Below are positions 1 through 64,000 of a stretch of DNA of 64,000 nucleotides, piece by piece. A model generated the notes under the pieces. It had not been told where the DNA came from. It made no database searches and was given only the letters and a program-made list of their open reading frames with translations. How positions within the stretch are numbered: the stretch's first letter is position 1; every line of letters starts with the position of its first letter. The translations under genes and the position numbers were made by a program. This DNA comes from a virus, in the IMG/VR virus record IMGVR_UViG_3300048930_000192, positions 1 to 64,000 of that record. The stretch is one strand, 5' to 3'.

Positions 1-1236
1 TGTCTTGAATCCGATACGTGGCTGGAAGCTATCTTGCCCAACTGCTCTTACCATCTGGAGCGGTACGTATGGGCAATAGAAGATACCGGCGTCATAAGCG
101 TTTGGTCCCTTATAGCCAACGCAGAAGAAGTTCTTAGCAAGAGTAGAATAAGGATCAATATAAACTTTAATGCCACCGTTAATGGTACCAACGAAGGTGT
201 TACCGGTGTCATCATGAGTCAGATTACTAGCCACTGCTGGCGAATAATCAAGCTTACCAGCCATATCTAGTGCGGCAGCTACGTCAGAGTCGCAGATAAC
301 AAAGTTACCACGGCCTCTGCGAGTTTCCTTAGCGATCTGGTTGGCTTCACGAGCGATCTGATACAACAGGCCCTTGAACTTCTCAGCACTCCAACGACCA
401 TTGGCATCGACGTTAAGGTCGAATACACCAGCAGTCTGGGTAGTACCAGAGCGGCAGCCGAGCTTAGCAACGTAGTAGATGGTGCGAAGTACTTCTCTGT
501 TGATCTCGAAGAGGATTTCGTTGCTCAACATGGTAGCAAGTTCGTTCTCGACATCAAGCCCGTGAACAGCCTTCAGGTCTTGAGCAAGCTCAAGGCTCCA
601 TTCAGCCTTCAATGCGCGGGTCTTTGCTTCAACGACGGTCTTCTCGATAGAGAATCCCATGTCCTTGAACACAGTGCCGTTACCATCTGCAAGGTTTTCA
701 CCCTGGTTGGTAGTCATCGGGCGACCAGGCAAGGCATTGAACGGGTCAGTGTTACGCGAAGTTTCGCTAGTGTTGTTGAAGTCGAAGCCAGCGGTAAAGC
801 CCTTGCCAGCATAAGCAGTTGCACCAGTACCACCGTAGACGGTATCAGCTTCGAGGAACAGAGCCTCTTCGCCAGTAGCGCCACCACCGTACTTAGCACG
901 CAACGCAAAGATAAGACCAGTAGGTCCAGTCATTGGCTGAACGCCACAGAAGTCGTAGGCCATCAAGTTAGGCATAGCACGACGAACCATCGAGATGAGG
1001 ATCGGATCCCACATCGCGATTGGGTTACCAGCAGATCCACCAACACCACCACCGAAGCCAAGTGACGAGCTAGGTGCATTACCTATCACGTTACCGGGAC
1101 CTTCGTTCAGTGTCTGGCGGGTGTTCTCAAGCAGCACAGTGGTAACTGCGCGCTTATAACTATCTTTAATGTCCTTGGTTGCTGGCTCCCAGCGTTCCAT
1201 GAGTTCTTTGGTTACTTGAAACATCTGCATATTCAT
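1..1236 (-). CDS. 23: Major capsid protein gp23, C-terminus beyond the left edge
   Basis: Forms the hexamers of the T4-type head. The reading frame is open from an ATG at 1236 to base 1, giving 412 codons; the stop lies outside the window. An AGGAG ribosome site sits 9 nt before the ATG, and a perfect TATAAATA late core lies upstream. The visible protein has typical gp23 features: an N-terminal region of about 45 residues ending in L-N-E followed by Gly, which fits the (L/I)xE site cut by the gp21 protease, then a Gly/Ser-rich stretch and the conserved body (PMTGPTGLIFALRAKYG and later FVICDSDVAAALDMAG). It sits directly after scaffold gp22, as in T4. Base composition looks more GC-rich than in the neighbouring fibre genes, as is common for the most highly expressed late gene. 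Identification is secure; only the C-terminal part is missing. Confidence 0.95.
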   Translation of the reverse strand, partial: MNMQMFQVTKELMERWEPATKDIKDSYKRAVTTVLLENTRQTLNEGPGNVIGNAPSSSLGFGGGVGGSAGNPIAMWDPILISMVRRAMPNLMAYDFCGVQPMTGPTGLIFALRAKYGGGATGEEALFLEADTVYGGTGATAYAGKGFTAGFDFNNTSETSRNTDPFNALPGRPMTTNQGENLADGNGTVFKDMGFSIEKTVVEAKTRALKAEWSLELAQDLKAVHGLDVENELATMLSNEILFEINREVLRTIYYVAKLGCRSGTTQTAGVFDLNVDANGRWSAEKFKGLLYQIAREANQIAKETRRGRGNFVICDSDVAAALDMAGKLDYSPAVASNLTHDDTGNTFVGTINGGIKVYIDPYSTLAKNFFCVGYKGPNAYDAGIFYCPYVPLQMVRAVGQDSFQPRIGFKT

Positions 1237-1263
1237 CTGAGTATTCTCCTTGATTGCTGCTTT

Positions 1264-1271
1264 TATTTATA
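1264..1271 (-). promoter_or_regulatory. T4-type late promoter core for gp23
   Basis: Reads TATAAATA on the minus strand, an exact match to the T4 late consensus recognised by gp55/gp33-modified RNA polymerase. The expected start would give a leader of about 22 nt containing the AGGAG ribosome site of gp23. Confidence 0.75.
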
Positions 1272-1287
1272 AATCTTACTATTTTAC

Positions 1288-2403
1288 TTACGAATTCTTC
1301 TTGTTACCGAGCAGTCTTACTACTTCGTTAATGAGCGGATCATTGACTCTGTTAGTATTTTCAGTGATTACACCATTGGCATCATCTGCGTCTTGGTTAT
1401 TGGTGGTCTTTGGCTTGTTGGTGAAGTAGCTTTCTTTGATAGTAGTGAGCTTGGTTTCGTAAGACTCAATATCTTCATAAGAAATATCTTCTGCAAGGCT
1501 TAGGAACTTATCAAATTCAACATCAGTCAACGATTCGCCGATGTTAGAGATGATTTCAGCTTTCTGGCTCTGCTCTATCAGGTCACTCAATTCAATGTTG
1601 TTTTCCAACACTTCATTAAGGGCATCTTCGAGTTCTTCTTTCTCTGCGGCGAGTTGGTCGATGATGTCATCGCTGCCCTCTGGCACATCAAAGTTGTGCT
1701 CGACGAACAGAGTTCTAAGACCTTCCAAGAAGCTCTCAGAAATTTCAGCCCGTACACCACGCTCGATAGCGACTTGGTTGGCATCCATCCACTCGTCTGC
1801 AATGTAGTTAAGATAACCATCAAGCTGCTCAGCAAGAGTCTCGTAGTTTTCTTGGATAGCATTCTCTAGAATGGCATTGTATTCTTCAGCGATTTCTTCG
1901 CGAAGAACATTTTCACGCTCATTGAGGGCTGCTTCAAAGATAGTCTTAGCCTTGCTCTTGAAGTCCTCAGTCAGAGAATCGCCACCGCTAAAGAGTGCAT
2001 CAATATGAGCCTGGGCATCATAGCTCTCTTTAGCTTCTTTCTTCTCATCTTCCTCGTCTTCGCCATCCTCATCCTTCTTGGCTTTCTTCTTCTTGGCAAA
2101 GAAAGGATTCTCAGACTTTTCGTCCTTCTCATCCTCGTCATCTTCGTCCTCAGAGTCACCCTTAGCCTCAGAATCAGACTCAGTTACCTTCTCGGCAGTT
2201 GAGCCATTCGGGTCCTTGAGCTTTTCTGGGCCACCACCAGATGCAGATGGATACTTGGCTCTCTTGCCGGTATTCTCTGCATCCTTAGCTTCCTTAGTTC
2301 CTGGTCCAGTCAAAATTTCTTTTGCTTCTGAACCGGGAAGTTTTTCTGGTGCGGTATTTTCGGCGATGATCTTAGCAATACGGTCACGTAGACTGTCTGA
2401 CAT
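1288..2403 (-). CDS. 22: Prohead core scaffolding protein gp22
   Basis: Main internal scaffold of the prohead, normally cleaved by gp21 and expelled before packaging. The 371-residue product is extremely charged: residues about 70-135 are an Asp/Glu/Lys-rich low-complexity stretch, followed by a long Glu-rich, probably coiled-coil region (about 140-300) and a short tail. The call rests on this composition plus its position between protease gp21 and capsid gp23, the invariant T4 order. The ATG has AGGAG 7 nt upstream. It is longer than T4 gp22 (about 270 residues), mainly because of the acidic and basic low-complexity insert. Assignment is firm from context; direct sequence similarity would be weak because scaffolds diverge fast. 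Confidence 0.85.
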   Translation of the reverse strand: MSDSLRDRIAKIIAENTAPEKLPGSEAKEILTGPGTKEAKDAENTGKRAKYPSASGGGPEKLKDPNGSTAEKVTESDSEAKGDSEDEDDEDEKDEKSENPFFAKKKKAKKDEDGEDEEDEKKEAKESYDAQAHIDALFSGGDSLTEDFKSKAKTIFEAALNERENVLREEIAEEYNAILENAIQENYETLAEQLDGYLNYIADEWMDANQVAIERGVRAEISESFLEGLRTLFVEHNFDVPEGSDDIIDQLAAEKEELEDALNEVLENNIELSDLIEQSQKAEIISNIGESLTDVEFDKFLSLAEDISYEDIESYETKLTTIKESYFTNKPKTTNNQDADDANGVITENTNRVNDPLINEVVRLLGNKKNS

Positions 2404-2427
2404 TCTTAAACTCCTGTTATATATGAT

Positions 2428-3090
2428 TTATTTATTCTTTGCAAGTTTTACCATAAAATCTGCAAATAGTGAGACCTTTGTTTCTTGTAACGCTCTGCGG
2501 GTAGCACGTTCGATTTGAAGTTTATATTCGTTAATTTGCTTCTCTCGTATGATACCATTATCCCATATCCACTCTTTGCCTTCCATGATACCTCTTACAA
2601 AGGCGTCTGGTGCACTCGGATCTGCTACTATGTCGGCAGCAGTACAAAGACGGAAATCGTCATTGATGATATTCATACCTTCTTTTTCAGTCAGACTACC
2701 AACACCTCTACTGGATACACCAAGAGTTGCACCTTCGTCCATCAGATTCTTGACAATTTTACCGTGCGGCGTATCTATAATCTTAGCTTTACCGATAAAG
2801 TCATTACCTTCACGCTTTAGGCTCTTGATGATATGGCTAACTCGGTCTAGATTGATCTCTGGATTACTAGGGTGAGATAGTTCGCCGAAGGCTCTATTGC
2901 CGCCAATCATTTCTTTAATGTATCTGGCAGTCTCTTTCTCAAGAACCTTCATTGGGTAAAATCGACCATTGCGGTTCTTAATCTCTGCTTGCAGAAACGG
3001 ACCTTCAATGTAATATGACTTAGGTTTACCGGCTTCTTCGGTAACAACCTTAAATTGCACTGCTTCGTTTATTTCTCTGATTAGTTTCAT
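2428..3090 (-). CDS. 21: Prohead core protease gp21
   Basis: Serine protease that cleaves scaffold and capsid proteins during head maturation. The 220-residue protein has the T4 gp21 layout: FLQAEIKNRNGRFYP near residues 32-46, a His in GELSHP (H73), and the GVSSRGVG nucleophile region (S126/S127) followed by conserved Asp residues near 154-157. These are the expected members of the catalytic set; the exact triad is inferred from the family. It sits between the 67/68-position genes and gp22, as in T4. The upstream region has no clear Shine-Dalgarno sequence. The likely substrate site (LNE before Gly) can be seen in gp23. Confidence 0.93.
   Translation of the reverse strand: MKLIREINEAVQFKVVTEEAGKPKSYYIEGPFLQAEIKNRNGRFYPMKVLEKETARYIKEMIGGNRAFGELSHPSNPEINLDRVSHIIKSLKREGNDFIGKAKIIDTPHGKIVKNLMDEGATLGVSSRGVGSLTEKEGMNIINDDFRLCTAADIVADPSAPDAFVRGIMEGKEWIWDNGIIREKQINEYKLQIERATRRALQETKVSLFADFMVKLAKNK
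2429..2436 (-). promoter_or_regulatory. Late promoter-like core for gp22
   Basis: AATAAATA on the minus strand, one mismatch to the T4 late consensus. It overlaps the end of gp21 and lies about 25 nt before the gp22 ATG, leaving room for the AGGAG site. Confidence 0.45.
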
Positions 3091-3112
3091 ATATTATATT
3101 TAGAATAAATGG

Positions 3113-3556
3113 TTATTTAAAGCCCAAAAGTTTATCTATTTCTAGTATTACTGATATACCAGAGTTAGGTGGCACGGATCCAGTGTTTCTTAAAGTTATT
3201 ATATTGTTTCTATCTGAACCAGTATAAGATGTATGAATTGCATTGCCCGCTGCATACAAATCAAACATACCTGAGCCGTTTAGATTAAGCAATGGCTGAC
3301 CGGTCAGACTACCAGAGAGACCAAATGCCAGTTCTATACTACATGCAGTTGTAGATACAGGCATACTCCAGTATATTCTAGAGATGCCCATATTAGTGCC
3401 GGTCACACTGGTTAGACCCTTAAAGCCGTATAATTCAGATGGCTTTATCTCGCCGGTAAGGCCACTGACGTTTAATGTAACAGAAGTGGCATAATTAAAT
3501 GCAACAGTTGATCTTTGCAGGCTGTCTTGTACAATTGTTTTATTAAAACTTGGCAT
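3113..3556 (-). CDS. Unknown protein, probable virion component
   Basis: 147 residues, not recognised. The sequence is rich in Ser, Thr, Gly and hydrophobic residues in alternating patterns (for example VTLNVSGLTG and ISVILEIDKLLGF), suggesting an all-beta fold such as a capsid decoration or fibre-associated domain. A ribosome site (AAGGAC) precedes the ATG. It lies in the head-gene run between a basic protein and protease gp21, where T4 has only gp68, so a head role is a reasonable inference from location. No motif supports a specific function. Confidence 0.6.
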   Translation of the reverse strand: MPSFNKTIVQDSLQRSTVAFNYATSVTLNVSGLTGEIKPSELYGFKGLTSVTGTNMGISRIYWSMPVSTTACSIELAFGLSGSLTGQPLLNLNGSGMFDLYAAGNAIHTSYTGSDRNNIITLRNTGSVPPNSGISVILEIDKLLGFK

Positions 3557-5173
3557 TTATTTGTCCTTCTTTCGCACATTTATTGGTTCAGCCCATCTTA
3601 TTCTTTTAAAGAATCGATCTTTAGAATCTTTCTTATAATGGAGTGCTTTTGGATTTTGGCGATTATTTTTAGATGCGGTTCTTTGACGACGGTTCCAATA
3701 TAAATCCTTTGGGTCACCTCTCTCGCGAGTACCAGTACGAGATTCTGTCACTGTTGATTCGCCACGCAATCTCTTAAATCTATTGGATCTACGAGAATCT
3801 GATGGTAAGTCATTGCCGTGTTTGGCAAGCAAATTATTCGCTCTTGCATTGCGCATTTGTTTGTTTGATATCGTCTTTATTGCTTTAGAAGTTCGACCGT
3901 CGGTACCCAACATCTTTCTTACTTTAGAAACAGATCCGATGTCGGTAGATGATTCTTTTCTTAAACCAACCTTTCGCTTTTCCCGTTCTGCTTTCTTGGC
4001 TGCGGTGTCCATTTTAATTGGTGCGTGTCCGGAAGGCACACCGAAATTACGTCGATTATTTTTGAGCAACTCATCGTTTGAATATCCCAAAGATCTATTT
4101 TTTCGTTTTAAAGAGGATCTCATTTGTGAGATGCGCCTTTTATTTGGAGATTTTGTACCAAATTCCGCGGCGAGCGCGCCGGCGCGCATCTTACCAATAG
4201 CACTACTCTTTCTACGTAAGGTATGGTGTGTGGCTTCCTTGATGCTCTGCTGTTGAGGCTCATATCTGCTATTGATGCCAACCTTTCGCTTTTCCCGTTC
4301 TGCTTTCTTGGCTGTGGTGTCCATCAATGACCGTTCAGCTGGCTTGGGATATGGTCGCAATGCGCGGTTTAGTGTAGTCTTTGTCATTGTTCGACGGCCC
4401 GGGTCATACTTATTTTGAACATTGTTTAGATTTCGTAGTTTACGATTGGCGTTGCCGATTGACTTACCAGAATCCTTTTTTAGGTATCCAATGTATTTAT
4501 CGTGAGCATTATCCATCTTAGATCTACTAACCTTAATAGATTTACCAGATTTTTTAGCATTTAAAGAATGTATATCTCGCACCGAGGTTGGCGCGGATTC
4601 ACTGACTTTACGTTTACCTGCAAGATTACTAATCTTATCACTTAACGATAGACTTTTTGCAGCAAGACGACCCATTGCACGACCAACTTTTGGTGCGAAT
4701 TTACCGTTGCTCTTGAACGTGCGATAATGCGCATCATTGGCGTTTCTGTTTACTCGACCCTTCTTAATAGTTGCCTGAAATATTTTCTTGTCGGAATCTG
4801 GCACGCCGGGATTATGCTTATCGACGAATTTCTTGAATCTAGAAGTGCTCATTTGGTGAGCCTGGTAGGCTTCTTTGTTTACAAATTGCTTAAAACGACC
4901 AGACTGGTTATCTTGGTAATGTTTAGTTTTTGCGCTAGGTGGTATTACATTGGCTTTACCAGTTTTGCGATTATACGATAGAAATTCATGACCATGGTCT
5001 TTTACGTTATTTTTGCGATCATTTTCCCATGATCTTCTTTCTCTGCGGTTATAACCACTATACGAAGACTTGCGGTCTTCGCCGCGTTTCCATTCGGTGA
5101 TAAAAGAACTAAATTTCTGCATTGTTGCCTCTCTTTTGGCTACATCATTACTGTAGTTTTCTTTACTCGGCAT
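3557..5173 (-). CDS. Large Lys/Arg-rich protein at the T4 gp67/gp68 locus
   Basis: 538 residues, very strongly basic and low in hydrophobic residues, with many short Lys/Arg clusters spread over the whole length. It looks intrinsically disordered or DNA-binding rather than globular. A motif (MDT, then T/A, then AKKAEREKRKVG) occurs twice, encoded by two 47-bp copies that differ by one base. T4 carries the small prohead core proteins gp67 and gp68 at this position between portal and protease, so this may be an enlarged core protein or an internal, DNA-associated head protein. That role is inferred from location and charge only; I recognise no family. It follows the 395-residue gene by 5 nt, so the two are probably translated together. 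Confidence 0.7.
   Translation of the reverse strand: MPSKENYSNDVAKREATMQKFSSFITEWKRGEDRKSSYSGYNRRERRSWENDRKNNVKDHGHEFLSYNRKTGKANVIPPSAKTKHYQDNQSGRFKQFVNKEAYQAHQMSTSRFKKFVDKHNPGVPDSDKKIFQATIKKGRVNRNANDAHYRTFKSNGKFAPKVGRAMGRLAAKSLSLSDKISNLAGKRKVSESAPTSVRDIHSLNAKKSGKSIKVSRSKMDNAHDKYIGYLKKDSGKSIGNANRKLRNLNNVQNKYDPGRRTMTKTTLNRALRPYPKPAERSLMDTTAKKAEREKRKVGINSRYEPQQQSIKEATHHTLRRKSSAIGKMRAGALAAEFGTKSPNKRRISQMRSSLKRKNRSLGYSNDELLKNNRRNFGVPSGHAPIKMDTAAKKAEREKRKVGLRKESSTDIGSVSKVRKMLGTDGRTSKAIKTISNKQMRNARANNLLAKHGNDLPSDSRRSNRFKRLRGESTVTESRTGTRERGDPKDLYWNRRQRTASKNNRQNPKALHYKKDSKDRFFKRIRWAEPINVRKKDK
3966..4012 (-). repeat. 47-bp direct repeat, copy 1 (inside the basic head protein)
   Basis: Matches 4278-4324 with a single mismatch and encodes the MDTAAKKAEREKRKVG motif. 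The copies are about 312 bp apart in the same reading frame. Near identity at third positions suggests a recent duplication or gene conversion. Confidence 0.85.
4278..4324 (-). repeat. 47-bp direct repeat, copy 2 (inside the basic head protein)
   Basis: Partner of the copy at 3966-4012, with one mismatch (Thr in place of Ala in the encoded motif). Confidence 0.85.
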
Positions 5174-5178
5174 GACTA

Positions 5179-6366
5179 TTAGCAGCCTTTCTTGTTCTTT
5201 ACTGTTGCGTTCTTATCAATACCAGTCTTCTTTAACCAACGGGCTTGCTTTGCAAGATCTCTTGTAGATGGACCATTTTTCTTAGAAGGGCGATCACCGT
5301 CGAATACTGGCTTCTCGCTGATTGTGTTAGTATCACCTTCTAGGTCTTCGCCCAATTTTCTTTTTGCTCGTTCATCTTTCTTGATATAAGGATTTACTGG
5401 GTTTCTTTTTGTGCCAGAAGATTTCCAATTTGGTTTTGTAGTAACATCTCTACTATTGGGGCTAAATTTATTGAGTCTATTTCTGTAGGCTTTTAGTCGT
5501 CTATTGAATCCACCTTTGTCTGATGGAACGGATGCCGCATTACCATCATCGGTGCCATCGTCGTCATGTGGTGCTTTCTTTAATAGTCTACCCAAAGATT
5601 TAGAAACCTTTGACTTAACAAGGTTATTTTTTAAATTTTGGTTTCCACTATTTGCAAGTTTTTTCCATTTTCTAGGTGTTGACTCGTCTAGATTTTCAAC
5701 TTCTAGGTCTTCTTTCTTCAAACCACCGGCAGCTTTGCGCTTCGCGTCTGCTTCCGCAGCCTTACGGGCAAGATATGCCTTACGATCTTTAGCAATCTTA
5801 AGGCCCTGCTTTGGCATCAAGTTATCTTCTGGAGTGTCGTCGGATCTTTCTGGGCGCCGTTCGTCGTCACGAAGACCAGCAAGGCGATTCTCATTGATTT
5901 CGTCTTCGTCCTCTTCGTCTTCTGCGAAGTGATTAAGCACATCCTCTAGATTGTCAGCAGATTCGCTAACCAATGCAGCAAAGATGTTTCTATTTTCTTC
6001 GTCTAGGTTATCGTAGATGTCTACAATAGACTCAGAAAGTTCGGTGTCTATTTCGACTACTTCACCGTCTGGATAAGTATATTCGAAACTATCACCGGTT
6101 CTGTAACTTTCTGCAATAGCAGGCAGTAATCCACTGTCGTATTCATTAAGAATGCAACTTTCAGATATAGTAAAGTACTTGTTATAAAGACCAAGTTCTT
6201 CTGCAATTTCAATCAACCGATTAGAAATTTCTTCATCCGCAATGCGTTGCGCAATGATAGAAAGAGCCTCAGTGATATCTTGCACTTCTTCTGAAATCAA
6301 AGAATTGGTGTCTTCGACGAGTTCGTTTGATTCGTCTAGCCGTATTTGTCTAAAATCTTTCATCAT
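5179..6366 (-). CDS. Charged head-locus protein, acidic N-terminus and basic C-terminus
   Basis: 395 residues, unrecognised by sequence. Residues 1-160 are acidic and probably helical (ending in AEDEEDEDEINEN); residues about 180-395 are Lys/Arg/Asn-rich and low complexity, similar in style to the next gene, including an ERAKRKLGED motif that resembles the AEREKRKVG repeat downstream. It sits directly after portal gp20, where T4 has the prohead core genes 67 and 68, so a scaffold or core role is plausible. An AAAGGA ribosome site precedes the ATG-ATG start. The bipolar charge layout could let it bridge a basic partner and an acidic one, but that is inference. Confidence 0.65.
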   Translation of the reverse strand: MMKDFRQIRLDESNELVEDTNSLISEEVQDITEALSIIAQRIADEEISNRLIEIAEELGLYNKYFTISESCILNEYDSGLLPAIAESYRTGDSFEYTYPDGEVVEIDTELSESIVDIYDNLDEENRNIFAALVSESADNLEDVLNHFAEDEEDEDEINENRLAGLRDDERRPERSDDTPEDNLMPKQGLKIAKDRKAYLARKAAEADAKRKAAGGLKKEDLEVENLDESTPRKWKKLANSGNQNLKNNLVKSKVSKSLGRLLKKAPHDDDGTDDGNAASVPSDKGGFNRRLKAYRNRLNKFSPNSRDVTTKPNWKSSGTKRNPVNPYIKKDERAKRKLGEDLEGDTNTISEKPVFDGDRPSKKNGPSTRDLAKQARWLKKTGIDKNATVKNKKGC

Positions 6367-6374
6367 TCTTTCCT

Positions 6375-8114
6375 TTATAACTTGGGAAACTTTTTAATAT
6401 CTGGAAGTTCTTTATCTTTCAACTTATCTTCTTTGTCGTATTGTCTGGGATCGTATTTCTGCCCATACTCGTTATCGGGTGCCTCGCCACCAAATTCATC
6501 TTGACGTTGATTTGGTTGTGATAAACCCTGTTTGACCTTCTCGTCGTTGTCAAATTTATCAATTTCAACTTTATTTATTATATCCTGTTTGTTCTCGTCT
6601 TCTATTTCTTCTTGCATCTGCTTGACTTCTTGGTCATCACGACGAAGAACATTCTTTAGAACATACGCTCTACTATAATACTTGCCAATATATGGCTCCA
6701 TATTAGTAATTGTAGAAAGACGTTCATTCTCAACTTCAAGTTCTTTAAGTTCACTAAAGTACATATCTTGCAAGAAGTGGAATCTTATCTTTGGCTTTAG
6801 TTCTTCCCAATATTCGTCTGTAACGATACCCTTTAGAATTAGCTGCTTACGAAGCAAATCATAAAATAAATCTGCGAACTTGGTTCTTAGTCTTTCTATG
6901 AACTTGGCAAATTTAATTTCATCTCTACTAATTTCTGTAGATCTACCAATTTGAAAACTCTTTTGTTCGCTTTGTAGACGAGAAAAGGGTATGTTCAAAC
7001 TCTTATACAGTTTATTTAAGAAATACTGAACGTCATCAATTTGGTTTAGATTGCTTGCACCGGGCAATGTGCTAATTGTAGTGCCGTTAGATCCGGCAGA
7101 TTTTGGCATCCAGAAGTCTTCTAGTACGCTCATATATCTACGGTCATCTCTTACTTCACCGGTAGCGGCGTCATACTGCAATTTAGAACGGTACTTAGTA
7201 ATTAACTCTTTAAGATATTGCTCTGCTTTAGGTCTAGGCAGGTTACCAACGTCTACGTTAAATACTCGGCGCTCTGGTGCTCGTGCAAGACGATAAATTA
7301 CCATCGAATCTTCGAGCATCTTAACTTGATTCATTGTGCGAATTGCTTTATGCAAATGCCCGTAAATCAACTTTTTAGTCGGATCATATAAACCAGAATT
7401 AACATATGTTATAATATCTGGGCTAAGTTTAAATGCCTTCATTTGAGGTGAAGATCTAATTAGTGGATTAGAATTGTCTATACTATCTCTAGAATACAGA
7501 TAAAACTCTTTTGTGCCAGTAATTAATTCATTACCGTTCTGATCTTTTTCTTTTGTAATTTCTCTTACTTTGCGAATATTAAGAGGATCAACATATCTGA
7601 CTTCTAGAATACCTTTAGAAGTATCCTTTTCATCTATGATAGTATGAAAGTATAATCTGGCATCAACATACCATCTCTTAAAAAGGTCATACCCTCTGCT
7701 GCGAAATTGAATTAGTTCTAGCACCTTTTCAAATTCTAAATTAATCTTGTCTCTAGTTTCTGGTCGTAACCATTCTAATTCATTAGCTTTGTCTAATATT
7801 AGCTTAACTGGATTTTCAATTTCGTCTGTAACAATAGCCTCGTTTACAATTTCTTCGATGGCTACGTCAATTTCTGGAAATGAACTCATGCTACGATAAC
7901 GAAGAATTACTTCATTATCATTGCGATAAGTGCCGTCCATGTCTAAGCTATAAGTCTGAAAGACACCATCTGCTGATGGTGCTCTTTCAATATTAATAGC
8001 TCCGTCGTCATAGTCGGGTGGAACAAATGACGCCTTCTTGTCTTCCAACTTTTCTAAAGCCGGAGACGGTTTGTTTATCCAGCCGAACATTTCACCGAAC
8101 TTTGGGAACTTCAT
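6375..8114 (-). CDS. 20: Portal vertex protein gp20
   Basis: Dodecameric portal through which DNA is packaged and ejected, and the initiator of prohead assembly. The 579-residue protein has strong gp20 character: an early MDGTYRNDNEVILRYR block near residue 60, the conserved EIDVAIEEIVNEAIV segment, RAPERRVFNVDVGNLP near residue 280, and FWMPKSAGSNGTTISTLPGA near 340, followed by the helical SEQKSFQIGRSTEISRDEIK region. The C-terminal 60 residues are Lys/Asp/Gln-rich. Length is close to T4 gp20 (524). It lies between tube gp19 and the 67/68-type genes, as expected. The ribosome site is AAAGG about 11 nt before the ATG. Confidence 0.96.
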   Translation of the reverse strand: MKFPKFGEMFGWINKPSPALEKLEDKKASFVPPDYDDGAINIERAPSADGVFQTYSLDMDGTYRNDNEVILRYRSMSSFPEIDVAIEEIVNEAIVTDEIENPVKLILDKANELEWLRPETRDKINLEFEKVLELIQFRSRGYDLFKRWYVDARLYFHTIIDEKDTSKGILEVRYVDPLNIRKVREITKEKDQNGNELITGTKEFYLYSRDSIDNSNPLIRSSPQMKAFKLSPDIITYVNSGLYDPTKKLIYGHLHKAIRTMNQVKMLEDSMVIYRLARAPERRVFNVDVGNLPRPKAEQYLKELITKYRSKLQYDAATGEVRDDRRYMSVLEDFWMPKSAGSNGTTISTLPGASNLNQIDDVQYFLNKLYKSLNIPFSRLQSEQKSFQIGRSTEISRDEIKFAKFIERLRTKFADLFYDLLRKQLILKGIVTDEYWEELKPKIRFHFLQDMYFSELKELEVENERLSTITNMEPYIGKYYSRAYVLKNVLRRDDQEVKQMQEEIEDENKQDIINKVEIDKFDNDEKVKQGLSQPNQRQDEFGGEAPDNEYGQKYDPRQYDKEDKLKDKELPDIKKFPKL

Positions 8115-8137
8115 TATAATTTACAACCTTTGCGAAT

Positions 8138-8674
8138 TTAGCTCGTGGTGCCAAGAGTTCTGTAATACTGATATTGTAGAGTTACTTGGAATGTTTCGAT
8201 TTCTGTTGCAGGCGTCTGATCAAGGTCGATGCTAGATACAACACTTGGCCAGCAATCTACGAACGAATATTTCTTGACATCTCTGCCTTCTCTGTCAATT
8301 TGAGTTACAGTCCAGTCAAACGCATACGAAGCAAGACCGTTACGACCCACGTTGCTTTCAATGCGGTTCATAATATCACTCCATCTTTCGAAGGCGTTAC
8401 GCAACGAAAAGTCGTTATCGTTATAAACTGTAATTGCCCATGGCGCAAATGCACGGTCGCCTGCAAGCTTCAAGTATCTACCTTGAAACGGTACAGTACA
8501 TACACCAAGGTTTGCTTCTGGCAAAGAAGCAGCACGAACCAAAAATCTGATCTTATTTGACGGATTCAGCCCGGCTGCTGCGACACTTTCACCGGGAAAT
8601 ATACCGTCCACGCGGAAGAGGTTTCTTCTAGCGCCACCGAATCCCAGTTCATTTTTGAACATCGATATATTCAC
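8138..8674 (-). CDS. 19: Tail tube protein gp19
   Basis: Stacks as hexameric rings to form the inner tail tube. 178 residues, close to T4 gp19 (163). Typical features are the GGARRNLFRVDGIFP start, FLVRAASLPEANLGVCTVPFQGR, and the C-terminal ATEIETFQVTLQYQYYR. The best start is a GTG at 8674, because AAGGAG lies 7 nt upstream; the next in-frame ATG, at 8662, would be badly spaced. A late promoter-like AATAAATA lies 30-40 nt upstream, so this gene can be expressed independently of the homing endonuclease gene that separates it from the sheath gene. Confidence 0.95.
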   Translation of the reverse strand: MNISMFKNELGFGGARRNLFRVDGIFPGESVAAAGLNPSNKIRFLVRAASLPEANLGVCTVPFQGRYLKLAGDRAFAPWAITVYNDNDFSLRNAFERWSDIMNRIESNVGRNGLASYAFDWTVTQIDREGRDVKKYSFVDCWPSVVSSIDLDQTPATEIETFQVTLQYQYYRTLGTTS

Positions 8675-8705
8675 CGATTTACTCCTTGAATTAATACTAC
8701 AAATC

Positions 8706-8713
8706 TATTTATT
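8706..8713 (-). promoter_or_regulatory. Late promoter-like core for gp19
   Basis: AATAAATA on the minus strand, one mismatch to TATAAATA. The predicted start gives a leader of about 25 nt containing the AAGGAG site of gp19. It lies just downstream, in transcription order, of the hairpin ending the endonuclease gene. Confidence 0.5.
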
Positions 8714-8716
8714 TAA

Positions 8717-8748
8717 TTTGATCCAAACAATTTACTGTTTGGATCAAA
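8717..8748 (-). terminator. Hairpin after the homing endonuclease gene
   Basis: Perfect 13-bp stem with a 6-nt loop, about 20 nt after the endonuclease stop. It is followed by an AT-rich stretch rather than a pure T-run, so it may act as a weak terminator or an RNA-stabilising hairpin. It resembles the hairpin after gp18 (9656-9685). Confidence 0.65.
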
Positions 8749-8766
8749 ATGGTTACTTAAAGGGCA

Positions 8767-9639
8767 TTATAAAGCGTTTAGGGCCGTGATCTCGTCAATT
8801 AAACCAGAATATACTTCATTGCATTTTTGTATAGTATATCCGTGGTGTGGAAATGTGAATCCGCCGTAATTTTTGTTATTTTTTACTGTTTTTAGTTTTC
8901 TGTAAATAGACATAAGTGCTCTTATTAGTTTATCGTCGTTTATTACTGTGGATAAAGTTTTTGTGAACTTGACCGTGTTATCTGGTAATGTTACTTTCCA
9001 TGTGTAACTATGATACTTGTTTCCTTTATTTATGTTTCTAAGGTTATTTTTATGCTCTTCTGTTCTCTTATATCGTGCTGCACATCTAATCTTTTCTTTA
9101 GATTCTTCGCATAATATAATTTTCCTGCCAGTATTAGCTTTTCTTAACTTTTCTCTTGTTTCTGCACTGGCTACACGACCACGACTAGCATCACCGATCT
9201 TTTTTCTTGTTTCAGCAGAAAATTTTCTACCAATATTTGCAATTCGTAGTTTTTCTATTACCTCTTGTGGTCTAGGAATACCCCTGCGAGATTTGCTCAT
9301 TTTTTTCTTTGTTTCGTCGTTGTGAGTCGGGCATCCACCGCCACCAGAATTTGAGTTTAATCCACATAAATTGCTGTTATATTGCTCTATGTAAAATATC
9401 TCTTTTTTTAGAGCATCAATTTTAGACAAATTTTCTTCTAATATAGAACACTTGAAGTAATCTTTGCCATATTTTAACAATTCAGACTGAAACTTTGATA
9501 CAATTTTGCCCTTTTTGTGCAAATTTTGAGCATTATAAAAATGAGAATGGAATCTTCTATGGGCTTGTGATGATGTCACGCCTATGTAAATTTGGCTTGT
9601 AGGAATACACGTTATTTTATATACTAAGAATCTTTTCAT
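8767..9639 (-). CDS. GIY-YIG homing endonuclease with a sheath-like C-terminus
   Basis: 290-residue free-standing homing endonuclease of the SegA/I-TevI type. The N-terminal nuclease domain (1-95) shows LVY at 5-7, YIG at 18-20, the catalytic-region Arg near 28-29 and the metal-binding Glu near 80-85 (KKEIFYIEQYNSN). Residues about 107-210 contain several NUMOD3-type DNA-binding motifs (repeats like RKKIGDASRGR and REKLRKANTGR). The remainder is a plant-HNH-like or HTH-type tail. It lies between sheath gene 18 and tube gene 19 as an insertion. Its last residues, DEITALNA plus one, repeat the C-terminus of gp18 almost exactly. No Shine-Dalgarno sequence is visible and a hairpin lies just upstream, so expression may be low. 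Confidence 0.92.
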   Translation of the reverse strand: MKRFLVYKITCIPTSQIYIGVTSSQAHRRFHSHFYNAQNLHKKGKIVSKFQSELLKYGKDYFKCSILEENLSKIDALKKEIFYIEQYNSNLCGLNSNSGGGGCPTHNDETKKKMSKSRRGIPRPQEVIEKLRIANIGRKFSAETRKKIGDASRGRVASAETREKLRKANTGRKIILCEESKEKIRCAARYKRTEEHKNNLRNINKGNKYHSYTWKVTLPDNTVKFTKTLSTVINDDKLIRALMSIYRKLKTVKNNKNYGGFTFPHHGYTIQKCNEVYSGLIDEITALNAL

Positions 9640-9655
9640 TTATTTTATCCAAAAT

Positions 9656-9685
9656 ATGGTTCAACCTCATTACAGGTTGAACCAT
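9656..9685 (-). terminator. Hairpin after the tail sheath gene
   Basis: Perfect 12-bp stem with a 6-nt loop, 4 nt after the gp18 stop, followed in the transcript by ATTTT. It probably limits read-through from gp18 into the endonuclease gene. Confidence 0.65.
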
Positions 9686-9689
9686 GGTA

Positions 9690-11435
9690 TTATATCGCGT
9701 TTAACGCGGTAATCTCATCGAATGATACGTTGGAACGGGTCGCCACAAAGCTAAGCGCTATGGTCGAGATGCTCCTGCTAGGTTTTACAAATATAGTTGC
9801 CACGAATCTATTGCCATCAACTACCTCTGCGGTGTTGTTGGTTTCGTCACAAACAACCTTGAAGTCAAAGATACCTCTACGAGATTGTACGTCACGAAGG
9901 AACGGCTCTATTGTAGATACGAAGATTGCGCGAGTAAAGGCGTCGTTGAACTCGAACAACTGATACTTGGCAGCAATACTAATTGCCTTCTCTAGAGTGA
10001 TGAACAATCTACGAACATTGATTCTATCGAATGCACTTGGCTTAGTCTGCGCAGTCTTATCGCCATACAGAATAGTGCCCTCACCAGGGAACGTAACAAC
10101 AGGGTTTACACCCTTCGAATACAATGCATCTCTGTGAGCAGAAGTAGGATTATATGCAAGTTTAGAAAGGTTACGAATTTGACCACGATTGAATCCGGCT
10201 GGCGACCACCACGGATCGTTGGTAAGATCGGTTCTGGCGCAAAGACCAGCAATATCAGAGTTTAGACAGGTCCAACGGTAAACGTCATTATAACGGTCAT
10301 ACTGCTGTCTGTAACCGGTGTCAATAAAGCAATAGCTGTTATTGCCGATTGTGTTGCGAAGATCAAGGCAGGTATCCAACTTAGTTTGTTCAGTTGCAAC
10401 TGGGTTCTTGACATCAGGCGACACAAAGGCCACACAATCAAGACGAGCCTTGGCAATATCTGCAACGTCTTTGGCAGCAGTCTTGCCAAGTGGCCCAGCA
10501 ATTAGCAGAGAAACGTCTACGTTGTCGGTATTGGTAAACATACCATAACCTTCGCCGGAGCTAGAAGAGATGGTAGATTCGGATGGGGCGACTGCGTTGC
10601 CACCGGTGAATGTATAACTTGCACTGCCAGTCAATGAACTCCAAGAATATGCATTCGGAGTGATTATACCAAATGACCCACCTTCTTTTGCGTCACGGGT
10701 AGATATGCCAGTTGGGTGGTTGATCCACCATACATACTTAGAATCGTTCAAGATGTCAACGTAGTAATTTGAGCTGCCGTCCGCCTTGCGGGCACCACGA
10801 GCCTTGCTCAAACCTTCGTGCAATTCGAGAATAGATCCAGTAGATCCACTGAATTTACCATTCAAGTCACGAATTACAATGTGGATTTCATCGTTAACAC
10901 CACCCAAACCTTCTACAAACGGCGAAGTACCAGGTGGATTGGTAAAGTACGCACTGAGCGACCAACCATTGAAAGCAGTCACACCGTCGCACAGATCAAT
11001 CTGCAAGCTGTTTCCAAGTTTACCAGCATACTTACCAGCAATTGCAACTCCTGTGCCACCGCCGCCGCCGAGCCAACCACCGTTTGAAGAAACATTAGAT
11101 TCATAATGATCTGAATTCTTTATAAGAATTGGGCTGGGTGTAGAAGTTGCGCCGGCTACTGCGTTGGTGCTACTACTGTCAACAACTCTTACTACTTGAA
11201 GATTGTTACCGTATGCTAAGAAATTTGCTGCGCTAAAGAAATACTGATAGGTATTTGCGTCAGGTGCGCCAAATAGCTGCACCAAACTAGATTCACTATC
11301 AATCAGAATTCTTTGTGCAACCGGGCCCCAACTAAAGTACCCTGCAATACCAGCAGGCGTGGTAGCCACTGCTGGAATTATGGTACTTAGATCGGTTTCC
11401 TGGACCAAAACTCCAGGGCTTACTTGAAATGCCAT
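9690..11435 (-). CDS. 18: Tail sheath protein gp18
   Basis: Contractile sheath subunit. 581 residues (T4: 659). It begins MAFQVSPGVLVQETDLSTII with the typical PAGIAGYFSWGPVAQ block, has the central GEGYGMFTNTDNVDVSLLIAGP domain, and ends with the conserved C-terminal sheath domain (NVRRLFITLEKAISIAAKYQLFEFND and FNDAFTRAIFV). The extreme C-terminus, FDEITALNAI, is echoed in the adjacent homing endonuclease. The ATG has AAGGAG upstream and a GATAAATA late core. It is followed by a hairpin, so the sheath transcript probably ends or is processed here. Confidence 0.96.
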   Translation of the reverse strand: MAFQVSPGVLVQETDLSTIIPAVATTPAGIAGYFSWGPVAQRILIDSESSLVQLFGAPDANTYQYFFSAANFLAYGNNLQVVRVVDSSSTNAVAGATSTPSPILIKNSDHYESNVSSNGGWLGGGGGTGVAIAGKYAGKLGNSLQIDLCDGVTAFNGWSLSAYFTNPPGTSPFVEGLGGVNDEIHIVIRDLNGKFSGSTGSILELHEGLSKARGARKADGSSNYYVDILNDSKYVWWINHPTGISTRDAKEGGSFGIITPNAYSWSSLTGSASYTFTGGNAVAPSESTISSSSGEGYGMFTNTDNVDVSLLIAGPLGKTAAKDVADIAKARLDCVAFVSPDVKNPVATEQTKLDTCLDLRNTIGNNSYCFIDTGYRQQYDRYNDVYRWTCLNSDIAGLCARTDLTNDPWWSPAGFNRGQIRNLSKLAYNPTSAHRDALYSKGVNPVVTFPGEGTILYGDKTAQTKPSAFDRINVRRLFITLEKAISIAAKYQLFEFNDAFTRAIFVSTIEPFLRDVQSRRGIFDFKVVCDETNNTAEVVDGNRFVATIFVKPSRSISTIALSFVATRSNVSFDEITALNAI

Positions 11436-11473
11436 TGTTTAATTCTCCTTAAAGCCTTTTTATGTACGTTAGA

Positions 11474-11481
11474 TATTTATC
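11474..11481 (-). promoter_or_regulatory. Late promoter-like core for gp18
   Basis: GATAAATA on the minus strand, one mismatch to the T4 late consensus. It lies in the 58-nt gap between gp17 and gp18 and would give a leader of about 33 nt containing AAGGAG. Confidence 0.55.
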
Positions 11482-11493
11482 TTTTTGAGGTTT

Positions 11494-13263
11494 TTAAAAG
11501 AATGCATCCAATCGATCTTGCCCCTCTTCACCACGATTATAATGACGTTTTGTATAGTCTCGTATTCTATCAAAATCGTCTCTTTTTCTGTCCATATTCG
11601 ACTTTTCTTCTGCCAATGCCCGCATATCTGCTTCTGGTGATTCTGATGGATCGTAGAAATCTATAGTGCCGTCGTCGATGAATCCAAACAGACTGACGCT
11701 TTCTTCTAGTTTGCGCATTCTTTCTTTGTATAGATTTTTCTTTAAACTTATATTGGTATAATCTTGGAAATACGTCTGAGTAGTCAACCATGCGAAGGCA
11801 ACTAAAGTCATTACAAGGTCGTCGTGGGTGTCTTTTCTTGCTTGATAAGAACCATTAGTCTTTGTAGACCGAACGAAATTGCTCAATTCAGAAACAATAT
11901 CAAAGTCTGCAAATATTAGTTTCTTATCGACAATAAGATCCTTTAGCTGGGCACAGCCTTGAATCTTTACTGGCCCAGACATCTTTAGACCATATCTTAT
12001 ATGCTTGCCGCCGAAGCCACCGTCTGCCTTTTGACCAGACTTGTCTTCTGAACTAATCAATATTAGATTTGGATAACAAACCTCGTCACTATTCATATCA
12101 GCAGCCACTGCTTCGCCAAGGTCGTTTAATTCGACTAACATATATGCATCATTGTACTGCCGACCAATGCGAGCAAGTATGTTTGGCAATAGCTTTGGGT
12201 TAACAGTATTATTCTTGAATGTTGCGACTACTTTGTATGGTATTTCTGTGCAATCTATTATAGTTGCGGCATGATAATCTTCGCCCATACCTCTACTGGT
12301 ATCTACGCACATCGTATACGTTCTACCCTGTTTGGGCACTTCGTAAATCTTCAATCCTTCTTCGTTTGAATACAACGGATCTGCATATACCATTTCCATA
12401 AGAGCAGATGGTGGCAATAGTGTATTATCTGATCCCAGGAATTCGACTTCATATTCAGACCGCCACTTAGATTCCTTGTTTGAAGGAAAGTTAGCCATGA
12501 CGGTTTGCTTGAATTTCTCATCTCTGCCAGGCACTTCATTCCACTTAGCAGTGCAGGTAGCATAGTTATTTCTACCATGCTCACTGTCGTTCCATAGTTT
12601 ATAAAACATATTAAGACCGTTTGGTGTACTAACTATGATAAGTTTGGTTGTATTACCAGACGTAATAGTTGGAAACACCGAGCTAAAGAATTCCTCTGCA
12701 ATATTTGGACTAATGAACGCGAATTCGTCGATGATAACGATATTAGCACTTTGGCCACGAATTGCGCTTGCGCTGGTTGCATTGACTCTAACTTTGCTGC
12801 CATTTTCTAGATGAATAGAGTGTTTATTCCATTCAACGACACCCTGCTGCATCCATTTAGGCAAATTCTCGTATGCTAGTTTTACTACGTCCAATAAATT
12901 TTTTGCAGTATCTTCTTTGTTGGCAAGAATAGAAACCTTGACGTTGCTATTAAACAGAATATAATGAAGAACATATGCCATAGTTGTAGTAGACTTGCCA
13001 GACTGACGAGCACACCGTACTAGCACAAATCGGTTATTGTGCATAGTATTAATCATATTTTTCTGAAAATTGTAAGGTTTAAACTTAGTAACACCATGAT
13101 CGAGTGTAACAATGTTAACGTAGTTTTCCATAAAATATACAGGGTCTTCTGCACATTTAGTAAGTTCTACAATTTGTTCTTGAGAAAACTCATATTGTAT
13201 ACCAACTGGCTTTAATTGTGAATTGCCAAGATAGCTGTCATCTGGATTGTTCATTTTCGCCAT
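11494..13263 (-). CDS. 17: Terminase large subunit gp17
   Basis: ATP-driven packaging motor and DNA-cutting nuclease. 589 residues (T4: 610). The ATPase domain shows Walker A CARQSGKST (84-92) and Walker B VIIDE (176-180), followed by a coupling motif VSTPNG near 211-216. The RNase H-like nuclease domain begins with the conserved VDTSRGMGEDYHA (Asp 321 region) and includes DTHDDLVMTLV near the C-terminus. The start overlaps the end of gp16 by 26 nt, so the two terminase subunits are probably translationally coupled. There is no intein or frameshift. Confidence 0.97.
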   Translation of the reverse strand: MAKMNNPDDSYLGNSQLKPVGIQYEFSQEQIVELTKCAEDPVYFMENYVNIVTLDHGVTKFKPYNFQKNMINTMHNNRFVLVRCARQSGKSTTTMAYVLHYILFNSNVKVSILANKEDTAKNLLDVVKLAYENLPKWMQQGVVEWNKHSIHLENGSKVRVNATSASAIRGQSANIVIIDEFAFISPNIAEEFFSSVFPTITSGNTTKLIIVSTPNGLNMFYKLWNDSEHGRNNYATCTAKWNEVPGRDEKFKQTVMANFPSNKESKWRSEYEVEFLGSDNTLLPPSALMEMVYADPLYSNEEGLKIYEVPKQGRTYTMCVDTSRGMGEDYHAATIIDCTEIPYKVVATFKNNTVNPKLLPNILARIGRQYNDAYMLVELNDLGEAVAADMNSDEVCYPNLILISSEDKSGQKADGGFGGKHIRYGLKMSGPVKIQGCAQLKDLIVDKKLIFADFDIVSELSNFVRSTKTNGSYQARKDTHDDLVMTLVAFAWLTTQTYFQDYTNISLKKNLYKERMRKLEESVSLFGFIDDGTIDFYDPSESPEADMRALAEEKSNMDRKRDDFDRIRDYTKRHYNRGEEGQDRLDAFF

Positions 13264-13777
13264 TACTAATATCCTCTATCTTTATTTCTTTTAATGGTTC
13301 TTCTGCCTCGGTAATCTGTTGAATGATTGGCAACTTATGACTCTTTATGATGTCTAGAAGGTCTTTAGTAGAACCAATATACATAGAATTGTTTGTATTG
13401 TTTATGCTATTAATACTAGTAATTCTTTCGATATTCTTTATTTCTTTAACTCTCTTGTGCAAGTCTATTAGCTTTTCATTGGCTTCTAAAGTTGCTCTAA
13501 TTAGATCTGCGGCAACTTCGTATGCACTTGGTTTATCTGTTTCTTTGGCTAACATCAATATGCCGTCTACTGCTGCATTGCTCTTGGCTATGATAGACTT
13601 GATATTGCGTCTAATTTCATTATAATCTATTTCTATATTAGAGTCTATAGCCCTATCCGCATCGCCAGTAGCACCAACTATTTCCGTAGACTCTGGTAGA
13701 TTAGCGTTTGCCGGTACTATATCAATGATCGGCTCGATATGAAACTCATTAGAAAGATTTCTATCAATATTATCCAT
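13238..13777 (-). CDS. 16: Terminase small subunit gp16
   Basis: Regulates gp17 ATPase activity and recognises DNA for packaging. 179 residues (T4: 164). The N-terminal 60 residues are acidic and variable; the centre (about 65-150) is helical with coiled-coil character (for example EANEKLIDLHKRVKEIKNIE), as expected for gp16 ring assembly. Its position between gp15 and gp17, with overlaps at both ends, supports the call strongly even though small terminases diverge quickly. Confidence 0.88.
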   Translation of the reverse strand: MDNIDRNLSNEFHIEPIIDIVPANANLPESTEIVGATGDADRAIDSNIEIDYNEIRRNIKSIIAKSNAAVDGILMLAKETDKPSAYEVAADLIRATLEANEKLIDLHKRVKEIKNIERITSINSINNTNNSMYIGSTKDLLDIIKSHKLPIIQQITEAEEPLKEIKIEDISNGENEQSR

Positions 13778-14561
13778 ATGGTCCTGTTATATTAATTTGA
13801 TATGTGCCAGTAGGCCCAAAGCTACCAGCTGTCGCGCCACCAGTAACAGAAACAGATACAGTTTCTAGTAGGTTATAAGAAGTCGATCCGTTTAAGAATG
13901 CATCAAATGAATATCTGTCATAGAAACTAACGTCTGCTGTTCTAATGATCTTGGCTTCTTTAACTGGTCCAATGATTTGAAGTCGCATTATAAAGCTAAT
14001 ACTGCAAATAAATGCTTTGCGTTCTTCAAAGTCGCCTTCATATGGCTCAAAGAATTGTATACCCGCAATAGAAACTGGCACTTCTACTTTATTATTTAAC
14101 GCAATATTATCTATTGTTAGGCTATAGTCGGGTGTAAAATACGGTAATATCTGTTCTATTATTTGAAGCACATCTTCGGTATTCTTACTCATTACATGTA
14201 GAGTAACACTTAAATCGTATGGTGCGTGTACAAACGTATTTCTTATGCCAGTTTCCGGTGAAACAGTAGAATTTGAGAACACTTTACTTATAGTGGATAT
14301 TTTTCTAGTATAATCATACTTTAGGCCAACAATTTCAAATCCCATTCTTGGCAAGCTTATTTCAAAATTGCGGACTAAATTGGGATCACTACTATCATTT
14401 CTTACTATAAATTTCTGTTTTGGTCCATATGAAAGAGGTATTTTAAATCTTTCCAATTCAGTGCCATCGACTGTCTTCCTAGTAATATAGATATCATTAA
14501 ACAGAGTACCAAATGATATTATAGCCTTTCTTATTATACCATGAGAGAAGTATTCTAACAT
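13770..14561 (-). CDS. 15: Tail sheath stabilizer and completion protein gp15
   Basis: Caps the head-proximal end of the tail tube and sheath and joins the tail to the neck. 263 residues (T4: 272). It has the gp15 pattern of an N-terminal RKAIISFGTLFNDIYITR, the middle PLSYGPKQKFIVR motif and ISLPRMGFEI, with a C-terminal beta-rich domain. It lies between gp14 and gp16, overlapping the latter by 8 nt. Confidence 0.94.
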   Translation of the reverse strand: MLEYFSHGIIRKAIISFGTLFNDIYITRKTVDGTELERFKIPLSYGPKQKFIVRNDSSDPNLVRNFEISLPRMGFEIVGLKYDYTRKISTISKVFSNSTVSPETGIRNTFVHAPYDLSVTLHVMSKNTEDVLQIIEQILPYFTPDYSLTIDNIALNNKVEVPVSIAGIQFFEPYEGDFEERKAFICSISFIMRLQIIGPVKEAKIIRTADVSFYDRYSFDAFLNGSTSYNLLETVSVSVTGGATAGSFGPTGTYQINITGPYG

Positions 14562-14563
14562 TC

Positions 14564-15421
14564 TTAAGTATCTCCGAAAGGATTATTTTCGTCAAAGTTC
14601 AAAATTTGGTCGCCAGTTTGCTGAATATTTTGATTATCGTTATAGTCATTTTGATCTGTTGTATCAGTTATACTATTAATCTGTGCATAGCCAGAATTAT
14701 ATGAGGCGTATCTTGTAGTAGCCGTACTTGCAAGCCATGACCCGATAACATCTTTGATCTTAATATAAGAATCGGCTACATCTACAACTATACCAGATGC
14801 GTCATATCCAGTAGACCCCGTGGATCCGTTATTATAGTGATATATCGTTTCACCAATTGTTGGCTGACCAATATTAACACCAGTTAGATTTAACGTCATT
14901 CTATAGTCATACAAAGTTGCATAACTATCAATTTCCGGCTCTTTAGTATCAAATACTTCTTGGCTATATTCGAACAATTCGCACCTTAGTTTAAATGTAT
15001 AATTTTTACCCAACTGATAAAAATATGGTTCGTGTTCTACAAACTTTATCTCAAAGAATCCTTTTGTTAGCGGAAAATATATAATATCACCTTCTAGTGG
15101 TCTAGGCATATCAGTTTCTTTCTGAAACCGCAACTTAGAAACACTAAGAACAAGATTATCTTTTACCTGCAAACCAAACTTGGATAATATATCGCCCTGG
15201 CCGTCAAATCCATTCACACTCTCTACATACATTTCAATTGGCTTATGATCTTGAAATACTGATCTTGGATCTTCGCCAAACAATTTATCTTTATTGGCAA
15301 TCGTTCTTGGCAAATAATAAGTATCAAGACCCATTATTTTAATGGATTCAATAATTAGATCTTCTGTTAGATTCTGCTCATTAGAAGCTCTAATCCTATT
15401 AAAATAGTGGTTTGTTGCCAT
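14564..15421 (-). CDS. 14: Neck protein gp14
   Basis: Forms the lower collar ring where the tail attaches to the filled head. 285 residues (T4: 256). Diagnostic segments are QNLTEDLIIESIKIMGLDTYYLPR (residues about 16-39), the YVESVNGFDGQGDILSKFG block and FEIKFVEHEPYFYQLGK. The C-terminal 30 residues are Asn/Asp/Gln-rich. It lies 2 nt from gp15 and 3 nt from gp13, a tight neck operon. Confidence 0.95.
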   Translation of the reverse strand: MATNHYFNRIRASNEQNLTEDLIIESIKIMGLDTYYLPRTIANKDKLFGEDPRSVFQDHKPIEMYVESVNGFDGQGDILSKFGLQVKDNLVLSVSKLRFQKETDMPRPLEGDIIYFPLTKGFFEIKFVEHEPYFYQLGKNYTFKLRCELFEYSQEVFDTKEPEIDSYATLYDYRMTLNLTGVNIGQPTIGETIYHYNNGSTGSTGYDASGIVVDVADSYIKIKDVIGSWLASTATTRYASYNSGYAQINSITDTTDQNDYNDNQNIQQTGDQILNFDENNPFGDT

Positions 15422-15424
15422 TTT

Positions 15425-16249
15425 TTATCCAATCTCAAAGAACGGTGGATATTCCCACTTAGATCTAACTTCTGCTTCTAATTTTAGTATTTCTTGCTCT
15501 GCTTGCAAATATAATTTGTCGCCTTCTATCATGATGCCACCAGGCAATTGTACGTTATTAAACTTGCTCATATTTGCGCCCCATTGGCGTTTAATAAGAG
15601 CAGTAGCATATTGCTTTAAAAGGATATCGTCATATATTTCCGGATACACAGTAGCGTCATTAATTCTATATGCATCTATAATAAGATAGTCGCCGACTTG
15701 TAGTTCTCGACTCCATTTGGTGTCAATATAAAGACGGTTTCCGCGTCTGTTAAATCGAATCTGCTTGTCTGGGCTTAACATCTGACGAAGAAGAACTAGG
15801 TATTCTTGGGTAATATAATAATGTTGAAGATTTATAGATCCCATTGTGTAGAGATCGTTTAATACATATTGATATCTAACGTCAAACATATTAATGCTAG
15901 ATGCGCTAAAGTGAAATAGATCTCTTACGCTTATTATTGTATCTTCTAGAGGCACAGGAGTAGTTTTACCTACTTCTGTTGGTGTTTGTTCTAAGATGTC
16001 GGCGTTTATAGAACCAGTTGCGCCAGATGCACTTAAAGTAATATATCCGTTTGAAATATCATCTGATGTTACTTGATACTTTAAATATACTCTTTCGCTA
16101 CCGTCAGTAGTATATTCTGCATAAAACTGCAATGCGTCGTCTATTCTATCTGATATTTGAGATTCGTCAACATTTATTTCTATGACAGGATGACCAAGCC
16201 TGCGTAGGCAATAATTGATTAAATCTTCTCTATTTCTTATAGTAATCAA
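15425..16249 (-). CDS. 13: Neck protein gp13
   Basis: Head completion and connector protein that joins the portal to gp14. 274 residues (T4: 309). It begins ITIRNREDLINYCLRRLGHP and contains the characteristic DESQISDRIDDALQFY and a C-terminal WGANMSKFNNVQLPGGIM motif. Translation appears to start at TTG (16249), because a strong AGGAG lies 6 nt upstream and no in-frame ATG is near. The gene follows the 144-residue ORF by 1 nt. Confidence 0.94.
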   Translation of the reverse strand: MITIRNREDLINYCLRRLGHPVIEINVDESQISDRIDDALQFYAEYTTDGSERVYLKYQVTSDDISNGYITLSASGATGSINADILEQTPTEVGKTTPVPLEDTIISVRDLFHFSASSINMFDVRYQYVLNDLYTMGSINLQHYYITQEYLVLLRQMLSPDKQIRFNRRGNRLYIDTKWSRELQVGDYLIIDAYRINDATVYPEIYDDILLKQYATALIKRQWGANMSKFNNVQLPGGIMIEGDKLYLQAEQEILKLEAEVRSKWEYPPFFEIG

Positions 16250-16250
16250 C

Positions 16251-16685
16251 TTACTCTCCTATGTCTGGCTTTGGATATTTAGACTTAATATTATTACGCT
16301 TTTTTTGTAGTATCTCTATGCTGTCAGATTTTCCTTCGACAATATGCTCCCATAATGCAACAATTAGTTCGTCTGTTGTTGGATATTCTAATTTTCTTAG
16401 GTCAATATAATCGTCTAGATTTGAATCTTTTTTCTTGGAGTAAAAATTTACAATTGCATCTATTGACTTTGTGCTCTTTAGTATTTCTTCGCCAAGAAAC
16501 CAATTCTTCTCCAAATGTATATTCTGAACTCCTGGTCCATAAAAGTAATGAAACTCGCCACTTTTGTAAGTGCGTCCAGAATAAGATTCCGGTAAACTTG
16601 TCGACCCGGGAAATGCTATATCAACGTATTTTGTTTCATATTCTATACCATTTATATTAACTTTGTCTTTAGTAATGTTGATCAT
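16251..16685 (-). CDS. Unknown small protein after the fibre genes
   Basis: 144 residues, not recognised with confidence. The first half contains FHYFYGPGVQNIHLEKNWFLG; the second half (about 95-140) is helical and charged, TDELIVALWEHIVEGKSDSI then a basic tail, which resembles phage fibre-assembly chaperone C-termini. Its location directly after a beta-helix fibre gene, with a 1-nt overlap, also fits a fibre-assembly role. That role is inference only. Confidence 0.6.
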   Translation of the reverse strand: MINITKDKVNINGIEYETKYVDIAFPGSTSLPESYSGRTYKSGEFHYFYGPGVQNIHLEKNWFLGEEILKSTKSIDAIVNFYSKKKDSNLDDYIDLRKLEYPTTDELIVALWEHIVEGKSDSIEILQKKRNNIKSKYPKPDIGE

Positions 16686-17347
16686 TATATTAATTTTGGA
16701 TAATAATAATTCGAAGCTGTCATTTTAACTGTTGGGTTAGTAGAGCCACCACCATACTCTATTCTAGCAACCTTTCCGCCATTTAATCCAATTGCGATAT
16801 CTGAAATCTCTGGTACAGCAAGACTAGTATCTTTTGTAATGATGGTGCCGCCATTAACTCTATACTTTGTTGGTCCTGTTGCACCGGTGAGACTTCCCCA
16901 GCCGACAGTGTCATCTAAGTCTCTAAGCATTGCCACACTATCTTGCACATAAACTGCTGCGCAAAAATTATTACTAGAAGCAATACCGGGAGAAGCAATA
17001 AAGGATGAGTAATAAACTTCGCCGCTGCTGTTGTTTGCGTAAATTATACCGCTATCGACCCCTGAACAAGTGCTACCAATATTTCCTACGCTGCTATGAG
17101 ATATAATGTAACCAATCGGTGCACCGTATACATTAACTGTCCAGTTTATTCGATTATCGTCGGAGTTTGCATTTACTGGCTTTTTTAGCGTAGTAAACGT
17201 CGAATTATTTAATACAACAACGCCTGCGTCTACGCAGTTTGATATATTGCCATAAGAATTTGATTCAAAATACGAGTTATTTTTTACAATTATACCATTA
17301 ATACAATTTGAGATATAGAATTGTGGATTACTCATCTGGTGATACAC
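16685..17347 (-). pseudogene. C-terminal beta-helix part of a split tail fibre
   Basis: 220 codons from a GTG at 17347. The sequence is a run of short repeats rich in Asn, Ser, Gly and Ile (ISNCINGIIVKNNSYFE, then VDAGVVVLNNS), the pattern of a right-handed parallel beta-helix used in phage fibres and depolymerases. It continues in sense the helix that breaks off at the end of the upstream 818-residue ORF, and it overlaps that ORF by 20 nt in the +1 frame. No ribosome site precedes the GTG. A single extra base in a run of four identical bases (17347-17350) explains the split: removing one would make one protein of about 1032 residues. It could also be expressed by +1 frameshifting, or reflect a sequencing error. 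Confidence 0.65.
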
Positions 17348-19784
17348 CCCTTGATTTGACGAAAGCGTTTTCTACATATAGGCCGTATTCGAATCCTTCT
17401 AGCCATACATTGTCTTTAATTAGTATGTTTCCACCGTTCTTGACGTATATTCCTTTACCACTAGATCCAGTAACATTGCCAATTAATACTAGAGGCCGTT
17501 TCATTTCATTGTCGCCAATCGTAAAACAGTTGTTTGGACCTTCAGACAAGAAGCAGCAATAGTGGGGGTGTGTTATTCCTTGTGCGACACCCATCATATT
17601 ATTTGGCAAATTAATTGCCACCGATGCAAATTGCATGTGGCCGCTCAAAGAATCAAGTGGGTTACCGGTTATACCAATAGAACTACTAGGTGTTATTCCC
17701 TTGGGAACTTTTACTAGTATATCTACGTTAAAGTCGCCAAATGTCGGGGATCCACTCACAATAGCTTGTAGTTTGTGTACACCATTCATATACGCAGGAG
17801 TCACACCGGGGCCAAAACATACATATCCATTATCAAGAAAGTCATCCGATGCGCCTGTTCCACTCATCAGCCAATAATTGTAGTTTGGATCGCCCAGTGG
17901 TCCAGTCGGACCAGTTACATTAAACGACCCTCTCATGACAAGGGTATTGGGATCACTATATGACTGAGTTCTGTATACAAGCTTTTCTGGATGATCCGAA
18001 ATATATCCGTCTGGAGTTACAATCGGATATGCCAGTGTATATTCACCGGGGGCAAATTCGACGGTTACTTTGCCAAGCCCCTGCTGAGCAGTTGTGTAGT
18101 TAATTTGATCGAATGTTGGTATATTGGCCGCACCACCAGGCAATCCCGGAATTGCATGAGAATCTGAAAACTCATATTTAACAATGTCGCCAGGATTGAC
18201 CTCAATAAGTACTTCGTTTGTTGCTGGCGTGGTTGTGCCAGATCCCGGTGCGCCGTCTGCACCAGACGGCCCTTGAGGACCATCTGCGCCGGTGGGCCCT
18301 GTTGGACCTGCGGGTCCAGTGGGCCCGGTACTACCATTAGCACCGTTAGTACCATTCGTGCCGTTAGTGCCGTTGGTGCCAGTGGGTCCTGCGGCGCCAG
18401 TGGGTCCTGCGGCGCCAGTGGGTCCTGCGGCGCCAGTGGGTCCTGCGGCGCCAGTGGGTCCTGCGGCGCCAGTGGGTCCTGCAGCACCGGGTGTGCCTTG
18501 TGGGCCAATTTCAATGCCTGCGCCGCTTAGTTTCTTATATCGAATAATATAATTGCTCGACACATATGGTGATATATTTGTAAATGGGGTATTTGTAAAT
18601 TCAATTGGATTATTACCACTGGGAATATAATCTTTACCAGTCGAAATAACAGAATTTCTTGCAACTCGTATAGTTGCAGCAGAAGTATATCCTGTTGATA
18701 CACCAGTTATACCAATTTCATGGCTGTGACTAGGAAGATTTGCTTTAGACAAAATGATGTTTTCTTCACCACTCATGTAGCCGTGTGGATAAGAAGCTAG
18801 CCCGTGACCAGTATTGCTACCAACTACGAATCTACCTCTTAAATCTGGTACAAAGAATTTCGTGCTAGTCAGCCCTGCACTCGGCGCAGATCCATACGAA
18901 GAAATTTTAATTGTGGTAGATGAAGTTGTTGTTAAACTTGCAGCACCGGCAATAGTATATTCATTGACAAATCTGCAAAAATTATCTGTTGAAGAAGCAG
19001 ATGTAATTTTTGCAACTATTCTATTTGTGCAACTTGCTGTTGGCGAAGACGGAATTGGCCAACCGAATTCATATCTATCACCAAGTTCAAATCCGTGATT
19101 TTTTGTATGATAAGAAGCTGGATCACTTAGACCGTCATTAAATGTAACTGTACCACTTAGACCGATACCAGTAATACCACCAAAGATATAATATCTGTCG
19201 GCTATTACACCATACAGATCCTCGTATTCGCCAGTTAGACTTGGCGATCCAGATGTAACGTCTTTAGGAAATGCGTCACCATTACAAAGTAGCCAATTTC
19301 CTGGAATATTATTTGGCAAGCCACCGTACGCAATAATAGTACCAACTGGTGTATATAATCCAACTTCACCGCCACCACTAGAACTTGTTCGTAGACTATT
19401 AACTACTATACCAGATGTGACTCCGGTTGCTATGAGTATAGGGTTGGTAATATGACTACTTACATTTGGTGCGCCTGTCAACGATCCAGAAAGCGATCCA
19501 GACAGATAATATATGTTTCCGGGTGTATAAGACACAGAGGGCGAACTGAACGCCCCCTGCATAATTAATTCAAAGCTGCTACCATTAGCAGATTCAACTA
19601 TACCACCAGCAAAACTAGTAGCACTTGAATCAGCTATAGCCAACCGCCAACCAGTCGAAGTATTATATACGACTTGACCCGGAGAAAAACTATTAGATTG
19701 ATTTACTAATATTTTTATACGGCTACCGTCAGAAGATCCACCACTAAGACCGTATATACTTGGATTGATTGCACTATAAGCCAT
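17328..19784 (-). CDS. Tail fibre protein with collar domain and collagen-like repeats
   Basis: 818 residues. Domains in order: an N-terminal adaptor-like beta region (1-155) that resembles the corresponding part of the 1288-residue fibre; a phage tail collar domain (about 158-425) with IIAYGG...[23 protein letters not shown] and the metal-type LPSHSH motif; a Gly-Pro-Thr collagen-like stretch (about 430-520) that includes six identical GPTGAA repeats; and a parallel beta-helix start (about 570-818) ending abruptly in [10 protein letters not shown]. The beta-helix continues in another frame downstream, so this gene is probably frameshifted. It is likely part of a host-recognition fibre. GGGTAAATCATAA before the ATG may serve as the ribosome site. 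Confidence 0.85.
18379..18486 (-). repeat. Six tandem 18-bp repeats coding for GPTGAA
   Basis: Six 18-bp units, five identical and the last slightly diverged, inside the collagen-like region of the 818-residue fibre gene. Copy number can change by slippage or recombination in steps of six residues without breaking the frame. Confidence 0.9.
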
Positions 19785-19801
19785 TTATGATTTACCCTAT
19801 T

Positions 19802-20944
19802 TTATTTAGATTGTAGCCAACCATGAACTGTATGATTTAACTTTTCTTCTACCTTTGGTTTGAGATCTATTGGTAGCTTTCCTTCTCTAAGGAGCCGCTC
19901 ACATGTAGCCTTACACTCATGATAATTTTCTAGCAGATGGCTAACTTGAGCCATCTCAAATGATATTGCCCATTCATATATGAATGGCACTGTGAACAAT
20001 GCACCCTTGGGGAATGCCAATTTAGACGCGATTCTGTAAAATCTATAGGCTTGATCTAGTCTGCCATACTGCGAACACAGTCTGCCTGCATAGAACAAAC
20101 TTTCTGCACGAATTGGCGAAGCTGCATGAGCATCTACATAGTGCTTAATAATTTCGTCAATCGGATAAACCATTGACTTAGTTTCTGCGTTTATGGCTTC
20201 CTTTAGCTTACCAACTTCGAACAAACTCCAAAATACTTCTTCGTTCCAGCCACCAAGACTTGCTCGCTTAGAATAACATTCGATTGCCTTTTTGTAACTT
20301 CTGGCATCACGATAGCACTGAGCCATATAGAAATGATATCTGTTTACATCTTTTTCTGCAACTGTACCCTTTGCAAATTCATCTTCAAACAACTTGGCAT
20401 CTTTGAGATACTTTTCGGGATCTTTGCTGCGGGCGCCATCTTGAATCGGGCGATTAATAAACCCATCTGCTTTGGCGCGAGTTTTAATTTCATCATGGCA
20501 ATCTACATATTCGTGACATACACCACTATAGTAGAATTTTAGTCGGCTGCTTGTTAGCTGCGGCCTAAAATATTCTACTGGTCCAGCATGTGCAAATACG
20601 TCGTACAAATCTGCGTTTAAACCTACTTTGAAAGATTCGGGATTAAAATCGTGATTGAACTCCAATATTTCATCAGCGTCGATCATGAGATTATAATCAC
20701 CTTCTGGTCGAGCCAATTCTAGCAATTCAGATCTATTATGGCCAAAATTTACCCATGGTCTTTCATATAGCTTTCCTTCGATGCCAACCCGCTTAAAGAA
20801 GTCTTTAATCTTTTCTTGAGTTCCATCAGTGCTGCCAGTATCGACTATAACCCAGTTATCAATAACTGGCATAGTACTTGCAAGGCATCTTTCGATGACA
20901 TGGGACTCATTTTTCACAATCATACACAAAGTTACTTTCGTCAT
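19802..20944 (-). CDS. Family 2 glycosyltransferase with helical-repeat C-terminus
   Basis: Probable sugar-nucleotide-dependent glycosyltransferase. From the ATG at 20944 (380 residues) the GT-A domain shows LCMIVKNESHVIERCL at the N-terminus, VDTGSTDGTQE (35-45) and the metal-binding DAD (89-91) in LMIDADEILEF. Residues about 190-380 look like TPR-type helical repeats (RYHFYMAQCYRDARSYKKAIECY). An upstream in-frame ATG at 20956 exists, but GGAG lies 6 nt before the 20944 ATG and 6 nt after the other, so 20944 is preferred. It sits inside the fibre gene cluster, so fibre or other virion proteins, or host surface sugars, are candidate acceptors; the acceptor is unknown. Confidence 0.85.
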   Translation of the reverse strand: MTKVTLCMIVKNESHVIERCLASTMPVIDNWVIVDTGSTDGTQEKIKDFFKRVGIEGKLYERPWVNFGHNRSELLELARPEGDYNLMIDADEILEFNHDFNPESFKVGLNADLYDVFAHAGPVEYFRPQLTSSRLKFYYSGVCHEYVDCHDEIKTRAKADGFINRPIQDGARSKDPEKYLKDAKLFEDEFAKGTVAEKDVNRYHFYMAQCYRDARSYKKAIECYSKRASLGGWNEEVFWSLFEVGKLKEAINAETKSMVYPIDEIIKHYVDAHAASPIRAESLFYAGRLCSQYGRLDQAYRFYRIASKLAFPKGALFTVPFIYEWAISFEMAQVSHLLENYHECKATCERLLREGKLPIDLKPKVEEKLNHTVHGWLQSK

Positions 20945-20967
20945 TCTATTCTCCATACTAATAATGC

Positions 20968-21180
20968 TTATTCTGGTATATTTATGATCAGCTGAATGAT
21001 ATACCGTGGACCAAGTTCAACTAAACCATTAGATGCGTTTAAACCCTTCATTATATCATTAACTGAAAATGGTGCAGTGACAGAATATGGTATAAGTATA
21101 AGTTCCAATATATTTTCTGGCGGCATTAGATGTATCATTCCCGTAGAAGGAAATACATACATTACTATCTGATTGGGCAA
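20968..21180 (-). CDS. Unknown 70-residue protein
   Basis: Small, hydrophobic-rich protein of unknown function (MYVFPSTGMIHLMPPENILE, then a LGPRYIIQLIINIPE end). A GGAG 8 nt before a TTG at 21180 suggests initiation at TTG. No clear membrane segment or signal peptide. It is flanked by a collagen-like fibre gene and the glycosyltransferase with short spacers, so it is probably part of the late fibre operon. Confidence 0.55.
   Translation of the reverse strand: MPNQIVMYVFPSTGMIHLMPPENILELILIPYSVTAPFSVNDIMKGLNASNGLVELGPRYIIQLIINIPE
20979..20986 (-). promoter_or_regulatory. Late promoter-like core for the glycosyltransferase
   Basis: CATAAATA on the minus strand, one mismatch to the T4 late consensus. 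It overlaps the end of the 70-residue ORF and lies about 35 nt before the preferred ATG. Confidence 0.4.
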
Positions 21181-21193
21181 TACTATTTCTCCT

Positions 21194-22969
<1,776 letters not shown>

Positions 22970-22981
22970 TGTTTCACCTTA

Positions 22982-23749
22982 TTATCGAAATAATATATCA
23001 CATGCCCCTGTGGCAGGATCTGCTACACCATCACCACCGGATTCTGTAAAACCGATGCATATGGCATTGTTACGAGCGCCGTACGCAAGATCTATCCACC
23101 CAGAATCATAATATCCAGTTCCAGCCATACTAGTTTCTACCTGCGATGACAGCCCCAATTGTAGAAAATTTGAAACAGTTGTGTTGTAGGAAGTATAATA
23201 TTTAGCAGTGAATAGCGAGCCGGCGGTACCAACAACTTGCTTATTTACTCTAAACCTAACTTGAGTATAACCAGCCAAGTCGACCATGAATAAATGTCTC
23301 GTAGTATTACCAGCAAATCTTTCTGCCAAAGTAGCGTTGGACATTGCAAAATTTCCTGCGGCGTTGCCGTGTACGGTGAAAGATTTGATTGGTTTATACG
23401 ATCCGTCTGTTATCCAACCAACACCAGACTCATACGTTACAGCATCTCCCGAATCAAGCACAGAAGAATATAACGTGGCACCACACTCTATTGTTATTGC
23501 ATGAGATATTGTGTCCATATTTACAAGCCGCATAAATTTTACATTTTTTACTGTTGCCGTTGATGAAGGTCCAGCAACAATATTTACCACACTTGTGCCA
23601 TTAGAATCAGAAACGCTATTGTCCCATGTTGGCAAAGATGAGCCATTGACTGTAATTTCATTAAAAGACGCATAGCATTCTATTGGAACTGTGTCATGTG
23701 CTTCATCGAGCACCATTGTTAAATTCTGAGAGTTCTTTATTGTTATCAT
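22982..23749 (-). CDS. Unknown protein of the fibre cluster
   Basis: About 255 residues of beta-rich, Thr/Ser/Gly/Val sequence, with repeated short hydrophobic strands ([20 protein letters not shown]). The preferred start is the ATG at 23749, 6 nt after GGAG and overlapping the stop of the preceding gene as ATGA; a GTG 12 nt upstream is less likely. The C-terminal half ([20 protein letters not shown]) resembles lectin-like or jelly-roll virion domains in style, but no family can be named. It lies between two collagen-like fibre genes and is probably a fibre tip or accessory protein. Confidence 0.6.
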
Positions 23750-25707
23750 ATCATACTCCACATTATTATTTCGGCGACAGACATTGAATTAATACCGGCT
23801 GGTCCTGTGGCACCTGTAAGACCAATTGGTCCTGTTGGTCCTGTTGGTCCTGTTGGTCCTGTGGCACCTGTAAGACCAATTGGTCCTGTTGGTCCTGTTG
23901 GTCCTGTGGCACCTGTAAGACCAATTGGTCCTGTTGGTCCTGCAATACCTTGTGCCCCTGTGTCACCAGTTGGTCCTGTTGGTCCTGTTGGTCCTGTGGC
24001 ACCTGTAAGACCAATTGGTCCTGTTGGTCCTGCAATACCTTGTGCCCCTGTGTCACCAGTTGGTCCTGTTGGTCCTGTGGCACCTGTAAGACCAATTGGT
24101 CCTGTTGGTCCTGCAATACCTTGTGCCCCTGTGTCACCGGTTGGTCCTGTTGGTCCTGTGGCACCAGTGGCACCGAAAAGAGAGATACCATCTTGATCTA
24201 TTTGCATCGATAAAATATCGATAAAGTCTAAATCGCCAATTTCGTTTGGTATCGCAATATACAAACTAGCTTCGTCGATATTATACCATAGTTTGCCGAT
24301 TGTCGCGGCGGGTGGTGATGCGCTAACTTCTACCGCAAAATCGCCGGTAATAGTAGAACCAGATACCGAAGAGCTGAAGTAGATGGTATTTGTAAGCTCG
24401 TCGGAATAGATGGACACACCACCATTGCCAACTAACCGTAATATTTCTCCAGAACTTCTGTCGGTTTCTGATAGTCTATACTTGGCAACAAGATTCTGAC
24501 TACCAGAAACAGATATTGTATGAAATGCCTCACCAAGACCACCACCTGAAGATATTACATTTTGCTTTGGTAAATATTTCGAAAGCTTTTCATAATCAAT
24601 ATCAAGAACATTATTATTTAATCGTAAAAATGTATTTGGTTTTACAGATATTATTGTACTTGTGCCCGCTGGACCGGTTTCACCCCTCGGACCAACCTCA
24701 CCTCTTAGACCATCTTTACCATTTAAGCCTTTATCGCCCTTTGGTCCCGTTGGTCCAATATCACCTTTATCGCCCTTTGGTCCCGTTGGTCCAATATCAC
24801 CTTTATCGCCCTTTGGTCCTGTTGGTCCAATATCGCCTTTATCACCGGTAGGTCCCGTTGGTCCCGTTGGTCCAATATCGCCTTTATCACCCTTTGGCCC
24901 GGCGATGCCTTTATCGCCTTTATCACCCTTTGGCCCGGCGATGCCTTTATCGCCTTTATCACCGGTAGGTCCTGCTGCTCCCGTTGGTCCAATATCGCCT
25001 TTATCGCCGGTAGGTCCTGCTGCTCCCGTTGGTCCAATATCGCCTTTATCGCCTTTATCGCCTTTATCACCCTTATCACCCTTATCACCCTTATCACCCG
25101 TTGGTCCTGTTGGGCCTGTTGGGCCTGTCGGACCTACAGGCCCAACAGGCCCCCTTTCACCTTTTACACCACTGGGACCAATGTCACCTTTATCACCCTT
25201 TGGTCCATCCATACCTCTTGGGCCTTGTATGCTAATACTATCAGATGATTTTTGCTGGTAAGATATATTTTCTGATATAATTGATGGAACATTTGATGTT
25301 TTTAGACCCGAGATAGATAATAGATTCGATCTATACCTACTAGAAATAGTATCATAATTTCCGTAATCGTCTGCTATTAGGATCTTATCGTTTACATTCT
25401 TGAATTTATAAACTGAGCCTTTGTCATAATTCAAAAATGATTCTGTGCAAATAACTTCGTCGTTGTCATATAAAGACAAAATATCGATATCGAAAAGTTT
25501 GTTTATAGATTTAATAGATCCGGTCACCCTTGTGACGATATCTTCATTCAAATTCTTAATCAATACAACAAAATTCCCAGAATCCAATTTATAGTCTTCT
25601 ACAATTTCATTTGAAATTGATTTTACTACTTCAACAACACTAAATTCTTTAATAGATCCAACAGACTTTAGTATTGTATATTTTACTGGGAAATTATGTT
25701 CTTCCAT
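23746..25707 (-). CDS. Collagen-like tail fibre protein B
   Basis: 653 residues. The N-terminal domain (1-155) is an SH3-like or unknown beta fold with repeated [19 protein letters not shown]-type strands. Two collagen-like regions flank a central globular beta domain: the first (about 157-350) is charged, built of GDKGDK, GPKGDK and [14 protein letters not shown] units; the second (about 510-637) is neutral, built of GPTGPTG and [13 protein letters not shown] modules. The protein ends soon after the second block. It is likely a trimeric fibre. The start overlaps the 189-residue gene by 25 nt and the stop overlaps the next gene as ATGA, so these genes are translationally coupled. Confidence 0.8.
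23798..24175 (-). repeat. Collagen-like repeat block, C-terminal part of fibre B
   Basis: Three near-identical modules encoding [19 protein letters not shown] plus GPTGPTG linkers. They match those in fibre A at 22576-22866 almost base for base, so recombination between the two genes is possible. Confidence 0.85.
24660..25233 (-). repeat. Charged collagen-like repeat block in fibre B
   Basis: Long series of Gly-Asp-Lys, Gly-Pro-Lys and Gly-Pro-Thr triplets, with tandem 9- and 27-bp-scale DNA repeats. Charged Lys-Gly-Asp patterns are known to stabilise bacterial and phage collagen-like triple helices that lack hydroxyproline. Confidence 0.85.
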
Positions 25708-26252
25708 GATATATTATTTTCTGATATGATGGCAGACGGTATTAAGTATCCTAGACTTCTATATTTCTTAACAAGGGTCTCGTCTAAAGGAATCTCAATG
25801 CCAACTATTTTAGCATCGCAACCCAAAATTCTAGACGCATTAACATCAAAGAATTCTAAATTTTGCTTCTCTATACCATAAACCTCTAGAAGATACTCTT
25901 TTATGATCTTTAAACTATTCGTGCTTCTATAAATTATACCAACATTCTTGTTTGTTCTTTCGTAAATTTCATTGACGGTATTTTTAAAATCTGGTTCTCT
26001 TTCTTGATTCTTTTGAACCAAAATTATACCATTATGTATGCCAGATTTGCTCTTAAGTATAACAGAATAGAACTTTCTATTGCTAACATTTTCTATAATA
26101 GAAATCAAGTCGTTTTTCGACTTGGATAACACAATTGCAAATGATCTATTGTCTTTAACTATTTTCTTGTAGATGTCTTCTGATATTACACTTTTTCGAT
26201 TTTCTGAAAAATCGAAAGCAGAATCAGATAAGAACTTATCAAATTTCATCAT
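25683..26252 (-). CDS. Unknown 189-residue protein at the head of the fibre B operon
   Basis: Not recognised. Mixed alpha/beta sequence with Lys/Asp/Asn-rich surface and hydrophobic strands ([19 protein letters not shown] and [11 protein letters not shown]). An AAGGA site precedes an ATG-ATG start, and the end overlaps the start of fibre B by 25 nt. The absence of collagen or fibre repeats suggests an adaptor or chaperone rather than a fibre shaft, but this is inference. Confidence 0.6.
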
Positions 26253-26264
26253 AACATATTTTCC

Positions 26265-26594
26265 TTACTTAGTAACTTCTGGATCAACTAGTGCCGTGCC
26301 TTGGTAAGATCTAACTACTGTGCCATTCGCATAGTGAAATTCAACGTCATATACATATCTTGCTGGCTTTAAGCTGGCACTAGCGGTTGCGCTCATGAAT
26401 AATGCGAAACTACCTGTGCCACCAGTAACAGAAACTTGAATTTCTTTATATGTGTCCGTATAATAACTTGTCTTTAGATAACAGTATCCTGTGCTGCCAG
26501 ATAGATCTAATGCCAAGTTATTTTCATTATACGCAGTTAATGACTTATTGTAAGTCTCGCCCTGATTTATGTACAAATTTAAATACTTTGACAC
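26265..26594 (-). CDS. Small beta-rich virion-type protein
   Basis: 109 residues that look like a single immunoglobulin-like or BppU-type N-terminal domain: NLYINQGETYNKSLTAY, then alternating strands (SFALFMSATASASLKPARYVY and VEFHYANGTVV). Proteins of this pattern sit in baseplate and fibre regions of many phages and help attach fibres. It lies directly after the 1288-residue fibre gene with a 2-nt gap. The family placement is from general pattern, not from a specific match. Confidence 0.6.
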   Translation of the reverse strand: MSKYLNLYINQGETYNKSLTAYNENNLALDLSGSTGYCYLKTSYYTDTYKEIQVSVTGGTGSFALFMSATASASLKPARYVYDVEFHYANGTVVRSYQGTALVDPEVTK

Positions 26595-26596
26595 TA

Positions 26597-29500
26597 TTAT
26601 GATCCTATTCTGTAATAAGTTATATGACGCATTCTCGGATCACTAGAACCACTATCCATGCTGATATTTATCGTCGAAGTAACATTAGTAACAACACAGT
26701 TGAATGTAACTGGGTTGCTTGCATTGATAGTTCCAAGAGAGTAATCTACACCATTTACAGTAGCGGTCAATGACACACTTGAACTACTTGACTGGGCAAT
26801 GAAAGCTGTGATGAAATATGCGCCCGGTATAAGACCAGATATCGTGTATGAAGTTGCATCAGTTTGTATATTACCGGCAGGCAAGCACGATTGATCTACA
26901 TATTGCTTATTTGCTGCATGGTGATCAGCTGTTGGGAATGTAAGTCCGGTGATCTTTGCTGTGCCGGCTGGTGTATTAAACGGATCGGCATTTCTGTCGT
27001 CGTAGAAATCCAAAGAAGGTGGATTAGATCTAGAGCCATCGTCTTTCAACAGAGATCCCATTATAAATGCGCGACTTGCTACTGGGTCAACACCAAATAC
27101 TGGTTTGCCGAGTAGGCCGCCTCTTCGTATAGGCGAAGTATCGCCACCACCGGTGTAACCATCTGGCCATACAGTCATATCTCCGAAGAAATATGTCTCC
27201 ATTCTAGAATTGCCGACACCAACCGCAGACGCCTTGGTGACAAAGGTATCCCAAATTGGTATACCCTTATGCAATATTTGATACTGATTTTCTACGTTAC
27301 CAGAACCTGTTATAGCATTGATGAATAGTTGCCCGTTATCGTCAAGCAGCTTGAAACTACTTGCGTATATTTCATATTTGCCTTGATCTGGGCTGCTAAA
27401 CAGGTGGGTATTGCCGCTCGACTTCTTGGTCCATATATCTCCGCCGCCCTGCATCAACAGATTGGCAGAATCTATTACCAAATCACCGGTCATCATATCA
27501 CCAGCAACGTCAACATAGTAGTCGTCGGTTTCAGTTTTGCTATAAACTTCGATCTTATCACGGAACGCATCAAGATTTGTTGGCGATATGTACTGCGGAG
27601 TACCATCATATCTTACATAAATCGAATCATGGTTGTGTGTAAGACTGCTTACGGTATATCCGTTACCTTCAGCATACGCCGAAGAAATTATATTTGATCT
27701 TGCTGTATAGGCTTGCGCACTGCTCAAAGCCTGATTGTCGTCAAATCTTACATATCTCAAGTCGTGGTCGTGAGTAGCACCGAATGTTGGCAAACTAGAT
27801 CCTAGGCCAATACCGGCAAGATACGCATTTTCTCTAAACGTAGCTCTACCGCCGTCTGTAAGGCCGTCAACTGAGCCATGAGTTGCATCATATCTAATAT
27901 ATCTTAGATCGTGATTGTGCCCAGTAAGTATAGTAGCCTTAGTAGAAGACCGTGCTCGAATTATGTAGTAAGTTACTACGTTTCTTGGCTCAATTGAGAA
28001 TGGCTCATTGTTGCCCGTGGCACTTGTATTTGTACTAAATCCGCTGCCACTGACTACAGCTTGACCGACACCAAAGGCTGCGGTAGTAACATTTAGCCCG
28101 TGAGAGTGAGAAGGCATATTGGCATTGCTCAAAGCAACAGAAGTAATACCAGACACAGAGCCAATGTCAAGATCAGTTGACTTGCCTCTGATGTATCTAG
28201 ATCTTAGATCTGGCACAAAGAACTGGCTTACACTAGATGAGTTGCTTACAATTCTTAACTCGTATACGCCACTAACAGGTGCAGTACCACTTACAGTTAT
28301 CGTTGTAGAAGTTATAGAAGATATTGTTCTGGATTCTACAACACCAGCAGTGTTTGTAAGTGTAATATTATCGCCGACTTCTAGATTTCTAGAACCATCA
28401 GTGCAAACACAAGTTGTTGTGCCACTAAATGTGACTCTAACAAAATACTTATCTTGCAATACACGATCTAGATCCGGATAAGAAGAGGTGTTATACTTAG
28501 ATCCATCGCATACAACCCATTCTGTTGAAAGATATTCTAAACCACCAGCATATGGATATATGGTACCGATTGGCACTAAACCACTTAGATATAGTTCGTC
28601 TGTAGGATCTTCAATTACAGTACCAATGTAATTGATTATATATCCTTCTGTTTCACTAGACGCAATAAGCATTGGCTTTCTTACGCCGCCCGATGGTATT
28701 CTAGTCAATACATTTAGATCTGGATCAGAAATTAGTTTACCGGCAACTACACCACTCAAGAAATATACTTCACCTGCACTGAACGGCACACCTTCTACAG
28801 TATTAACAGAACCACTCAAGCCCTTTATAAGGCCTTTCATGGTTATCACAAACGAATCGCCACTCACAGAAGAAACTACACCAAGCGATTCGGCATTTTC
28901 TACGGAGTCTGCTAGAGCCTTTACATAGTCGCCACTTGTATTAATTCTTACGATATCGCCAAATGTCAATCCGTGCGCAGACTGCGAAACTCTCCGACGC
29001 AACGAGTTTGTTTCTAACAAGTCGCCAGAAATTAATCCGTATTCGTCAGAAATGGGTATAGAATATGGGCTAGAGTAAGTATAACCATGTGCGCCATCAA
29101 GCTGATCTACGTTTAGACCCTTTGCAAAACTGGTTGTTGTTATTCCAGAATATGCTCGCCAATTTTCTCCGGTGCCACCGGCAGCAGAAATGCTACCATA
29201 TACACTAAATGCCAAATTCTTTCCATCAACTATATTAGTATCACTATACCATACTTTTAATGTATTTTGATCTGAAAGATTGTCTGGTACTTTAGAAATT
29301 ACCCAGCCACCAGAGAACTGCCCATTATTTGTAGCGCCTATCGGAAGTTCTGTTAACTGAATCTGCAAATATTCGTTTGTTCTTGCCGCGAATATAAAGT
29401 TATCGCCAGTATATCCAGTTACACCATCATAACCATATGACCTGTGTATTCTACCGATAAATGGATCCCACGAGCCACTTAGACCAATGCCAACATTAGA

Positions 29501-30463
29501 GATCCACGAATTGTAGTTAAGCCCTGTGTCCGGATCGTTATTAATCCAGATAAATTGCTTGTCACTTTCGGATCCCTTTAGAACAATACCACCTTCGCTA
29601 AGTTCGTTATTGTTCAAGAAATCATTATACGGTGTGCCCACACTAACAATTGAATTTCTAGTAGAACCTGTAGATTGAAGTGAGATATATCCGGTTCTAC
29701 CAATCAAGTCATCTGCGTCGTATGGGTCGCTGAACGGAGAACCAATATAGAATATACCTGTCGGACCAGCGACTGTGCCAGTATAGCTATTAAACTGCGC
29801 AGATAGATATGCAGTCAAACTTACATTATCTTCAAAGTAATATGCAGTTGCACCAAAGTTACCAGCAGTATATGAACCGGCTGTTACACCTGTAAGATTT
29901 AACGCAACACCACGCTGATATGCAAGTTCAATTTGCTTATCTTCAATTCTTAAATTGTTAGCACCAATAAATGTGTTTTGGCCCAAAACACTAAGATTAC
30001 CCAACACAATTATATTGCCACCAAATTCGTGGTCGTCATCAATAGAATATGGTAGAATCTTAGATGCTCTTACCTTTTTGACTGTACCATTAGCTCCCAA
30101 TGATGTGTCGCTAACATCGTTGATTATATATTCGTCCAAACTAGAAACCGCAAGACTGCCACTCAGAGTTAGGCCATAAACGTCAAATTCAGTATAATCT
30201 ATTATAGTTTTGGTCACACCACCGTATAAGTTAGTGGTGCCAATTCCTGGGCCAGGATTAACACTAAGAGTAACTACGCCATTGTAATTACCAGCACTTA
30301 TTCCAGTCTGCTTTAACAGACCACCACTCAGGCCAGTTTCAACCTCATATACTTGCAATGGATTAAGATATTGTATGACTTCATTGGTTTTAATGAGCCA
30401 ATTATTGAAGGTATCAGATCTAGCTAGTGAGTCGATATTGATTAAATCGCCAGTTAATGACAT
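26597..30463 (-). CDS. Large tail fibre protein with collar domain and HxHD motifs
   Basis: 1288 residues. It starts LINIDSLARSDTFNNWLIKTNEVI, typical of long-fibre or gp10-like proteins of marine T4 relatives. A beta-rich repetitive shaft follows to about residue 620. A collar domain lies near 620-820 (VPIGTIYPYAGG, WVVCDGSKY, FVPDLRSRYIRG, MPSHSHG). Then come three copies of an HxHD-x-x-Y-x-R-x-D motif (GHNHDLRYIRYD, THDHDLRYVRFD, THNHDSIYVRYD), and an end domain. The HxH pairs are like those that bind iron in T4 long fibre tips. It probably forms a host-binding fibre. The ribosome site is GGAAG. Part of it resembles the 818-residue fibre. Confidence 0.82.
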   Translation of the reverse strand: MSLTGDLINIDSLARSDTFNNWLIKTNEVIQYLNPLQVYEVETGLSGGLLKQTGISAGNYNGVVTLSVNPGPGIGTTNLYGGVTKTIIDYTEFDVYGLTLSGSLAVSSLDEYIINDVSDTSLGANGTVKKVRASKILPYSIDDDHEFGGNIIVLGNLSVLGQNTFIGANNLRIEDKQIELAYQRGVALNLTGVTAGSYTAGNFGATAYYFEDNVSLTAYLSAQFNSYTGTVAGPTGIFYIGSPFSDPYDADDLIGRTGYISLQSTGSTRNSIVSVGTPYNDFLNNNELSEGGIVLKGSESDKQFIWINNDPDTGLNYNSWISNVGIGLSGSWDPFIGRIHRSYGYDGVTGYTGDNFIFAARTNEYLQIQLTELPIGATNNGQFSGGWVISKVPDNLSDQNTLKVWYSDTNIVDGKNLAFSVYGSISAAGGTGENWRAYSGITTTSFAKGLNVDQLDGAHGYTYSSPYSIPISDEYGLISGDLLETNSLRRRVSQSAHGLTFGDIVRINTSGDYVKALADSVENAESLGVVSSVSGDSFVITMKGLIKGLSGSVNTVEGVPFSAGEVYFLSGVVAGKLISDPDLNVLTRIPSGGVRKPMLIASSETEGYIINYIGTVIEDPTDELYLSGLVPIGTIYPYAGGLEYLSTEWVVCDGSKYNTSSYPDLDRVLQDKYFVRVTFSGTTTCVCTDGSRNLEVGDNITLTNTAGVVESRTISSITSTTITVSGTAPVSGVYELRIVSNSSSVSQFFVPDLRSRYIRGKSTDLDIGSVSGITSVALSNANMPSHSHGLNVTTAAFGVGQAVVSGSGFSTNTSATGNNEPFSIEPRNVVTYYIIRARSSTKATILTGHNHDLRYIRYDATHGSVDGLTDGGRATFRENAYLAGIGLGSSLPTFGATHDHDLRYVRFDDNQALSSAQAYTARSNIISSAYAEGNGYTVSSLTHNHDSIYVRYDGTPQYISPTNLDAFRDKIEVYSKTETDDYYVDVAGDMMTGDLVIDSANLLMQGGGDIWTKKSSGNTHLFSSPDQGKYEIYASSFKLLDDNGQLFINAITGSGNVENQYQILHKGIPIWDTFVTKASAVGVGNSRMETYFFGDMTVWPDGYTGGGDTSPIRRGGLLGKPVFGVDPVASRAFIMGSLLKDDGSRSNPPSLDFYDDRNADPFNTPAGTAKITGLTFPTADHHAANKQYVDQSCLPAGNIQTDATSYTISGLIPGAYFITAFIAQSSSSSVSLTATVNGVDYSLGTINASNPVTFNCVVTNVTSTINISMDSGSSDPRMRHITYYRIGS

Positions 30464-30476
30464 TTATTTCTTCCAT

Positions 30477-30671
30477 TTAAGAATGAGATATTTTGCTCAA
30501 TATCGCATTTATTCTTCTTACTTCACTTTCCAGAGATTCAATTCTAGAAATTAGTTCTTGTTTATTTTTCTTTATCAATTTATATTTATCAACTTCGTTC
30601 GTACTAGTTAATAATATGGCTCCAGCTTTTGGCTCTCTAACGTAGTCTGGATGCCCTTCGACTGGTTTCAT
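30477..30671 (-). CDS. Small coiled-coil protein
   Basis: 64 residues; residues about 28-60 form a clear heptad-type coiled coil (ISRIESLESEVRRINAIL). The N-terminus begins MKPVEGHPDYVREPKAGAIL, a pattern I associate with short conserved ORFs beside tail genes in marine T4-like phages. Its start overlaps the end of the DUF4815 gene by 4 nt. It may be a trimerisation or assembly factor for the adjacent fibre; the role is unproven. Confidence 0.6.
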   Translation of the reverse strand: MKPVEGHPDYVREPKAGAILLTSTNEVDKYKLIKKNKQELISRIESLESEVRRINAILSKISHS

Positions 30672-33600
30672 ACAACAATTGCCCTCATGTTTCTTATTCT
30701 TGGGCAGTTTGTGGTATCGCTGGACGCAAATACAATCTTAACTTGGAATATACCATATCTACTTATTTCTGGATCTAACTTGTATTGCAAATCGACATAA
30801 TCGTTCACATTGACAGAATTTCTACCAGAAACATAAGACAATTCTAACCATTCTTCATCTTCGATACCACTTTGAACGCCGTAAGGCAAACTTCTCATAT
30901 ACACTTTCAGAGACCCTTGATATGGCTTATATGCGTTAAGATAAACATACAACCCAAGTGCTTCTACAGAGTCATCTAGTTCCACACTCTTTGTAATATA
31001 TCTACTTAGAGTAGGATCAGTTGCACCATACGGCGTTGGATTCAACTCTAAGGTATCAGAATTGTTTCTGTTGTTATTGATATTGTTGCTAACGTAATAT
31101 ACTGCAAATCTTTCAAGATCTATCATAGGCGAAACAACACCAGAAGATATGTAAGTAACTTGAACTTTGCCATTTGTTGGATTAGTGCCTGCATTTATAG
31201 TATAAACAGATTCCGATGGCAAGTTCTTGTTTACCGGATATTCGTTGCCATCAAGACCGGCCAATCCAGCATTACCGTAAATTGAAGATGTGTTTGTTGG
31301 TACCAGTTCTTCGCTGACTATTCGTATCAAGTCAACATTACTATCATAGTCAACTGTAGAATCATATGTATCATCAAGTGTTATTTGGAAATTCCGACTA
31401 TTAATAGTATCAAATGCGCAACGGCTTATAATAAAGCAAACATCTTCTGTGTAATCAGCTGTATAGAGACCACCATTCTGTGGTCTAAACAAAGATCCCA
31501 TCAATGCATTATTGCTCGCTCTTTGAGTGGTGTCTACAGTAGAATAATTACCAATCTTAGCAGTATTAACAGTATAATTTTCACTGTTAGTTTTTAGTAC
31601 GATAGCATATTCACCAGGGGCAACATATACTGGTGTGCTAAATGTAAAGTTAGTTATTTGGGAGCCAGTCGTGCTTGCAGAAATATCTGATGGATACAAA
31701 TATTTCTCAGCAAACGGTAATACTTTAGATGGGTGCGGATATCCATTAGACATTGGTCGTATCTGCAAACATACCGGTTCATTTGATGTAGTTTCCTTAG
31801 TACTGAATAGTAGGCCGACTTTGTTAATGAACATACCATCTGGGTATTCGCTATTGTTTACAATAAATGTTTGAGCCAAGCTATCATATTGACCAACGCT
31901 ATTTGGAGTATTTCTAGTTAGAATGTTATTAACAATTTCTTCTGTCTGTGTAGATGACCTCTTTATAATTGCAGGTCGAACAGAGATTATGCCATTTTCT
32001 CTTGATTGTATGTAACCTCTTACATTAAATACACTATCTGCTGCGCTATAAGAACTAGCCAACGAATTACTGGCACTATCTGTAATGCGAATTAGTCTTT
32101 GACCAACTCTAAACGTACCAGATGGTACCGCAAATACTACGCCAGTTATTTTACCACTAGAGTCTGAAATCAGAGATCCAGTGACGTATTGGTCTACTCG
32201 AACGCCATCAAAGAACATATAATGTTGAGTATTTGGCTTTAATCCCTCAGCATTGATAGTTATATTTTGACTTAGTATAAACGGAGAAATACTCTCATTA
32301 ACGTATCTATTAAGTGTGTTCTTTGTAATATTTTCTGGTGTAGATCTATTAGAAAGATTAGAGCTGGCTGGGTTAGAATATAGATTAGTAGATCTGCTGA
32401 CAATATATTGATTTTGACGAGAAATTTGGTCTTCAACAATTTCTTTTCCTGCCCAGTTTAGTTCCCAATCGTTCCACTGGCTGCCGAAGCCATGCCCAGT
32501 TGCAGATGATTCCCACGCATCGTTTTCACCTTGCACGTTAATCTTTGTTAAGACGTCGCGGTTTTCGTCGTACCACAAATCACTGGAAGGTGAATTTTTA
32601 ATAGATCCGAGATAGCTGTATATTCCAGTATCGTTTATTTTGATTGCATTTGTTACTACGGTTTGGAATATAGCAGGTGTGCTTGTATAGTTGGCAATAG
32701 CAATATTGTCTGATGTGAGTGTTATGCCAGCACTAACAGCAGTTAATCCACTGTATGGTTGCACAATAGTTCTGAAACTTGGTCTAAGCTCTGAGTTCTC
32801 GAAGTCGATTGCGCATTTATAATATTCGTCTTGTACGTCGCCCTTAGAGTGACCTTTGAATGTATCTACCAAGATGCCAAGTTTTGGTCTAGAGAACCCA
32901 TCTGTGTCGTAAATTTCTGTGTTCTTGGCTTCTTGCTCGACAACACTCAAAGAGGTATAGAATTCTAGATTATCAACACGCTTTTCAATCTTGCCGATAT
33001 CTCTCATTGTATATCTACGATTTTCAACATATCTTATGCTAAGATCTTTGCTGTCGTAGGTATATGGATTATATGTAACGCTATACAGAGTCATCGAATC
33101 TGTAGCATCGGCCGGAGCCTTTGGATCTACACTAGGAGATCCCGATATAACTTTAAACTTCTTATCTCTTGTAAGAACTATCTTATCTGTTCTTGGCAAA
33201 TAGTGACTATAAGAAACATTTGAGTTAATGTTGTCAGATGGTACATCACACCCAGTAAGTGCGCCAGTCAAATCTCTGTACGGTCTAAAGTCATATACAT
33301 CACCCAAGTTGTATGTGTATCCGTTACTCTTACTGGTATATGTTGGTATCCATTCGTATTTTGTTCTGCCATCATATGGATCATTGCCGCCATTAAGATA
33401 GCTATTTACATTAATAGCACCAAATCCACTGTGATCATATCTAGTCAGATGTATGTCATATGGGCCAGTATATGAAGAATAGTTGATGTTGGGCTTCAAT
33501 ATTATTTTAGCCCAATCATAATAATTATCTGTTTGACCGGTATCTAAATCGAAACTAGAGAACATATTAGTAGTTATACCAGCACCTATGTGGCCAGTTA

Positions 33601-35521
33601 TATCATGAATTTGAACAACGTCAACCAATTTCTTTAGAAGAATGTAACTATTATTATTTTCGTCGGTTAATATGGTTGCTGATGGACCAGTAATGGTTAT
33701 TACTTCTGTAACAATATCTTTTGTGCGATGAAGAGTTCTAGAAGCGGCCTTTGTTTCGTAAGAAGCATAGCAGTGGGTTGGTCCACTTATGTTCAGAACC
33801 AAAGCCAAATATTGAGGTGCGCCTGTTACTGTGACAGTACCAGTTAGTGATACACCATTTGCGCTATAAACCATCAAAGATGATTGTGGGAAATTTCCCG
33901 GTGAAATATCAATGCTACCAAATGCATCGTATGGCGACAGAGTTACAGATGCATGGCCAGAGGCATTGAATGTAATTTGCTTATTAACATTGTAATAAAT
34001 TTCTGGATCTGTACCGGAATTTTCGAAATCTTCAACAGCAAGATTATTCAAATCATATATCAGGTTATTAAAGTTACCATTTTCTATCGAAGCAGTTGCA
34101 CCATTTGGCACAGTAAACAAATAATCGTTGTTTGCTGTGCGGCCATAGGCATACAATCTCTTGAATGAAGATATAGAATAAGATCCAGTAAGATTGATGT
34201 CATATAGATGCAAATAATAACTTGAATCTATCACGTCCTTCAAAGAAATTTGGCGAATCTTTGCTGTACCAATGTGAGAAAATTCTGCGTTGCCTGTGCC
34301 AGACGACATCAAGAAATTTTGACCGTTATTGGTATCAAATGTTAATCCAAAGTTACCAGCAGTTGAATTAAACTGCATTGTAAGATATGGGCCAACAGAT
34401 CTGTCGAAATACTCATTAGTAATAATCCGATTAGTTCTTGCCTTTGACACAACAAGATTTGTTGATCCTTGAGTCTCAAATTCGTATCCGAAGATGTATG
34501 CTTTACCAGCCTCTAGTTTTAGATTAAGAGTACTTGTATCCGCAGTTATATCTTGTATTTCTAGATCAAATGGTTTTACTGTATAGTTACCACTTTCGTC
34601 GTAAGTTCTACGAGCTAGTGTATCTTCTAATGCACTATAATCTGGATACTTCTCTAGTTTGATAGTAGTACCGTCAACGACGCGCATAAATTCTACGAAA
34701 TCTACTCTAGAAAGGTTATCAGTTGCAGATGTATTTGTAGGAGTAAAATCATACTGTTTAATGTCTAACGATATCTTATATCTATCAGATCCTGGTGCAC
34801 CGTAGTTATATGAGCCGTACGCTGGATCTAACAAGGTTTCGTCTAAGTCGGAATTAATAAACGAACGATTCACTGTAAATCCGACTCTTACTGTTGGATC
34901 TGTAAAGTTTCTATATTGAGAACCATCAGAACCATTTAGATTGTATAAACCAATATTCTGCCCAGTATATCCGACAAAGAATCCGTCAACGTATCTTATA
35001 CCATTGGCTACACTTATCAGTTTAGCGTCACTAATATAAGAACCGGGAACAGCGGTGAGACTTGTAACCTTAAACGTAAATGGATTACCAGAGGCTGTGC
35101 CTGATATAATTGCGTTATTTGTAAATGTCAGACCGGAAGTATAATGAACATAAGCCACGTTTAAAGTATCTACAGAGCTGCCAGATATACCACCCTCTGC
35201 AAATATTACATTACCAATCGATGTCGCACCAAGAGAAAGATTAGATCCTATAATTTCTGAATATGAAGCACCAGAAAGGCTTGCAAATCTAACAGCCTTT
35301 AGTATATTTTCTGTTATTTCCCCACCCGCAACAATGCTACCGTCAGCAAAGATATGATTACCAAATCTTTGCACTTGATTTTGTAGAAGAGTCTGAATTT
35401 GAGTCAATTCTCGTGCTTGTACGGCAAATCCTGGGCGAAACAATAACCGCAAAAATCCCTTATCAGAATTAAAGTCGTCATAGTATGGATCTGTATTAAA
35501 TAGAGTTGGATCGTAAACCAT
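30668..35521 (-). CDS. DUF4815-type tail or baseplate protein
   Basis: 1617 residues, the largest gene in the window. The N-terminus has the DUF4815 signature (PYYDDFNSDKGFLRLLFRPG then QARELTQIQTLLQNQVQRFG). This family is found at the baseplate periphery of T4-like marine phages, in the place of T4 gp9-gp12, and probably links baseplate wedges to fibres. The rest is a long beta-rich region, with a TMRDIGKIEKRVDNLEFY helix near residue 840 and a C-terminal jelly-roll-like domain. AAAGGA precedes the ATG. It is the first gene after gp8 in the baseplate operon. Confidence 0.8.
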   Translation of the reverse strand: MVYDPTLFNTDPYYDDFNSDKGFLRLLFRPGFAVQARELTQIQTLLQNQVQRFGNHIFADGSIVAGGEITENILKAVRFASLSGASYSEIIGSNLSLGATSIGNVIFAEGGISGSSVDTLNVAYVHYTSGLTFTNNAIISGTASGNPFTFKVTSLTAVPGSYISDAKLISVANGIRYVDGFFVGYTGQNIGLYNLNGSDGSQYRNFTDPTVRVGFTVNRSFINSDLDETLLDPAYGSYNYGAPGSDRYKISLDIKQYDFTPTNTSATDNLSRVDFVEFMRVVDGTTIKLEKYPDYSALEDTLARRTYDESGNYTVKPFDLEIQDITADTSTLNLKLEAGKAYIFGYEFETQGSTNLVVSKARTNRIITNEYFDRSVGPYLTMQFNSTAGNFGLTFDTNNGQNFLMSSGTGNAEFSHIGTAKIRQISLKDVIDSSYYLHLYDINLTGSYSISSFKRLYAYGRTANNDYLFTVPNGATASIENGNFNNLIYDLNNLAVEDFENSGTDPEIYYNVNKQITFNASGHASVTLSPYDAFGSIDISPGNFPQSSLMVYSANGVSLTGTVTVTGAPQYLALVLNISGPTHCYASYETKAASRTLHRTKDIVTEVITITGPSATILTDENNNSYILLKKLVDVVQIHDITGHIGAGITTNMFSSFDLDTGQTDNYYDWAKIILKPNINYSSYTGPYDIHLTRYDHSGFGAINVNSYLNGGNDPYDGRTKYEWIPTYTSKSNGYTYNLGDVYDFRPYRDLTGALTGCDVPSDNINSNVSYSHYLPRTDKIVLTRDKKFKVISGSPSVDPKAPADATDSMTLYSVTYNPYTYDSKDLSIRYVENRRYTMRDIGKIEKRVDNLEFYTSLSVVEQEAKNTEIYDTDGFSRPKLGILVDTFKGHSKGDVQDEYYKCAIDFENSELRPSFRTIVQPYSGLTAVSAGITLTSDNIAIANYTSTPAIFQTVVTNAIKINDTGIYSYLGSIKNSPSSDLWYDENRDVLTKINVQGENDAWESSATGHGFGSQWNDWELNWAGKEIVEDQISRQNQYIVSRSTNLYSNPASSNLSNRSTPENITKNTLNRYVNESISPFILSQNITINAEGLKPNTQHYMFFDGVRVDQYVTGSLISDSSGKITGVVFAVPSGTFRVGQRLIRITDSASNSLASSYSAADSVFNVRGYIQSRENGIISVRPAIIKRSSTQTEEIVNNILTRNTPNSVGQYDSLAQTFIVNNSEYPDGMFINKVGLLFSTKETTSNEPVCLQIRPMSNGYPHPSKVLPFAEKYLYPSDISASTTGSQITNFTFSTPVYVAPGEYAIVLKTNSENYTVNTAKIGNYSTVDTTQRASNNALMGSLFRPQNGGLYTADYTEDVCFIISRCAFDTINSRNFQITLDDTYDSTVDYDSNVDLIRIVSEELVPTNTSSIYGNAGLAGLDGNEYPVNKNLPSESVYTINAGTNPTNGKVQVTYISSGVVSPMIDLERFAVYYVSNNINNNRNNSDTLELNPTPYGATDPTLSRYITKSVELDDSVEALGLYVYLNAYKPYQGSLKVYMRSLPYGVQSGIEDEEWLELSYVSGRNSVNVNDYVDLQYKLDPEISRYGIFQVKIVFASSDTTNCPRIRNMRAIVV

Positions 35522-35531
35522 TTATTTCCTT

Positions 35532-37811
35532 TTAGAAATTAATTACAAGTTTAATTTCTTCTCTTTGCTCGTTCGATCTTGGCACAGGTCGTATATTTTG
35601 TATGTGAACCAATTCACCAGAATGATACTTTATGTCTGGATATCTTATAATGTTATTTATGGTAGCAGAATACGAATTACCGTATTTAATAGTGTGACCA
35701 GTAGCAAATGTACCCCAAACACCGTTTACTATCGCATTGGCGCTAGTTGATCCTGTAGCAGGAACCCAATCTATTAGATATCCTTTCGACATTTCGGTAG
35801 TTCCAGAAAGGCTTGTTATAAGACTATCCGCAGTCAAAGACGAATCGGTAAATACATTAGCGCCGTTATAGAATAGTTCGATATTATAAGATTGTGTATA
35901 TATACTATTACTGTTAAAGTCGCGATAGGCTATCTCTGATATCTTACCAATTTTACTGCTGTATCCGGTATTACCCACATACCATTTATTGACAAATTCG
36001 CCAATATTAAATGCACCGTGATAGTCTTCTAGATATAGAGATCCTATTAAATTAGTAGCCAAATCTGGCTGCCATTTATACACTTTACCGTAAGAATATG
36101 TAGGATAAACGCTGTCACCAGATGTGCTGCCATTACCGACACTTTGAACAAATTGGCCACGAACAAAATCTACACCTTCTGGATCAAATGTTGCATCATA
36201 TGGTGTTATTTTAACGTCTAGTGTATTGTGCCCTTCTGTGCCTGCAATAGTCTTGTAACTCACTTGATTTATTGTTTTGCCATCAGATAAAGTCAATCCA
36301 ATCTTGAAGGCATTTTCGTAATCAGATTTTAGATAAAGATTAGAGGTGCACGTTATACCGGTGATACCAGCAAACCATTCAATTACTTCACCAGATGCAG
36401 TACCAAAACTTACAATATCACCGGCAGCATAATCGTCAGAATCACCAGACTCAACCAGGTTCAAATTTACTATTTTTCTGTGCAGCAATGGATTTTTCAA
36501 CAAAGCAAATTGGCGATAGTCGTTGCTAATGGTCAGCAAATTGTCTTCATCTTGATCGAAATTCTCTATTATCATCAGCGCATTGCATCCCAGTTCTTTA
36601 ACTGGATTTGAGCCGTGACCACCGGGTGGTGACATTATAGCCTTTGCCAATACCGACATATCGGCATTAGATCCTGGTATCGAAGTTAGCCCCTTAATAA
36701 TTTCAATTTGGCCAAACGTATATTCTTTGCCGCTGTCTACTATTTCGATTGTGTCCAGATATTTCGGTCCAGTAAACCCCGACAGATATTGATCGCCGAA
36801 AGTTACAGCAAAATCTGCTCTATTGAACTGGGTATTAAGAGAATTGTTGCTGGCATATCCGTCACCAACTATTTTTATTTGAGGTTGTATAGAAAACAAA
36901 CTACGATCAGATCCGACACCAGATGTTACGCCAACATCAAGAGGTGTTTCTATAGTTACAGTTGCGCTGTTAGATCCTGCGGCATAGCTAGAAATTATTC
37001 TTTGCTGACCTTGACCAAGCCCAGATTCTATTTTTAGTACCATTCCGTCATAATAACCGTTAGAATACACAATATTTGGGCTAGATATCACAATGCTGCT
37101 TGTGCCAGCAGTTGCTGATTGAGATATTTGATTTTCTGGTTTATAAAAAACAACTCTATCAGATATAATCTGGTCTCTGACAGATTTGTTCAATTCTACA
37201 AAGTCTATACTACCGTCAATTGCCTGTTGCTGAACATTCCATTGCAAAATTCTTTCGTCGTTATCTTCTACGTTTTCGATATATTCGACTGGCATGTATC
37301 CGATAGAATCTGAATAAGATTTAGTCAGAAACTTTCTCTTAGATTCTGGTATCTGATACATAAACTTCCAACGATATCCGTCAGACAATGTTCTTATTTG
37401 AGAATCTGTATGAGTAGGTGCAACCGAAGAAACTGCGTTATAGTTGTTATCTATGCACTTATAAACTCTCGCTTCGTCTACGAGAACATAGAAGTTGGAC
37501 GGGCTATCGTCGTCGAATAAGTCGGTATAATCTCTGTACGTGTTATACACGGTACCTGGTGACCAATCAACTCTTCTTATTACCAAAGAAATATCGTCTT
37601 GGTTTATTTGCTTGCAGCCTATAATACCTCTATAAAACTCGGTATCAGACAAGATCGAATCCACATTGGCTGGCGGCGAGTCGTCGTTTGGCCACTCACT
37701 TATTCTACTTATTGCAACAAAGTACTTATCATCAGAATACTTTATATTAGAATAAAGCATATCTGCTAACGAAGTCCTAGTTTTTTGCCTGAATGGATCA
37801 CATACACCCAT
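35532..37811 (-). CDS. 8: Baseplate wedge protein gp8, enlarged
   Basis: 759 residues compared with 334 in T4. The ends match gp8: FVAISRISEWPNDDSPP and VIRRVDWSPGTVYNTY near the N-terminus, then SDGYRWKFMYQIPESKRKFL (about residues 145-164), and at the C-terminus YHSGELVHIQNIRPVPRS followed by EEIKLVINF, corresponding to the T4 HSGEMIYMENRPPI end. The middle 400-450 residues are an insertion of beta-rich repeats not found in T4. It joins gp6 and gp7 in the wedge. The ribosome site is AAGAAGG. Confidence 0.9.
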   Translation of the reverse strand: MGVCDPFRQKTRTSLADMLYSNIKYSDDKYFVAISRISEWPNDDSPPANVDSILSDTEFYRGIIGCKQINQDDISLVIRRVDWSPGTVYNTYRDYTDLFDDDSPSNFYVLVDEARVYKCIDNNYNAVSSVAPTHTDSQIRTLSDGYRWKFMYQIPESKRKFLTKSYSDSIGYMPVEYIENVEDNDERILQWNVQQQAIDGSIDFVELNKSVRDQIISDRVVFYKPENQISQSATAGTSSIVISSPNIVYSNGYYDGMVLKIESGLGQGQQRIISSYAAGSNSATVTIETPLDVGVTSGVGSDRSLFSIQPQIKIVGDGYASNNSLNTQFNRADFAVTFGDQYLSGFTGPKYLDTIEIVDSGKEYTFGQIEIIKGLTSIPGSNADMSVLAKAIMSPPGGHGSNPVKELGCNALMIIENFDQDEDNLLTISNDYRQFALLKNPLLHRKIVNLNLVESGDSDDYAAGDIVSFGTASGEVIEWFAGITGITCTSNLYLKSDYENAFKIGLTLSDGKTINQVSYKTIAGTEGHNTLDVKITPYDATFDPEGVDFVRGQFVQSVGNGSTSGDSVYPTYSYGKVYKWQPDLATNLIGSLYLEDYHGAFNIGEFVNKWYVGNTGYSSKIGKISEIAYRDFNSNSIYTQSYNIELFYNGANVFTDSSLTADSLITSLSGTTEMSKGYLIDWVPATGSTSANAIVNGVWGTFATGHTIKYGNSYSATINNIIRYPDIKYHSGELVHIQNIRPVPRSNEQREEIKLVINF

Positions 37812-37826
37812 GTTTATTTTGCCTTC

Positions 37827-39551
37827 TTAAAAATTCGGACTTGAGCCGTAATTTCTTACGGTGCCTGTTGTTGATCTGCAATCGAACTTCTCTCCGATTG
37901 GCATTTCCAAAAAACTGCCAATTGATATTTTATAAAATTCAGACGCATTATCGTACTGCAATGTAACATATTTATGATCCCGCGGCCCAGTAAATGATTC
38001 TAGCCATTCAGATCGCCTAGATGCAGTTAATGTCCATTCTTGCCAATTTCCCAAACCAGTAGACCCAGCGAAGTTATATCTTTCTTCATATGGTATTCTT
38101 GCCACAACAGTACCGTTATTTCCGATTCTTTCATTTGGATGATCGTATATAATCCAGAAAGGATCTGCTCTTACAAATCCACTAAGACCAACCCAGTCAG
38201 AAGTTGTACCAGATTCATACTCTATGCCATTAGAAAGTGGATTGCAGTTTCCAGCAGTCATTATCAAGTTATCGTGCAGCGAGGGATAATACCCGGCTTT
38301 ATCAGAATCAATCATAAACCAATCGGCAAGATTGTCGTAAGTGTTAAATGTATACGGCAAATAATGTCCAATTATAGGAACTTCATATCTAGAAAGTTCT
38401 GAGTTTGTACTCATATCACCTTCTATACATCGTTTGATTAAAACCTGACCAAAGAAAGCAAGACCGGCTGGGTGAATTAGTTTCTTGATTATATCTCTAT
38501 ATCTGCTTATTACAACTTCTGTTTTAAGCACATAACTAAAGTTCTGATAATAGTGATTATCTTGTAGTACTTTATTGGAACTTAACTTGCCATCATTGTT
38601 TGAATAGTATCCTTCGTAGTTGCATATAGCACCAATATTTGCGGTACCAGAGAATCCAGAACCCTTTACACTTGTAACAGATATAGTTGGCGATATACCA
38701 TAATTAACACCAAAGTTATTAATCTTAATCTTTAGTATTTTGCCAGTAGATGAAACCTGAGAAACTTCTGCTTCTGCTTTTTGCCCAACATCGTTTATAT
38801 CAGTAGTGAAAACTAACTTATCGCCGATTCTATAGTTAGATCCACCGCTTATTATGCTTATTGAAGAAACTACAGAGTATACCTTAGATTCAGTAAGTAT
38901 TTCGGTGTCGTCATTGAACATCACTTGTTGATCAGCAACGAATGTTCCACTTACACCAGTTAGCTCATATTCAGATACCTCAAACACACCAAGCTGATAC
39001 CTAGAAACATTTTCAACAAATGCAGAAGATATAACAGTACCAGAACTATTTACTTGATATATTTTTTTACCAAGAGACCTAAAGCAGTTAGAACCAAGGC
39101 TGCTGCTTGTTCGTATAGTTTTCTTTTGAGTCCACTTGCCGTCACTAACTCTAAGAATATCTAATTTTGGATAATAAAATTCTACGTTAGTGTCATATAA
39201 TATTCTAAAAAGAAGTTCATATGTCTTTTCTGTGCCCCTTGCTCGATAAAACTGTTTAATATTCTTTATCAGCTTTCTTTCATCGAGCGGCGCACCTGTA
39301 TCTTTATTGATGGCAAGAGTTTCTGGAAACCCATTTAGATACTGACTCTTAAAACTAGATATAAACTCGTCGAATGTCGTATCAATATCTATTGCATTAC
39401 CAAGTTCTAACATGTTTCTCAGACTAGAACCCTGAGTTTCTGTCCATTCGTAGTACGCTTTAATAAAAGCAGTAAATGTAGGATGATCCAGCCGCACAAA
39501 TTGCGGTATTCTGTAATTTATGATGGCCGATATATTATTGCCAGTTGACAT
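37827..39551 (-). CDS. Baseplate wedge protein in the gp7 position
   Basis: 574 residues. The N-terminus (IINYRIPQFVRLDHPTFTAF, then IKAYYEWTETQGS) and FKSQYLNGFPETLAINKDTG are typical of a conserved virion protein that marine T4 relatives carry between gp6 and gp8, and FYRARGTEKTYELLFRILY near residue 105 is its most conserved block. T4 has the 1032-residue gp7 here, so this is probably the functional counterpart, but full homology is uncertain. The C-terminal third is a beta-rich domain. GGAA lies upstream of the ATG. Confidence 0.75.
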   Translation of the reverse strand: MSTGNNISAIINYRIPQFVRLDHPTFTAFIKAYYEWTETQGSSLRNMLELGNAIDIDTTFDEFISSFKSQYLNGFPETLAINKDTGAPLDERKLIKNIKQFYRARGTEKTYELLFRILYDTNVEFYYPKLDILRVSDGKWTQKKTIRTSSSLGSNCFRSLGKKIYQVNSSGTVISSAFVENVSRYQLGVFEVSEYELTGVSGTFVADQQVMFNDDTEILTESKVYSVVSSISIISGGSNYRIGDKLVFTTDINDVGQKAEAEVSQVSSTGKILKIKINNFGVNYGISPTISVTSVKGSGFSGTANIGAICNYEGYYSNNDGKLSSNKVLQDNHYYQNFSYVLKTEVVISRYRDIIKKLIHPAGLAFFGQVLIKRCIEGDMSTNSELSRYEVPIIGHYLPYTFNTYDNLADWFMIDSDKAGYYPSLHDNLIMTAGNCNPLSNGIEYESGTTSDWVGLSGFVRADPFWIIYDHPNERIGNNGTVVARIPYEERYNFAGSTGLGNWQEWTLTASRRSEWLESFTGPRDHKYVTLQYDNASEFYKISIGSFLEMPIGEKFDCRSTTGTVRNYGSSPNF

Positions 39552-41468
39552 TTATGTTCCAGTTGAATATGGGAAATTTGCACCAGACGAATATGGATCA
39601 GATCTGATAGATTCGGGTGTACAAGTCACAGTAATATTACTGTAATCTATTGTTACTATTTGATTTCTCTTTGATATAACATCTCGTTTATTTGGTATCA
39701 CAGTTATCTTTATCTCAGAGTCTATTATATTTGATAATCTTGTTGGTCTAAAGTTAACCAATACTAATTTACCAGTATCATAATCAATTGTACCGGCAGA
39801 TTCTTTGACGTATATCTTTTCTTGATCGATAAGTTTATAAATCTTCACTGTGCCCAAACCATCGTCTTCTAAATAGCAATCAACATCGGCACCATCAGAA
39901 TCTATGTAACCAAATCCATTGCTAGATACTATAGACGTATATCCGTCAATTGGGTGATATAGTTGGTTATTATAGTTTATCGTATAGTTGCTAGTAATGT
40001 TAAATCTTGGATCAATTGTTCTCATTAGATTAATGTCTGTATCACTGCTCAATATAGAAGTATTGGTGTCATCGATATAAGACAAGAAATTTGAATATCT
40101 AAAGTTTCTATCGAACTTGTCTAGATATAAATCGCCATATGTAGTTATGTAAGTAGAAATTAGCTGCTGCATAGCCTTTGGTGTTAAATTAGTTTTGCTT
40201 TGATCATAACTAACATTACAATTTATTATAAGATAGATGTATTCTGGATCTACTATTTCTGGCGTAATACTAATTAGATTTCTGCTCTTTATAATATTTC
40301 TAGCAATAGCAGATTTTTCTGATTGAGTAAACTTAAGAGCATTTGTTGGCTTTAAAGATATAAAGACTTTACCGTATATTGGTGGCTCATTATCTTCGCC
40401 GCCCCAAACAAACACACTATCTGCACCTTCACTATATTCTCTTGCGATAAGAGTTCTATAGTCATCAGACGTAACAGCTCTGTCTTGAGCCTGATAGTTC
40501 TTTGGCGCATAATACTTTATACTGCTTAAGTCTTCAACATAAGTACCACCGTATGTTACTGGGTACGTACCGTCGTCATTTTGAACTATTTTAACTGTAG
40601 ATGTGGAATCAGAGGCGTTGGTAAATGTTTGAACAAGACTTGTCTCATTTCTACCAATACCATTACCCTGTTCACCTAGAGTAGTAAGATAAGTAATGCT
40701 TATCAAATTACCATTTTCGGGGCTTCTACCCAAAATGCCATCGCCAAAATAGATCTCATACTTATCTTCGTATCTTTGTACGAAGTATACTCTAGATTCG
40801 CTATTTAAAACATTAATATCAGTCGATTCTTTCCATATGTATTCATTACCTTGGGTATCAGTAACCGATTTTTGTACTCTTACCAATATACTAGTTGTAT
40901 CTACTGTTGGATCTGGTATTATATACTTTATAGCTTCGTTGTTATTATCTGCAACATAAGATACAGAAGAATATGTACCTTGCTTTATTTCAACATTTCT
41001 AGCAACAAACTGCTCAGACTGGTATTCAATTTCGTAGTTATCGGTCGCAACAAATGACATATTTCTACCATTTGCGTCTTTAGCAGTAAATGATGTGCCT
41101 CTTAGTAGATACAATGGTGTGCCATTTATTACCAAATCTTGCTGATCTTCTGTTAGGTTATTATAGTATACGTCAACATAAGTTATTGCACCTCGATAAG
41201 ATCTCGGTACATAGTTTAGGTGCTTAGAAATACTAGCCGCAGACTGCACAGTGCGGCAGCTATCCAAAAATGCTTCATTTGCTACCATGTTAGCATAAAA
41301 TGCTTGATAATGAGTATTTGCAGCAAGAATGTCCAACATTATGTTTAGACCGGCACCTTCAAAATTGTAGTCTTTAAAGGTGTCTTGAGACTGCAAAAAT
41401 GCCTTTAGACTCGACTTAATACCGTCGAAGTCAATAGAGCTTATGCTTATATCTGATCGGTTTGTCAT
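39552..41468 (-). CDS. 6: Baseplate wedge protein gp6
   Basis: Forms the dimeric wedge core and the inner ring of the baseplate. 638 residues (T4: 660). The baseplate-J-type layout is visible: NIMLDILAANTHYQAFYANM near residues 43-62, HLNYVPRSYRGAITYVDVYY, VTSDDYRTLIAREYSEGADSVFVWGGED in the middle, and a C-terminal IDYDTGKLVLVNFRP block. An AAGGACC ribosome site lies upstream of the ATG, and the gene follows gp25 by 2 nt. Confidence 0.95.
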   Translation of the reverse strand: MTNRSDISISSIDFDGIKSSLKAFLQSQDTFKDYNFEGAGLNIMLDILAANTHYQAFYANMVANEAFLDSCRTVQSAASISKHLNYVPRSYRGAITYVDVYYNNLTEDQQDLVINGTPLYLLRGTSFTAKDANGRNMSFVATDNYEIEYQSEQFVARNVEIKQGTYSSVSYVADNNNEAIKYIIPDPTVDTTSILVRVQKSVTDTQGNEYIWKESTDINVLNSESRVYFVQRYEDKYEIYFGDGILGRSPENGNLISITYLTTLGEQGNGIGRNETSLVQTFTNASDSTSTVKIVQNDDGTYPVTYGGTYVEDLSSIKYYAPKNYQAQDRAVTSDDYRTLIAREYSEGADSVFVWGGEDNEPPIYGKVFISLKPTNALKFTQSEKSAIARNIIKSRNLISITPEIVDPEYIYLIINCNVSYDQSKTNLTPKAMQQLISTYITTYGDLYLDKFDRNFRYSNFLSYIDDTNTSILSSDTDINLMRTIDPRFNITSNYTINYNNQLYHPIDGYTSIVSSNGFGYIDSDGADVDCYLEDDGLGTVKIYKLIDQEKIYVKESAGTIDYDTGKLVLVNFRPTRLSNIIDSEIKITVIPNKRDVISKRNQIVTIDYSNITVTCTPESIRSDPYSSGANFPYSTGT

Positions 41469-41470
41469 TT

Positions 41471-41854
41471 TTATCTGGTCCTTACCAAAGGAACTCTTAC
41501 TAAGGCAACTTCTGGTATATTATAGATAGTAAAAGCTATTTCAGCAGCCAGAAAATTACTATCTGGGTTAAAATAGACTTTAATATCATATTTCTGTATT
41601 CTCGGTTCGTAGTCCTTTATTATCTTACCGATCGACTCTTTCAAAATATATTCTGTGTTTGGGCTGTCGGGAAATTCGAACAAAGTAGAGGTTATTTTGC
41701 TATTGATCTCTGGATGAAATGGCTTCTCATAAAACTGCAATAATATAAGATTACGAACACTTCGCTTGACAGCTTCGGCGTCGTATTTGAACCCAATATC
41801 ACCACTTACTGGATTTCTCTTAAAATCTAGATCTAGATCTGAATATTTTGGCAT
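41471..41854 (-). CDS. 25: Baseplate wedge protein gp25
   Basis: Conserved wedge core protein of contractile tails, with relatives in type VI secretion (TssE). 127 residues (T4: 132). It has the diagnostic DLDLDFKRNPVSGDIGFKYD and YEKPFHPEINSKI motifs. The ATG at 41854 is preferred over the preceding TTG at 41857. There is no ribosome site; instead a GATAAATA late core ends only 6 nt before the ATG, which would make the transcript start at about position +2 of the leader. Confidence 0.95.
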   Translation of the reverse strand: MPKYSDLDLDFKRNPVSGDIGFKYDAEAVKRSVRNLILLQFYEKPFHPEINSKITSTLFEFPDSPNTEYILKESIGKIIKDYEPRIQKYDIKVYFNPDSNFLAAEIAFTIYNIPEVALVRVPLVRTR

Positions 41855-41860
41855 CAAATT

Positions 41861-41868
41861 TATTTATC
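41861..41868 (-). promoter_or_regulatory. Late promoter-like core abutting gp25
   Basis: GATAAATA on the minus strand, 6 nt before the gp25 ATG. With T4 late spacing, transcription would begin 1 nt before the start codon. Confidence 0.45.
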
Positions 41869-41875
41869 TAAGTTT

Positions 41876-42166
41876 TTAACCACCTATAAAAGTATTTGGG
41901 CTTCCTTGTATACAAGCAGATCCACAGTCTACAGGATCACCCAATCTCGCAGCTTGAAGACCGTTTATGTAAACAGAGCTAGATCCAGTAGAAGTTTTTG
42001 AGCCAACGTGTCTGTCATCACCACACACATGGTCTGCCCAACCGTCGGTTTGACGGTGAGATGACCTATTATTGACGAACACGTTTGGCGAACCTTCTAC
42101 GTTTGGTCTTGGTGGATAGCAGCCATGGCCAGAGCAATAGTCACCCAATCTAGTTGCAGATCGCAT
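41876..42166 (-). CDS. PAAR-domain spike tip protein
   Basis: 96 residues. PAAR proteins form a sharp zinc-bound cone at the tip of the central spike. Visible features are ATRLGDYCSGHGC at the N-terminus, repeated GSPNVFVN and SSSVYING motifs, AARLGDPVDCG and GSPNTFIGG at the C-terminus, with several His and Cys residues that could supply the metal ligands. T4 gp5.4 has the same role, and here the gene lies between gp25 and the gp5 group, which fits. It is the tip of the gp5 beta-helix spike. Confidence 0.92.
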   Translation of the reverse strand: MRSATRLGDYCSGHGCYPPRPNVEGSPNVFVNNRSSHRQTDGWADHVCGDDRHVGSKTSTGSSSVYINGLQAARLGDPVDCGSACIQGSPNTFIGG

Positions 42167-42168
42167 CT

Positions 42169-42849
42169 TTAATCTCCGTAAAATCCGAGTGATTTCTGAT
42201 AAGAAACATAGCTGCCGCCGTCAATTATTTTGCTTGTATCATCTTGGAACTTCTGATCTTCTACTTGCCGAATAAAAGAATCTCTCAGATCACTCCAGTC
42301 TAAAGATATGTCAATTGCATATATTTTTCTGGTTAAAGGCTCTGGTGGTATAAAGTGATATCTTACTACATATCCTTTATTATATATCGGATAGCTGTCA
42401 TATTTAACAGGTTTCGGAAAAATATCGGCTGGATTACCCAAAATTTTACCATATACCTTTAGACTTCTGTTACTATTAGATCCGGTAGATATCAATCCAA
42501 CACCGTCTGGTAACTTACCCGCTACTATAGCAGTAGATGGTCTTAAAAAGAAGTTTTCCAAAGTTGAGTACCATCTACCAAGCAAAGGTGACGACTCAAA
42601 ATATTGAATGGTAGTAGTTTGCCTAAATATTTTAGATATAACTGTTTTATAGTATATATTTTTTAATAGAAATACAGTTGTGTTATATTCTTGATCGATA
42701 TAAGCAACACCAGACGATGTTGTAGATGTGTTTCTTTTAAGAAAAGACAAAGCAGACGACTTTTTGCTTGTTTCTGATATTTTGGTGCCTAGTTCTAAAG
42801 CATCACGACCAACTTTTATTATATCGCTGTCTAATGGTAATATTATCAT
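42169..42849 (-). CDS. Unknown baseplate-locus protein
   Basis: 226 residues, not recognised. Mixed beta-rich sequence with an N-terminal basic/Ser-rich helix region and a central LGRWYSTLENFFLRPSTAIV segment; the C-terminus is Asp/Gln-rich (QVEDQKFQDDTSKIIDGG). It lies between the PAAR tip gene and a collagen-like small gene, so a virion or spike-associated role is likely from context only. Confidence 0.6.
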   Translation of the reverse strand: MIILPLDSDIIKVGRDALELGTKISETSKKSSALSFLKRNTSTTSSGVAYIDQEYNTTVFLLKNIYYKTVISKIFRQTTTIQYFESSPLLGRWYSTLENFFLRPSTAIVAGKLPDGVGLISTGSNSNRSLKVYGKILGNPADIFPKPVKYDSYPIYNKGYVVRYHFIPPEPLTRKIYAIDISLDWSDLRDSFIRQVEDQKFQDDTSKIIDGGSYVSYQKSLGFYGD

Positions 42850-43386
42850 TTACGCCTCTACAAACACCTCATTGCCACCAGAATCTCTAATGCCAATCAA
42901 TAACGCACTACCAGACAAATCATACCAAAAGCTACCATAAACGCTCGTTGGTGCAGTTAAACCAATTGTTAAATTAATATTGCCGCCAGAAGCGGAAGAT
43001 ATGTAGTCCCATGCAGATCCGGACCATTTCCATTCTCTATTCTCAAACGCATATATGTCGCCGGTTAGCGGTCCGGTGGGAAAATTGAACTCGGAAAGTG
43101 AATTTACAGATTCGCCGTTTGTAAAAATATCAACAAACTGAGAACTGTTTTCGGTAGAAAGATATACATATCCTTTACCACTATTTGTCTTAATCCATAC
43201 CAGACCCTCAAACGATTCGGTGCTCGCGGGTGCAGTCATACCATAATAAACTGCATACCCATCTGCGCCAGAGTCGCCTTGAGTACCAGCAGGTCCCTGT
43301 ACGACCTGAATAAAGGCTCTTTCTGTAGAAGATGGTGCAAAAGTAGAACCATTTAGGGAAGAAAAATAGTCAATCGATTTACTCAT
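42850..43386 (-). CDS. Small protein with short collagen-like motif
   Basis: 178 residues from the ATG at 43386 (a GTG directly before it is less likely, because AAGGAAG is spaced for the ATG). Residues about 33-47 carry a Gly-Pro-Ala/Gly-x-y segment (QGPAGTQGDSGADG). Two related beta modules follow: GLVWIKTNSGKGYVYLST and TGDIYAFENREWKWSGSAWDYI, then GSFWYDLSGSALLIGIRD. Such Trp-rich modules occur in phage fibre and whisker proteins. The exact role is unknown. It overlaps the stop codon of the coiled-coil gene upstream. Confidence 0.6.
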   Translation of the reverse strand: MSKSIDYFSSLNGSTFAPSSTERAFIQVVQGPAGTQGDSGADGYAVYYGMTAPASTESFEGLVWIKTNSGKGYVYLSTENSSQFVDIFTNGESVNSLSEFNFPTGPLTGDIYAFENREWKWSGSAWDYISSASGGNINLTIGLTAPTSVYGSFWYDLSGSALLIGIRDSGGNEVFVEA

Positions 43387-43714
43387 CACAAGGCTTCCTT
43401 ATTTGGTCGTCTATTTCCTTCAATTTCTTTTCTAGTTCAGATACTTTATTTTCAAAGTATTCTGGTATTTCCTTGATTGTGTCTATACCAGACTGAATTC
43501 CCTTTTCGTAGAAATCTATTCTATTTTCAATTTGTGTTTCGATGCCAGTTTTTAGTGCAGACAATTGACCTTCTAAATTCTCAATTGCGTCATCTATTTC
43601 TTGCTTTCTTGCTTCCAAATTAAACAAATCCCGGATCTCTTTTTCAAAATCTTTGAGCTGCTTCTTTATTTGACATGGCGACAGGCTACCCAGCGTTGTT
43701 AAATCATCTGGCAT
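43379..43714 (-). CDS. Coiled-coil protein downstream of gp5
   Basis: 111 residues from the ATG at 43714, chosen because GGAG lies 6 nt upstream; a TTG-started form would add 4 residues. Almost the whole length after residue 15 is predicted helix with heptads (LKDFEKEIRDLFNLEARKQE, then FENKVSELEKKLKEIDDQI). A Cys lies in SPCQIKKQ and another in the C-terminal PCDE. It overlaps the gp5 stop. Function unknown; possibly a spike chaperone or trimeric connector. Confidence 0.6.
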   Translation of the reverse strand: MPDDLTTLGSLSPCQIKKQLKDFEKEIRDLFNLEARKQEIDDAIENLEGQLSALKTGIETQIENRIDFYEKGIQSGIDTIKEIPEYFENKVSELEKKLKEIDDQIRKPCDE

Positions 43715-43715
43715 T

Positions 43716-44864
43716 TTAGGCTCCAAACAATCTCTTTAGTACCGATTGAATTTTAGATGATATTGCAGCACTCTTATCTTCTGCGGATTTAATAGAAGGC
43801 AATTTATTTATTGTGTTAGATATAGATTTTGACAGTCTTGTTAACTTTGTCATTTCAGAAAATAATCTGTTGTAGATAGCATAATCTAAACTCGGCGAAT
43901 CGTCTACTATTCCAGGAACATCAGATGGCTTGGGCGTCGCGGGATTCAAATCTATTCTTTTTGCTGTTAGTATCATATTACCTTCACATGATATAGTATG
44001 AGATCCTTTTGTTTTTTGTATAACATTTCCCAAAGTCTCTGTAACGCTATTACCATAAACTAATATGTTTGCATTGCCCTGAATCTCTATGTTTAGATTG
44101 TTTCCCGTTTTTAGATTGTAGTTGTTAGTTATATTCTCTGTTTTGGGGCCTTTGATTAGCACCCTACTACCATCAGAAATAATTTCATAGTTCGAACCAA
44201 CTATTCTTTGAACTTTAGAACCATCAGGCTGATATTCATCAAATGATCCTGACTTATGATACCTAAGCAGTCTTTCATAATTTAAGGTATCGTCAACTTC
44301 AAATATATGGCCAGATTCCGTCTCTGTTACTTTATTGTGCGGGTACTGAGAACCATACGGTACAGTTGGTTCGTCCCACAAGTCATTGTTTAATGCACCA
44401 AGAACATTTCTTTGTCTGCTATCGTTTCTGGCTTTAACTACGGTTTCATCTATCTTTTCATTTCTAGCTAGACGACTAACCTCGCTTTCACCAATAACAT
44501 CTGATGTTGGATAATAGCTATTTGGATCTGAGAAACCTCTAGAATAGTTTGGTCTTTCTGTGGGTCTACCGATGATAGATCCCATGACAATTGGTTGCTG
44601 GGCGTAATCGCTATCTTTGAAGAACCCCACAACCCAAGATCCGGGTAATAATCCAGATGGTGTAGTACCTATAGAGTTAACACCGGCAGTTGTAATTGGC
44701 ATTATACACTGTGCCCAAGGTAAATCTTCTGTTGGCAACATAGATTTATCGTCTGTGTGATAACCAAATACTCGGACCCTGACTCTGCCAGACTTCATAG
44801 GGTCGTCTACGTCTTCGACTACACCTTCCCACCATTTCAGAACATCGCCGAATATATTGCTCAT
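43716..44864 (-). CDS. 5: Central baseplate spike gp5 without lysozyme domain
   Basis: 382 residues (T4 gp5: 575). The OB-fold domain (about 1-115) is clear: WWEGVVEDVDDPMKSGRVRV then RVFGYHTDD, and PWAQCIMPITTAGVNSIG. Residues about 115-185 are a linker region, and 186-300 are the triple-stranded beta-helix spike (VLIKGPKTENITNN, NLNIEIQGNANILVYG). T4 gp5 has a muramidase domain between these; here the short linker shows no catalytic Glu-x8-Asp-x5-Thr pattern, so it is absent. Many marine T4 relatives share this. The C-terminal 80 residues are an added helical tail. It overlaps the next upstream gene by 4 nt. Confidence 0.92.
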   Translation of the reverse strand: MSNIFGDVLKWWEGVVEDVDDPMKSGRVRVRVFGYHTDDKSMLPTEDLPWAQCIMPITTAGVNSIGTTPSGLLPGSWVVGFFKDSDYAQQPIVMGSIIGRPTERPNYSRGFSDPNSYYPTSDVIGESEVSRLARNEKIDETVVKARNDSRQRNVLGALNNDLWDEPTVPYGSQYPHNKVTETESGHIFEVDDTLNYERLLRYHKSGSFDEYQPDGSKVQRIVGSNYEIISDGSRVLIKGPKTENITNNYNLKTGNNLNIEIQGNANILVYGNSVTETLGNVIQKTKGSHTISCEGNMILTAKRIDLNPATPKPSDVPGIVDDSPSLDYAIYNRLFSEMTKLTRLSKSISNTINKLPSIKSAEDKSAAISSKIQSVLKRLFGA

Positions 44865-46126
44865 GTTATTTTTCCGTCTGGGTATCGTGTGGCCATACTA
44901 TCTTTGACAAGCAAGAGGTCTGTATTATAGTTGTCTCTTGTTATATTATGAGTTATTCTTGAAACACAATATACACCAGAAATATATTGATCGTTCATTT
45001 CTTCTGTTGGTAGATTAGTCGGGGCATTAGTCATTATGTTAAGGTATACGTTAGCACCCAATCTTATATTGGTATCGCCAAAAGTATTTATTGCAACTTT
45101 AAACGAATCAAATGAGTTTATACTACTTTGGCGTCTTTGTACAAAGTCCTGAAGTCGGTCATTATATTGAGAATTGTCATAACTATAGCTAGTATTTGGT
45201 ACGGTCTTCGCATAACTATCATATTTTGAACAAAGACTTTCGTTAAATACTGGCAATATACCATATTTGTTTATGTGATAATAGTTATAAAAGTCTTTAT
45301 TATAAGAATAGTTTAGTACTTTATATGACTTGTCGAAACTATCTATGAACGTAGATCCAGAGGAAAATACACCGTTAGTTATATTTTTAACAGCATCAGA
45401 AGATTCATAGATCTCGATTTCTCTAATACGAGAATATTCTATTTCCGAATTTGCCAAGAAAGATCCTGGCGCACTTGGTTGAAACTGCGAATACTTTCTT
45501 ACTGGCAACTTAGTGGTATCAAAGAAGGGTCTAAAATTATAACTATTGTCGATACCCTCAAAAAACACAAAGTTGGTATTACCAAACATATCATAGGATT
45601 TTTCTGATAATTGAGTTATACACGTAGATGGTTGTAGATACGGTAAAGCAAAGTTCTTTTTAACATTTGTTTTCCATATATTAAACTTGTAGCTCTTATC
45701 GTAATATGTTTGGCATATATCGTATATAATGTCATCGATTGTCGAAAAATAAGACTTGCTAAACTTGTGTTGCAAGTCATTAAACATATTGCAGCTGATT
45801 AACTCAAGATTATAGTTTATTGATTTTTCGTCGCCAACTCTACGAGAAATACGTCCCACGTTAAATTTGAATGATATCCTTGTTCTTGTTGGTGTAGAAA
45901 ACGTGATTTGAACTATTTCGTTGCCGATAATAGGTAAGTGTCTTGCAAGATTCAAAGAATCTGCAAGAGTTAAAGACCCCTGTACAAATAAGTCTATCAT
46001 ACTTTCGCGTATTTCAAGACTCAATAGATATGGCCGCAAATCAAGGACCATCTTATTATACGAAATAATAGAAACGTCCTCTAATTCAATTTGACCCGGA
46101 TATTGTAATGTGGGTTTATTGCTCAT
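44861..46126 (-). CDS. Baseplate hub protein in the gp27 position
   Basis: 421 residues (T4 gp27: 391). It has LRPYLLSLEIRESMIDLFVQG and a NMFNDLQHKFSKSYF segment; Tyr/Asn-rich strands fill the middle, and the C-terminal half contains FKVAINTFGDTNIRLGANVY and YISGVYCVSRITHNI, a tube-adapter signature of the gp27/VgrG-type hub. Its position directly before gp5 supports the role of hub trimer that links spike to tube. T4 gp27 itself maps elsewhere, so the numbering is functional. Confidence 0.8.
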   Translation of the reverse strand: MSNKPTLQYPGQIELEDVSIISYNKMVLDLRPYLLSLEIRESMIDLFVQGSLTLADSLNLARHLPIIGNEIVQITFSTPTRTRISFKFNVGRISRRVGDEKSINYNLELISCNMFNDLQHKFSKSYFSTIDDIIYDICQTYYDKSYKFNIWKTNVKKNFALPYLQPSTCITQLSEKSYDMFGNTNFVFFEGIDNSYNFRPFFDTTKLPVRKYSQFQPSAPGSFLANSEIEYSRIREIEIYESSDAVKNITNGVFSSGSTFIDSFDKSYKVLNYSYNKDFYNYYHINKYGILPVFNESLCSKYDSYAKTVPNTSYSYDNSQYNDRLQDFVQRRQSSINSFDSFKVAINTFGDTNIRLGANVYLNIMTNAPTNLPTEEMNDQYISGVYCVSRITHNITRDNYNTDLLLVKDSMATRYPDGKIT

Positions 46127-46946
46127 TTAAAATGTTATTTAAACTTTCATTTACAAGAGATAGATATTCTGGCCTTAAAATATAAATCTTTCGTTTAAGA
46201 TCGTTGATATTTTCTTCGTGTTCTCTGTTTGGTACAGAATACAAATCTCCACCATCTATGTAGTTGGATAGTGGAAACTGTGTGGTGTTTATATCATTGC
46301 CAATTAAGCCTTCATATGGATCCATTGTATAACCATCGTTGTCTTGGAAATGATGTAATGCATATGTATTATCAAACACTATTCTACCGACATTCATTCT
46401 AAATTCTATACCATCTTTGTTTGTGGATACCAAGTAGCCGCCAAGTTCTGTTTGAGGTACTGTTTCGCATATTACACAGTTATAATTCTTATCGGTGCTA
46501 AGTATGATAGATTCCCATTGCTCAATGCCATTTAACATATACTTTACAGTATTACCATTAACAAACCAACCATTCTTGATTGATAGTCTAGTAACACCGT
46601 CTGCATTTAATAGAATGTTAGAATTTAAAGCCATATAAATGGCAGAACCTTGGTATTTACTTTGTATCAATCCCTCTATCTCACCCCTGTTAAGTGGCCA
46701 TTGAAAGTATGGGTTAAATATATTATTGAAGATTAATATGACCCAATACAGAGTTGGATCACCATATACTTTATTAGCTATACTTTCCGGCTTATCGCTA
46801 TCTTTTACCAAATATTCTGTAAAAAGTTGGCCTCTATTTTTTGTATAGTGATCCGTGAACTTTACATTCCTCATAATATTAGCAACCAATTTAGTATTAT
46901 TCTGATCGTCGTATCTGTAGTTGGTTACCGGAAAGTTCTTAAACAT
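46116..46946 (-). CDS. 53: Baseplate wedge protein gp53
   Basis: 276 residues (T4: 196). The N-terminal half is diagnostic: NIMRNVKFTDHYTKN, YLVKDSDKPESIANKVYGDP, LYWVILIFNNIFNPYFQWPL, the conserved LysM-like wedge motif. The C-terminal domain is longer than in T4 and includes FDNTYALHHFQDNDGYTMDP. It overlaps gp48 by 1 nt and the hub gene by 11 nt, so expression is coupled. Confidence 0.93.
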   Translation of the reverse strand: MFKNFPVTNYRYDDQNNTKLVANIMRNVKFTDHYTKNRGQLFTEYLVKDSDKPESIANKVYGDPTLYWVILIFNNIFNPYFQWPLNRGEIEGLIQSKYQGSAIYMALNSNILLNADGVTRLSIKNGWFVNGNTVKYMLNGIEQWESIILSTDKNYNCVICETVPQTELGGYLVSTNKDGIEFRMNVGRIVFDNTYALHHFQDNDGYTMDPYEGLIGNDINTTQFPLSNYIDGGDLYSVPNREHEENINDLKRKIYILRPEYLSLVNESLNNILNEQ

Positions 46947-48292
46947 TAATATCCCCCCTCGGTGAACAAATCGGCTGCTTTGCTATTGATGTCGAAGTCT
47001 TCGGCAAATAGCAGTTCAAGTTCTGTTAAAGATATTGATAGTTCTAGACCTATTGGCGATCGATAATTTTCATTGCCATTTATAGTTATTGATTCGTTAA
47101 ATAGAACCAAACTATTGCTGTCTGTATAATTTACTTTGATTGATGTAATAACACATGGCTTTATTCTATTGATATATAAATTTTCTACTATTTTATTACC
47201 GTTGAGATATAGATGCTTTAAAGTGAATATCTTGGGATATCTAATATAGAATTTATCTAAAGAAGACGTGCCGCCAGAACTATCTTGATGGAGCAATGCA
47301 CTGGGGTGGGAATATTTCTTGAGGTTATAGATAATGTTATAAATCTCGGTTGCTTCTTTAGAAGATTTTGCGTACATCTTCCATGTAAAATTAAACTTTC
47401 GACGATCTATGCCTTCGAACGTATATTCGACCATGGGGATTGGTATGGTTCTAGATTGAAATCTAATATAACCTTCAACGTCTGGTGTACCAGAAAGTAT
47501 GCTATCACTTACACCAGATGTAGTAGCAAGTATACTAGAAACGATGCCGTTTATAAGAGATGCAGTACCTTGTTTAATTATATAATTGGGAACTCCGACT
47601 GTGCCGGACATGGCAGAATTTATAACTTCTGCTGCCTTTCTAGCTGATCCAACACCCTCGTTATCAGAATAATTTAGCGAATAGTTTGATTCTAGATTTG
47701 GTGGTGCTGGTAGCCGCATTTTAACGAGCGGTGTGAGTTTCTTATTTCTAAGTCTAGTATTTTCCATGAGCACAGGTAATGTGATAAGTACCTGAGTACC
47801 GGCACTCACAAGAGCTTGGCTTGCTACACTTGCAGCGAAATTAAGAGCATACACCGACTTCGCAGCATAACTCTCTGCATTTTTGAAATTTTCTGCGGCA
47901 ACCAATGTATCTGGGCTTGAAGTATTTGTATTGGAATTGATTTGATTGTACAAACTTTCAAACCCGGCTTCATTGACATCATATGCTGTTATTTCTACAA
48001 ATGGAAACCTCGATAAATCGTCTTGAAAGTGGAGTTCATTTGGAAACGAATACAGATTTGTATTTGTGCTTGGTGATAGCTTTTCTAGTACAGGATCAAT
48101 ACTAACTGCACCATTTTGTATTGGGCTATATTTACCGAGATTGTTGTCGTATAAAACAGAATCTCTATTAAAGTCTTCTGGTATGTCGGGTGTAGGTGTT
48201 ACTGAAACCGAGTTCAGATTTATACTTTTCTTTGAGGTTACACCTGGTATGGGTGATGTTCCAACTGGTAAGTTGATGGGTTGAAAGCTCAT
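46946..48292 (-). CDS. 48: Baseplate tail tube cap gp48
   Basis: 448 residues (T4: 364). gp48 sits on the hub and with gp54 starts tube polymerisation. Conserved parts are FPFVEITAYDVNEAG near residue 100, helices rich in Ala, IPMVEYTFEGIDRRKFNFTW with KMYAKSSKEATEIYNIIYNL (about 295-330), and a C-terminal LGLELSISLTELE-like region. It is the first gene of the long minus-strand late block. A perfect TATAAATA ends 6 nt before its ATG, and no ribosome site is present. Confidence 0.9.
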   Translation of the reverse strand: MSFQPINLPVGTSPIPGVTSKKSINLNSVSVTPTPDIPEDFNRDSVLYDNNLGKYSPIQNGAVSIDPVLEKLSPSTNTNLYSFPNELHFQDDLSRFPFVEITAYDVNEAGFESLYNQINSNTNTSSPDTLVAAENFKNAESYAAKSVYALNFAASVASQALVSAGTQVLITLPVLMENTRLRNKKLTPLVKMRLPAPPNLESNYSLNYSDNEGVGSARKAAEVINSAMSGTVGVPNYIIKQGTASLINGIVSSILATTSGVSDSILSGTPDVEGYIRFQSRTIPIPMVEYTFEGIDRRKFNFTWKMYAKSSKEATEIYNIIYNLKKYSHPSALLHQDSSGGTSSLDKFYIRYPKIFTLKHLYLNGNKIVENLYINRIKPCVITSIKVNYTDSNSLVLFNESITINGNENYRSPIGLELSISLTELELLFAEDFDINSKAADLFTEGGY

Positions 48293-48298
48293 ATAACT

Positions 48299-48306
48299 TA
48301 TTTATA
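48299..48306 (-). promoter_or_regulatory. Perfect late promoter abutting gp48
   Basis: TATAAATA on the minus strand, 6 nt before the gp48 ATG. With T4 late spacing the transcript would begin about 1 nt before the ATG, so gp48 would be nearly leaderless. It heads the long structural gene block. Confidence 0.7.
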
Positions 48307-48315
48307 ATATTCGGA

Positions 48316-48323
48316 GATAAATA
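48316..48323 (+). promoter_or_regulatory. Late promoter-like core abutting gp4
   Basis: GATAAATA, 9 nt before the gp4 ATG and 9 nt from the opposite-facing TATAAATA. The expected start leaves a leader of about 4 nt with no ribosome site. Confidence 0.55.
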
Positions 48324-48332
48324 CTTTAATAG

Positions 48333-48794
48333 ATGAGTAATAACAAATCCTATAGTGGCCTTTATACTATACGCAATCCTTCGAAGTACCGTGGTGATCC
48401 GAATAATATTCGGTGGCGATCACTTTGGGAACGCAAGTTGTGCGAATATTTTGACTTCAATCCGAGCATTATATCATGGAGTCTGGAACCATTTCCTATA
48501 CCATATCTGAATCCACTCGATCGCAAATACCACAGATATTTCGTAGATTTCTGGGTGAAAATCAAAGACAAAAATGGTGTAATATCAGAAAGACTAATCG
48601 AAGTTAAACCATACTATCAAACAGTAGAGCCAAAGAAGCCAGATAAGATTAATAAGAAATATGCGTATGACATGCAAAATTGGATCATAAACAATAGTAA
48701 ATGGGAAGCTGCAAAGAAGCTCTGTGAGCAGAAAGACTGGAAATTTACGGTTATCACAGAAAAGACTATATTCGGAAAGAAAAATGATCAATAA
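48333..48794 (+). CDS. 4: Head completion protein gp4 (gp50)
   Basis: 153 residues, close to T4 gp4 (150). Needed to finish filled heads before tail joining. It carries the conserved YTIRNPSKYRGDPNNIRWRS, LWERKLCEYFDFNPSIISW, EPFPIPY and a PD-(D/E)XK-like core (YFVDFW then RLIEVKPY), a fold shared with TnsA-type nucleases; catalytic activity is unproven. It is the first gene of the plus-strand block, with no leader or ribosome site. Confidence 0.93.
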   Translation: MSNNKSYSGLYTIRNPSKYRGDPNNIRWRSLWERKLCEYFDFNPSIISWSLEPFPIPYLNPLDRKYHRYFVDFWVKIKDKNGVISERLIEVKPYYQTVEPKKPDKINKKYAYDMQNWIINNSKWEAAKKLCEQKDWKFTVITEKTIFGKKNDQ

Positions 48795-49353
48795 AATAGT
48801 CGATAACCTTAGAAAGAGAGTATCGAGGGCAGATCAAACTGACCTTGCCAGCTATCGATCTTTGATGTGGTATTATAGTGAAGTTAAGCAAATAAGAACC
48901 ACGAATAATAGAGCAAAATCTTCGCCGATACCAGAACCCGGTAGAATGTTTCTGATGGAATATTCACCAAAGACTGCTCAAGACCTAGAATATTATGATG
49001 CGTATCCGTTAATATTCATTATAGATTTTACGAAAGACGGGTTTCTTGGTTTAAATTTGCACTATTTGCCGAGAATGGAAAGATCTCAATTGCTTGCTGC
49101 TTTGATAAATCTCGGCAAGAACAAGGCAGAAGATAAGATACGGCTAAGTTATCAGCTAATTAAGTCTTTTTCTAGATCTAAACACGCATCAGTTTGCATA
49201 AAGAGATACATTTCAACCAACATCAGTAACATGATACCAATATCATCTGACAGTTGGATAACAGTAAGTGGGTTACCCGTAGAGAACTTTAAGAAGAAGA
49301 ATAAAGATAGAGTTTGGTCAGAAAGTATACGAAAGTTAAATAGAAAGAACTAA
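48784..49353 (+). CDS. Conserved virion-type protein between gp4 and gp54
   Basis: 189 residues from the ATG at 48784, which overlaps the gp4 end by 11 nt. The core motif is MFLMEYSPKTAQDLEYYDAY, followed by PLIFIIDFTKDGFLGLNLHY and LPRMERSQLLAAL (about residues 55-105). Proteins with this YYD-x-P-L-x-F and GLNLHYLP pattern are common in T4-like and other myophages and are annotated variously as structural or DNA end protector proteins; I cannot decide the role. The C-terminal third is basic, ending in a Lys/Arg-rich tail that could bind DNA. Confidence 0.7.
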   Translation: MINKIVDNLRKRVSRADQTDLASYRSLMWYYSEVKQIRTTNNRAKSSPIPEPGRMFLMEYSPKTAQDLEYYDAYPLIFIIDFTKDGFLGLNLHYLPRMERSQLLAALINLGKNKAEDKIRLSYQLIKSFSRSKHASVCIKRYISTNISNMIPISSDSWITVSGLPVENFKKKNKDRVWSESIRKLNRKN

Positions 49354-50397
49354 ATGGCGAATAATAATCCAAAATCTATGATTCAAGATATTGTTAGCCA
49401 TGCGTCTAGTTATGGCTTTCAAAGAAGTAACAGGTTTGTTGTATTCATAAGTGGACCTAAATTTCCTCAAGGTACAGACTATGCAACGCATGTTAAGCGG
49501 TTGGCATTAACATGCAACTCAACTACGTTTCCTGGCCGCAGAATTGGTACACAGGACTTTACTGTTTATAACGTACCAACAAGAATGCCCAATAGAGAAA
49601 TATTCTCTCAAGAATTAAACCTACAATTTCTATGCAGTACAGATATGTACGAGGCTATGTATTTTAAGTATTGGCAAGACCAAGTTATGGATCCCTTGAC
49701 TAATAGCGCAAATTTTTATAATAATTACGCTAAACCATTTAATGTTACTATCATATCTATTCCTAATAGTATTAATGATTATAGCCAGCTAGCAGGTATA
49801 TTTCTAGACAATCCAGAATCTCATCCAAATAGGTCGTATGTGCCTGCGTCCGGCCTAAGAAACACAGACACAGAACAAAGTATCTATTATAGAAAATGCT
49901 TAGAATGTTATCCGGTAGAAATAGTTGCAAACGAGATGGGCACTGTGCCTGGCAATACAGTAATGACTATAAATGTTAGAATGGCATTTAAGAAATGGGT
50001 TGATCCGATAGAGTTGTGGTATAAACAATATTATGAAACATCTCGTAGAGCTGCCATAGAGTTCGATAAATCTTCCGAGAATACATGGGAACAAAATAGA
50101 ATAATTAACAATTACACAGTAACACAAACACAATATGTAGAACCAGTTGATCCGCCATGGGTAAGATTTAGAAAGTTTGCCAGAGATGTTGTACGTATTT
50201 CTGATCCAAAAGAGTTTAGAAGAGTTGCAGTTGACCAAGCAGCAGACATATTGGGATCTACGTTTGGTTTAGAAAACGTCGAAAACGCAGCCGGTGCTGG
50301 TCAAGTTATAGATGTTTATCGCAGAAACCCAGGTTCAGGATACGGAGACCTAAGAGACAGATTGCTGGGTCCAATCACAAATATCGGATTAGGATAA
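49354..50397 (+). CDS. 54: Baseplate tail tube initiator gp54
   Basis: 347 residues (T4: 320). It has the tube-like fold pattern: SHASSYGFQRSNRFVVFISG at the N-terminus, LALTCNSTTFPGRRIG, LNLQFLCSTDMYEAMYFKYW then QDQVMDPLTN (compare T4 YRAMQDWVNSVQDPVTG), and a strand ending in TVMTINVRMAFKKW. The C-terminal 100 residues are a charged helical extension absent from T4. The ATG follows the stop of the preceding gene directly. Confidence 0.88.
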   Translation: MANNNPKSMIQDIVSHASSYGFQRSNRFVVFISGPKFPQGTDYATHVKRLALTCNSTTFPGRRIGTQDFTVYNVPTRMPNREIFSQELNLQFLCSTDMYEAMYFKYWQDQVMDPLTNSANFYNNYAKPFNVTIISIPNSINDYSQLAGIFLDNPESHPNRSYVPASGLRNTDTEQSIYYRKCLECYPVEIVANEMGTVPGNTVMTINVRMAFKKWVDPIELWYKQYYETSRRAAIEFDKSSENTWEQNRIINNYTVTQTQYVEPVDPPWVRFRKFARDVVRISDPKEFRRVAVDQAADILGSTFGLENVENAAGAGQVIDVYRRNPGSGYGDLRDRLLGPITNIGLG

Positions 50398-50409
50398 TAG
50401 GAGTATATT

Positions 50410-51111
50410 ATGTCGTTACCAAAGATCGCAGTTCCAACTTACACACTAACTCTACCTTCTAGTGGAAAAAAGATAAACTATAGGCCATATCTAGTCAAAG
50501 AACAGAAGATTCTATTAATGGCTTCTATACCCGGCGCCACATTTGAAGATGTTTATAATGCTATTAAACAGATAGCAGTAAATTGTACTTTTGGTGAGAT
50601 AGATATCGAAAGTATACCGTTGTTCGACTTCGAGTATATTTTCTTGAATATCAGAGCAAAGAGTGTCGGTGAAATAATCACACCTTCTATCAAGTGCGAC
50701 AAGTGCGACAAAGACGTGCAGGTAACTATTAACTTGGGTGATATTAAAGTTACCAAACTAACAGATAGAACTATTAAATTATCTGAAAATATTGGTATAG
50801 TATTAAATTATCCGTCATTTAGTATATCTAAGATAGAAGCAAAGCCAGACGGTAGCCCAGATGACGACTATCGAGCAATATATAATTGCGTAGATTACGT
50901 CTACGAGGGTAGTCAGGTATTTACTAAGAAGGACTTCACATACGAAGAATTTGTTTCATCTTTTATAGAATTGCTAAGTGATACCGATTATCAGAAGATA
51001 TCAGATTTCTTTATTAACATGCCAAGAATATATCTAGAAACCGAAATGAAATGTAAGTGTGGGCAAACAAAGAAGATAGAAATATCGGGGATACAAGATT
51101 TTTTATACTAA
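50410..51111 (+). CDS. 26: gp26, baseplate hub or tail assembly protein
   Basis: 233 residues (T4: 208), family 'T4 baseplate protein'. It begins LPKIAVPTYTLTLPSSGKKI with the conserved YRPYLVKEQKILLMA block. Two Cys pairs (C96/C99 in KCDKCDK and about C216/C218 in KCKCGQ) could form a zinc site. It has a strong AGGAG 8 nt before the ATG. The last codons are GAT TTT TTA TAC and then the stop. The T TTT TTA is a perfect -1 slippery heptamer that would fuse this protein to the next reading frame, giving about 294 residues, in the manner of tail assembly chaperones upstream of tape measures. Confidence 0.9.
   Translation: MSLPKIAVPTYTLTLPSSGKKINYRPYLVKEQKILLMASIPGATFEDVYNAIKQIAVNCTFGEIDIESIPLFDFEYIFLNIRAKSVGEIITPSIKCDKCDKDVQVTINLGDIKVTKLTDRTIKLSENIGIVLNYPSFSISKIEAKPDGSPDDDYRAIYNCVDYVYEGSQVFTKKDFTYEEFVSSFIELLSDTDYQKISDFFINMPRIYLETEMKCKCGQTKKIEISGIQDFLY
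51099..51105 (+). promoter_or_regulatory. Candidate -1 ribosomal frameshift site T TTT TTA
   Basis: Heptamer in the correct phase of gp26 (GAT TTT TTA), the same as the HIV-1 gag-pol slip sequence. Slipping back one base leads, without a stop, into the frame that encodes the gp51-like protein. Confidence 0.65.
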
Positions 51112-51121
51112 GCTGCATACA

Positions 51122-51157
51122 TGAAAGTTTGATGATTTATTATAAGTTAAACTTTCA
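51122..51157 (+). promoter_or_regulatory. Stem-loop downstream of the slip site, covering the gp51 start
   Basis: Perfect 9-bp inverted repeat (TGAAAGTTT and AAACTTTCA) with an 18-nt loop, 16 nt after the heptamer. The loop holds the ATG at 51132. It could stimulate frameshifting or mask the internal start, although the spacer is longer than the usual 5-9 nt and the stem is AT-rich. Confidence 0.45.
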
Positions 51158-51293
51158 ATTATCGCAGCATCATAAATTTAGCTTAGAAGAACTTGAAAAT
51201 ATGATACCATGGGAACGCGAAGTATACGTTACATTATTGAATCAGCATCTGGAAGAATTAGCAGAAAAACGTAGACAAAGAGAAGCCACATGA
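51132..51293 (+). CDS. gp51-like baseplate hub assembly chaperone, or frameshift tail of gp26
   Basis: 53 residues if translated from the ATG at 51132. The core FSLEELENMIPWEREVYVTL resembles the short conserved protein found between gp26 and the tape measure in many myophages, where T4 has gp51. The internal ATG has only a weak ribosome site and lies in a hairpin loop. The frame is open upstream through the gp26 3' end, and the -1 heptamer at 51099 would join it to gp26. The stop overlaps the next ATG (ATGA), which suggests coupled translation of the tape-measure candidate. A charged helical tail ends the protein. Confidence 0.7.
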   Translation: MIYYKLNFQLSQHHKFSLEELENMIPWEREVYVTLLNQHLEELAEKRRQREAT

Positions 51294-53512
51294 CACCAGA
51301 GGACGAATCACGCAATCCTAAACCAGAACGTCGCCATTACGATGATGACCAATCATTTGAAATGGCGATGTGGGTGTGGAAACAGGAAGTTAAAAATGCT
51401 CGCGCATATGCTAGGTTCAATAAGAAGGTAGACGAGAAGTTTAATACAAAACCCGCATCTGATGGCGAATCTGATATTAATCCATCGGACTCATCACCCA
51501 CCCCAACAAAACAAGAACGTGTAAAAGCAAGAGCAGAAATAAAGAATGATGCGCAGCCTTCTGCTACACCAGATCCGGTTAGTCCAGCACCGACTAAAAC
51601 TACTAATAATGCCAAGATAGAAGATATAGAGCCGCAGTCTAAAAGAACAAGATCTAAAAAAAGAAGCCCTCTTGGTCCAATAAAGAGGGAACTTGCCAAT
51701 ATTTCTAAAAATGCATCTACAAGTGCAAGAAATAGTGGTGTAATACGCACACAAATATTGGGGCCAATAAACGAACGATTAGCTAATTTAGGTTCTTCTG
51801 TTCGCCATGCAACTACAAGAATAAACCAGTCAGAAAGAAACCTAGAAGAAAAAATAGGCAAGGTATCTGGTATTGTAAAAGATGTTAGATCTGAAAACGG
51901 AAAACTATTTGATCGACTAAAGAGTTTGCGCAATATTGGTAATATCTCTAGGGGTGTTGCCAAAGCCCGCAAACGAATAGAAGGTATAAATGAGCGCACA
52001 AAGAGTTTGCGCAATATTGGTAATATCTCTAGGGGTGTTGCCAAAGCCCGCAAACGAATAGAAGGTATAAATGAGCGCACAAAGATCATTAACAAGAATG
52101 TAAAGATACTTACCACTCAGCCAACTGACGTAGAACCACAACATCAGCCGGGTATAATGGAAAGGGCATGGACCGGATTAGGTACTAGACTTGGATTAGT
52201 TAAACGCGACGGCAATGCTGCACTAAAGAATGTTAGAGGTACCGGCAATAAAGCTAAGATAAAATCTCTAAATCCAAGAATGTCTAAAATTCCAGATCCA
52301 GGCGAATTGCCTAGTCAGTTGGGCATAGAAGCTAAGAATATCTATGACAGATATACTAGCCCGTGGTCTACTGGTACGAAATCCAGAATATTGGCAAATA
52401 TGGTTATGCCAGGTGTAACTGCTTTACCTGCATTGGCTAGATCTATAACCGGTACTTCTAAAGGTAGAGGCATATTTAAGAAGCGCAATAAAGGTAAACA
52501 AGATGTTTCAAATGCCGAAAAGGTAGAAATAAAACAAGACAAATCAGAGCAAACAGAAGATTTGTTAGAAAAGTTGAAGAATACTGTATTTAAGGTCAGA
52601 ATCGTAGAAGGCGACGACTCGCTTTTGCTAACTGGTAAAAAAGATAAAAAAGACGAAAATGGAGAAGATGGGTTATTAAAAACTCTTGCTAATGGGCTAT
52701 TATCTGGTAAAATGATGTCTACAATAATGAGCTATATTACAGGTCCGGCTTTGGGTGCAATTGGAACAGCTGCTCTTGCTATTGTATCATCTCCGGTTTT
52801 CTTGGCTGGTGCAGCAGTTGCAGTTGGGTACATATTGGGAAAAGTGATGGAAGATTTGGGTCTTTTGGATGCACTTTTAGATAAATTCCCCGATGCTAAG
52901 AAATTCTTAGACGACGCCGGGGCGGGATTTGAGCAAAGAGGCACATTAATAGATTATAGACACGAATCTAGAAAGGCGTTTGAAGCCGCTGCAAAAGGTG
53001 AAGATAATAACTTCAGCAAGACTAATCCTTTGGCTCAAAAAGCATTTGAAGAAGGAGAAAAATTAAAATTTAAGTATGATAAAATGCGCGAGGACGGTGT
53101 TTCCGAAAGAGAAATAAAGAAACAAATTCAATTGGATTATTATGGGTTAACCAAGAAATTAGAAGAAACTTCACCAAACTTACTTTCTCCCGAATATCCA
53201 TTAATTCAAAACAAGCCGGTTGATGTTAGTGGTCTTGGTATGTATGATAAATCTGGCATATTAAAAAATAATAATATATCGCCATCTGACGATAATAGAA
53301 TGTTCAACCCATTCTTTGGCCTGTTTAATGAAACTTCCAAGAAAATTGAGCAGGAAGAAAATACTAAACAAGAACAACCGGCAGCACCAATAAATGTCAA
53401 TAGTATAAGTAATAATGTTAGTACAAACAATTCTTCACCCACACTATTGGCGCCACAATCGATGTTCGATGCAAAACAATCTTATAGTAGATTTGGCTGG
53501 CTATACGCCTAA
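51290..53512 (+). CDS. Tape measure candidate (gp29 position)
   Basis: 740 residues (T4 gp29: 590). The N-terminal 130 residues are charged and Pro-rich. Residues about 130-285 are basic and helical, with a 27-residue unit (SLRNIGNISRGVAKARKR start) present in two perfect tandem copies (residues 212-265) and a degenerate third copy just before them. Residues about 470-525 form a hydrophobic, Gly/Ala-rich segment (GPALGAIGTAALAIVSSP and FLAGAAVAVGYILG) of the kind that can insert into the host membrane on ejection. The C-terminus is Asn/Ser-rich. Its place after gp26 and gp51 supports the tape measure role; direct similarity to gp29 is not evident. Confidence 0.72.
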   Translation: MTPEDESRNPKPERRHYDDDQSFEMAMWVWKQEVKNARAYARFNKKVDEKFNTKPASDGESDINPSDSSPTPTKQERVKARAEIKNDAQPSATPDPVSPAPTKTTNNAKIEDIEPQSKRTRSKKRSPLGPIKRELANISKNASTSARNSGVIRTQILGPINERLANLGSSVRHATTRINQSERNLEEKIGKVSGIVKDVRSENGKLFDRLKSLRNIGNISRGVAKARKRIEGINERTKSLRNIGNISRGVAKARKRIEGINERTKIINKNVKILTTQPTDVEPQHQPGIMERAWTGLGTRLGLVKRDGNAALKNVRGTGNKAKIKSLNPRMSKIPDPGELPSQLGIEAKNIYDRYTSPWSTGTKSRILANMVMPGVTALPALARSITGTSKGRGIFKKRNKGKQDVSNAEKVEIKQDKSEQTEDLLEKLKNTVFKVRIVEGDDSLLLTGKKDKKDENGEDGLLKTLANGLLSGKMMSTIMSYITGPALGAIGTAALAIVSSPVFLAGAAVAVGYILGKVMEDLGLLDALLDKFPDAKKFLDDAGAGFEQRGTLIDYRHESRKAFEAAAKGEDNNFSKTNPLAQKAFEEGEKLKFKYDKMREDGVSEREIKKQIQLDYYGLTKKLEETSPNLLSPEYPLIQNKPVDVSGLGMYDKSGILKNNNISPSDDNRMFNPFFGLFNETSKKIEQEENTKQEQPAAPINVNSISNNVSTNNSSPTLLAPQSMFDAKQSYSRFGWLYA
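51919..52085 (+). repeat. Perfect 81-bp tandem duplication in the tape measure candidate
   Basis: Two identical 81-bp copies (period 81), coding for 27 residues each (codons 51923-52003 and 52004-52084). The 27 codons before them (51842-51922) align in register at several positions (IG, S, V, R, R and K), suggesting an older third copy. Confidence 0.95.
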
Positions 53513-53515
53513 AAA

Positions 53516-53544
53516 GAAACCGAGACCCATAAAGTCTCGGTTTC
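53516..53544. terminator. Bidirectional terminator between tape measure and gp32
   Basis: 11-bp perfect GC-containing stem with the loop CCATAAA, 3 nt after the plus-strand stop and 24 nt from the gp32 stop on the minus strand. It serves two convergent genes. The same loop occurs in the terminator at 61436. Confidence 0.85.
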
Positions 53545-53568
53545 CATTGTATTCAGTTGTATATTAAA

Positions 53569-54513
53569 TTATTCTTGTGACAGTTTCTTATAGAAATCAA
53601 TCACATTATCACTATCGCCGCCATCAGCTTCGAATGGGCTATCTTCTTGTTCAGCCTTTGGCTGTGGGCGATTAGAAGTTACCTTTGGCTTTTGAGTTGA
53701 AAGGTGAGATCCACTATTAGAGCTTATTCCCATAACCTTCTCGTACTCTTGCATACCTTCTAGTACTTCTTGCAGGCGAGCCTTAAGCTCATCATATGGC
53801 CGAAGAACCTTGGTTTCATCTGTGAATTCGGCAAGCGGATACTCTGACTTCCATACCTTTTCAAGTAGAGCGTCATCACCCTTTAGAAGCGGCGAAGATG
53901 ATTCGACGAATTTAGAATCATCATAGTTGTTGTACCCACCAACTTGCTTGAGATTGATCAGGAAGTTACGGCCATTCCACATATCAAACGGATCGAATGG
54001 CTCGCGCTCTGTGAGTTCGTCCTTCTTGAAGGCTTCTGCAACCTTCTCGAAGATTTTCTTCCCGCAACGATACAAAAATGTCCGCCCTTCATTTTCGGGA
54101 TTGCCCGGATCCTTGATCACATAGATATTAAGAACATAAGTTTCGTTGCGCTTAGTAAATCTACTAACGAACTCTTGCTTAGCCTTTTCTCCAGACGACC
54201 ACAATTTCTTGTTCAATTCAGAAACAGGGCATGGCTTACCAAACGTAGTTGGGCTTACAGTATTATAGAACTTACCGGTTTGCTTATTGTCAAAGCGGTT
54301 TGTGTAGTACTTAGCCCAGCACAGATCTTCACCATCGGGCGCGGGCAAGAATCTGACAAGCGCAGATCCATTACCATCTTTACCCTTCGTTACATTCCAG
54401 AATCGTTCGTCCTTGAACGATGCCGCTCCACTGCCACCGCTTGCTTCCAAAACTTTCTTCGACATAACTTCAATGTTGTTCTTAGCCTGATTCTTTAGAT
54501 TTTTAAAACTCAT
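53569..54513 (-). CDS. 32: Single-stranded DNA-binding protein gp32
   Basis: Coats single-stranded DNA in replication, recombination and repair. 314 residues (T4: 301). The N-terminal basic 'B' domain contains LKNQAKNNIEVMSKKV; the core has DGNGSALVRFLPAPDG, YVIKDPGNPENEGRTFLYRC, GKKIFEKV and FLINLKQVGGYNNYDDSKF; the C-terminus is acidic (EQEDSPFEADGGDSDNVIDF), the surface that recruits partners. The T4 zinc motif is not conserved: the region reads KPCPVSELN, with Ser in place of the second Cys. The gene has an unusual repeated leader upstream. Confidence 0.96.
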   Translation of the reverse strand: MSFKNLKNQAKNNIEVMSKKVLEASGGSGAASFKDERFWNVTKGKDGNGSALVRFLPAPDGEDLCWAKYYTNRFDNKQTGKFYNTVSPTTFGKPCPVSELNKKLWSSGEKAKQEFVSRFTKRNETYVLNIYVIKDPGNPENEGRTFLYRCGKKIFEKVAEAFKKDELTEREPFDPFDMWNGRNFLINLKQVGGYNNYDDSKFVESSSPLLKGDDALLEKVWKSEYPLAEFTDETKVLRPYDELKARLQEVLEGMQEYEKVMGISSNSGSHLSTQKPKVTSNRPQPKAEQEDSPFEADGGDSDNVIDFYKKLSQE

Positions 54514-54524
54514 ATAATTCCTTT

Positions 54525-54574
54525 TTTAACTGGTTGTTCTTTTATAAAATTTAACTGGTTGTTTACTGGGTGTT
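54525..54574 (-). promoter_or_regulatory. Repeated leader element, candidate gp32 operator
   Basis: Two identical 14-nt direct repeats (AACAACCAGTTAAA in the mRNA) at 54525-54538 and 54550-54563, with a third degenerate copy at about 54563-54574. They are separated by AU-rich sequence directly before the gp32 ribosome site. T4 gp32 represses its own translation by binding an unstructured AU-rich leader that follows a pseudoknot, so a similar control is a reasonable inference here. Confidence 0.5.
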
Positions 54575-54585
54575 AATATATTTTG

Positions 54586-54594
54586 TCACATCAT
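54586..54594 (-). other. Two-codon mini-ORF in the gp32 leader
   Basis: ATG-ATG-TGA on the minus strand, with a perfect AAGGAG (54604-54609) 9 nt upstream and no other gene that this ribosome site could serve. It may be a chance remnant or a regulatory start-stop element. Confidence 0.3.
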
Positions 54595-54609
54595 ATTATA
54601 AATCTCCTT

Positions 54610-55251
54610 TCAACTTAATATTTCTGATGATGTTTTACGAAAATAGTCAATATCTTGTTTCGAGTGTGACATAAGGTATTTATACCGATTGTATTTAATC
54701 ATTTTAGATGACCATACTATGTTTTCACTATAAACCTTATCGAACATCGAAACAAAATTCAATAATATATCAAATATACAATAAGTCTCTGGCGTAATAT
54801 ATTCTTGCAATAGCAACTTACATATTAGTGGTACATTGCCCGGATCCTTTGCAACAAATAATTCATTGAAAGTCTTATCGTGCTTTTCTAGATAGTTTCT
54901 TATATTGCAACAATCTACATAAAATGTATGGCGTATACCTTCTGTGCGCTTGATCCATTCAGAATACATTATTTCACATTCTTCATTTACAAGATCTTTA
55001 GACCAAAGAGTGTCGTCAGCTAAGAAATTGGCTATAAAGAAATTCTTTATCTCTGATGGCTTATACTTGGCTGCCAATCGTTCAAACCAATACCTATCAT
55101 TACGCTTATTATAAGACTCTATCTTTGCATTTACCTTGCCATAGGTAGAATAGTCATAGTTAGACGACTTGAAGTGTAGCTTCAAGCCAATATATTCTTT
55201 ATAAACATCAAATCCAGAAGTTTTCACAATATTAGCACGAAAAGTATCCAT
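54610..55251 (-). CDS. 59: Helicase loader gp59
   Basis: Loads the gp41 helicase onto gp32-coated forked DNA. 213 residues (T4: 217). The match to T4 is clear in YNKRNDRYWFERLAAKYK then PSEIKNFFIANFLADDTLW (T4: YQKRRDKYFFQKLSEKYK and ALIFISNLVANQDAW), and in the C-terminal LQEYITPETYCIFDILLNF block and NIVWSSKMIKYNRYKYL. The gene order 33-59-32 is the same as in T4. The gp33 stop lies 3 nt upstream. Confidence 0.92.
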   Translation of the reverse strand: MDTFRANIVKTSGFDVYKEYIGLKLHFKSSNYDYSTYGKVNAKIESYNKRNDRYWFERLAAKYKPSEIKNFFIANFLADDTLWSKDLVNEECEIMYSEWIKRTEGIRHTFYVDCCNIRNYLEKHDKTFNELFVAKDPGNVPLICKLLLQEYITPETYCIFDILLNFVSMFDKVYSENIVWSSKMIKYNRYKYLMSHSKQDIDYFRKTSSEILS

Positions 55252-55254
55252 ATT

Positions 55255-55509
55255 TTATTTGTTCTTCTTTTTGTTTCTCTGCTTCATCTTCAAACTTTTA
55301 ATGCCGCCGATGTTGTCTGTAACTGCTTCCATGTAGATCATTTCTGATATAGGCTTACTAATAAAGCATGTTATAGACGACGGATCGATATCATTAGAGG
55401 TACAAACTTCTAAAATCGCGTCTATATAACGGCATTTCTTTAATTTTACAATATCTTCGATATCTTTGGTAAACTCTTTCTCGTTCGAGTATTTCATGAA
55501 ATTTTTCAT
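55255..55509 (-). CDS. 33: Late transcription coactivator gp33
   Basis: 84 residues (T4: 112). gp33 joins RNA polymerase to the gp45 sliding clamp and enables activated late transcription. The middle (DIEDIVKLKKCRYIDAILEV then CTSNDIDPSSI) has the helical pattern seen in gp33 of T4-like phages, and the C-terminus is very basic. Identification rests on this pattern and on the conserved 33-59-32 order. The typical C-terminal clamp-binding motif is not obvious, which is a caution. Confidence 0.72.
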   Translation of the reverse strand: MKNFMKYSNEKEFTKDIEDIVKLKKCRYIDAILEVCTSNDIDPSSITCFISKPISEMIYMEAVTDNIGGIKSLKMKQRNKKKNK

Positions 55510-56186
55510 ATTTGTTTCTCTTTATGGTAATATTCTTCGCATACATCTTGTATTTTGATGAAGTCTCTATTTTTCCAATAGTTTCTAGAAGTCTCTAGAA
55601 AGTGTTTGGCGCAAGACCTTGTTTTCTCAATAAAGATATCTGATCCAGATTCCTTTACTGAAATAATAACAACTAATTGAGGTGTTGATACATTTAAAAG
55701 TTCTTCACCCATGAAGCTGTAGCAAAATGCTTGATCAAAATAATTGTTAATCCATTCTCGCTTTTTTCGTTTACGAGAGGTCTTATAGTCGATAATAGAA
55801 TTTATGCCGTTATACTTAGCTATCAAATCTACTTGACCTGCAATTCTTAGTTCGTCGCTATACAAGACTTTTTCTTGTACAATTATATCTGTTATATTAT
55901 CTTTAACATGCTTTATATTATCAAGATGGTCCAAATCTATTTCGTCTTTATGTACTATTTCTTTACCACTAATATAGTTTTCCATATTAGTATGTAATCT
56001 AGTACCATATTCGCATGATTCTTCTGAAGATTTCTTGTTGGCTGGATCTTTACGCCATTGTTCAAAGAATTCTTTATCTTTATCATTAACTACTGTAGTA
56101 ACTGATGGATACCATAATTTAGTAGTCGGCGACCTATAAAATCTGCCTAATGGAGTACTTATTCTTTCGCATGTGTAATCTGTCAT
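55506..56186 (-). CDS. RecB/Cas4-like PD-(D/E)XK nuclease
   Basis: 226 residues. The catalytic core is visible: H65 in GTRLHTNMENYI, D120 in IAGQVDLIA, D133 and K135 in SIIDYKTSRK, and a downstream QAFCY motif that corresponds to motif QxxxY. This is the arrangement of RecB-family exonucleases, found in place of other recombination nucleases in marine T4 relatives. No Cys cluster for an iron-sulfur site is evident. It overlaps gp33 and the zinc-ribbon gene by 4 nt each, so the three are coupled and probably act in replication or recombination. Confidence 0.85.
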   Translation of the reverse strand: MTDYTCERISTPLGRFYRSPTTKLWYPSVTTVVNDKDKEFFEQWRKDPANKKSSEESCEYGTRLHTNMENYISGKEIVHKDEIDLDHLDNIKHVKDNITDIIVQEKVLYSDELRIAGQVDLIAKYNGINSIIDYKTSRKRKKREWINNYFDQAFCYSFMGEELLNVSTPQLVVIISVKESGSDIFIEKTRSCAKHFLETSRNYWKNRDFIKIQDVCEEYYHKEKQI

Positions 56187-56443
56187 CTTAAAAACTTATC
56201 TGATATATTATGCTTAGGGTTCCGCTTTTTGACTTCTTTCATAACGTCATTGAAACCGTTGCTTGTTCTTAGATTGCCGACCGTAATCGGATCTACTACT
56301 GTCATCATAGACATCAATTTCTCAACAGTCAACTTCTTGCAACTAGGGCAAGGATCTTTGGTTGGTTTATGTCTAGATTCCACTTTTTCAAACAAGTCAA
56401 AGGTATGTTTACAACTACTGCATTTATATTGATATAATGGCAT
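56183..56443 (-). CDS. FmdB-type zinc ribbon protein
   Basis: 86 residues. The N-terminus PLYQYKCSSCKHTFDLFE is the FmdB/CxxC regulatory signature, with C8, C11, C32 and C35 as zinc ligands. The C-terminal half (GNLRTSNGFNDVMKEVKKRN) is basic and probably binds nucleic acid. AGGAG lies 6 nt before the ATG. The role is unknown; context with replication genes suggests a regulatory or accessory function. Confidence 0.85.
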   Translation of the reverse strand: MPLYQYKCSSCKHTFDLFEKVESRHKPTKDPCPSCKKLTVEKLMSMMTVVDPITVGNLRTSNGFNDVMKEVKKRNPKHNISDKFLR

Positions 56444-56460
56444 AATATACTCCTATAGTA

Positions 56461-56468
56461 TATTTATG
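56461..56468 (-). promoter_or_regulatory. Late promoter-like core before the zinc ribbon gene
   Basis: CATAAATA on the minus strand, one mismatch to the late consensus. The expected leader of about 12 nt still contains AGGAG. Confidence 0.35.
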
Positions 56469-57399
56469 CACTCATTATAGCCAAATCTTTCATTTTGAAT
56501 TCGTAGTCTATATCAACATCTAGACCATAGGTATTAGGTCTTGCAGTCGGATAATCTGCGTGCTTTCTAGGATTTTTATGACCAATAACACTTTCAGAGT
56601 AATGAAATATAGGCTTAGTTTTCCATGTAGAATAACACAACTTGAACGCCTCTTCTTCTGTCAAGGTGCCTGGATTGCACTTATGGTGTAAATAATCAAA
56701 TGTTATTGGTATGTCGTGTTTCTTGTATGCAAAGTTATACAGGTTTTCTACATTCCAGTATCCCTTGTCTTCATTTTCTAGAACTAGTTTACCTGTCATC
56801 ATGTCCAAAAGCCCACCAATATAAGAACTTGAAAATCTAGTTTTAATTTCCTCGATGTCGCCTTTATATGTTCCCATATGAACATTTATGGGATGTCTAT
56901 CGCTTTCATAGGCGTCTTGCTTAAGAACACTAAGCAGGAGATCATTATCATGGATAATACTAATCGACTTCGAAGAAACATGATGTTTTGCAGATGATAT
57001 AATAACGTATTGATCTGGGTGGCTACTGAACCTAACAGGCGAATTCTCATAAGATTTTAAATAAAGCGTGTAGAAATTTTCAAGTTTAATATTAGATAAA
57101 CTCATTGAGGCCGGTGAGTTACTGTACAAAACATGTTGCCATACCGGGAATCCCCCTAAATTAAAATCATAAAGTGGGAATATATTACCGACTCTATAAT
57201 TCCAATTGTTTATTTCGCAATACCTAACTATTTCATCTAATACCATTGCATTGTTTTGATATATTTCGTGCAACTTAGATATAGAATTTGTATTACTAAT
57301 AAACGACTTTCGAGTCATTGTTCTAAACTTTAAGCCTCGATTCTGCAATTCTAAAGATATACAACAAAGTCCGGGTTTAAAACTCAATGGATTACTCAT
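56464..57399 (-). CDS. uvdE: UV damage endonuclease UvdE
   Basis: 311 residues, TIM-barrel UV dimer endonuclease that nicks DNA 5' to photoproducts. Typical UvdE segments are KPGLCCISLELQN at the N-terminus, RVGNIFPLYDF, RFSSHPDQYVIISS (metal-binding His), NVHMGTYKGD, LVLENEDKGY, ITFDYLHHKCNPG and IFHYSESV, which provide the metal-binding His, Glu and Asp set. It works outside the host photolyase system and fits a phage of sunlit water. It overlaps the small ORF upstream by 8 nt. Confidence 0.93.
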   Translation of the reverse strand: MSNPLSFKPGLCCISLELQNRGLKFRTMTRKSFISNTNSISKLHEIYQNNAMVLDEIVRYCEINNWNYRVGNIFPLYDFNLGGFPVWQHVLYSNSPASMSLSNIKLENFYTLYLKSYENSPVRFSSHPDQYVIISSAKHHVSSKSISIIHDNDLLLSVLKQDAYESDRHPINVHMGTYKGDIEEIKTRFSSSYIGGLLDMMTGKLVLENEDKGYWNVENLYNFAYKKHDIPITFDYLHHKCNPGTLTEEEAFKLCYSTWKTKPIFHYSESVIGHKNPRKHADYPTARPNTYGLDVDIDYEFKMKDLAIMSA

Positions 57400-57589
57400 T
57401 GAATGCCAGTTCTTCCTTTCTCATCCAAAAGAACTCTACGCCCCATTCTCTAGAATATGTCTTAATAAGAAATTGATCACCGTGGATATAGTCATTTTCC
57501 ACTCTTATGATCTCACCATGCTCTCTTGGCGTCTGCACGCTACGAATTGTCACGAAATTGTTGTTTGACGACGTGTTTCTGTTTTTCAT
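57392..57589 (-). CDS. Unknown 65-residue early protein
   Basis: Short protein of unknown function with a Ser/Asn/Arg-rich N-terminus and a C-terminal IHGDQFLIKTYSREWGVEFF pattern, probably a small beta domain. The ATG lies at the +1 position of a strong sigma70-type promoter (TTGACT, 17 bp, TACAAT), so the mRNA is predicted to be leaderless. It is the first gene of the UvdE-gp33-59-32 direction. It overlaps uvdE at its end. Confidence 0.6.
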   Translation of the reverse strand: MKNRNTSSNNNFVTIRSVQTPREHGEIIRVENDYIHGDQFLIKTYSREWGVEFFWMRKEELAFNE

Positions 57590-57595
57590 AGACGT

Positions 57596-57624
57596 ATTGT
57601 ATCGCTAAGGTAAACAGAAGTCAA
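57596..57624 (-). promoter_or_regulatory. Sigma70-type promoter, minus strand (leaderless start)
   Basis: TTGACT at 57624-57619, a 17-bp spacer, and TACAAT at 57601-57596 on the minus strand. Six bases separate TACAAT from the ATG at 57589, so the A of ATG falls at the expected +1. Confidence 0.8.
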
Positions 57625-57637
57625 GAAACAACGATTT

Positions 57638-57666
57638 TTGACTGTTATCGACCGACTGTATATAAT
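57638..57666 (+). promoter_or_regulatory. Sigma70-type promoter, plus strand (near-leaderless start)
   Basis: TTGACT at 57638-57643, a 17-bp spacer, and a perfect TATAAT at 57661-57666. The ATG at 57675 begins 8 nt later, about +3. It is back-to-back with the minus-strand promoter, the two -35 boxes forming an inverted repeat 13 nt apart. Confidence 0.85.
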
Positions 57667-57674
57667 ACACTCAT

Positions 57675-58808
57675 ATGAGTAGAACAGCTAATAATAGAGC
57701 AACAGAAGTTACTGTGTATGGTGACGAGCCTTCATGGGAAGGCTGCGATTCTTGGGATGCAGAAAAAGTTTCAAAAACTTTCATGCTCGCCACTCAATGG
57801 TATAATTACATGAGCGATGAGAAAGACCATAAAAAATGGTTAATGGAATATTGCAAAGCTAACTGCAAAGAATCTGCGCCAAAGATATCAAAACTAGACA
57901 ATACAAGTATTAAATATGGTGAAATGGCTGGCGATGTCGGGTTTAATCCCGGTATCTACGCCAGGATTCTAAATCTTGGCGGAAAATTACCAGAGAAGTT
58001 GGTTGCAGATCTTAAAGCCGGAATATCTTATTTGTGTAATAAGTCTGATCGCATCTCAAATAAAGCCGCAGATCAGATTTCGGCAGAATCACCCAAACAA
58101 AAACCACCCAAAGAAATATCTGTAAGAGATCGGTCTATTCAAAAGGCCTTAGATGCAAACTTAGAAATAGAGAAGTTTTCCGACTATGTGCTAACAAGCA
58201 ACAAAGCCTTTACGTCAGAAACCATAAAAGATATATTTAAAGATAGAAGCATAAAACCTTCTCAAGCCGCCAATATAGTTGAGATATGGTCAGATAAAAA
58301 GAAAATCTTCGATCCAGAAGATTACTACACCTATGAAGAACAGGCCGTAAAAAGCTATCAGTCATTTATAGACTTGACTATTAAGGTTGCATCTGAGATA
58401 TCTTCTGTTAAGAAGATCATTATACATAAGCCTAGAAAAAAGTCACCAGTAGATCAAGTTAAGAAACTGAAATATAAGAAAGAAGATACTACATTAAAGG
58501 TCACTAGTATTTTACCGTCTAAAATAATAGGAAGTACAAAACTTGTACTTTTCAATACTAAATATTCTAAGATATCATATCTAGAAGCTGGTAATGCAGT
58601 GGGATTTACAGTTAAGGGCAATATAATAATGGGGTATGACGATACAAAGTCTTATACCAAGAAAGTTAGAGATCCTAAGAAAGTAATGGGAGAAATACAA
58701 AATAAGGGAATTAGAATAGTAAAATCTGTACTTGATGGGCTAAAGACTAAAAAGATGCCCATTTCATGCAGAATGTCAGAAGAGGTTTTAATAGTCGGAG
58801 TATACTAA
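57675..58808 (+). CDS. Unknown early protein of 377 residues
   Basis: Not recognised as a named enzyme. Residues 15-115 have a SWEGCDSWDAEKVSKTFMLA then WLMEYCKANC block with several Cys residues; the middle (about 145-220) is helical and charged; the C-terminal half (about 240-377) is Lys-rich, with IHKPRKKSPVDQVKKLKYKK and a beta-type domain (LVLFNTKYSKISYLEAG, FTVKGNIIMGYDD). Similar ORFs occur near RNase H in marine T4-like phages. It is the first gene of the plus-strand early operon with a near-leaderless start. The Lys-rich half may bind nucleic acid; this is inference. Confidence 0.75.
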   Translation: MSRTANNRATEVTVYGDEPSWEGCDSWDAEKVSKTFMLATQWYNYMSDEKDHKKWLMEYCKANCKESAPKISKLDNTSIKYGEMAGDVGFNPGIYARILNLGGKLPEKLVADLKAGISYLCNKSDRISNKAADQISAESPKQKPPKEISVRDRSIQKALDANLEIEKFSDYVLTSNKAFTSETIKDIFKDRSIKPSQAANIVEIWSDKKKIFDPEDYYTYEEQAVKSYQSFIDLTIKVASEISSVKKIIIHKPRKKSPVDQVKKLKYKKEDTTLKVTSILPSKIIGSTKLVLFNTKYSKISYLEAGNAVGFTVKGNIIMGYDDTKSYTKKVRDPKKVMGEIQNKGIRIVKSVLDGLKTKKMPISCRMSEEVLIVGVY

Positions 58809-58809
58809 T

Positions 58810-59001
58810 ATGAAACTGATTGATTTAATCGAAATTCTAACAAAGTTAGAAAAAACAGACCTTAATAGATATGCTGATATTGTAGTCATGGTAAACGACG
58901 AAGTCGTTGACTTGGCTGATGCATCAATTGGGTACATCGATGATAATATAGGTGATAAAGTATTAGTATTATATACGGAGTCAAATAATGATACTCATTG
59001 A
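58810..59001 (+). CDS. Unknown small acidic protein
   Basis: 63 residues, acidic, with an N-terminal LIDLIEILTKLEKTDLNRYA helix and a C-terminal beta pattern (VVMVNDEVVDLADAS). GGAG 9 nt upstream supports the ATG. It overlaps the start of RNase H by 14 nt. The function is unknown; the position suggests a partner or regulator of the neighbouring genes. Confidence 0.65.
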   Translation: MKLIDLIEILTKLEKTDLNRYADIVVMVNDEVVDLADASIGYIDDNIGDKVLVLYTESNNDTH

Positions 59002-59845
59002 TGCTAACCATTTGGCCATTGTCAGTTTAATGGCTGAATGTAAAGGCATGCCAGAATATAACGAGAATTTAATCAGACATATATTTCTGAATCAAATTAG
59101 AAATATAAAGAAAAAGTACAGTTCAGAATATGGTGAACTAGTATTGTGTTATGATACCAGAAAGCCGTCATGGCGCAAGAAGGTTTATCAATATTATAAG
59201 GCATGTAGAAAGAAAAGTCGAGAAGATTCTGATATTGACTGGAATAAATTATTTGAATTTCTTAATAAGTTTAAGAACGAAATTGATGAGAATTTCCCAT
59301 ATCGAGTTATATCGATCGACGGTGCAGAAGCAGATGATATCATTGCATGTGCGTGTAAATATAAGAGTAATGAAAATAATCTTATAGTTAGCAATGATAA
59401 GGACTTCTATCAGTTGCATGTGTATCCGAATACCAAGCAATATAGTGTATATCATAAATCTGTCATAAAATGTGAGCATCCCGATAGATATCTATTTGAG
59501 CACATTTTAAGAGGTGACAAAGGTGACGGTGTGCCAAACTATCTGAGCACAGATGATACGTTTGTATCAAACAAACGTCAAAGGTCTATTACCGAAAAGC
59601 ATATCACAGAAATGTGGCACCAAAAATGCACTAACCCCAATTGGCAATCTGGTCTTACTGACGAACTAATTACTAACTATACAAGAAACGACACACTGAT
59701 CAATTTTGTGTATATTCCAAAAGAAATAGATGATGTTGTTAAGGCAGAATTGAACAAAATAAATCCTAAAAATAGAGCTAACATACATAAATACTTTGCA
59801 GCCAATGGTATGAATTTGATGATAGAGAATGTAACTGATTTTTAA
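58988..59845 (+). CDS. rnh: RNase H (5'-3' exonuclease of the FEN family)
   Basis: T4-type RNase H, which removes RNA primers on the lagging strand. 285 residues (T4: 305). Catalytic carboxylates are visible: D5 in LIDANH, D56 in CYDTRKPSWRK, E114/D116/D117 in DGAEADDIIA, and D137/D139 in SNDKDFYQL. The C-terminal HLRG-type loop reads LRGDKGDGVPNYL, the helix-hairpin DNA-binding region. GGAG lies 7 nt before the ATG. In T4 it acts with gp32, whose gene lies in this window. Confidence 0.94.
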   Translation: MILIDANHLAIVSLMAECKGMPEYNENLIRHIFLNQIRNIKKKYSSEYGELVLCYDTRKPSWRKKVYQYYKACRKKSREDSDIDWNKLFEFLNKFKNEIDENFPYRVISIDGAEADDIIACACKYKSNENNLIVSNDKDFYQLHVYPNTKQYSVYHKSVIKCEHPDRYLFEHILRGDKGDGVPNYLSTDDTFVSNKRQRSITEKHITEMWHQKCTNPNWQSGLTDELITNYTRNDTLINFVYIPKEIDDVVKAELNKINPKNRANIHKYFAANGMNLMIENVTDF

Positions 59846-59856
59846 ATGGAGATGGC

Positions 59857-60270
59857 ATGACGATTAAACTGATTTCGGAAATTGTGCAAGAATGCAGTGA
59901 TGCAAAGACAAAACAAGAAAAGATATCTATTCTAAGAAATAACGACTCACCTTCTTTAAGAATAGTATTAAAGTTCATGTATCGCCCAGATATTGAATAT
60001 TTCACAAATGTTGTACCACCATATACCAAAGACGACTCGCCTGTGGGGTTTAGTATGAATAATTTATATCATGAAGCAAAACGGTTATACATCTTTGAAA
60101 AAGACGCAGCCGTACATCACGACCGAAAACATACTATTTTAATGCAGATGTTAGAAGCACTACATAGTTTAGATGCAAGATTGTTAGAAAAGATTATTTC
60201 TAACAAAAAGTCTGATATAAAGTTAAACAAAACAATTGTGGAGGAAGCATTTCCAAACTTGCTTAAGTGA
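59857..60270 (+). CDS. Conserved phage protein (DUF6433-like)
   Basis: 137 residues. It begins TIKLISEIVQECSDAKTKQE then KISILRNNDSPSLRIVLKFM, a pattern I associate with the DUF6433-type proteins next to replication genes in marine T4 relatives; the family name is from memory of that pattern. Mostly alpha-helical, with a C-terminal helix pair (MLEALHSLDARLLEKIISNK). Function unknown. Spacing of 11 nt from RNase H suggests co-transcription. Confidence 0.7.
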   Translation: MTIKLISEIVQECSDAKTKQEKISILRNNDSPSLRIVLKFMYRPDIEYFTNVVPPYTKDDSPVGFSMNNLYHEAKRLYIFEKDAAVHHDRKHTILMQMLEALHSLDARLLEKIISNKKSDIKLNKTIVEEAFPNLLK

Positions 60271-60273
60271 TAT

Positions 60274-60474
60274 ATGATTAATAGAACCGACTGGCACAAT
60301 TACGACAATTCTAAGCGTCTAAGTGATCCTACCAAATTCAAGCGTAAGCCATTTAAACAAATTATAAAGAATTACGTTAATACGCACGATTTATTGAATG
60401 GAGAAGACATCTATGGCGAATTTGGACCCGAAGAGAAATTCAGAAGCAGGCATGAACGATCAAACAAGTTTTAA
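60274..60474 (+). CDS. Unknown basic protein of 66 residues
   Basis: Small Lys/Arg/Asn-rich protein of unknown function (RLSDPTKFKRKPFKQIIKNY in the centre). It starts 3 nt after the previous gene and ends 62 nt inside the next gene in another frame. Overlap and composition make it likely but not certain to be translated. Confidence 0.55.
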   Translation: MINRTDWHNYDNSKRLSDPTKFKRKPFKQIIKNYVNTHDLLNGEDIYGEFGPEEKFRSRHERSNKF

Positions 60475-60721
60475 TCAAGAAATTGACAGTTTGTTTGGCG
60501 ACTATATCAAGAATCTATCACCAGAGTCGAATTCTACTATCGAGTTCGATCCAGACAACTTTGCAGATACAGAAGTAAACATGATTGGCCAGCAAGAAAT
60601 CAAATTTGAAAACGACCCATTTTATACTGACCTGAGAGATGGTACCACATATTCTAACATAAATAATCCCATTAGCCACCATGGCAGATGGGAAGATTTA
60701 GAAGATGATGCACACCGATGA
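60413..60721 (+). CDS. Unknown acidic protein of 102 residues
   Basis: The ATG at 60413 is chosen because GGAG lies 9 nt upstream; an ATG at 60398 overlaps that site. The protein is acidic and Asn/Asp/Ser-rich (QEIDSLFGDYIKNLSPESNS, then IEFDPDNFADTEVNMIG), with low complexity. It overlaps the methyltransferase start by 17 nt. No family recognised. Confidence 0.6.
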   Translation: MANLDPKRNSEAGMNDQTSFNQEIDSLFGDYIKNLSPESNSTIEFDPDNFADTEVNMIGQQEIKFENDPFYTDLRDGTTYSNINNPISHHGRWEDLEDDAHR

Positions 60722-61430
60722 TTTGAATGTTTATCATGAAGATTGCCTAAAGTTTCTAGAATCAGAACCAGATAATAAGTATGACTTGATTTATGTAGAT
60801 CCACCATACAATACTGGTAAAAAACAAAAAGTTGGCGACAATTCGTATATTGACAAATACGAAGATTACCAATCGTTCATAACGCCTATACTAAAACAAA
60901 GCTGCCGGGTATTGAAAGATACCGGCAGCTTTTTCTGCCATCTAGACTGGCGAGAAGTTCATAAGACTAAGGTTATAATAGACTCGATCTATGGCGAAGA
61001 TAATTTTCAAAATGAAATTATCTGGCATAGCGAAATTGGCAATAGCCCTAAGCGAACATGGCCGCGTAAGCATACTAATATCTTATGGTATACCAAATCT
61101 AACACATATACATTCAATGAATCTAATGTGCCTATGGTAGATCGAAAGGCTCAAAAAGAAGGATATTCCGATCTTAAGCGAATGACAGACGTATGGACTT
61201 ACAATTTAAGCACTACAGATCCAGAAAGAGTTTCATATCCGAACCAAAAGCCATTGGCTATACTAGAACCGATCGTGTTGGTACACTCTAATCCAGGCGA
61301 TCAGTGTTTAGATTTCTTTGCTGGTAGCGGCAGCTTTGGTGAAGCTTGTATAAGAAACGGGCGAAAATGTAACCTGGTGGACAGAAATCCTCAAAGCATA
61401 GAAGTCATTAAGAAACGATTCAATATTTAA
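60705..61430 (+). CDS. DNA methyltransferase, beta-class N4/N6 type
   Basis: 241 residues. It transfers a methyl group to an exocyclic amine of adenine or cytosine. Motif IV DPPY (32-35, in YVDPPYNTGKK) precedes motif I FAGSGSFGEAC (about 205-215), so the order is the beta class. A target region lies between. There is no restriction enzyme nearby, so it is an orphan that may protect phage DNA. Specificity cannot be read from the sequence. An intrinsic-terminator-like hairpin lies inside the gene near codons 65-76. It ends at a strong bidirectional terminator. Confidence 0.9.
   Translation: MMHTDDLNVYHEDCLKFLESEPDNKYDLIYVDPPYNTGKKQKVGDNSYIDKYEDYQSFITPILKQSCRVLKDTGSFFCHLDWREVHKTKVIIDSIYGEDNFQNEIIWHSEIGNSPKRTWPRKHTNILWYTKSNTYTFNESNVPMVDRKAQKEGYSDLKRMTDVWTYNLSTTDPERVSYPNQKPLAILEPIVLVHSNPGDQCLDFFAGSGSFGEACIRNGRKCNLVDRNPQSIEVIKKRFNI
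60898..60932 (+). promoter_or_regulatory. Terminator-like hairpin inside the methyltransferase gene
   Basis: 11-bp GC-rich stem (AAAGCTGCCGG / CCGGCAGCTTT) plus 3 bp after a one-base bulge, with a 6-nt loop and a following T-run. On the plus strand it has the form of an intrinsic terminator, within codons for CRVLKDTGSFF. Confidence 0.5.
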
Positions 61431-61435
61431 AAATA

Positions 61436-61470
61436 CAAACAGCCGTGGACCATAAATCCACGGCTGTTTG
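61436..61470. terminator. Bidirectional terminator between methyltransferase and PhoH
   Basis: 14-bp perfect stem with the loop CCATAAA, between two convergent genes. The loop is identical to that of the terminator at 53516. Confidence 0.88.
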
Positions 61471-61482
61471 TGTTATTGAGAT

Positions 61483-62217
61483 TTAGAGATTTTCGCGATA
61501 ACAGGCTTCGATCTTAGCAACAATACCACTTCGAACACAGTCTTCCACTTTCATTTCATGGAATCCAATTTCTTTGATGGAAGGCAATCTTTTTAGAGCG
61601 TCTACAAGACCATTACTAGAAAGCAAGTCGGTTTGATGTGTATCGCCCGTTATTACAAGCTTCGAATAATTACCCATTCGGGTGAGCAACATTCGCATTT
61701 GGGATGGCCGTATGTTCTGTGCCTCATCACACACAACAAATGATTCTTGGAATGTACATCCTCTCATATAGGCAAGTGGTATAGCACTTACGATACCGGC
61801 ATCAATGAATTCAGTAATTGAAGAATAACCAATTAGTTCACTGGCTATTTCCATTACTGGATACATAAACGGCGCGATCTTATTATTATAGCCGCCAGGC
61901 AAGAATCCAAGATGTTCGCCTGCTTCTACATATGGGCGTGTAATAATGAGGCGCTTATATTTTCCTGTAGTTAGCCCATGCAACCCGCGTGCGATAGCAA
62001 GAAATGACTTTCCTGTACCCGCACATCCGTGGATGAAACTAATTTCGTGTTTATCTATGCACTCTAATGCAAGCCGTTGACCTTCATTTTTGTGATGAAT
62101 AAGAACACCGCCGAAACTCGTCTTTTTAAGAGTACGATCGACATCTCCAGTCGTCAACTTCTTTGGTACCAGCTCGTCGCTTTTCTTTAGGCGCTTACTA
62201 CCAGACTTACTACTCAT
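61483..62217 (-). CDS. phoH: PhoH-family ATPase
   Basis: 244 residues, close to other phage PhoH proteins. Walker A GCAGTGKS (64-71) and Walker B VVCDEAQN (161-168) are intact, with ITRPYVEAGEHLGFLPGG and a C-terminal LVITGDTHQTDLL sensor-like motif. In bacteria PhoH2-type proteins act on RNA; phage function is unresolved. A helical basic N-terminus precedes the ATPase domain. It overlaps the RuvC-like gene by 4 nt, so they are coupled. Confidence 0.94.
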   Translation of the reverse strand: MSSKSGSKRLKKSDELVPKKLTTGDVDRTLKKTSFGGVLIHHKNEGQRLALECIDKHEISFIHGCAGTGKSFLAIARGLHGLTTGKYKRLIITRPYVEAGEHLGFLPGGYNNKIAPFMYPVMEIASELIGYSSITEFIDAGIVSAIPLAYMRGCTFQESFVVCDEAQNIRPSQMRMLLTRMGNYSKLVITGDTHQTDLLSSNGLVDALKRLPSIKEIGFHEMKVEDCVRSGIVAKIEACYRENL

Positions 62218-62765
62218 TTAGGCGTCTCCAACAAATCTTTGTATAGATACTTTGCGATAAAATACGAATCCGAGATATCACTTATAGGGCTTGCAATATT
62301 TTTAGAAGTATAACTTAGAAGCGTTCTAAGATCTCTTTTGGTATCCTTAAGATACGCGCTATACATCATCGATTTATCTGCATTTCCTTTAATGGCAAAC
62401 TTCTTAATTACTGTTGGTGGATATGTCTTATATGGCACTCCTTCCTTAGTTAGTAGATACTTTAAAATAGCTGTGTTTTCGGCGATGTGGAATACTCTGC
62501 CTCTGCTACCCATACTATAATCCTCGATCGCGGCATAATCTGCCCCTTTAATAAAAGACATAGCCCATAGAGCGATATTTTCGTATCTCTCTATTGGGCT
62601 AGAATATGTTTTTATTTGTGATCCACTTATATCACCATAATCATTAATATATTTCTTAACATCTGTAAGAAAGTAAGTTTTGCAGTTATCTGACGAAAAT
62701 GTATTACCTTCAAATACGGTAATAGCCGGGCAACTCAAACTGTAATCTATTCCACAGAGTTTCAA
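62214..62765 (-). CDS. RuvC-like Holliday junction resolvase
   Basis: 183 residues. An RNase H-like fold with D7 in CGIDYSLSCPA, E81 in AAIEDYSMG, and D163/D166 in PISDISDSYFIAKYL, the usual acidic quartet of RuvC relatives. It would resolve branched DNA before packaging; T4 uses the unrelated gp49. The start seems to be TTG at 62765, as no in-frame ATG or GTG lies nearby. A CATAAATA sequence ends 5 nt before it, and there is no clear ribosome site. Confidence 0.85.
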   Translation of the reverse strand: MKLCGIDYSLSCPAITVFEGNTFSSDNCKTYFLTDVKKYINDYGDISGSQIKTYSSPIERYENIALWAMSFIKGADYAAIEDYSMGSRGRVFHIAENTAILKYLLTKEGVPYKTYPPTVIKKFAIKGNADKSMMYSAYLKDTKRDLRTLLSYTSKNIASPISDISDSYFIAKYLYKDLLETPK

Positions 62766-62770
62766 CTATC

Positions 62771-62778
62771 TATTTATG
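62771..62778 (-). promoter_or_regulatory. Late promoter-like core before the RuvC-like gene
   Basis: CATAAATA on the minus strand, one mismatch to the late consensus, 5 nt from the TTG start. Confidence 0.35.
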
Positions 62779-62784
62779 AAAAAA

Positions 62785-64000
62785 TCAAGAACACTTGCTC
62801 CAACCACATGATTTGCAACTAACACAACCTTCTTCTCTAACCAAAGACTCGGATTTACACGAATCGCAAGATTGCCCGGTGACTTTTTCACCATTTGGAA
62901 TGTACTTTTTAAGTATTCTGCCAATAGATTTACCAAACGAATGCATATCACCGGGAGCCTTCTCGATTTGATCTACTATAAATTTGATATCAGAACCGTG
63001 TCTTAGGCTCAAACTTGTCATTCTTGCTATGACAACTTCTTCGTCTGTAAACTTAGAAGAAATGTTCTCTATAACTATACCATCATCTGTGTGAAGGTCG
63101 TAATGGCCTCTCTTAATCTTTACTAGCTTTCCTTGTTTGCTGGGTGTTATTTTACCCTTACCAGCAAATATCTCATATGGTGTATTCTGATATTTGCCGA
63201 CCACCACAAAGAATTCTTCACCACCGACCTTGGTTTCATAGATATCACAATCAAGAGACTTTGGTCTTTTTGGTGCAGTTGTCTTATTAAATGAATCTTT
63301 CTTTGATTCGTTCGAGCCACCAGATATTAATACACCGGCTCTGCATTTGTCTCTATAAACGGTGAACCCCTTGCACCCATGTTCCCACGCTTTCATGTAA
63401 ACTTCTGATATTGTGTCTTTGGTGCAAGACTCTGGCACATTACAAGTTTTAGAAATTGCATGACATATCCATTTTTGAGCAACAGCCTGAATTTCTACAC
63501 TTGCCAGCCAATCAATATCGTTGGAAGTAGATTGATAATATGGTGACACTTTGTAGAACTCCAAATCGTCAGCAGTTTTACAATTCTTGCTTTCGTCTAG
63601 TTTATATCCGTTGATATCCATCCAAGATTTAAATGCATGATGAAAAACTGGGTATTCTTGCCACTTGTCGCCCATGTCATCAACAAAATCTACTCTAGAA
63701 TTTACATCATTTGGATTAATCTTCTTTCTTCTCTTATAAAATATCAAATATGCCGGTTCTATACCAGAAGTAGTTTGAGTCATTGTAGAAACAGATCCCG
63801 TTGGTGCAGTTGTAGTATTAGCAATATTTCTGCGACCATACTTCATATAAAGTTCCAAAAGTTCTGGATCTGAATTTATTATTCTAGATATAAATGGATG
63901 ATCTTTTTCTAGGTTTCTGTCGAATACTGGAAAACAACCACGTTCTCCAGCCATTATACAAGAAGACTTATAAGAGTTTATGGCCAAAGTTTGATAAATC
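62785..64000 (-). CDS. nrdJ: Adenosylcobalamin-dependent (class II) ribonucleotide reductase, C-terminal part
   Basis: Reduces ribonucleotides to deoxynucleotides for phage DNA synthesis. Open from the right edge to the TGA at 62785, so the N-terminus is missing; about 404 residues are seen. Class II features are RRNIANTTTAPTGSVSTMTQ (the substrate-site PTGS type loop), NDVNSRVDFVDD, SYKSSCIMAGERGCFPVFD, TVYRDKCRAGVL, and a Cys-rich C-terminal tail with two CxxC pairs ending in CGWSKC, a redox tail that relays electrons. Class I T4 nrdA/B are not seen in the window. The upstream codons are in frame with no start visible. Confidence 0.9.
   Translation of the reverse strand, partial: IYQTLAINSYKSSCIMAGERGCFPVFDRNLEKDHPFISRIINSDPELLELYMKYGRRNIANTTTAPTGSVSTMTQTTSGIEPAYLIFYKRRKKINPNDVNSRVDFVDDMGDKWQEYPVFHHAFKSWMDINGYKLDESKNCKTADDLEFYKVSPYYQSTSNDIDWLASVEIQAVAQKWICHAISKTCNVPESCTKDTISEVYMKAWEHGCKGFTVYRDKCRAGVLISGGSNESKKDSFNKTTAPKRPKSLDCDIYETKVGGEEFFVVVGKYQNTPYEIFAGKGKITPSKQGKLVKIKRGHYDLHTDDGIVIENISSKFTDEEVVIARMTSLSLRHGSDIKFIVDQIEKAPGDMHSFGKSIGRILKKYIPNGEKVTGQSCDSCKSESLVREEGCVSCKSCGWSKCS

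Follow-up and report, generated by a model that had tools for sequence, protein, structure and literature searches.

Two diverged copies of a tail sheath gene end flank a homing endonuclease gene in a phage genome and suggest replacement of the resident end

Free-standing homing genes of phages are commonly thought to insert between genes without altering the gene products. In the mitochondria of Glomus and Allomyces macrogynus, endonuclease mORFs bring foreign C-termini to host genes (i.e., A. macrogynus atp6 and Glomus atp6, atp9, cox2, and nad3), and in the resulting hybrid genes the native end is displaced downstream and the divergence is mostly synonymous (PMC3630166). Mitochondrial introns of Tremella carry an N-terminal duplication of the host gene (PMC7315562). 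In T4-type phages, the free-standing Seg endonucleases are encoded by GIY-YIG genes between essential genes, and co-conversion extends to flanking sequence during intronless homing in T4 (PMC2988022). No displaced gene end is described for the Seg endonucleases in the passages searched of that review, nor gene-end replacement in those of the ICP1 nuclease study (PMC10448857). No displaced gene end was seen beside an endonuclease in about 149 kb of T4 scanned, and no phage report of gene-end replacement was found in the literature searched, the coverage of which was incomplete. Its occurrence in phages is likely but not certain to be new, and the loci described below would be the phage counterpart of a mechanism that we found described only for fungal mitochondria.

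The window (i.e., the whole stretch of 64,000 nucleotides that was analyzed) corresponds to positions 1 to 64,000 of a virus contig of 131,810 bases. The minus-strand order of genes at the locus is terminase, gene 18, endonuclease, gene 19, and portal, with the names of the flanking terminase and portal genes resting on gene order and sequence. The features are as follows, with the evidence in parentheses.

9690..11435, minus strand: gene 18, tail sheath protein, 581 aa (Pfam PF04984, PF17482, and PF22671; PDB gp18 matches)
9690..9815, minus strand: candidate imported gene-18 3' end, from codon 541 through the stop, with an approximate left boundary (diverged residues 541-574 and analogy with locus L110)
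9696..9719, minus strand: copy 1 of DEITALNA, in gp18 (codon comparison and pattern search)
9656..9685, minus strand: hairpin 1 after the gp18 stop, 12-bp stem, loop GTAATG (hairpin scan)
8767..9639, minus strand: free-standing homing endonuclease by its domains, 290 aa (PF01541, 1.9e-8; PF07460, 2.3e-5)
9373-9627, minus strand: GIY-YIG domain of the endonuclease (domain placement)
8773..8796, minus strand: copy 2 of DEITALNA, at the C-terminus of the endonuclease; probably the native gene-18 end, displaced (codon comparison)
8717..8748, minus strand: hairpin 2 after the endonuclease stop, 13-bp stem, loop GTAAAT (hairpin scan)
8138..8674, minus strand: gene 19, tail tube protein (PF06841, E = 2e-6, narrowly short of the curated cut-off; gp19 of the relative L003 is 63% identical)

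The tail sheath protein gp18 ends in FDEITALNAI, and the adjoining endonuclease ends in IDEITALNAL. The two copies of DEITALNA show six nucleotide differences in 6 of 8 codons, every one of them synonymous, and the flanking codons also differ (F/I and I/L). Synonymous changes make up 22% of the single changes possible in this stretch, and an all-synonymous outcome was obtained in 10 of 400,000 simulations of six random changes (about 2.5e-5). A preliminary description of this DNA had reported the C-terminal likeness and read the synonymous divergence as a sign of protein-level selection on the copied stretch; its translations, coordinates, and codon list were all correct. A mORF-type arrangement, with two diverged copies of one gene end flanking an endonuclease ORF, is thus present in the window, and the sequences support a derivation of the two ends from two diverged gene 18s. 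The preliminary description had also considered that such an end might be common to endonucleases of this family rather than derived from gp18, but DEITALNA stands at the end of none of the other endonucleases examined, and the likeness to the relatives is confined to the GIY-YIG/NUMOD3 part.

The copied stretch is short (9 codons), as a chance similarity of two short C-termini would be, but that explanation is scarcely credible. A degenerate DEITALNA pattern has two matches in the window, in neighboring genes, against an expectation of zero, and among the 2.9 million viral contigs of IMG/VR (possibly excluding records of this same genome) it occurs only inside unrelated proteins and never at a C-terminus; the likeness is therefore not due to chance, in line with the preliminary description. 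Furthermore, both copies are anchored at a stop codon and followed by a hairpin, and the arrangement recurs at other endonucleases (see below).

The likeness continues beyond the two stop codons, which goes further than the preliminary description: each copy has a perfect hairpin of its own there, and no other intergenic hairpin with a stem of at least 8 bp occurs in the late module (1288-48292; 47 kb). Their sequences are only weakly alike (P = 0.04 versus random hairpins). A wider noncoding likeness, equaled by 2 of 5,000 shuffles and partly overlapping the coding start of the endonuclease, is taken as no more than suggestive. In the endonuclease-free relatives L003 and L096 to L099, gp18 is directly followed by a hairpin, the gp19 ribosome site, and gp19; the sequence between copy 2 and gp19 is thus laid out like the native junction. 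Third-position GC in copy 2 is gene-like (0.75, compared with 0.26 for the body of the endonuclease; P = 0.005). Elsewhere in the window, a hairpin with a 17-bp stem at 25112-25152 arises from Collagen-like repeats inside an ORF at 23746-25707, and Collagen-like repeats also occur in a tail-fibre-like protein at 17328-19784.

The endonuclease is composed of a GIY-YIG domain, NUMOD3 motifs, and a C-terminal region without family assignment. Its catalytic domain scored 34.9 bits against a PF01541 cut-off of 22.6, and the modular DNA-binding part contains three stretches of NUMOD3. The catalytic domain of I-TevI also matches (E = 0.001); in this alignment, the catalytic Arg of the first helix is aligned (RRFHSHF with KRWKRHF), and the catalytic Glu of I-TevI pairs with a Lys, a Glu standing two residues on. 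Structure prediction for the endonuclease alone was too poor for use (mean pLDDT, 39). On its domains, the protein is assigned as a GIY-YIG/NUMOD3 homing endonuclease, of which the cleavage activity and target are predicted. A second, weak relative of its NUMOD3 part (45% over about 40 residues) lies elsewhere in the record, within a frame of 230 aa (104472-104591; L084).

Phage spliced genes with endonucleases are known (e.g., in ICP1; PMC10448857), and an endonuclease lying inside a self-splicing intron, or being bypassed, would make the downstream end a real alternative end of gene 18. This is extremely unlikely here. Gene 18 is complete and reaches a stop and a hairpin of its own ahead of the endonuclease, and no Rfam intron match was found around the endonuclease (window 7500-12000; E up to 1) or, for intron families, at nine other loci of the survey described below (E up to 0.1).

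We consider it probable that the endonuclease came with a foreign gene-18 3' end that replaced the resident end, and that the resident end was pushed downstream by about 0.9 kb; there it would form the end of the endonuclease frame, ahead of gene 19. Displacement is favored because of the synonymous-only divergence, the paired hairpins, the GC of copy 2, the divergence of gp18 residues 541-574, the recurrence at other loci, and the direction of import at L110. Against it stand the shortness of the copied stretch, the weak likeness between the hairpin sequences, and the long branches of both gp18 sequences with an outlying C-terminal divergence. The cassette entering the gene 18/19 junction would have consisted of a foreign, synonymously different gene-18 3' end (with stop and hairpin) followed by the endonuclease gene. 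An endonuclease-free gene 18 would have been cut by the enzyme near its 3' end, and repair of the break would have placed the donor gene-18 end and the endonuclease gene in the recipient, a route modeled on T4 intronless homing (PMC2988022) and the fungal mORFs. With a working C-terminus supplied by the donor, the recipient gene 18 would have remained whole, and its own terminal codons (about nine), together with the stop and hairpin, would have been left as a remnant behind the endonuclease. That remnant apparently happened to be in frame and so became the last nine residues of the endonuclease. The recoded end may also remove the target site, a possible way for a carrier to be spared by the enzyme that it encodes.

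In this proposed history, the locus resembles the fungal mORFs in that a foreign C-terminal end accompanies an endonuclease (a GIY-YIG enzyme in the atp9 case), the gene stays whole, the native end lies downstream, and most of the divergence is synonymous (PMC3630166). It differs from them in that it belongs to a phage genome and has a free-standing enzyme between late virion genes, in that the copied end is very short and includes a 3' hairpin, and in that the native remnant is fused as the last residues of the endonuclease.

Recurrence was assessed at 82 viral loci with related GIY-YIG/NUMOD3 endonucleases, which were scanned for diverged copies of neighboring gene ends by local alignment and then by stop-anchored ungapped matches. 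Besides the window, this survey yielded five 3'-end copies (three clear), located after the endonuclease or at its very end, and two mirror-image 5'-end copies. At L110, the copy is of the 3' end of a C39-peptidase/endolysin-like gene (26 codons; 18 of 27 positions identical, including the stop), and at L149 it is of a neighbor gene of unassigned function (22 codons). At L161, the endonuclease behind a B-family DNA polymerase gene ends in the last residues of the polymerase, TLEDFFG (copies at 1660-1692 and 2478-2511; last 21 bases identical), a sequence that we take to look like a clamp-binding peptide. The 3'-end copies at L156 and L124 are weaker. Comparable matches were found at 2 of 1,270 control gene ends, both in small early genes of the window's own genome, and the strongest control matches are explained by a common C-terminal motif in an apparent family of small paralogues in the early region of that genome. 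The excess at endonuclease loci (5/82 versus 2/1270; Fisher P of about 1e-5) is approximate, as loci are set against gene ends. Survey matches at L107, L129, L158, and L134 were dropped since both partners were endonuclease-like or repeats, and that at L114 was dropped as a probable annotation artefact. The phage collection contained no relative above 60% for the L161 polymerase, and no informative empty-site relative was found for L149. On the same viral contig as the L149 locus, a tmRNA gene (1531-1959) of the permuted or beta type was identified by Rfam.

In the two mirror-image loci, a copy of the 5' end of the downstream gene stands before the endonuclease. The copies at L137 (2886-2970 and 3758), which precede a polymerase gene, encode MPNVVETKK with seven differences, all synonymous, and the weaker ones at L139 (about 2899-2940 and 3641) encode PITRINK with six differences, again all synonymous; the 5' end of L195, a relative of L137, is unrelated. 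These loci have the orientation of the Tremella elements, with which the window shares the exchange of a gene end via an inserted endonuclease-type element as a mirror image (PMC7315562). The Tremella elements are introns at the 5' side, whereas no intron family was found at the window.

The survey bears on whether selection maintains the copied tail for a function in the endonuclease, e.g., for binding the sheath and entering the virion, as the preliminary description had suggested. The tail is in frame and undamaged, and the endonucleases of L156 and L161 likewise end in the C-terminus of a neighbor. Nevertheless, this function is quite improbable, and the suggestion is not borne out. Three of the six 3'-end copies (L110, L149, and L124) lie outside the endonuclease frame, so fusion to the endonuclease is not required, and three fused copies of six fit chance reading frames. 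The conserved C-terminal segment of gp18 before DE is absent from the copy, which takes in only the nine residues after it, and the neighbors concerned include a polymerase and a peptidase, not virion proteins alone. The gene-like third-position GC of the tail also sets it apart from the endonuclease body.

The direction of import is best seen at L110 and at L188 and L190, where a similar endonuclease follows the peptidase gene, together with L189 and L191, which lack the endonuclease. The peptidase genes of L110 and L189 are 65-93% identical over roughly the first 390 bases and 53-62% over the last 200, and the remnant behind the L110 endonuclease is 82% identical to the L189 gene end (91 bp). 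In the final 27 codons, L189 agrees with the remnant at 67/81 positions and with the in-gene end at 47/81; the corresponding figures for L191 are 59/81 and 49/81. The downstream flank of L191 scores 118 with the sequence after the remnant and 22 with the sequence after the gene stop. Because the endonuclease-free loci match the remnant and its downstream flank better, these sequence comparisons show that the in-gene end at L110, L188, and L190 is foreign and came with the endonuclease and that the native end was displaced. In L190, the endonuclease is frameshifted near its end and the remnant is unchanged.

Two ends and two hairpins would also result if the gene-18 end had long ago been duplicated in tandem in a single lineage, the endonuclease had inserted between the copies, and synonymous drift had followed. 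This history is very unlikely. The downstream copy would then serve no purpose for gene 18, and yet all changes in its shared codons are synonymous; furthermore, the L110 case requires two source lineages.

For the window, the nearest gp18 relative is that of L003 (57% identity), which ends in FEEITALSQPGLGARS; T4 gp18 carries FDELTGL near its end. A relative closer than L003 was not found via gp19, bacterial and archaeal genome contigs, or blastn, and IMG/VR and the phage collection yielded neither a close endonuclease-free relative of the window nor a donor lineage for the in-gene end. At the DNA level, the two copies are not told apart by the L003 flank (scores of 17 and 14). Across gp18 residues 541-574, the mean identity to the four nearest gp18s falls from 0.77 to 0.57; in a set of 34 dereplicated sequences, the residual is about -5.5 sd. 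The sole equal outlier is L067, another T4-type phage, and both outliers are long branches; the gp18 of L059 is also low in C-terminal identity, and its end is disrupted. In L067, a nuclease ORF (5884-6390; HNH/endonuclease VII-like by PHROGs, phrog_5104) lies between genes 18 and 19, and a displaced gp18 end was looked for beside it and not found. This divergence favors an imported in-gene end, being supportive rather than conclusive.

As no close endonuclease-free relative was found, we infer the direction of import in the window from the L110 case and the gp18 divergence: the in-gene copy (9696-9719) is probably foreign, and the copy at 8773-8796 is probably native. The preliminary description had proposed the reverse, in which an element made of the endonuclease and a foreign gene-18 tail came to lie after a resident gene 18 that stayed intact. 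That the element arrived with a foreign gene-18 end is most likely correct, but the copy fused to the endonuclease is probably the native one. The final layout would be identical under its version, and codon usage, measured against gp18 or the late genes, fails to tell copy 1 from copy 2. That version is unlikely nonetheless, given the foreign in-gene end and native remnant at L110, the native-type gp19 leader adjoining copy 2, and the unusually diverged C-terminal segment of gp18.

These loci suggest that some homing genes swap the end of a neighboring gene for a foreign, recoded one, with the old end remaining behind as a fossil. The copies of gene ends would be a direct sequence signature of past homing, and where relatives exist, the remnants tell which copy was native. 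Phage homing endonucleases might even commonly travel as cassettes of an endonuclease plus a spare gene end that rewrite the 3' or 5' ends of essential genes, a widespread and unrecognized route by which phages would exchange parts of their structural and replication genes with one another and gene ends would become fused to endonucleases; we give this generalization slightly less than an even chance.

The early region of the record (93270-117668; L093 and L094) contains about twenty short ORFs (61-116 aa) with a common C-terminal motif similar to G(S/E)Y...(F/I)D(E/P)TG(L/V/I). At least 22 ORFs fit a loose pattern, and they apparently form a small paralogue family.

Follow-up and report, generated by a model that had tools for sequence, protein, structure and literature searches.

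Organisation of the gene 26 locus

The window, the whole stretch of DNA that was analysed, comprises positions 1-64,000 of the IMG/VR virus record IMGVR_UViG_3300048930_000192, which is 131,810 bases in length, and the features described here all lie on its plus strand. The gp26 ORF (50410..51111) encodes a protein of 233 aa with Zn-ribbon-like CxxC pairs that matches PF12322 (E 4.9e-57) and phrog_150 (E 3e-62) and is viewed as the short form, or TAC-N equivalent, of a tail assembly chaperone. The 3' end of the gene reads GAT TTT TTA TAC TAA and includes an in-phase slippery heptamer, T_TTT_TTA (51099..51105), with the frame-0 stop TAA (51109..51111) one codon past it. The -1 frame is free of stops from 52 nt upstream to 182 nt downstream of the gp26 stop and closes at a TGA (51291-51293). 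After a -1 slip the first new codon would be ATA at 51105, and the extension (51105..51293, 62 codons and a stop), which is the TAC-C equivalent and the 'gp51' of cyanophage annotations, would yield a fusion of 232 + 62 = 294 residues. A preliminary description, made from the letters of the window, had already noted the phased T TTT TTA near the end of gp26 and a -1 slip leading into a gp51-like frame with a product of about 294 residues, and on both points it was accurate. The junction that it gave, IQDFF-ILSC, stays as an alternative; the main reading is IQDFL-ILSC, because a TTA read in frame 0 gives Leu, and the expected junction peptide of the fusion is IEISGIQDF[L/F]ILSCIHESLMIYYK.

The tail encoded in the -1 frame has matches to phrog_634 ('baseplate hub assembly catalyst', E 2.3e-25) and to the final 55 positions of phrog_150. 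The fused protein aligns with phrog_150 over its full length (5-281 of its 282 positions) and scores 246 bits, versus 211.6 for gp26 alone (a gain of 34 bits). The record holds a single copy of gp26 and a single copy of the tail.

Directly downstream lies an ORF of 740 aa (51290..53512) which, on account of its position and size, is a candidate for the tape measure protein. The start codon of this ORF and the stop of the -1 frame share bases (ATGA), which makes translational coupling between the two probable. As to the order first proposed, fusion and then tape measure, the gene after the fusion is this candidate, but a search of the 740-aa protein against Pfam and PHROGs returned no family match; the protein at the equivalent position in P-TIM68 is a weak match to tape-measure PHROGs. 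The candidate gene also contains a perfect 81-bp tandem duplication (window 51919-52085, 2.1 copies, 100% match) that adds 27 residues, looks recent, and could be tail-lengthening. In some Pelagibacter, Methylophilales, and Rhizobium phages (L003, L004, L098, L110) a small extra ORF of roughly 270-380 nt separates the -1 tail from the tape measure gene.

Conservation of the slip site and of the -1 frame

For comparison, loci were drawn from IMG/VR and from annotated phages and thinned to less than 90% nucleotide identity, and the comparison set consists of the 98 non-redundant loci with a single gp26-family gene. Alignment of the gp26 ends of relatives had been put forward in the preliminary description as a check on T TTT TTA, and such a comparison reveals a slippery heptamer at the gp26 end in 94 of the 98 loci (64 T_TTT_TTC, 18 T_TTT_TTA, 11 T_TTT_TTT, and 1 T_TTA_AAC), positioned exactly one codon ahead of the gp26 stop in 85 of the 94. 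Within gp26 bodies the background per codon junction is 0.75% for any in-phase X_XXY_YYZ and 0.14% for T_TTT_TTH, and elsewhere in gp26 the pairs Phe-Phe and Phe-Leu are written T_TTT_TTN in just 23 of 200 cases. The occurrence of the heptamer is far beyond chance; the loci share ancestry and so are not independent trials, yet the nearest gp26 is just 43% identical to that of the window. The one T_TTA_AAC belongs to Rhizobium phage RHph_I1_18 (L098), where it replaces the T run and gp26 runs eight codons beyond the slip site.

The existence of long in-frame homologues such as T4 gp51 might suggest that a fused gene has here been split by a one-base indel, be it through decay of the locus or through sequencing error. 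This notion is refuted by conservation, as the same arrangement, phase, and slip site recur in 94 of 98 non-redundant loci, and we give it virtually no credence.

Beyond the gp26 stop the -1 frame remains open for 43-70 codons in all single-gene relatives, compared with a median of 4 codons for the +1 frame. Its residues are conserved from the slip site onward, with I/L/V at codon 3, L/F/M at codon 5, His at codon 7 (80%), L/V/I at codon 10 (94/94, 100%), and NF at codons 17-18 (93-95%). These data bear on the view, implied by cyanophage annotation and by a separate gp51 CDS in most of the public records examined, that the 62-codon frame is a small gene in its own right, translated without any frameshift, whether by initiation at a start codon of its own or by reinitiation once ribosomes have terminated at the gp26 stop. 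An ATG is indeed present at 51132..51134, and in some relatives (L097, L099, L102, L105) an ATG overlaps or closely follows the stop (TAATG or TGATG). However, the window's ATG is the only one in the frame and falls downstream of several conserved -1 residues, so that initiation there would remove the conserved I/L..H..L segment (IL..IHESL in the window); no Shine-Dalgarno (SD)-matched start codon was found for the downstream frame in the window, as had been surmised when the ORF was first described as being without a good ribosome site. Among the relatives, a start with an SD match precedes the -1 tail in only 7 of 94 loci (leaving 87 with none) versus 74 of 94 for gp26, and the annotated starts of gp51 vary between phages. 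A separate gene would, moreover, give no reason for conservation of the heptamer, and in T4 gp51 the tail is fused in frame to a gp26-like body. An own-start or reinitiation model was ruled out on the start and SD statistics together with the conservation ahead of the ATG, and we consider it very improbable. In public records the gp51 starts are inconsistent or the gene is missed in five loci (L001, L002, L004, L106, L109; it is absent in S-WAM1 and 93 nt long in P-HM2), as would be expected if the tail had no start of its own.

The -1 tail is also kept after gp26 in loci that have no perfect heptamer, namely those of Ackermannviridae (L101, L103, L108, L192, L193, L196) and of some Vibrio phages (L105, L194, L195), whose tails share a conserved motif, MPWHL (APWQV in L194). 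The junctions of these loci read ATT TTC, GTT TTC, GTT TTT, CTT TTC, or CTT TTT, which would imply either a lax slip site, with the A-site tRNA alone re-pairing, or another route, and the heptamer is therefore not the sole route to the tail.

RNA structure and upstream sequence around the heptamer

A two-part RNA stem of 20 bp (51112..51168) is predicted to begin 6 nt past the heptamer, with an MFE of -20.9 kcal/mol (z -5.5) that none of 200 shuffled sequences equalled; its inner arms were also detected as an inverted repeat. The preliminary description had placed the ATG of the downstream ORF in the loop of a hairpin at 51122-51157. That hairpin exists, but it forms the inner part of the larger structure, and the ATG is situated at the border of stem and loop rather than squarely in the loop. 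Its role as a device for hiding the ATG was dismissed, given that the full fold puts the stem 6 nt past the heptamer, and it is better read as a frameshift stimulator.

Across the 94 loci, the RNA downstream of the heptamer is more structured than in control windows (mean z -1.68 versus -0.54, p 8e-6), and the strongest structures are encountered in the T_TTT_TTA loci (mean z -3.5). A related T_TTT_TTA clade has an 8-bp hairpin 5 nt past the heptamer, in which 86.7% of cells are paired. Three of its pairs have changed on both sides, a number that does not exceed the shuffles (equalled or surpassed in 93 of 500), while its cell count and covariation score do exceed them (1 and 4 of 500 as high, respectively). 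Covariation thus lends modest to moderate support to such a stem, and does so from a T_TTT_TTA clade other than the window's own lineage. On the tree about six changes are needed for T_TTT_TTA, with the window alone on a long branch, and the stem of the window therefore probably arose separately from the hairpin of the related clade.

The downstream structure also bears on a transcriptional origin of the shift, whereby RNA polymerase would slip on the T run and generate mRNAs that have lost or gained a base. Most sites do have runs of at least 6 T, yet six T is short for transcriptional slippage. Furthermore, the phase of the T run relative to the codons is fixed, the Rhizobium phage has the non-homopolymer T_TTA_AAC at the equivalent site, and structured RNA is enriched downstream, all of which argue against slippage by the polymerase and leave it with only a marginal probability.

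Slippage by the ribosome may also be favoured from upstream, where an SD-like GGGG (51087..51090) lies 8 nt before the heptamer as a possible second stimulator. The predicted duplex with the anti-SD is stronger at this site than for synonymous recodings (-5.7 versus -3.3 kcal/mol, p 0.005), and an SD-like tract 8-9 nt upstream of the heptamer is found in 83 of 94 relatives, a count for which a conserved Gly codon accounts in part. A search of positions 50900-51400 against Rfam yielded no match. The predicted stem, at 6 nt, lies within the distance of about 5-9 nt expected of a downstream stimulator of programmed -1 frameshifting, and the SD-like tract is a putative stimulator on the upstream side.

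A more speculative scenario, which we put forward with little confidence, is that, in the chaperone genes of T4-type phages, the identity of the slip site and the type of stimulator have evolved together. Lineages that slip at U UUU UUA, of which the window's is an independent case, would have gained strong stem-loops about 5-6 nt downstream, those with U UUU UUC would use the sequence together with an upstream SD-like tract, and the ratio of short to long form would stay tuned throughout. If this were true, the T4 pair of gp26 and gp51 would represent the same control of the ratio shifted to two genes.

The T4 gene pair and other tail assembly chaperones

In T4, genes 26 and 51 are separate and divergently oriented, and therefore no frameshift could join them. 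Both T4 proteins match PF12322; T4 gp26 ends at position 235 of phrog_150, while T4 gp51 reaches position 280, and phrog_634 is matched by the C-terminus of T4 gp51. Judged from these matches the two T4 proteins are paralogues, with gp51 consisting of a gp26-like body followed by the same tail at its C-terminus as the -1 frame encodes in the window. Since it reaches position 280 and carries the phrog_634 tail, T4 gp51 is the long form encoded by a separate gene, and the gp51-like ORF of the window is therefore the tail of a long form. T4 gp26 is accordingly homologous to the window's short form and T4 gp51 to the full long form; the preliminary description had treated the downstream ORF as a separate gp51 chaperone, a reading that must be abandoned, as T4 gp51 corresponds to the whole fusion. 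T4 thus has two divergent genes and no frameshift, whereas in the window both forms would come from one gene, and T4 and its close two-gene relatives use the non-slippery codons TTC TTT for the same Phe-Phe. When viral contigs were queried with T4 gp51, Straboviridae-type two-gene loci only were retrieved. In RB43 (L104) two gp26-family genes are found in tandem on one strand, with the long form first, unlike the divergent pair of T4, and in one further locus (L095, 3001-3746) a T4-type gp51 frame is interrupted, its length not being a multiple of three, owing to a sequencing error or a real indel. It has been noted that cyanophage gp51 is without the first ~200 residues of T4 gp51 (Sullivan et al. 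2010, PMC3037559), and T4 gp26 and gp51 have been listed as hub assembly chaperones, gp51 being absent from the particle (PMC3004832).

Predicted structures are in keeping with this view. The AlphaFold2 model of gp26 (pLDDT 91.7) matches gp26-family models and some gp51-like models in BFVD, and in a T4-type gp51 model the structural elements follow one another largely as in gp26, with three extra C-terminal helices, which is consistent with a body-plus-tail reading. A fold search of the PDB with the gp26 model, tail chaperones included, found no match at E <= 0.001 (best E 0.83), and a search of the PDB by sequence gave no useful match.

Taken together, we regard a programmed -1 frameshift at the end of gp26 as very probable from the comparative sequence data, and a chaperone role for the gp26 products as likely. 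In this T4-type phage, gene 26 would encode a chaperone for tail/hub assembly that comes in a shorter and a longer version. The majority of ribosomes would terminate at the TAA at 51109, releasing the short form of 233 aa, and some of them, held up at the 51112-51168 stem and perhaps also by the SD-like GGGG, would slip by -1 at U UUU UUA and translate 62 further codons, giving a long form of 294 aa, the counterpart of full-length T4 gp51. Both forms might then aid hub assembly around the tape measure, whose candidate gene follows.

G/GT-type chaperones have a short and a long form that share an N-terminal body, as predicted here, and the idea that gp26 and gp51 are the T4-lineage counterpart of lambda G/GT is well supported by the comparative data. 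The lambda slip site is G_GGA_AAG, as opposed to T_TTT_TTA in the window. Frameshifting is reportedly conserved in several T4-like groups, with T4 using genes 26 and 51, according to the abstract of Vladimirov, Gautam and Davidson from 2022. In lambda gpG/gpGT and the other -1 frameshift chaperones of Xu, Hendrix and Duda (2004) there is likewise a short form and a rarer long form, with the slip near the end of the first ORF and upstream of the tape measure; no sequence relation to gpG/gpGT has been shown, and the window's fold has no significant match to solved structures. The tail chaperone of Vandenendeviridae/Andersonviridae is produced on the same principle, by a -1 slip where TAC-N ends, in another phage group and with a GTTTTT motif (PMC12846349).

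The preliminary description knew of no frameshift described at a T4-type hub locus, yet such frameshifting is not undescribed. Tail assembly chaperone genes of T4-like phages, in short and long forms, were identified by Vladimirov, Gautam and Davidson (Virology 2022, 566:9-15), a study to which later papers refer for poly-T slippery runs, as known -1 signals, in T4-like TAC-N genes (PMC12846349) and for some T4-like phages with separate short and long chaperone genes (PRFect, PMC10885494). As far as can be gathered from these citing papers, the genes are the same as those of the window (gp26/gp51), and the window differs in representing a divergent uncultured lineage, in which the slip site is T_TTT_TTA, one of the less common variants, and is followed by a strong stem. 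The window is therefore, as the 2022 work is represented there, a divergent addition to an already known frameshifting chaperone system, and as frameshifting had been proposed for T4-like phages in 2022, the gain here lies in its breadth (94 of 98 loci), in the natural control offered by the two-gene phages, and in the candidate stimulators.

In many genomes of T4-like phages, the small ORF listed as a separate 'gp51' is thus more aptly regarded as the C-terminal part of a chaperone produced by frameshifting, and its annotation should be corrected. What T4 encodes as two hub chaperone genes would correspond to a single frameshifting gene elsewhere, and the long-standing question of the roles of T4 gp26 and gp51 becomes testable as a matter of the ratio of short to long chaperone.
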